From: a virus
IMG/VR virus record: IMGVR_UViG_3300025282_000300
Location: 1-21,337 of that record
Length of the DNA stretch: 21,337 bases
Reading direction: 5' to 3' (one strand)
Shown one piece after another: positions 1 through 21,337 of the stretch. The notes beneath the pieces are model-generated. The model was given only the letters and a program-made list of their open reading frames with translations, searched no databases and was not told where the DNA came from. Position 1 is the first letter of the stretch, and every line of letters starts with the position of its first letter. The position numbers and the translations under genes were made by a program.

Positions 1-596
1 TTCTTGTTACCATCTAGTGGGCAAACACCATTCTTTTGTCCGATATAGGTATCAAAATCTAGAGGATTAAGAACAAAAGATCGAATTTCCTGTGATAGGT
101 TTAAGAGTTGGGTGAACTGAGAATTTAATCTAGTTGCAGTAATCTTTGAACCAGTTGTCCATTGTTGACCAGGCTTATTAACATCAGTTTTTCTTCTAAT
201 AGTTATAATATCACCATGAGTATAAGAAGCTAGAGTTACATTACCAGTTCCTCGATTGTGATGCTGTCCATCTATCCAATCATATTCAGTAGTAACATTT
301 TCTGTAATAAAAGTAATAGTTTTATCAGTTTCATTTATAGAATACATGGGACTACCTGATTTATTAGCATGCGGTAGTATATATACAGTCTTTAGTTCTT
401 CAGCCGTAGGTTCAGCACCATCTGCGGGAAGCCAGGCAACACCTCTTAATACTTCTATTTGATCTTGATCACTATATGAGCTATTAAAATTAGCAGCAAA
501 TGCATTACCGCTAGCATCGTTTAAATAACTAAATGTTGGAGATGCTTGTGCCCCAAACTTAATATATGTTGTAGCTTCTGTATTATTGTTTGGCAT
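1..596 (-). CDS. Tail fibre protein, N-terminal part (partial, cut by window edge)
   Basis: This is an open frame of about 198 codons that begins at the ATG at 594-596 and runs off the window at base 1. The ribosome binding site GGAGGATAAT lies directly before the ATG and overlaps the stop of the preceding tail tube gene. The translation holds a stretch near residues 140-175 (ITIRRKTDV, then GSKITATRLNSQFTQLLNLS and QE) that matches the style of the N-terminal attachment domain of T7 gp17-like tail fibres. In that family this domain docks the fibre to the tail tube and the distal part binds the host receptor. The distal, host-specific part is outside the window, so host range cannot be inferred. 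The position directly behind tail tubular protein B fits a fibre. A different tail appendage with the same adaptor domain is the main alternative. Confidence 0.72.
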   Translation of the reverse strand, partial: MPNNNTEATTYIKFGAQASPTFSYLNDASGNAFAANFNSSYSDQDQIEVLRGVAWLPADGAEPTAEELKTVYILPHANKSGSPMYSINETDKTITFITENVTTEYDWIDGQHHNRGTGNVTLASYTHGDIITIRRKTDVNKPGQQWTTGSKITATRLNSQFTQLLNLSQEIRSFVLNPLDFDTYIGQKNGVCPLDGNK

Positions 597-597
597 A

Positions 598-3500
598 TTA
601 TCCTCCGAGTAAGCTTACTTTAGTTTTAAATTTTCCTACAAATTCTATATTAGTTACAGCCATAGGATGAATATTATTAGACTTTATTTTAAGAGACAAG
701 TCATCAGCATAGCCTAATATAGGAGCTTTAAACAAACCAAAGCTCTTGTAATTAGTAGTACTTAGGTTTACATCTCTATCGTCTGCAATGTCAATCAAAA
801 AAGGTAAAACTTTAGCAGTTCGTCCCTGTCTTGAGACCTCTACATTAAAATTCCCAGAATTTCTAAACCTAAATAACCCATATCGTAAATTTAACGTACC
901 ATTCACAGCCATTTGCTCCTGACTTCTAAAGAATTGAGGAGATAGCTCAATTTCAGACAGGTATTTCTTCCCTGACCATACCGTAGTAGCATTATTTAAA
1001 ACATCTTGATAGTCTCCAGCAATATATCCACTAACTACGGCATTGCTGGGAATTGAAGTTCCAGTAACGGTTAAATCAAAGACCATTCCTTCATAATCTC
1101 CACTACCTACCACAATAGTATCTATATCCCAACTAGATTGAACAAAATCACTAGATGTTCTATCAGTACTAGGGTTATAAGCCCATGATCCAGTAGATAA
1201 GGTTAGGTGATCTAATCTTGGTTCACCTAACTCAGCATTATTTAAAGGAATTCTGCGTAGGGTTAGGTATTTTGTACTAGGATTAGCACTAGTTGATGGA
1301 GTTGTCTCTTCGGATACTATATAGAGAAATTCATCCAAAGCTTTGACACTTCTTATCTGAGCTTCAGAAGATAATTTAAATCTATAGAACGAATTCTGTA
1401 GAATTTGATCTCCACTTACCCTATTTGTATATACATAGATATCATTAGGATTATCTTTGTCTACTATGAACATAGAGCTTGTATCTGACGACACCGTAGG
1501 AGATATTAAATAATTTTCAGGTAAATAGTTAGGAGCATTCATAGATAACTCTAGAGCTTGTTGCTGAGTATCGCTTTGTTCTCCGAAATAAATATATAAC
1601 CTTCTCTTATCGAAGAAGAATAGGTTGTTGTTCATTAGAATTGGTTCTGTATTCTCTGCCATACCAAAGAAAGATGTGGGGGAGATTTCGGCAGTCAAAG
1701 GAGAGATTTGATTCTCAGATCCTAGTAACTCGTATTGAGTATTGCCAGATGTAGCCAAGAATAAGAAACTTCTATATGGCTGTAGATATGTAATTGGAGT
1801 AAATGAGTTTGAAGACACACTGAGATCTATAGGATCATTAACTGTGATGTTATTAGGATCAAAGACCCATAAGTTATCGAAGTTACCTAGTCTAGAGGAA
1901 ACTACCTTGTCTTCACTAGCTAGAAACAATCTATCTCTATAGAAAGACATGGCTGTAATATTACTTTGCACTGCATTGCCATCTCCATCATGGAAAATAG
2001 AGGGGCCTGGGTTAGATTCAATAGTTCCTGAAGTTCTTTCATCCCAATCTATATGTCTTAGTATCCATTCTCCTTCAGCATTTACAGCTAATTGTTTAGG
2101 CATCCTTAATTTATCTATAATAGACATACCATCAGGAGTTCTAACTACATGAAGGTAAGGTTGGTTTTCAATATCTTTAACTCTGTAATGTCCTTCTGAT
2201 AAACCCAAGTAGGGTTGGTTGAGGTAGTATATCTTACCATCTCCATCTGCATCACCTATATCAGGATAGAGTGCCTTAATCACATCCTCAGCATTGTTTC
2301 TAGCACCAAGAGCAGCTGCAGTAGGAGGGAACTTAAGATCGCTTAACCTCTGAACAGCTTGTCCTAGATAAGCACTCTCAGGATTAGGATAATAGTAATC
2401 ACTAGCTAATATATATTCAGTATATCTATTCTCTACAGGATCAATAGGCTCTCCTTCTTCATCCTTCACAGTATCTCGTTCCCATTGGTCTGGATAATAC
2501 TCATTACTAATTATAATACCAGTACCTCTAGAATTTGTCTCAGCTGTGTAGTGCAAGATCATTCCAGGGTCAGGTACCACATCATCTTCAACATCTACTT
2601 CTCCACCAAAGTTAGAGAGCCGATTAATGGCTGTTACTATAGTCTTAGCTAATGTATGGTAGTTATTTACTCCTCCAGTACCTAAGATAATAATCTTATT
2701 GTTTTCCCAGTCTGTCCACTTTAAAATACCAGTATCATAGCTATCGTCAAGCTTTATAGTTCTTGTCTCTGCAGTACCTGTTTCTAATATATGGATTAAT
2801 TCAAAGTATGTATCATTGTATTTTACTATCTCATCCGCAGCTCCCTCATCCTCAACAAATACATCAGTAATACTAGCAGCTCTAAAGCTAGGGTCATCAT
2901 CCCCAACAGCTCGATATGTCATAAGCTGAATCTCAGCTGTGGCTTTAGATGTAGAACTTCCACTAGCAAATCCTTGAACATCAAAGTATGCATCAAGTAT
3001 AGCACTACCCGTAGTTAGGACTAAAGGATAGTTAACTTCTGTAGCAGTTAGCTGATTGACAGGTGATCTAGGCTGTACTCCCATATCACTTGGTCCTACT
3101 ATACCAGAGACTGTATCTTTAACTTTCCAGATGCCATAGATATGATCATTACTTCCTGTATCCAAAGGATCGTTCCTATCATATGTTCTGTCTTCAGATA
3201 TATACTGTTGATGAGGGTTCCATGACTCTGCAATATTTTCTGGATCTACAGTAACTGTAGTTTCGTATTCAACAGATCTTCCTACTGGATCTTGAGCTGT
3301 TTTAAGATCTCCAGTCACTCCATTATAATCTATAGTAAGCCAAGTGTCTCCATCCTCATGTAGTACACTGGTATAACCTGCTTTAACTACAGTATTGAGA
3401 ACAAGAATAGATGAGCCTACAGCTACAGCTCGTAAAGCCTGATCTGCTGTATAAGTAGTACCATCTGTAGGACCATTGTCTGTCACGCCATTGCCCCAAG

Positions 3501-3930
3501 TTAGATACTTCTTATGTTCTTCCTCGATACTAGGAATAGAATCCATCTTAAAGGTTCCATCAGTATTTACTCGGTATACCCACATCATATCAGTACTCTC
3601 TGTTGGGTCAGCTGAGTAATCTATTATAATTAAAAATCTTTGTTCAGCTGAAGCTGAGTACCAATGAAACCATAGGTCTTTAGTACTCGTTGATTCAGTA
3701 CCATAAATTTCTTGTAGTATGCCATGAAAATTGGATGGATCTGCTCGTGTTAATAACTTAGCACCCCTGCGTTTTTCTGCTGAATGTTCTATAGAAACTA
3801 AAAAGTTATCTATATTCTCAGACTCCATAGGAGTTCTCTTTGCTGGTGATTGTCTACCAACTCCTCCTGCCAAAGTAGGAATACTTATTCTCATAGGAAA
3901 GTATGTCCTAGATCTACGAGCTTTAGCCAT
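598..3930 (-). CDS. Tail tubular protein B (T7 gp12-like)
   Basis: This is a large structural protein of 1110 residues from the chosen start. The frame stays open back to 4041, but the ATG at 3930 is preferred. It has GGAG eight bases upstream, it overlaps the stop of tail tubular protein A by only 8 bases, and it places the IPTLAGGVGRQSP motif near the N-terminus, as in gp12-like proteins, which start with a similar G-G-[IV]-x-[QR]-Q-[SP] segment. In this family the protein forms the hexameric nozzle at the end of the short tail. The protein is rich in Ser, Thr, Asp and Asn, and looks like mixed beta structure with no signal peptide or membrane segment. It is longer than T7 gp12 (about 790 residues), so it may carry extra domains, which I could not identify. 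The stop codon lies inside the ribosome binding region of the tail fibre gene. Confidence 0.85.
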   Translation of the reverse strand: MAKARRSRTYFPMRISIPTLAGGVGRQSPAKRTPMESENIDNFLVSIEHSAEKRRGAKLLTRADPSNFHGILQEIYGTESTSTKDLWFHWYSASAEQRFLIIIDYSADPTESTDMMWVYRVNTDGTFKMDSIPSIEEEHKKYLTWGNGVTDNGPTDGTTYTADQALRAVAVGSSILVLNTVVKAGYTSVLHEDGDTWLTIDYNGVTGDLKTAQDPVGRSVEYETTVTVDPENIAESWNPHQQYISEDRTYDRNDPLDTGSNDHIYGIWKVKDTVSGIVGPSDMGVQPRSPVNQLTATEVNYPLVLTTGSAILDAYFDVQGFASGSSTSKATAEIQLMTYRAVGDDDPSFRAASITDVFVEDEGAADEIVKYNDTYFELIHILETGTAETRTIKLDDSYDTGILKWTDWENNKIIILGTGGVNNYHTLAKTIVTAINRLSNFGGEVDVEDDVVPDPGMILHYTAETNSRGTGIIISNEYYPDQWERDTVKDEEGEPIDPVENRYTEYILASDYYYPNPESAYLGQAVQRLSDLKFPPTAAALGARNNAEDVIKALYPDIGDADGDGKIYYLNQPYLGLSEGHYRVKDIENQPYLHVVRTPDGMSIIDKLRMPKQLAVNAEGEWILRHIDWDERTSGTIESNPGPSIFHDGDGNAVQSNITAMSFYRDRLFLASEDKVVSSRLGNFDNLWVFDPNNITVNDPIDLSVSSNSFTPITYLQPYRSFLFLATSGNTQYELLGSENQISPLTAEISPTSFFGMAENTEPILMNNNLFFFDKRRLYIYFGEQSDTQQQALELSMNAPNYLPENYLISPTVSSDTSSMFIVDKDNPNDIYVYTNRVSGDQILQNSFYRFKLSSEAQIRSVKALDEFLYIVSEETTPSTSANPSTKYLTLRRIPLNNAELGEPRLDHLTLSTGSWAYNPSTDRTSSDFVQSSWDIDTIVVGSGDYEGMVFDLTVTGTSIPSNAVVSGYIAGDYQDVLNNATTVWSGKKYLSEIELSPQFFRSQEQMAVNGTLNLRYGLFRFRNSGNFNVEVSRQGRTAKVLPFLIDIADDRDVNLSTTNYKSFGLFKAPILGYADDLSLKIKSNNIHPMAVTNIEFVGKFKTKVSLLGG

Positions 3931-4585
3931 TAGTAGTTCTCCAGAATCTAAATCTACTAGGATCACCATGAACTGATCTTCTCTGAAAGATTTCTCTTGC
4001 TCTAGATGTAGCACTACTAAAGATAGAGTAGTTCTTGTCATCTATATCTGCTGATTTACCCTTAGCCATGTATAGTGATTCTATTTGTCCTAAGTAGTTA
4101 TCAACATCGCCATCACCTTGCATAACTAATTGATATTGTCTAGCAGCAGCAGCCATAATAGATCTTTGTATAGGTGTGTCCATCTCTTCCCAGACTAAAG
4201 CATAAATAACTTCTACATAATAATCTTTACTAGCATCCCAACTATTAATATGGTCAGTTAAATTATGTAGTCTAATATTACCTTCTGAATCCTGTCTAGC
4301 ATTAGCCTTAATTCTTTCCCCATCATCATTCGTATGATACGATACAAGTTCTGCACTTAAAGTATCGGTCGGCAAATCTATAATCCCATCTGTACTTAAA
4401 TTATATTTCTTAACATAGGTGTTACTAGCCATCCCTCTTAGTTGAAAGTCTGTGATATTTCTTTCTAAGATAAACAGAGAAACCTCTGTATCTAGACCAC
4501 TCTCTCCCTCTAGATCGTTGACTAGAGATTCTCCTGCCATTAGCAGCATATGATTAACTGCATCTAGCTTAGTTATTGCACCCAT
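3923..4585 (-). CDS. Tail tubular protein A (T7 gp11-like gatekeeper)
   Basis: This 220-residue protein is the adaptor that in T7-like phages sits under the portal and joins it to the nozzle. The N-terminus (LDAVNHMLLMAGESLVNDLE) is typical of the family: a helix with an alanine-asparagine-leucine pattern followed by a Gly-Glu and hydrophobic turn. The length is close to T7 gp11 (about 196). The start at 4585 has AAAAGGAG seven bases upstream. It is the first gene after the strong terminator behind the capsid gene, and its last 8 bases overlap the start of tail tubular protein B, which suggests coupled translation. The family assignment rests on order, size and N-terminal pattern. Confidence 0.83.
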   Translation of the reverse strand: MGAITKLDAVNHMLLMAGESLVNDLEGESGLDTEVSLFILERNITDFQLRGMASNTYVKKYNLSTDGIIDLPTDTLSAELVSYHTNDDGERIKANARQDSEGNIRLHNLTDHINSWDASKDYYVEVIYALVWEEMDTPIQRSIMAAAARQYQLVMQGDGDVDNYLGQIESLYMAKGKSADIDDKNYSIFSSATSRAREIFQRRSVHGDPSRFRFWRTTNG

Positions 4586-4598
4586 GTTATCTCCTTTT

Positions 4599-4634
4599 AA
4601 AAAGACTTAAGTCCCCCCAGAGGGGGGACTTAAG
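4599..4634 (-). terminator. Rho-independent terminator after the capsid gene
   Basis: Bases 4606-4618 and 4622-4634 are a perfect 13-base inverted repeat with a three-base loop and a core of six G-C pairs. On the minus strand it is followed by TCTTTTT, so it has the form of an intrinsic terminator acting on transcripts from the capsid gene. It lies 24 bases after the capsid stop and before the tail tubular A ribosome binding site. In T7 the T-phi terminator occupies the same place, after gene 10. The likely role is to make capsid message more abundant than downstream tail message. Confidence 0.9.
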
Positions 4635-4658
4635 CATCATTGCTAATTAAAGCAAGTA

Positions 4659-5915
4659 TTACGCATCTGCATATTCTGCAGCCATACCCCAAGCACCTCG
4701 CAATTTAGTACGAGTGTCTGAAGCTGAGCCAGAACCTGAAACTGTTGTATCAAGAACTGCACAAGCAAGTTCTGGACGCAGTGTTCCAGTACCAGACATC
4801 ATTGAAGCAACCGTGAAAGTTGTGTTACGACGTACATCGTCAACATTGTCAACTTTCAATCCCTGTAGTTTCAATGAAGCTACGCAACCTCGTTGCCACA
4901 AGATTGCTTTACAAGCTCCGCCTTCGTTAGCCGTAGTTGGTGTACCTGTAAACTTAAGATTATATCGACCTTCGCCAATATTGTCCGCAGATGCAACATA
5001 GTTGCTGAACGGACCGTGCATTGTCTTACAGATTGTGCAACCCATATAGGTTAACAGTTCTGAAAGCTGTGGACGACCAGCTAGGGATGAACCCAAGCCA
5101 TCGTAATCTCCACCAAACATCTTAGCTGTTGGACCATTGACTGCCCAAGTTTGTATTGCTTCATTTGTATCTACTACGTTACCGTAACCAAGATCCAAGT
5201 AATCACGAGCAACACCCAGAGCACGAATGCTTTGGAATGCAGCTGGAGTTACCGCACAATAAACACCTTCAGTACCGATGTTATTTTCTTGCAAATAAAC
5301 CATCCAGTCCTCAATATGCTTAAGAAGCAAGAGGGCTGCATCAGTTTCGTTGGTGTCACCACCAGCATCACCTAGGTGTTCGTAAGTAGTACTACCAAAT
5401 GGATCCTTAGGTGTTAACGAAGCTCTAGGATCATTTGTTAGTTTGTCTTCAGCACAAGCACGAGCAATGTAAGCAGCAATTTGCTTATCGCGTGCGTTAG
5501 CTAAAGTCATACCAGCTTGACGAGCAAGCTCTGCACGATACTCCCATTGAGTTAACATCAAGTCAATGTTGTCAAGTTCAAAGTGAGCAGCTATAGGACG
5601 CTTATCCAAGTTAATCTTGAATGTTGTCGCTGTAGCATTGTGGCCACCGATGAGTTCTTCACCAGCACCCCATGCAGTTTTCAAGCTAACAGTACCAGTG
5701 ATGGGAAATTCCATCGCAGCACCACTTGAAATAGTTCGGGAATCTACCATTCCCTCAAATTTGTTGTATTCATCGTAGGCATGAATGACTTCTCCCGACC
5801 AGATTGGAAGCCAAAGCTTACCTGGGGGGTTTGAGTCAGAAGTCAAGTTTGTTACGTTGGTTCGGTAAGGCAGTCCTACTGCCGTTACGTCATGACCAGT
5901 TGTACCATATGACAT
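4659..5915 (-). CDS. Major capsid protein (T7 gp10-like)
   Basis: This 418-residue protein would form the icosahedral shell with the HK97 fold. The region LWLPIWSGEVIHAYDEYNKF, followed by a short segment and RTISSGAAMEFPITG (about residues 34-74), corresponds to the conserved N-arm and early core of T7-like capsids (WSGEV...F...RTISSGKSAQFP). The length is slightly above T7 gp10A (345). The start at 5915 has AAGGAG with an 8-base spacing. The gene sits between scaffold (177-base gap upstream) and an intrinsic terminator. Its wobble positions look richer in G and C than those of its neighbours, as often seen in highly expressed phage genes; this is an impression by eye. Confidence 0.93.
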   Translation of the reverse strand: MSYGTTGHDVTAVGLPYRTNVTNLTSDSNPPGKLWLPIWSGEVIHAYDEYNKFEGMVDSRTISSGAAMEFPITGTVSLKTAWGAGEELIGGHNATATTFKINLDKRPIAAHFELDNIDLMLTQWEYRAELARQAGMTLANARDKQIAAYIARACAEDKLTNDPRASLTPKDPFGSTTYEHLGDAGGDTNETDAALLLLKHIEDWMVYLQENNIGTEGVYCAVTPAAFQSIRALGVARDYLDLGYGNVVDTNEAIQTWAVNGPTAKMFGGDYDGLGSSLAGRPQLSELLTYMGCTICKTMHGPFSNYVASADNIGEGRYNLKFTGTPTTANEGGACKAILWQRGCVASLKLQGLKVDNVDDVRRNTTFTVASMMSGTGTLRPELACAVLDTTVSGSGSASDTRTKLRGAWGMAAEYADA

Positions 5916-6092
5916 AATTATGTCTCCTTAATAAAAAGTAATATATTACGGAAATAATTTCTGACACTATAAAGAATTACTCTTTCGAGTTCTCTAACAT
6001 GCGGATAGTTCATCTCATACAGTATCCATTGTCTCTGTTAGGAGAGGGATCTCTGTATATTTAGCGTTCTCCTCTTTTGTAAGGTCCGTACC
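5916..6092 (-). other. Intergenic leader upstream of the capsid gene
   Basis: This is the largest gap between clear genes. Right after the scaffold stop, on the minus strand, there is a six-base-pair inverted repeat (GTAAGG...CCTTAC, plus 6079-6096) with no T run, so it is not a normal terminator. Closer to the capsid start are two adjacent palindromes, GTAATATATTAC (5938-5949) and GAAATAATTTC (5951-5961). No convincing sigma70 or phage promoter was found. A 31-codon frame (5918-6013) ends just before the capsid start but lacks a good ribosome binding site. In T7 the equivalent gap carries the strong phi10 promoter and an RNase III site, so a promoter or processing site here is expected but not shown. 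Confidence 0.4.
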
Positions 6093-7034
6093 TTACGCTG
6101 GCAAGGAATTGAAATCCGTGCGTTGCATTCTCTGTTCCACAGCCTGTCGGTAAGCTGGTTCTAGCTTAAACCTTGGGTTGTTGCGGTCTGCAGTGAATTC
6201 ACGCTTGGTTTTATATCCCATATAGCCAGTATCAGTAGCAGCCACTTGCCCCATATTAGCATTAGACATTGGCTCTTGTGCTTGTTCTGTTGCAATTGGT
6301 CTGTTATTGTACATTGATTCTAGTCCTCTTAGAGTTACCTCATAAGAAGAACCAGCAAGTCCCATGTTAATATGAGCTTGATCTTCTTTGCTTAAATTAG
6401 TTTCAGCCCAGTTAAATATTTGTTCTAACTTATCGTCACCACCTACTACCTCTGCAGCAGTACTATAAGCTTCTCTTCTCTGAGATTTTTGACCATCAAT
6501 AAATGTATCAATAACCTCATCAGGATAACCCGTAACCTCTCTGATACCTGCTCTAGTATTTTCAGATAGATCTCCCATTACACTCAACTCTTGTCCCCAT
6601 GCATGCCACATTTGTGCTGTAACATTAGACGGAGCAATATTAGGATCTGGTAGATCTCTTTGTAAGTTAAGACGAAGTTCTTCATCTGTCTGAGGTCTCA
6701 TAGGAGCCTGTTGTTGTTCTTGCACAGGCTCTCGGTAGTTAGGGTTTTCAGTTCCTTGCTCATTATAAGTTCTTTTTAGGTCTGCAATTTCTTGTCTAGC
6801 TTGGGTATACTGTCCCTGTGCAGACTTAAGAGAATCAAACCAATCTCCAGCTGTCTTAAAGTTTTCTGGAATTTGTGTGCCTTGGTTTTGTACATGCTGT
6901 TCAAACCTAACACGCTCTTGTTGAGACTGCATATCAGTTACAGGTGTAGTAGTAGCATTTTCCTGCATGTCTGCTAACCTAGCCTGATCTTCTGTCGGTT
7001 GTATTGGTTGTTGATAGTCTTGTTGTTCATTCAT
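6093..7034 (-). CDS. Scaffolding / capsid assembly protein (T7 gp9-like)
   Basis: This 313-residue acidic protein is rich in Gln, Glu and Asn, consistent with an internal scaffold that guides prohead assembly and then leaves. The first 130 residues are low complexity and probably disordered or helical. The C-terminal segment (GYKTKREFTADRNNPRFKLE, then AYRQAVEQRM) matches the end of gp9-like scaffolds, which carry a conserved pattern of the type E-x-x-A-x-x-DPRY...AYR. That segment binds the capsid protein in characterised systems. The start at 7034 has AAGGAG eight bases upstream. Position directly before the capsid gene is as in T7. Confidence 0.85.
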   Translation of the reverse strand: MNEQQDYQQPIQPTEDQARLADMQENATTTPVTDMQSQQERVRFEQHVQNQGTQIPENFKTAGDWFDSLKSAQGQYTQARQEIADLKRTYNEQGTENPNYREPVQEQQQAPMRPQTDEELRLNLQRDLPDPNIAPSNVTAQMWHAWGQELSVMGDLSENTRAGIREVTGYPDEVIDTFIDGQKSQRREAYSTAAEVVGGDDKLEQIFNWAETNLSKEDQAHINMGLAGSSYEVTLRGLESMYNNRPIATEQAQEPMSNANMGQVAATDTGYMGYKTKREFTADRNNPRFKLEPAYRQAVEQRMQRTDFNSLPA

Positions 7035-7070
7035 ACGTTAATCTCCTTACGATTATTCTGCTCCCCAGAG

Positions 7071-7307
7071 TCAAAGGATTTTTATTAGGAGGCTCATGCC
7101 CCCAGAAATTACAATAGCAATACCTGCAGCCCACGTAGCTGCTTTAGTTTGTAGTACGACTATATTACGCTCTATTTTTGCCAGTCTTTTATCCATAGAT
7201 TCTAATCTTTTATTGGTTCTTTCTAGTTCATTTATAACTAATCTCTTATACTGATCCCAACCATTAGTGCCTTCAGAATGTGTTTCCCATGGATTTTGTG
7301 GTGGCAT
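7071..7307 (-). CDS. Small coiled-coil protein with C-terminal membrane segment
   Basis: This 78-residue protein has three parts: a polar N-terminus with W17-x2-YK, a heptad-rich coiled coil (about residues 24-52, LERTNKRLESMDKRLAKIER), and one hydrophobic segment at the C-terminus (about 58-78, AAGIAIVISGGMSLLIKIL). The layout resembles XhlA/haemolysin-like and similar phage membrane proteins often found near lysis or head genes. It may be a holin-like or membrane-anchoring protein, but no lysin gene lies next to it, so lysis is only a guess. The start has AGGAAT upstream. It lies between the LamG protein and the scaffold with gaps of 5 and 36 bases. Confidence 0.62.
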   Translation of the reverse strand: MPPQNPWETHSEGTNGWDQYKRLVINELERTNKRLESMDKRLAKIERNIVVLQTKAATWAAGIAIVISGGMSLLIKIL

Positions 7308-7312
7308 AAAAC

Positions 7313-8302
7313 TTATTCCTCGTACAAGGCTACGATATTAGTAGCATTAGTGTTAGTAGCCATAACTTTAGTGGCAGGGGTCATCTCTATAATACTACCA
7401 ACAGCCCTTTTTTTAAGAACTGTAGTTACTCCGTCCAATACTACAGCCACATCAGCTTTTTTAGCATTGAACCACTTGTCTGTTAAATAATCATAAATAA
7501 CTCCTCTTTCTCTAGCACTTAAATTTTTCTTCCATATTAATATTTCAGCAATCTCTCCATCCATACCTTGTCCATAAGTAGGAGTAGTATCTTCTAGTCT
7601 TTGTCCTATATAAAGATCATCAGTTCCAGTAAGGTCTTCGGTATTAGATACAGAACTACCATCAGTAGCATTATTAAGATATAGTTGTAGAGTGTTTACC
7701 GAATTCCTCTGTACCCCCACAACATACCAAGTACCTGTACTTAGTGTCGCAGCACCTACTGCATCATTACCAGAAACATGGAACTTCATAACACCATCAT
7801 CACAAATCCATGTCCATTCAGACGAGTGTTTATCCTTAGCCATTACAGCCGAATTGCCATTCACAGCATCAAACTTAACTAACGCTATCATTGAAAAGGC
7901 ACCAGTAAAATCAAAATCAGCATGGTCGTCTACCTTAAACCCATCATCATTTGCTCCAGCCCTATCAAAATCTATAGTGGCTAATCCATTAGTAGCAGCA
8001 ATACCAGCCTCTACATGAGGAGCGTTTGTTATTGCTGCATTATGACTATTGCCAGACTGATCAGCCCATGTGGATATAGTAGTTCCTGATGATACAGCTA
8101 CCCCAGCATTAGCCTTAAGCCATAGCTTGGGACTGTGTAAGTCACCTACAACTACATTAGCTTCAAAGTTTCCATCTCCTACATATAATGCACTAAAGAA
8201 CGGTTCTTCTCCAGGACCGTAAAGAGTACTATCGCTAGGAGTAATAGCCGAAGCACTAGAATACCCCTTTTTACCGCCATCTTGCATTGGAAAACTAGGC
8301 AT
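7313..8302 (-). CDS. LamG / concanavalin A-like domain virion protein
   Basis: This protein has 329 residues. Residues 58-280 form a LamG-like jelly roll: the opening LWLKANAG (60-67) and WADQSGNSHNA (79-89), central strands, and the closing GEIAEILIWKKNLSARERG (249-267) are typical of these glycan-binding modules. The parts flanking LamG (ALYVGDG at 38-44 and ADVAVVLDG to NATNIVALYEE at 283-329) look like two halves of the small fold encoded by the next gene upstream (GIYVGVAGD... to DCVALS), as if LamG had been inserted into it. The likely role is a capsid decoration or surface protein that binds carbohydrate. It starts two bases after its neighbour's stop and has only a weak ribosome binding site, which suggests translational coupling. 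Confidence 0.75.
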   Translation of the reverse strand: MPSFPMQDGGKKGYSSASAITPSDSTLYGPGEEPFFSALYVGDGNFEANVVVGDLHSPKLWLKANAGVAVSSGTTISTWADQSGNSHNAAITNAPHVEAGIAATNGLATIDFDRAGANDDGFKVDDHADFDFTGAFSMIALVKFDAVNGNSAVMAKDKHSSEWTWICDDGVMKFHVSGNDAVGAATLSTGTWYVVGVQRNSVNTLQLYLNNATDGSSVSNTEDLTGTDDLYIGQRLEDTTPTYGQGMDGEIAEILIWKKNLSARERGVIYDYLTDKWFNAKKADVAVVLDGVTTVLKKRAVGSIIEMTPATKVMATNTNATNIVALYEE

Positions 8303-8304
8303 GT

Positions 8305-8652
8305 TTATGGATCCGCCCTGGTTACTACATCAATACCTGTACTCAGTGCTACACAATCGGTAACTGTACTATCTGTATGTAAAGCTTTGAACGCAAAGGG
8401 ATATATAGTACCTTCAATAGCATTCTTAAACTCTACTGCTACAGTATCATTAAGAAGAATTAGATCCATATCACCAGCAACTCCTACGTATATACCATCT
8501 GGATATACCTTACGAGCTGTAGTGGGGTTTCCATCAGCTCCTGTAAAAGAATATGCTTCTGTGTACTCAAAAGCGTGTAATGATGTACCGCTTCCTTCTC
8601 CATCATCATCTGGTACAATAGCTTTGGCTCTTATATATTTTTCCATTGACAT
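8305..8652 (-). CDS. Small head-decoration-like structural protein
   Basis: This 115-residue, beta-rich protein has the pattern YPDGIYVGVAGD, then two strands, then a segment ending DSTVTDCVALS. Many tailed phages and prophages carry similar proteins of about 100 residues (YVGxxGDV...TGTTAT-[ND]-IVALY) among their head genes. I take it as a capsid decoration or minor head protein. The start has AAAGGAG with a 7-base spacing. It shares its fold pattern with the two ends of the downstream LamG protein, so the two are probably paralogues. The exact function is inferred from context. Confidence 0.65.
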   Translation of the reverse strand: MSMEKYIRAKAIVPDDDGEGSGTSLHAFEYTEAYSFTGADGNPTTARKVYPDGIYVGVAGDMDLILLNDTVAVEFKNAIEGTIYPFAFKALHTDSTVTDCVALSTGIDVVTRADP

Positions 8653-8664
8653 TTTATTTCTCCT

Positions 8665-9792
8665 TTAAGACTTCTTGTATGCCACTTTAAATTTTGCTGT
8701 AAAGGAAGAGCCAAGATTTAAGTTAGTATTATTAACAACCAATCTAAACCACGGAGCTACAATATCTGTAGCATCTACCAAATACAATTTATCACCTGTA
8801 ACATTAGGTTGAATATCATTAGCTATTCTTACTCCAGAAATAGCAGATCCACTTCCACCAGTAAAGCTTACAACTGTAGCATTAGTAAGAGCATCAGTAA
8901 TAGTTGTATTACCTACATCTCCAGCCACTAATTGAGTAACAGTTAGCTGACCTGCCCCATCGTTCTGAGTAGTAATAGCTCCATTGTGTCCAGCAGTAGC
9001 TGCTATGCAAGCAGCTAAAGATGTAACAGCACTAGTGAACTCACCGCCTGTAAAGCTAGTACTAGTAGTATTAGCAAGATTCTCGGTAATAGTTCTATTT
9101 CCATCAGCTCCTGCAGTAGCTTGGGTTAACGTAAGACCGCCAGCCCCATCATCAACTACAGTGATCTTACCAGCATGTCCACCAGCGTTATCAATAGCTA
9201 GCTTTAACTTAGCCCCACAGTCAGCAGCACTAACGTCTGCTTTAAACTGGTTAACTCCAGCGGTAAAGTCTGAAGATGGATGTGCAATATAGGTTCTAGA
9301 TAAACCATCTTCAGAAATAATTTGAATAGTTTGTGCTAAAGTAGGTAGCCCTGCAAAAGTAATGGTAGCTGTAGCAGCAGTACCGCTAACATTAAAATAT
9401 CTCGCACCTAAATCTTCTGAAGCTTTAGCTGTATATACTTTAGCATTTCCTAAATAATCTACTAAGGTTACTGTACCATCCACAGCCGGAAGATCTGTCA
9501 GGGTAATAGTACCTTCAGATCGAATATTTTTAGTAGTCCATGTAGTTCCATCAATAGAAACCTGTAATTGAAAGTCTGCGTTAACGTCATTTCCTGCACC
9601 AATTACTTCTACACCCACCAGAAACTTTTTCTCTAGTGCTGTATATATACTACTGTCTAACGCTACTGTACCTAGAGCATCTGTACCAGCTCCTGAAGCG
9701 GTTAGTGCATTAGATGTTGCTGTAGTTAAAACCTCATAACCATTAGTTTTAGTTTTGGTAAACGCCTTAGATTGTACTTGAATAACACTCAT
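8665..9792 (-). CDS. Beta-repeat structural protein, probable head decoration
   Basis: This 375-residue protein is rich in Thr, Ala, Gly and Val, with few charged residues. The N-terminal region contains DFQLQVSIDGTTWTTK (73-88) and the C-terminal end has PWFRLVVNNT...FKVAY (347-372); these two ends resemble halves of a small phage beta-sandwich. Between them lie repetitive beta segments, including a 46-residue duplication (205-250 and 268-313) and two earlier strand-pair units ending in YTA (119-121) and YIA (168-170). The gene starts with an ATGA overlap on the portal stop and has GGAGG about ten bases upstream. Location between portal and scaffold supports a virion role, most likely on the capsid surface. 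A fibre-like structure is an alternative. Confidence 0.68.
   Translation of the reverse strand: MSVIQVQSKAFTKTKTNGYEVLTTATSNALTASGAGTDALGTVALDSSIYTALEKKFLVGVEVIGAGNDVNADFQLQVSIDGTTWTTKNIRSEGTITLTDLPAVDGTVTLVDYLGNAKVYTAKASEDLGARYFNVSGTAATATITFAGLPTLAQTIQIISEDGLSRTYIAHPSSDFTAGVNQFKADVSAADCGAKLKLAIDNAGGHAGKITVVDDGAGGLTLTQATAGADGNRTITENLANTTSTSFTGGEFTSAVTSLAACIAATAGHNGAITTQNDGAGQLTVTQLVAGDVGNTTITDALTNATVVSFTGGSGSAISGVRIANDIQPNVTGDKLYLVDATDIVAPWFRLVVNNTNLNLGSSFTAKFKVAYKKS
8854..9180 (-). repeat. Tandem 46-residue coding duplication
   Basis: Two 46-residue units lie at 9043-9180 and 8854-8991, separated by 17 residues. Both begin GH-x-G-x-IT, carry DGAG-x-LT-x-TQ in the middle and end in SFTGG; I count 28 identical positions of 46. 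The equal length without gaps indicates an internal duplication within the beta-repeat structural protein. Confidence 0.8.
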
Positions 9793-11348
9793 TGAGCCAT
9801 CCCTCCCATTCCTTGTTGCATACCTTGCATTGCCATTTGTTCTGCCACGTTAGTCATAGCTTGTTGCCCTCCTATTTGTGCTTGTTGTTGAGCTTGCATT
9901 GCCATTTGTTCTTGCTGAGCAGCCATCTGCTCTTGCTGTAGCTCTTCTTCTGTTTTAATCCAAGCATCAGGAGAGAATCCTAATGATGTAATTAGAGCTT
10001 TGCCGAATTGATCCCATCTAAACATAGCTGCTGCTTGTTCAGGAAGATTACGAACCATCTCACCCATTTGCATGAGTTTTTGTAGGTCAGTATCCCTGCT
10101 CAAAGCTTGCAGTCCAGTTACAATTTCGATATTTAATAAACCCTCATTCTCAAACATGTCTTTAAGTCGATCATCTATATCACCTTGAGCCATCATTAAA
10201 AATACACATCGTCTTACTATAGGCTGCATTAGTTCTCTAGCAATAGAAGAGAATGCTCCACCTAAAACATGTTCTAGTTCTTGTCCAATCATTCTTACTG
10301 CAGTAGCAGTAACCCTATCCCCTGTTGGCATACTAGAGGAGTCCATAAGGAATGCTTTCCCTATTTCTTTTCTTAATATCTCTACACCAGCTTGAGTAGC
10401 TTGTATCTGAGGGGTCATTGTAGTAGCTGGTGATATAGCAAACACTTCATTCATTCTTGCAGGGACAAAGTTACCTGTAGGACTCATGGCTAAGTCATCT
10501 ATTTCTGTCATTCCAGCAGGATCTACTCCCATCCAGAATAAAGAAGATGCTGTAACTCCATGAATCAGTCCTTCTGTAAATGCTTCAAGAGATTTAATAT
10601 CACCAATCATATCTTCACAATGAGATCTTCCATAGTTTTCACTAGGTATACTAGCCCATCTAAGTACAGTGTAAGGTAATACATCAAACGTACCCTTGTC
10701 TACAACATTTCCCTCTGTATCTTGCTTCTCTATTTTCCAGCCACCCTTGTCACCAGGAGTAACCCTGACATATATTTTTCTGTAGCCTCTCTTTTCATTT
10801 TGAGTCATAGAAGAAGTAAGTGATGTGGCATCATCATCTCTCTCTTCTTTAATAGAGTCAAATTCTATAAAGATTAGTTCTTCTATTTTACCATGAACAT
10901 CTCGCCTACATACATATCTATCCAGACGTATAACTCTAAAGTCAAAGTCATCATCCATGACAACAAGTACATCACCAACAACGATTAGATGTTGGAGCAC
11001 TTGGTAAATTGTTTCTCTGAAATTAGCTGAAGATAATTTATTATATACCTGATAGCTTAATGCTTCTAGATAAGAATAGATTTCAGCGTCAGGCTCTACA
11101 CCTGAAGATAGTTCAAACTTAAAGAAAGGCATATCATTTAAAGGAAGTAATGCACTTAGCATTCTACTTGCCATAGAAGTTACACCTTTAGCAGCTACAG
11201 AACTATACGGTTGAGCTAAAGGCTCTTGCTCTGTCCATCCTGAAGGAGGAAGAAGAGACGGCACAGTTAAAGAACTAAAGTACCTAGCTCTTTCGAGCTT
11301 ACTGGTTCTTAAACCATCTAGATTTTTAAAGTGAAATCCTATATTCAT
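9789..11348 (-). CDS. Portal protein (T7 gp8-like head-tail connector)
   Basis: This 519-residue protein would form the dodecameric portal through which DNA is packaged and ejected. The N-terminal part (YFSSLTVPSLLPPSG at 23-37, then PYSSVAAKGVTSMASRML to about residue 64, and FFKFEL) is the standard opening of T7-like portals. The region around residues 345-365 (GDRVTATAVRMIGQELE) matches the conserved core helix. The length is close to T7 gp8 (536). The C-terminus from about 465 is strikingly rich in Gln, Met and Ala, as in several podoviral portals. The start at 11348 has AGGAAA upstream, inside the last codons of the preceding gene. The stop overlaps the next start by ATGA. Confidence 0.93.
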   Translation of the reverse strand: MNIGFHFKNLDGLRTSKLERARYFSSLTVPSLLPPSGWTEQEPLAQPYSSVAAKGVTSMASRMLSALLPLNDMPFFKFELSSGVEPDAEIYSYLEALSYQVYNKLSSANFRETIYQVLQHLIVVGDVLVVMDDDFDFRVIRLDRYVCRRDVHGKIEELIFIEFDSIKEERDDDATSLTSSMTQNEKRGYRKIYVRVTPGDKGGWKIEKQDTEGNVVDKGTFDVLPYTVLRWASIPSENYGRSHCEDMIGDIKSLEAFTEGLIHGVTASSLFWMGVDPAGMTEIDDLAMSPTGNFVPARMNEVFAISPATTMTPQIQATQAGVEILRKEIGKAFLMDSSSMPTGDRVTATAVRMIGQELEHVLGGAFSSIARELMQPIVRRCVFLMMAQGDIDDRLKDMFENEGLLNIEIVTGLQALSRDTDLQKLMQMGEMVRNLPEQAAAMFRWDQFGKALITSLGFSPDAWIKTEEELQQEQMAAQQEQMAMQAQQQAQIGGQQAMTNVAEQMAMQGMQQGMGGMAQ

Positions 11349-11353
11349 AGTTA

Positions 11354-11722
11354 TTATTTCCTACTAGGGAAGAAACCCTTAGGCTGACCTAAAAAGTTTT
11401 GTCCTCCTCCTTGAGCTCCTTGTAACAAAGCAGCAAACATATCACCAAACCCCTCATCTCTATCAGAAACTGAATACATTTCTTCTGCTTCTTCTACGGC
11501 TGCTCGTTCTTCTTCCGCAAGATTTCTAATCCTAGACTCTTCTTCTTTCATTTTTCTTGCAGCTATTCTAGCATCTCTCTCTTCTTGCTCTTGTCTTTCT
11601 TTCTCAGCTTCAGATCTAAAGTATTCTCGATCTTCTAAGTCTCTAGTTCTAGCTCTTTGAGCAGATTCTTCTGCTACTTTAGCTTGTTGTGCAAACATTT
11701 TTGCATAATTGGGTGATGACAT
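11354..11722 (-). CDS. Charged coiled-coil protein, unknown function
   Basis: This 122-residue protein is not recognised. Residues 10-82 are almost entirely charged and alanine-rich (repeats of Glu, Arg, Lys with few hydrophobics), which predicts a long single helix or coiled coil. The end is Gly/Phe/Gln-rich (GGGQNFLGQPKGFFPSRK). The start has AAGGAG seven bases upstream and the stop falls inside the portal ribosome binding region, so it is probably expressed with the head genes. A minor virion, scaffold-helper or ejection protein would fit the position. It lacks the LG-x-KR tail of the genes upstream but also ends in basic residues. Confidence 0.6.
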   Translation of the reverse strand: MSSPNYAKMFAQQAKVAEESAQRARTRDLEDREYFRSEAEKERQEQEERDARIAARKMKEEESRIRNLAEEERAAVEEAEEMYSVSDRDEGFGDMFAALLQGAQGGGQNFLGQPKGFFPSRK

Positions 11723-11737
11723 ACTTTAACTCCTTCT

Positions 11738-12139
11738 CTAAGGTCTTTTCATTCCTAAACGCAGTGGTCTAGAACCTTTAAATTTTCTGGCTCGTACTTT
11801 TCTTCTTTCTTTACCCCTAGAACCCACAGCTCCACCAGTACCTAGCCTTGATCGTACTAGGTCTCCTACTTTTGCTGAAGTTTCTTCTCGAATAACTCCT
11901 GCTTCTTGTACTTCTCTACGTTTCTTAGCCTTAGCAGCTCTGCCTTTACGAATATCTTTTACATCTTGAATACCTTTTAACCTACCAGCTTCGGCAGCCT
12001 CCATCTGAGCTTGAGCATCGGCAGCCATTTGTGCTCTTTCCTCAGCATCAGGTGCACCAAAGATATCTTCAGTTACAAAGTCTTCAATATCGTCCCATAG
12101 ATCTCCAACATCATCCCAAATATTTTCTACGGTTCCCAT
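11738..12139 (-). CDS. Small basic protein with acidic W-D-D N-terminus; gp7.3-like by position
   Basis: This protein has 133 residues. The N-terminus carries an imperfect repeat (IWDDVGDLWDDIEDF, 7-21) that would be an acidic amphipathic helix. An Ala/Gln-rich helix follows, then a strongly basic half, with AKVGDLVRSRLGTGGAVGSR (89-108) and a C-terminal RPLRLGMKRP. In T7 the gene at this place is 7.3, a small virion protein with a basic, glycine-containing C-terminal half; that similarity is positional and compositional only. The C-terminus is a shortened form of the tail shared by the upstream paralogues. Its start codon and ribosome binding site (GAGGGGTAGGTA) are supplied by the direct repeat at the end of the preceding gene. 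Confidence 0.62.
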   Translation of the reverse strand: MGTVENIWDDVGDLWDDIEDFVTEDIFGAPDAEERAQMAADAQAQMEAAEAGRLKGIQDVKDIRKGRAAKAKKRREVQEAGVIREETSAKVGDLVRSRLGTGGAVGSRGKERRKVRARKFKGSRPLRLGMKRP

Positions 12140-12172
12140 TACCTACCCCTCTTTCTTTTAGAGCCCAATCTT
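12135..12172 (-). repeat. Array junction repeat, copy 5
   Basis: This copy codes RLGSKRKRGR and its stop, and holds the GAGGGGTAGGTA leader and ATGGG of the 133-residue gene. Similarity to copies 3 and 4 ends upstream of the RLGS codons, where copies 3 and 4 code NTRGVQ. Confidence 0.8.
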
Positions 12173-12696
12173 GGACTATAGCTAGTCATCCTCTTAGATG
12201 GATCGAGTGGACCGGGATAAGGATCTTTTTCTGAGTCTGGTAATCTTCCAGGATAGCGTTCTGGTTTTTGTGGAGGCCCCGATGGGAAATAAGGGTAGCC
12301 CGGAGGAGCCGTAGCACCTTGAGGGTCGCCAGAGTCACCAAAGAGCCAATTGAATAAACCAAAGTGTTTTGGCATTGCTCCTATTCCATAAGGGGGGTGC
12401 GATATATCTTTCCCATGTTCAGTCATTACCATATGATTACCATACTCACCATGACTATGCATCTCAGGTCCGGAAAATCCATGACTATCGAATCTGTCTC
12501 CTTTCAAGATTGCGTCTAGTATACCAGTAGGTGTTTCATCATATGGATCATACTTAGGTTCGTCACCCGGTCTAACGAAACTTCTCTCGCTGCCCCTACC
12601 ACCTCTATTTTTTTTACCCTTTTTTCTCATAGGATCTGGGTTAGGTGTTGGACCTGGCCAAGGATTAATTGGTGTTGGTACTGGTGGAAAACTCAT
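12139..12696 (-). CDS. Array protein 5: Pro/Gly-rich, LGSKRKRG tail
   Basis: This 185-residue protein is not recognised. Residues 1-40 are proline-rich then basic. A His/Gly/Met-rich stretch lies at about 73-100, followed by GIGAMPKHFGLFNWLFGD and DPQGATAPPG, which recur in neighbours, a proline-rich linker, and the tail SPRLGSKRKRGR. Low complexity predicts disorder except for the short hydrophobic FGLFNWLFG segment. The start ATG overlaps the previous stop (TAATG) and uses a ribosome binding site embedded in the upstream repeat. Position in the late gene order, ahead of the portal, suggests a virion-associated or DNA-associated role, but this is inference. No enzymatic motif is visible. Confidence 0.62.
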   Translation of the reverse strand: MSFPPVPTPINPWPGPTPNPDPMRKKGKKNRGGRGSERSFVRPGDEPKYDPYDETPTGILDAILKGDRFDSHGFSGPEMHSHGEYGNHMVMTEHGKDISHPPYGIGAMPKHFGLFNWLFGDSGDPQGATAPPGYPYFPSGPPQKPERYPGRLPDSEKDPYPGPLDPSKRMTSYSPRLGSKRKRGR

Positions 12697-12760
12697 TACC
12701 TACCTCTCTTTCTTTTAGAGCCTAACTGGACTCCCCTTGTATTCTTCTTCCTCTTACCTC
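12692..12760 (-). repeat. Array junction repeat, copy 4
   Basis: This copy codes NTRGVQLGSKRKRGR and its stop, and holds the GAGAGGTAGGTA leader and ATG of the 185-residue gene. It is nearly identical to copy 3 and shares its first 30 bases with copy 5 apart from two differences. Confidence 0.85.
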
Positions 12761-13175
12761 TGCTCGGAATACTTCCTGGAGGAGCCATAGCACCTTGAGG
12801 ATCTTCTTCTTCCTTCTCGAACCATTCCTGGAACGCTTCATCTAGCCACGAAGTATCAAAGTGTTCATCTATTGCTCCTTCTTGGTAGGGACCTCTCGAC
12901 CAATCATCAAGCGTGGGATTTTTAACGCCGATGTGGGTCAGATCGTATGCAGGATCATCTGGGCTCACATGCCCCCAGATCGAATCAAAATCTTCGCCTT
13001 CTCTATAACCACCTATAGGGTTCTGAACGTAGTGCCACTTTACGTGTCCTGCTTCATGCGGAGGTTTGGGCCAGCCAAGAACTGCAGGTCGGTTTTCATC
13101 TTCATCTTCAAAGCTGAATGCTTCTGGGTCTGAAAATTCGTAGAAAAATCGGTTAAACTTCTCTGCCAATCCCAT
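12696..13175 (-). CDS. Array protein 4: acidic N-terminus, GVQLGSKRKRG tail
   Basis: This 159-residue protein is not recognised. The N-terminal two thirds are acidic and aromatic (FNRFFYEFSDPEAFSFED). In the middle, PHEAGHVKWHY (39-49) holds a histidine pair spaced somewhat like metal ligands; it lacks the HExxH signature of zinc proteases, so I do not call an enzyme. The second half has QEGAIDEHFDTSWLDEAF, DPQGAMAPPG and the tail NTRGVQLGSKRKRGR. The tail and its DNA are nearly identical to those of the gene upstream. The start is a TAATG overlap with the previous gene and uses its GAGAGGTAAGTA ribosome binding site. Confidence 0.62.
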   Translation of the reverse strand: MGLAEKFNRFFYEFSDPEAFSFEDEDENRPAVLGWPKPPHEAGHVKWHYVQNPIGGYREGEDFDSIWGHVSPDDPAYDLTHIGVKNPTLDDWSRGPYQEGAIDEHFDTSWLDEAFQEWFEKEEEDPQGAMAPPGSIPSRGKRKKNTRGVQLGSKRKRGR

Positions 13176-13240
13176 TACTTACCTCTCTTTCTTTTAGAGC
13201 CTAACTGAACTCCTCTTGTATTCTTTTTCTTACCTCTAGA
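13171..13240 (-). repeat. Array junction repeat, copy 3
   Basis: This copy codes NTRGVQLGSKRKRGK and its stop, and holds the GAGAGGTAAGTA leader and ATGGG of the 159-residue gene. Bases 13173-13225 align without gaps to 12694-12746 (copy 4), and I count 3 differences in 53 positions. Confidence 0.85.
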
Positions 13241-13738
13241 TGCAGGAGGTTGTCCTGTGTTGCTACTACGATAGTACTCCTTTAGATCTTCTTCTTGTTG
13301 GTGCAACGAAGGGCTTGTGGGTTTAAACAAATCATCATTATTGCCAGGAATATTCCACCAAGGCCAATCATCCATATCACCTAGTAGAATATTTGTCAAG
13401 AAGTCAAAATGTTTGGGTATTGCTCCTTCATTATAAGGATCTCTAAAGTTATAAAACTTTAATATATGTTCAGCCCATTCCTCTTCTGGGTTTTTCTCTG
13501 GATAGATATCTTCCCATGGTATTCTAGTTGGGGTATCTGGTATTCTTTCAGGATACAGAGGTACTAGATCCCTGTCCTCCCCCTGTCCATTTCCTCCACG
13601 CGGGTGTTCTATTGGAATTTCTCTTTTACGAGGTCGACCCCCTGGCCCTTTCCTCGGTGGGTGTCTAGGTGGTCTTGGATTTGGATTCTGTGGAGGAAAC
13701 CGTGGTGGTCTTCTCTCTTCTTTTTTACCCCATCCCAT
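13175..13738 (-). CDS. Array protein 3: Pro/Arg-rich N-terminus, GVQLGSKRKRG tail
   Basis: This 187-residue protein (from the chosen start) is not recognised. The first 55 residues are dense in Pro, Arg and Lys (PPRFPPQNPNPRPPRHPPRK). An acidic, aromatic middle follows with NEGAIPKHFDFLTNILLGD, and the tail is NTRGVQLGSKRKRGK. I chose the ATG at 13738 because it lies one base after the upstream stop and gives the M-G start seen in most of the neighbours. A GTG at 13771 preceded by AAGGA would add 11 residues and cannot be excluded. Charge is divided sharply: basic ends around an acidic centre. A role in binding nucleic acid or the capsid interior is possible but unproven. Confidence 0.6.
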   Translation of the reverse strand: MGWGKKEERRPPRFPPQNPNPRPPRHPPRKGPGGRPRKREIPIEHPRGGNGQGEDRDLVPLYPERIPDTPTRIPWEDIYPEKNPEEEWAEHILKFYNFRDPYNEGAIPKHFDFLTNILLGDMDDWPWWNIPGNNDDLFKPTSPSLHQQEEDLKEYYRSSNTGQPPASRGKKKNTRGVQLGSKRKRGK

Positions 13739-13739
13739 C

Positions 13740-14123
13740 TTAGTATGGCCACCAAGTTCTGTAAAGCCCACCTATTCCTTGAGGTGCTTCCTGCCACCAC
13801 ATATTATTGGCACCTTGACCGCCTGGTATTTGTGGACTTGATCCACTACGTATGTGTTGTCGCAAGTATTGCTGCCTCGCGTAACCAGGATTTAGTGGGA
13901 ATGGCTCATCTGGTGCGAAGCCTCGCGTTCCAGGAGCAGGCAATGCGTTAGGCCTGTCGGTTGGTCCTCCCCAAGCTCTCTCTGCTCTTGGTCTATTTGT
14001 TTTTTTCTTAGTCTTTGATCTGCTGCTAGGTCTTGGTCTTCCACCACCACCCCCTTGTGTAGATCTTGCCATAGGATGAACTGTTCTAAATCTTTGGCTA
14101 TAGTCATCTCGTGGTGCTCCCAT
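13740..14123 (-). CDS. Array protein 2: basic Gly/Arg-rich protein without the tail
   Basis: This 127-residue protein is not recognised. The first half is basic and Gly/Arg/Ser/Lys-rich (ARSTQGGGGGRPRPSSRSKT, 19-38). The second half is Pro/Gly/Gln-rich and ends with aromatic residues (NNMWWQEAPQGIGGLYRTWW then PY). It lies inside the array and starts on the stop of the 108-residue gene with the repeat-borne AGAGGGGTTATTA ribosome binding site, but it lacks the LG-x-KR tail, and the junction to the next gene has no repeat. APQGIGG near the end weakly recalls the DPQGA box of the neighbours. It may be an array member that lost its tail, or a separate gene. Confidence 0.55.
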   Translation of the reverse strand: MGAPRDDYSQRFRTVHPMARSTQGGGGGRPRPSSRSKTKKKTNRPRAERAWGGPTDRPNALPAPGTRGFAPDEPFPLNPGYARQQYLRQHIRSGSSPQIPGGQGANNMWWQEAPQGIGGLYRTWWPY

Positions 14124-14190
14124 TAATAACCCCTCTTCCTACTTGCGGGCCTTTTAGCACCCAATCTAACTCCTCTTGTAGTCTTTCTTC
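14119..14190 (-). repeat. Array junction repeat, copy 2 (with insertion)
   Basis: This copy codes the TTRGVRLGAKRP tail and carries the leader AGAGGGGTTATTA and ATGGG of the 127-residue gene. Relative to copies 3 to 5 it has about 18 extra bases in the middle, which code the PASR region before KRGY. Confidence 0.65.
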
Positions 14191-14449
14191 TATTAGGCTT
14201 CTTTCTATTACTTCGATTCCAAAGTCTACCATATTCATCTCTAAAGCTTTTCTCTCCGCCTTCATCATCTTCTTCTTCTTCAGGTTCTTTCTCAGGTTGT
14301 TCAGGATCTGCTGGTGTCTCTTCTTCTTCTTCTTCTCTTTCCTCTTTAGGGAGAGGAATTGGATAAGGATCTCCAGTTCCTGGTAATGGTTTAACCCGTC
14401 CCCAGTCATCAACATGTTCGCGTGGTACTCTTCTTAGATGCCAGCCCAT
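14123..14449 (-). CDS. Array protein 1: polyglutamate centre, GVRLGAKRP tail
   Basis: This 108-residue protein is not recognised. After a short basic start (MGWHLRRVPREHVDDWGR) comes a Pro/Glu-rich acidic segment (about 35-66) with two runs of glutamate, and then a basic tail (RRKTTRGVRLGAKRPASRKR then GY). The tail matches the others but has a six-residue insertion after KR. The acidic runs are coded by GAA/GAG triplet repeats at 14261-14281 and 14318-14337. The gene starts 16 bases after the previous stop with the same AGAGGGGTAGGT leader found at the other array junctions. An overlapping frame in the same region (14104-14415) is a low-complexity shadow. Confidence 0.6.
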   Translation of the reverse strand: MGWHLRRVPREHVDDWGRVKPLPGTGDPYPIPLPKEEREEEEEETPADPEQPEKEPEEEEDDEGGEKSFRDEYGRLWNRSNRKKPNRRKTTRGVRLGAKRPASRKRGY

Positions 14450-14469
14450 ACCTACCCCTCTTTCTTTAG
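14445..14469 (-). repeat. Array junction repeat, copy 1 (leader only)
   Basis: The minus-strand sequence AGAAAGAGGGGTAGGT runs into ATGGG of the 108-residue gene. It matches the last part of the other junction repeats apart from a single-base gap before the ATG. Here it is noncoding: the preceding 63-residue gene stops at the left edge of the copy. Confidence 0.65.
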
Positions 14470-14657
14470 TTTCTATCTTTAATCTGTTGCTTATACAGTA
14501 TTTCTAATCGTTTAATAATATCTCTCTGCCCTGCCCTAAAGACAGCAGCATTAACAAACTCATCTATGTCCTTACCCTCTTGGAATTCAGTCGGAGGAAA
14601 CTTTGGCTTTAGAAATTCTAGTAGTTCCTCGTCTATCCTTGGATTCTTCTTTGACAT
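14466..14657 (-). CDS. Small acidic/basic protein, unknown function
   Basis: This 63-residue protein is not recognised. It is predicted mostly helical and carries many charged residues (RIDEELLEFLKPKFPPTEFQ; later RAGQRDIIKRLEILYKQQIK). It overlaps the upstream 65-residue gene by 71 bases in another frame, yet it has a strong ribosome binding site (GGAGG, six bases before ATG), which supports translation. It stops 16 bases before the first array gene. A small regulatory or host-takeover protein is possible, but nothing specific shows this. Confidence 0.6.
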   Translation of the reverse strand: MSKKNPRIDEELLEFLKPKFPPTEFQEGKDIDEFVNAAVFRAGQRDIIKRLEILYKQQIKDRN

Positions 14658-14784
14658 TACCTGCCTCCAACTCTTCTAGTCTCTTGTCAAAATCTCTTAG
14701 CAATAAAAGCTCTTCGGCAGGCATAATTCTTGCCTGAGGATTTTCTAGTCTCATATATATACTTAACAATCTCTCACTTTTCAT
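14587..14784 (-). CDS. Small charged protein, unknown function
   Basis: This 65-residue protein is not recognised. The first 40 residues are likely helical (EELLLLRDFDKRLEELEAGN), and the rest is basic and polar. The start at 14784 has GGAG six bases upstream and overlaps the end of the ribonucleotide reductase gene by 11 bases, so it belongs to the same operon. Its 3' third overlaps the following small gene. Confidence 0.55.
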   Translation of the reverse strand: MKSERLLSIYMRLENPQARIMPAEELLLLRDFDKRLEELEAGNVKEESKDRRGTTRISKAKVSSD

Positions 14785-16678
14785 CAGTTTCTCCTATGAT
14801 ATCTACAATTTCACAAGAACCCCCAACACAAGCTAAAGTATGAGAACTTACAGTTGTATCTTCTTGTTCATATTTTCTCAAGTCTTGCCAATTAATATCT
14901 TTTGGCATACACATTAATAAATTATTATATTCTTCTTCGGTTATAGCCTCAAAGGGAGCTTGCTCATAGATGTGATCAGTATGAGGCAAGAATGATATAC
15001 CTGATACCCATTCCCAGTTATTCCAAATCCATTGCCCTATATCCATAAAGTTTTCATCAATATAATTGATAGTAACACTGGGTTTATGTTCACACCACGC
15101 TTGTTGATACAATAACCATAGTTCTAAATGCTCCAGAGGATCATAGTCTTCATAAGTCAGTGAATCCACTGGACTTTTTGTTGGAAATGAGAAGACTGTA
15201 GTATGCTCTGGCTTCTGTATACATGGCTCGTGTGGTATACCTTTGTCTATCATGAATTGACATACGGGATTCTGTGTATCAATCCTAACTCTTCTTATAT
15301 AATAAGGGGCATAGCGTGGATGTATACCAGATGAAGTACCTGCTACACATGAAGTAGTTCCCGAAGGCTTGCAACATGTTATGGATTTTGAGGGAGATAT
15401 ACCTAGCTTCTCTGCCCATTCTTTATTTGTCTTTCGGGCTTCTTCCTTTAAGCATTCTAGTACTTCTCTTAGTCCTTGGCTAGTAGTAGACATAAGTTTG
15501 TTATCATATATTCCAGTAAAGGATACACCTAATAAGCGTTCATCCTCACAGTTTGCTTTCCAGTCAGGGTCTAGATAACTAAACCTAGTACAGGCTGACT
15601 GTATAGTTCCTAATATAGTAGCATGTCTAACCTTTTGCCTTAAGGTAGGCAGGTTGTCATAAGGTCTTACTACTACTTCAGTTAGGTTACAGAATTGTTT
15701 AGGTCTTAAGATAATCTCACTACAGGGATTGGTTCCCCATTCGCTTTGTTCTCTACCTGCAGCCATAGCAATTTTATTCATAGCCTCTCGATTACAGATA
15801 CCTCTCTCGCCTGATCGGGAATCATATAACTCAGACCACTCCTCTAAGAACCTACCTAGTGAGGGCTTAGAAGTATAGACAGCTGAGTTATTACTAAGTG
15901 CCCTATGTCCATCATGTTCCCACCATGGACCAGTCTTAGCCCTTGACATTTCTCTGTCACTTAAATCAGATAAGGATATTAAAGCAGATCTTCTCACTCC
16001 ACCAGCAATAACTATCTCGCCTACCATACATATAATATCGTGGACTTCTAGAGGGGATAGCCGTCTGCCTTCGGCATTATAGAACAACTTAACCACGAAC
16101 TTAAACAAACGTTCAAGTGGTTCGGGTCCAGATGCTCTTCCTCCAAATGTTTTTAGCCTAGCTCCCTTTGGTCGCACTTGAGACGTGTCCCAAGTTGGAT
16201 GGAACCCACCATAAAGAGCTGATAATAGCTCATTTAAGGAGTCAGCCCACCCCCGTCTAGAATCATCCACTATTATAGTTAATTTATCATCCCTTAATAC
16301 CTTAGGTACAACGGGAAGTTGTTCAGTTTCTTTACTCTCGCATGAGAATCCTACTCCTGTACCGCAGCACAGTATATACAATACATCAGAGAAGCTTCTT
16401 ATTGTATTTATGGGTAGGTAAGAACAGTTGTATAGACATGTATCGTCTACCTCTGCAGCTGCACCAGCTGTCATTAGTGCTCTCATTGAAGGGAAAATCT
16501 CTCTCTTGATAGTCGATTGTTTTATTTTGTCCCAATCTTCTCCTAATATTTCTGGAAAGCGGTCCCCAAAGTAGTCGAAGTAACGGTTTACACACTGCTC
16601 CCAGCTTTCTCTTCTACCAAGATCGTCCCTCCATTTACAATAGCTTCGTGTTACCACAAATTCCTGAAATTGATCCAT
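14774..16678 (-). CDS. Adenosylcobalamin-dependent (class II) ribonucleotide reductase
   Basis: This 634-residue enzyme would reduce ribonucleotides to deoxyribonucleotides for phage DNA synthesis, using vitamin B12 coenzyme to make the radical. The pattern is that of the monomeric RTPR type known from Lactobacillus leichmannii: PSMRALMTAG, then YNCSY with the first redox Cys (C85), LYILCCGTGVGFS (100-112), RLKTFGGRASGP, the active site NPCSE (N317, C319, E321), the second redox Cys in FCNLTEV (C330), and a C-terminal CVGGSC pair (C617, C622) that passes electrons from thioredoxin. All catalytic residues are present. It is shorter than the roughly 740-residue Lactobacillus enzyme. The ATG at 16678 is preferred over TTG at 16681; AGGAG lies seven bases upstream. 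Confidence 0.93.
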   Translation of the reverse strand: MDQFQEFVVTRSYCKWRDDLGRRESWEQCVNRYFDYFGDRFPEILGEDWDKIKQSTIKREIFPSMRALMTAGAAAEVDDTCLYNCSYLPINTIRSFSDVLYILCCGTGVGFSCESKETEQLPVVPKVLRDDKLTIIVDDSRRGWADSLNELLSALYGGFHPTWDTSQVRPKGARLKTFGGRASGPEPLERLFKFVVKLFYNAEGRRLSPLEVHDIICMVGEIVIAGGVRRSALISLSDLSDREMSRAKTGPWWEHDGHRALSNNSAVYTSKPSLGRFLEEWSELYDSRSGERGICNREAMNKIAMAAGREQSEWGTNPCSEIILRPKQFCNLTEVVVRPYDNLPTLRQKVRHATILGTIQSACTRFSYLDPDWKANCEDERLLGVSFTGIYDNKLMSTTSQGLREVLECLKEEARKTNKEWAEKLGISPSKSITCCKPSGTTSCVAGTSSGIHPRYAPYYIRRVRIDTQNPVCQFMIDKGIPHEPCIQKPEHTTVFSFPTKSPVDSLTYEDYDPLEHLELWLLYQQAWCEHKPSVTINYIDENFMDIGQWIWNNWEWVSGISFLPHTDHIYEQAPFEAITEEEYNNLLMCMPKDINWQDLRKYEQEDTTVSSHTLACVGGSCEIVDIIGETDEK

Positions 16679-16696
16679 CAAAATTCTCCTAACTTC

Positions 16697-17431
16697 TTAT
16701 AGCCCATCTTTAGGGCTCCACATATTTATGATCTCTTTGTCTTTTAAATTATAATCACCATCTCTAAGTATTCTTACACATTGTCCCATAGCTTTTGCTA
16801 TATCCTCAACATCATGCTTACCTTTTGGTTTATACTTATCCTCATTGTATAGCTCTACTATATTCTTATACCAATCTTCGTATTCCCATTCATCCAAAAA
16901 TTTTTCAGCAGTTTTTTTGCCAACTCTCCATAGTCCTGATATACCATCTGTTGAATCACCTGCCATCCACTGTATACAGAACCACCGTTCAGCTTCTTCA
17001 TTACTAATGTATGAAGGCTTCTTGTCCTTCTCTGGATTGAAGTGCCATCCTGGAACCCCCTTTAAATCCTTGTCTATAGTAACAGAGATAGCCTTACCTC
17101 CTGAGCTATATATTCCAAGGATATCATCAGCCTCTAACTCAGGTAGTACTAGATATTCATGGCTATCTCTTATAGTTTGAAATACCATACTAAGAGAGTC
17201 TGGTTTATAGACATCCTTTCGGTTCTCTTTATAAGCAGGAAGAGACTTCTTTCTAAAATTCTTCTTTGAACTTAAGGCTATCTTAACTTCCTTAATACCA
17301 TCTGGTGTCCACTTCTTTACCAATCCAGCCAATAGGCCATCTACTGCAAGATCTCCTTCAGCATCTACAACAAAGGCAATCTTCCAAGCAAGTATATCTC
17401 CATCCAGTATAGCTTTATTCGGTTTCTTCAT
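16697..17431 (-). CDS. 5'-3' exonuclease / flap endonuclease family (T7 gp6-like)
   Basis: This protein has 244 residues from the chosen start. It carries the acidic metal-binding cluster of FEN-type nucleases: ILDGDILAW (D10, D12), ELEADDILG (E98, E100, D102, D103), VTIDKDLKGVPG (D120, D122) and the helix-hairpin region QWMAGDSTDGISGLWRVGKK (D159, D162). In T7 the equivalent enzyme degrades host DNA and removes primers. The gene stands where T7 gene 6 does, after the polymerase. Four in-frame ATGs lie at 17461, 17440, 17434 and 17431. I chose the last because it gives the usual distance to the first Asp and keeps the overlap with the previous gene short (17 bases); AGG lies nearby. Confidence 0.9.
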   Translation of the reverse strand: MKKPNKAILDGDILAWKIAFVVDAEGDLAVDGLLAGLVKKWTPDGIKEVKIALSSKKNFRKKSLPAYKENRKDVYKPDSLSMVFQTIRDSHEYLVLPELEADDILGIYSSGGKAISVTIDKDLKGVPGWHFNPEKDKKPSYISNEEAERWFCIQWMAGDSTDGISGLWRVGKKTAEKFLDEWEYEDWYKNIVELYNEDKYKPKGKHDVEDIAKAMGQCVRILRDGDYNLKDKEIINMWSPKDGL

Positions 17432-18164
17432 CATCCTCATCTTCTTTCTCTTGTGGACCAAACTGTTCTTCGATAAGGTCTACTAGCTCTGAGAACAATT
17501 CCTCTGGAGATATAGGCTTTTCCATATTTCTTCTGGCAGTACACGCTTTACATTGACACTCCACATGATTGCCTGTCTTTAGTCCACACCATATAGGAAC
17601 GAATTCACAGACTTTACTCTTAAGTTCTTCTAAAGTCCCATCGTTATTAAGTATGTGGGTAAATATAGATCTATAATTAGATTGTTTATTATTATCAATA
17701 TCCCTAGCTAGTGCTTCACTCTCATGCTTACGCCATTGATTATTCTTAATAACTTTTTTACCTTGAGATAGGAAAAGTAATGTAGCATTCTGCTCCATAC
17801 CTAATCCAAGTTCATTAACATATCGACAGTCGTCCACAATAACCACTCTCTCCCAGAACTTAGCACCTTTGTCTAGTGCTTTTATCTCTTCCTTTTTAAT
17901 AGCATGTATTCTCTCTCTCATCTGTTTAACCCAATAGTCATGGTCATCTTTCCTAAGCAATGATCCTTTTGCTTGACAAAACTTTCTATATTTAACGGGA
18001 TGTTTCTCTTTAATATATCCCTTAGCTATAGCCTCATCTTTAATAGGTTTAGCAAAGCCTTCAAGTACAGGTACCATACCATTATTAAACGCTTCGCTTG
18101 CTATTATCTTGGCTACTGTCGTCTTTCCAATCTCCGCCTGTCCAGCGATAAAAATAATTTGCAT
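17415..18164 (-). CDS. Deoxynucleoside monophosphate kinase-like P-loop protein
   Basis: This 249-residue protein starts with a Walker A motif (GQAEIGKTT, 8-16) right after a beta strand, and has VVIVDDCRYVNEL (107-119), which resembles the D-x-R-x-x-NE segment of phage dNMP kinases. Such enzymes phosphorylate dNMPs so that host DNA breakdown products re-enter DNA synthesis; here it stands next to the ribonucleotide reductase and exonuclease genes. Unusual is a Cys cluster (C193, C203, C205, C208) after the kinase core that could bind zinc, and a C-terminal acidic tail. The start has AAGGAG seven bases upstream. The gene overlaps the preceding one by 80 bases. Family identity is likely, substrate unproven. 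Confidence 0.72.
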   Translation of the reverse strand: MQIIFIAGQAEIGKTTVAKIIASEAFNNGMVPVLEGFAKPIKDEAIAKGYIKEKHPVKYRKFCQAKGSLLRKDDHDYWVKQMRERIHAIKKEEIKALDKGAKFWERVVIVDDCRYVNELGLGMEQNATLLFLSQGKKVIKNNQWRKHESEALARDIDNNKQSNYRSIFTHILNNDGTLEELKSKVCEFVPIWCGLKTGNHVECQCKACTARRNMEKPISPEELFSELVDLIEEQFGPQEKEDEDDEETE

Positions 18165-18600
18165 CTTCTAACTCCTTACATAATTCATCTGGGCTTACAT
18201 GTATCTTTACATTTGCTCCCATTATATTTAACATTTTACTAGCGATTACAGTACACGATCCCTTGGGTTTCCAATTAGTGAAGTGTCGCATTACAAACCA
18301 CCAAAGTCCAACGGCAAATACAGACCATTTCCTTGGTGGAAGAAAGGCTTCATTTAATTCCTCTATACTAAGGTCTGTCGCACCAATATAAAATATCTTT
18401 GTAGGCTTTAGTACCCTGTGAATAACTCTTTCTTTTACCCAAGAAGTATAGTCATCCCTAGATACATGTAAAACCATTCTTTCTTCTTTAGTCTCATATG
18501 CTATACTGCAATGATCATACTTATTTCCAGTACACCACTTCATGCAGTCATGTACCCACCATAGATTCAGATCATAGAATATAGCATATATATTCATCAT
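18085..18600 (-). CDS. Probable permuted papain-like (NlpC/P60 superfamily) protein
   Basis: This protein has 171 residues. The order of elements matches circularly permuted papain-like proteins of phages: an N-terminal strand (NIYAIFYD), a helix, then YDHCSIAY with the candidate catalytic His (H30), a VLHVSRDDYTSW segment, a hydrophobic helix (about 92-107), GSCTVIASKML with the candidate catalytic Cys (C116), and SPDELCKEL. In that superfamily members cut peptide or amide bonds, for example in peptidoglycan or lipids. Here it lies among replication genes, so the substrate is unclear. The start overlaps the previous stop (ATGATGA); the last 26 codons overlap the next gene. The assignment is based on motif order and spacing only. 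Confidence 0.52.
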   Translation of the reverse strand: MMNIYAIFYDLNLWWVHDCMKWCTGNKYDHCSIAYETKEERMVLHVSRDDYTSWVKERVIHRVLKPTKIFYIGATDLSIEELNEAFLPPRKWSVFAVGLWWFVMRHFTNWKPKGSCTVIASKMLNIMGANVKIHVSPDELCKELEDANYFYRWTGGDWKDDSSQDNSKRSV

Positions 18601-18917
18601 TGGTATTGAATAGATAAGCCCAAGTAAACAGCAAGAGCATGTTCTACTCTGGCACCTTCAGACTTTTCCCATCCTCTTAATAGATACATGGCATCTACAT
18701 TAAATATCTCATCAATGTCTCTCTTAAGTGCATCTTTATAATTCACACCATACTCAGGACCATATTCTTCATCCATACGTGCGGGGTTTATTACTTCGTA
18801 TACTCTTTTAGCTTCTAGTAATCTTTCTGCTTTATAAAAGGCGGGATAATTTTCCTCTTCGTGTCCTCTCATGGGACCTGCTATATATATTTTAATTCTA
18901 TTATTTGTTAGTGGCAT
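18597..18917 (-). CDS. DUF4406 / nucleoside 2-deoxyribosyltransferase-like protein
   Basis: This 106-residue protein carries the pattern IYIAGPMRGHEEENYPAFYK near the start, KRDIDEIFNVDAMYLLRGWE in the middle, and SEGARVEHALAVYLG near the end. This is the core of the DUF4406 and nucleoside deoxyribosyltransferase-like fold, where the Gly-Pro-Met loop binds nucleotide and the late Glu is usually catalytic. Phage members probably act on nucleotides or modified bases, but the reaction is not established. It overlaps the polymerase stop by 10 bases and ends with ATGA into the next gene. Context among nucleotide-metabolism genes fits. Confidence 0.78.
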   Translation of the reverse strand: MPLTNNRIKIYIAGPMRGHEEENYPAFYKAERLLEAKRVYEVINPARMDEEYGPEYGVNYKDALKRDIDEIFNVDAMYLLRGWEKSEGARVEHALAVYLGLSIQYQ

Positions 18918-20605
18918 TCACTCCAGTTCCTTCCTATCCTATACTCCCCATCCATAGGTATTTTACATTCTAATCTTTTTCCTGCTTCAACTATTGAACT
19001 TACACCTAGCTGTCCTATTTCTTCTGCGATGTTTGGCTTGCACTCAAGCTGCCATTCATCATGAACAGTAGCCATAAGTTTAACGCTATCTTTCCACTCA
19101 TCCTTAGAGTGTATAGCATCATAGAAGATTACCAAAGCCAGCTTCATAAGTACAGCTCCATCACCTTGTATCTGTACATTCAATGAAGAATGTTTAGATC
19201 TACACGGTACTTCTCTCTTATCTAGCAATGTTACTGTACCCTTCTTAGCTACTTGGAATTTACAATTCTCAATTAATTTCTTTAACGCAGGCATGTTGTC
19301 TAAGAACCTTTTCTTAAGTTCTGCTCCAGCACTAACACCTTTGTCAATGATCTGTCCTATTTTACCATTACCTGCCCCATAAATCAAGGCGTAAAAGAAA
19401 GTTTTTGCATCATTTCTGTCACTGAGTCCAGCTTGTTCTTGGTTGTGCTCATGTATGTCTCCGTTAAGAACCAATGCTCCGTACTCTCCATTGTCCCATG
19501 CAGCCATACGATTCGCTAACAGCCGTGCCTCTAATCCACTGGCATCAATACCAAGTTGAACCCATCCCTCTTGTGGGACAAACAGAGCCCGTGCTCTTGG
19601 GTCTCCAGATACTTGTTGTAAGTTAGGTTGACTAGCTGTCATCCTACCTGTCACAGCACCTTGAGGATTAATTGATCCGTGTATCTTACCATCTCTTGAT
19701 AGCCCAGCCCTAATGATCCAGTCAGATAACATACTGCCTAGCTTTGTCATTTCAAAACATTTAGAAAGCATCTTAGCTTCTGGATATTTTAGCTTGCTTA
19801 GTACGGCTTCATCTACCTTAGGATTTCCCTTGTCTGTTAGTGGGGGTTTCCATCCATACTTCATACCTAATCTCTTAGCAATTTGTTGCCGTGAGTTAGT
19901 GTTGAAGTGTTCAACAGAATCTTTTAACCTATTGCCTGTCTTTTCTGACCATCTCTCTGTTGTAATGGGTGGAAATATACGACACAGCTTGTCTTCTACG
20001 CCAGCCTTCTCCATCATTAGCTCTTGCTCTAGTCTTTCGGCACCCTCTATGTCAAAGCCCATACCATTTTCCATCTGTTCGGATAGGATAGTACTTACTC
20101 TTTGTTCAGTAGTTATAATGTTATTATGATTTACTATGAAAGACTCTTGCTCTTTGTATATAGCTTCGGATACTTCTACATCTTGTATACAGTACTTAAG
20201 CATTTGCTCTGAGAAAGAATCGAATCCTCCATCATACTCATCTTTCATAACCCTAAGCTTCTTGCCCCAGTTCTTTAAACTGTTGCCACCTAGAGGATGA
20301 TTTCTAATATCAGGATACATTATCCTAGAAACAATTAGAGTATCTATAGTTGTTACATTAATAGGACCATAGAATCTTTCAAGTACAGGTATATCGTACA
20401 TGATTATGTTATGTCCTATCAAGGTGTCGGCTTGTCGTAACAAGTTAACACCCTCTTCTATCTGGTGTTCTTTAAAAGTATAGACTTTACCTGTGTCTAT
20501 ATCTTTAGCTACAATACACCAGACTTTAGAAACTTCGGGGTTGTGATTTTTATCTATCGTAACTTCACGCAACCCATTTGCTTCTATGTCAAATACAAGT
20601 TCCAT
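18908..20605 (-). CDS. Family A DNA polymerase with 3'-5' exonuclease domain
   Basis: This 565-residue polymerase replicates the phage genome. The exonuclease domain has FDIEANG (D6, E8), LIGHNIIMYDIP (N66, D71) and YCIQDVE (Y138, D142). The polymerase domain has AVTGRMTASQPNLQQ, motif A GIDASGLEARLL (D354), motif B RNDAKTFFYALIYGAG (R397, K401, Y405) and motif C VHDEWQ (H515, D516). Y405 stands where E. coli Pol I has Phe762, so this is a Tyr762-type enzyme like T7 gp5. It is about 140 residues shorter than gp5 and shows no room for a thioredoxin-binding insert in the thumb. The ATG at 20605 is chosen over the upstream one at 20665 because GGAG lies seven bases before it and the exonuclease motif follows at once. 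Confidence 0.95.
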   Translation of the reverse strand: MELVFDIEANGLREVTIDKNHNPEVSKVWCIVAKDIDTGKVYTFKEHQIEEGVNLLRQADTLIGHNIIMYDIPVLERFYGPINVTTIDTLIVSRIMYPDIRNHPLGGNSLKNWGKKLRVMKDEYDGGFDSFSEQMLKYCIQDVEVSEAIYKEQESFIVNHNNIITTEQRVSTILSEQMENGMGFDIEGAERLEQELMMEKAGVEDKLCRIFPPITTERWSEKTGNRLKDSVEHFNTNSRQQIAKRLGMKYGWKPPLTDKGNPKVDEAVLSKLKYPEAKMLSKCFEMTKLGSMLSDWIIRAGLSRDGKIHGSINPQGAVTGRMTASQPNLQQVSGDPRARALFVPQEGWVQLGIDASGLEARLLANRMAAWDNGEYGALVLNGDIHEHNQEQAGLSDRNDAKTFFYALIYGAGNGKIGQIIDKGVSAGAELKKRFLDNMPALKKLIENCKFQVAKKGTVTLLDKREVPCRSKHSSLNVQIQGDGAVLMKLALVIFYDAIHSKDEWKDSVKLMATVHDEWQLECKPNIAEEIGQLGVSSIVEAGKRLECKIPMDGEYRIGRNWSECH

Positions 20606-21191
20606 TTTGTATCTCCTGTGGTTGTACATTATCAATTGCGTCTTGAATATTTTCACAATCAACATTTAAAAAGTTTGCTATCTTAGTCATCTCTTCTTTA
20701 GTGTTGTCTAAGATATCTTCAAAGTAAACAGTTATAGATTCTATGTTCTTGTTTCTATTTAAAAACTTTCGCACCTCTCTATAATTATTTCTACGAATTA
20801 CTCCAAGCTTTTGTAGAGTGGGTATGTCTTCCAACATTTCCATTCTCTCTTGCGAGGAGGATGTCACCTTGACTTCAGCTTCGTATGCTTTCATAAGACT
20901 ATTGTCTTGCTCTGTAAGAGATCTCCTCTTACAAACAATAACTTTACTTACGTGTTCAGAAGCCACCTTGTTTAACCAGTGACCAAATACTTTAACCGCC
21001 ATGCCTTTAAACTGAAGTCCAACCCCAGCCATTAAGACCTTGTAGGGCAGGTCATAATAGCCTCTGGGGTTTAGTGACTTCACGGGGAAGTCTGGATGGA
21101 AGGGCATGCCTGCTATAGGCATCTTCCATATCTTCAGTGTCTGCATTAACAGGCTTGTGCCTGCCCTACCAGAGCCTGTAATTATTATCAT
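20589..21191 (-). CDS. Sulfotransferase-like P-loop protein
   Basis: This 200-residue protein opens with MIIITGSGRAGTSLLMQTL, the 5'-phosphosulfate-binding loop of the sulfotransferase family (P-loop variant G-x-x-R-x-GT-[ST]). Later come a conserved-looking KVIVCKRR (about 76-83), a plausible 3'-phosphate-binding segment, and VYFEDIL, recalling the family's Y-E-D-L motif. Members transfer sulfate from PAPS to sugars, lipids or peptides; a kinase-like role cannot be excluded. The ATG at 21191 forms an ATGA overlap with the helicase stop and is preferred to one at 21239. The stop overlaps the polymerase start by 17 bases. T7 has only small unrelated genes at this place, so this is an accessory gene. 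Confidence 0.66.
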   Translation of the reverse strand: MIIITGSGRAGTSLLMQTLKIWKMPIAGMPFHPDFPVKSLNPRGYYDLPYKVLMAGVGLQFKGMAVKVFGHWLNKVASEHVSKVIVCKRRSLTEQDNSLMKAYEAEVKVTSSSQERMEMLEDIPTLQKLGVIRRNNYREVRKFLNRNKNIESITVYFEDILDNTKEEMTKIANFLNVDCENIQDAIDNVQPQEIQNGTCI

Positions 21192-21337
21192 AACTCGTCT
21201 CGGTCTAGTACTATGTTGCCATCGTCGGCTAGTGCCCATCCAATCTCTTGCATTCTACCAGTTATGTGATCATAATACAAGCAGGATGCTACTCCAGCCT
21301 TACCTGTTAACCTATTCTTTAATACTCTAATAGTTGT
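21188..21337 (-). CDS. Replicative helicase (primase-helicase, T7 gp4-like), C-terminal end
   Basis: The last 49 codons of a gene that enters from beyond the window. The translation begins TTIRVLKNRLTGKAGVASCL and continues with YYDHITGRMQEIGW. This is the usual end of DnaB/gp4-like helicases (VLKNR-[FL]-TG...YD..TGR). These ring helicases unwind DNA at the fork; whether a primase domain is fused cannot be seen. It lies directly upstream of the sulfotransferase-like and polymerase genes, in T7 order. Confidence 0.8.
   Translation of the reverse strand, partial: TTIRVLKNRLTGKAGVASCLYYDHITGRMQEIGWALADDGNIVLDRDEL

Follow-up and report, generated by a model that had tools for sequence, protein, structure and literature searches.

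The window analysed here is a 21,337-nt stretch (IMG/VR record IMGVR_UViG_3300025282_000300, positions 1 to 21,337), a 21-kb fragment of an uncultured marine T7-like podovirus in which portal, scaffold, major capsid, tail adaptor and nozzle proteins are recognisable by PHROG and Pfam matches. Its closest portal among 50,697 phage records is at most ~31% identical. Near-complete relatives of the virus are 57-69 kb long, and a T7-type RNA polymerase and a helicase-primase are encoded in the one near-complete relative tested. The minus strand carries seven genes, designated a to g, between z63 (14466..14657, minus strand; PHROG 4970-like, E 6e-4), a small conserved gene at the upstream edge, and the gene for the T7 gp8-type head-tail connector or portal (9789..11348, minus strand; Pfam PF12236 E 4e-57, PHROG 449 E 1e-106) at the downstream edge. 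The stretch from the z63 homologue, which serves as the anchor, to the portal is referred to as the slot. The same array is present in contig L001, which matches the window with 99.98% identity across 13,107 bp (3 mismatches), and this rules out an assembly accident of a single contig. Gene z63 itself overlaps y65 out of frame (14466-14784, minus strand); the y homologues of relatives have a recurrent SKVSKKKVSS-like end that is encoded across the z start, a conserved dual-coding overlap.

The first gene of the array, a108 (14123..14449), encodes a protein with an acidic middle and a basic tail, TTRGVRLGAKRPASRKRGY, and overlaps b127 (13740..14123) by 1 nt in a TAATG. It is followed, also on the minus strand, by c187 (13175..13738; tail NTRGVQLGSKRKRGK; a start at the GTG at 13771 would give 198 aa), d159 (12696..13175; tail NTRGVQLGSKRKRGR), e185 (12139..12696; tail SPRLGSKRKRGR) and f133 (11738..12139). 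The f133 protein ends in RLGMKRP and belongs to a conserved slot family found also in relatives L005, L008, L010, L071, L124 and L125; the gene after it has its own Shine-Dalgarno (SD) sequence, located outside the f133 tag. This is g122 (11354..11722, minus strand), a portal-proximal slot family present in most relatives, which ends in FFPSRK here and in RP(x) in many other members. The coordinates, sizes and strand given for a108, c187, d159, e185 and f133 in the first-pass annotation were correct on recheck. All array ORFs, b127 included, show coding-like codon usage in frame that is absent from the other five frames. PHROG and Pfam scans returned no family match for the array proteins of the window, d159 matched nothing in the 50,697 phage records, and searches with d159 and e185 recovered the same virus only. 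The AlphaFold2 model of d159 has a mean pLDDT of 54.5 with no residue above 70, which suggests that most of the protein is probably disordered, and f133 is predicted with low to moderate confidence to form a long helix (mean pLDDT 65.5); both models are too uncertain to support a fold search.

A basic tail shared by the proteins of 108, 187, 159 and 185 aa had been noticed in the sequence, and it withstands comparison with composition-matched shuffles. The tails of a, c, d and e are pairwise more alike than shuffled tails, with 0-1 of 400 shuffles reaching the observed score (for c and d, a score of 91 against a shuffle mean of 25). The f133 tail is more weakly similar, its score being reached by 9 of 400 shuffles with a and with d, 29 of 400 with c and 115 of 400 with e, and by the same comparison b127 and g122 have no shared tail. 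The description of an array of tagged genes therefore holds for a, c, d and e but not for b127, which lies between a and c and scores no better than shuffles, and only loosely for f133. Likewise the motif x-LG-[SA]-KR...RG stands, but its proposed beginning, R-x-LG, misfits some of the actual sequences (a has RGVRLG, c and d have RGVQLG, and e has SPRLG). Net charge over the final 30 residues is +6 to +14 in a, c, d, e and f.

The second part of the original observation, that tag-coding DNA continues into the ribosome binding site (RBS) and start of the next gene, was confirmed for a, c, d and e, in each of which the tag DNA ends in the SD sequence and TAATG overlap of the following gene. The tag DNA of c187 (13175..13228, minus strand) ends in the SD (AGAGG) and TAATG of d159, the almost identical copy in d159 (12696..12749, minus strand) in those of e185, and that of e185 (12139..12173, minus strand) in those of f133. 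A non-coding copy of the repeat, AAAGAAAGAGGGGTAGGTA (14449..14467, minus strand), lies upstream of a108 and forms its ribosome binding site; together with the copy at the end of e185 it brackets the a-e block by direct repeats. The 19-nt junction repeat occurs four times in the window at up to 3 mismatches, against 0.01 copies expected, and no dinucleotide-preserving shuffle gave four. A degenerate DNA pattern for the exact tag, searched throughout IMG/VR, gave 33 matches besides the same virus, all of them internal to unrelated proteins.

The N-terminal parts had been said to differ, which is true of a, b and f, for whose bodies no homology to those of c-e was detected, but not of c, d and e among themselves. 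The latter bodies are homologous (z = 5.6-8.3 against shuffles), have a common PY.xGAIxKHFD segment and are diverged paralogues. In the c/d tail 13 of 16 codons are identical at identical residues (6.4 expected, P 0.001), while the c/d body is at chance level (19 of 35, 15.8 expected, P 0.17). The c/e pair points the same way (body P 0.11, tail P 0.02), whereas in d/e both parts exceed chance (body P 0.03, tail P 0.01) and are not separated. This test measures excess over chance rather than comparing the ages of tails and bodies directly, and the tail codon identity may partly be attributable to SD constraint on the last tag codons. The simplest reading is that the tag DNA was exchanged or homogenised after the bodies had diverged.

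Portal searches yielded more than 100 loci, from which, after removal of near-duplicates, 66 slots of distinct related phages were delimited, each with a z63 homologue. The comparison of gene number and order in related phages, set beforehand, revealed turnover: the slots hold 1-7 genes in 0.24-4.0 kb, and L002, the closest relative with 80% portal identity, has a single slot gene where the window virus has seven, the maximum. The f and g families recur across slots and others are private. A gene bounded by repeats, a layout that had also been foreseen, was found in one case. In L008 (portal 72% identical) the slot runs f, an additional 178-aa gene, then g, and an exact 28-nt direct repeat (1926-1953 and 2462-2489), composed of tag (GGRRPT), SD, TAATG and start, flanks exactly this one extra gene (gene 3). 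The extra protein has its tail but not its body in common with the L008 f protein, and in L005, L071, L124 and L125 the f and g homologues are adjacent, the L008-type extra gene being absent from that junction. The predicted layout is thus found independently in L008 with a different tag. In L001, the only near-identical contig, the window array is unchanged, so that a recombination event was not caught.

When the f protein of L008 and the g protein of L071 were used as scan queries, no new viruses appeared; tblastn of three slot proteins against the phage records gave no matches, ten slot proteins of relatives gave a single weak match in PHROG, to a family of unknown kind, and the f133 family alignment is too divergent for a pattern scan. 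A segment of the form GDTxLAHLTPGEVVxP...TVG...NPETGYPEF recurs on otherwise different slot proteins of relatives (L003 4884-5630, L011 271-2400, L036 4658-5638) and has no PHROG match. Two other slots (L017 1883-3340, L033 2007-4610) contain one or two additional proteins of 283-580 aa before the tagged gene, which lack an RP end.

Across the clade the slot proteins bear a more general C-terminal mark, -RP(x), counted as RP with at most two residues behind it. It ends 91 of 145 slot proteins of relatives compared with 3 of 430 other ORFs at the same loci, a very large contrast in counts that come from related viruses and are not independent, for a motif that was noticed before it was counted. 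When the last 20 aa are removed the slot proteins fall into 36 BLASTP clusters, and RP members occur in at least 14 of them. The mark is present in 37 of 45 proteins where the next gene has a separate RBS but in 14 of 35 where the genes overlap, and CGN arginine codons occur in -RP(x) ends. An origin of -RP as a by-product of the SD sequence was rejected, since the mark is commoner without overlap and uses CGN codons; both codon use and gap class indicate selection on -RP(x) at the protein level. Among the genes of five near-complete relatives only those of the slot were flagged for an -RP end, and for this reason -RP as a mark of all virion proteins was also rejected. In the window the a-e tags are of the LGxKR...RG form with no -RP end, and RP is found only on f133.

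In T7 the corresponding stretch before the portal encodes gp6.7, gp7 and gp7.3. Only the C-terminal loop of gp7.3 (residues 84-98) is resolved; there are six copies, every one attached to a pair of nozzle subunits, K84/K85 are at the DNA end and the remainder is unresolved or disordered in the channel around the DNA, whereas gp6.7 is positioned via residues 2-15 and 34-50 and not by its C-terminus (PMC11784390). Homologues of gp6.7 and gp7.3 were detected in particles of the T7-like phage phiPsa17 (PMC4517105). Like gp7.3, a protein of tail assembly and host range (PHROG 1320, PDB 9jyz), the array proteins are encoded directly upstream of the portal and have a basic C-terminal region, and they lie downstream of a PHROG 4970-type gene, as do the slot proteins of HTVC168P and others. 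The partners of gp7.3 are also encoded in the window, namely an adaptor (gp11) homologue and a nozzle (gp12) homologue (598..4041, minus strand; PHROG 457 E 3e-70; T7 gp12 PDB chains E 3e-20, including 9jyz, which holds gp7.3). By analogy with gp7.3, whose anchored C-terminal loop is a feature of T7, the nozzle is the proposed docking partner of the array proteins. The array proteins differ from gp7.3 in their size of 108-187 aa, in the presence of several tagged genes instead of one and in tag DNA that doubles as RBS and start of the next gene. Membership of the gp7.3 family was not supported by sequence: PHROG 1320 matched no array protein at E<=1 whereas it matches the Pelagibacter phage HTVC168P protein gp26 (E 6e-4), and with a position weight matrix for the C-terminal motif basic-[GS]-L-x-[IV], derived from 12 T7-like slot proteins, the window tails scored no better than shuffled tails (P 0.29-0.88). 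T7 gp6.7, a core/portal adaptor that is ejected, is similarly a small virion protein from this stretch, but its placement is not C-terminal and PHROG and Pfam gave no gp6.7-type match for the array proteins.

Other marine T7-like phages also have a slot from a PHROG 4970-like gene to the portal, with low-complexity proteins, in some cases a tandem pair, that are basic over a stretch close to the C-terminus (HTVC109P gp28/29, CRP-118 gp22/23, P-SSP7 gp23); in HTVC168P a single 74-aa protein, gp26, lies between the small gene and the portal. These slots differ from the array in holding 1-3 genes, several with GLNI-like ends, and in them the -RP mark and tag-RBS direct repeats were not seen. Single slot proteins of pelagiphages and P-SSP7 (L085 3733-3957, L177 16404-16685, L171 1516-1728) start with MC(x)nPK/P, which we take to be reminiscent of T7 gp6.7, and some of them end in a GLNI-like, gp7.3-type manner, as if both T7 roles were combined in one protein.

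It is proposed, with a probability of about one half, that the array is an expanded, fast-changing gp6.7/gp7.3 slot of C-terminally docked minor virion or ejection proteins in which the tag copies act as recombination points. On this reading the genes immediately before the portal would encode several minor tail-channel or ejection proteins. The C-terminal peptide would fix each of them in the particle, probably at a ring-shaped site on the nozzle, adaptor or portal, while the N-terminal part, largely disordered, could vary freely. Since the tag DNA includes the SD and TAATGGG start of the following gene, any pair of tag copies may serve as clean recombination points, and a crossover between them would add or drop one whole gene while tag, RBS and start stay intact. 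We infer that the proteins are in the virion, that they dock by the C-terminus and that homologous recombination is responsible for the exchange, and docking is suggested by analogy with gp7.3 rather than homology since the family and motif tests failed. The tail is a plausible address label because many unrelated slot families end in -RP(x) and the slot takes the place of T7 gp6.7/gp7.3. A broader version is offered tentatively, in which a C-terminal label, mostly -RPx-COOH and LGxKRKRG in the window virus, would load many unrelated proteins at one virion site as cassettes that are swappable because the label DNA is also the next RBS and start.

It is possible, if rather doubtful, that tandem duplication in a tight operon explains the array and that the tail is a duplication remnant kept as the RBS of the overlapping gene, with no docking role. 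The homologous bodies of c, d and e would follow from this, the SD is formed by the RG/RR codons of the tag, and slot genes commonly overlap in a TAATG. However, a108 bears the tail on a body without detectable homology to c-e, the likeness of the tails reaches upstream of the SD codons (RGVQLGS), and -RP(x) occurs more often where the SD is separate from the gene (37/45 versus 14/35) and employs CGN codons.

An unlikely alternative to docked virion proteins is that the slot is a hypervariable genome spot for small proteins with basic tails that bind DNA or RNA or take over the host. Strongly basic tails, predicted disorder and the lack of a known family would suit such proteins, but their position beside the portal is fixed across the clade and the corresponding slot of T7 and phiPsa17 encodes virion proteins detected in particles (PMC11784390, PMC4517105). 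Least probable by far is that the repeat is a phage promoter or terminator with the protein tail as its by-product; the clade does have a T7-like RNA polymerase and such phages bear repeated promoters, but the four copies are confined to the array, with none before the portal, scaffold, capsid or tail genes, and L008 has another repeat at the same junction type. The promoter reading was rejected on the restriction of the copies to the array.

The array resembles tail-fibre shufflons and diversity-generating retroelements in joining a constant end to variable parts, but differs in its direct repeats and whole small genes, and the variation of its cassettes is one between viruses. A shufflon or invertible cassette was rejected, as the junction repeats are direct and no inverted repeat flanks the array genes in the window (only four weak pairs, 75-89% across 18-21 nt). 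A reverse transcriptase of a diversity-generating retroelement was not found among the proteins scanned in this 21-kb fragment. The view that no described system has this layout needs qualification, because in T7-like phages one to a few small virion proteins occupy this place and small proteins before the portal are already known; what appears to be new is the shared tag, its second use as the start signal of the next gene, the turnover of cassettes and the RP mark across the clade. Should the tails prove to be docking labels, these phages would offer a natural C-terminal loading tag and a record of the cargo accepted by a podovirus tail channel or core. The proposal, if true, would also provide a clear sequence rule for the poorly understood gp6.7/gp7.3-type proteins, explain how ejected proteins are exchanged without loss of expression and allow a simple test of C-terminal addressing in virions.

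Several neighbouring genes have features of their own. Directly downstream of the portal a 375-aa protein (8665-9792, minus strand) contains the segment GHxGxITxxxDGAGxLTxTQ...SFTGG twice and matches neither PHROG nor Pfam families. A protein with a concanavalin-like (Laminin_G_3) domain (7313-8302, minus strand) adjoins the structural genes, and a further gene (20589-21239, minus strand) is weakly sulfotransferase-like. Near-complete relatives encode one giant late protein each of ~2,700-5,100 aa (L158, G001 43253-58648; L160; L163; L165; L168), an unusually big fraction of a genome of ~65 kb.
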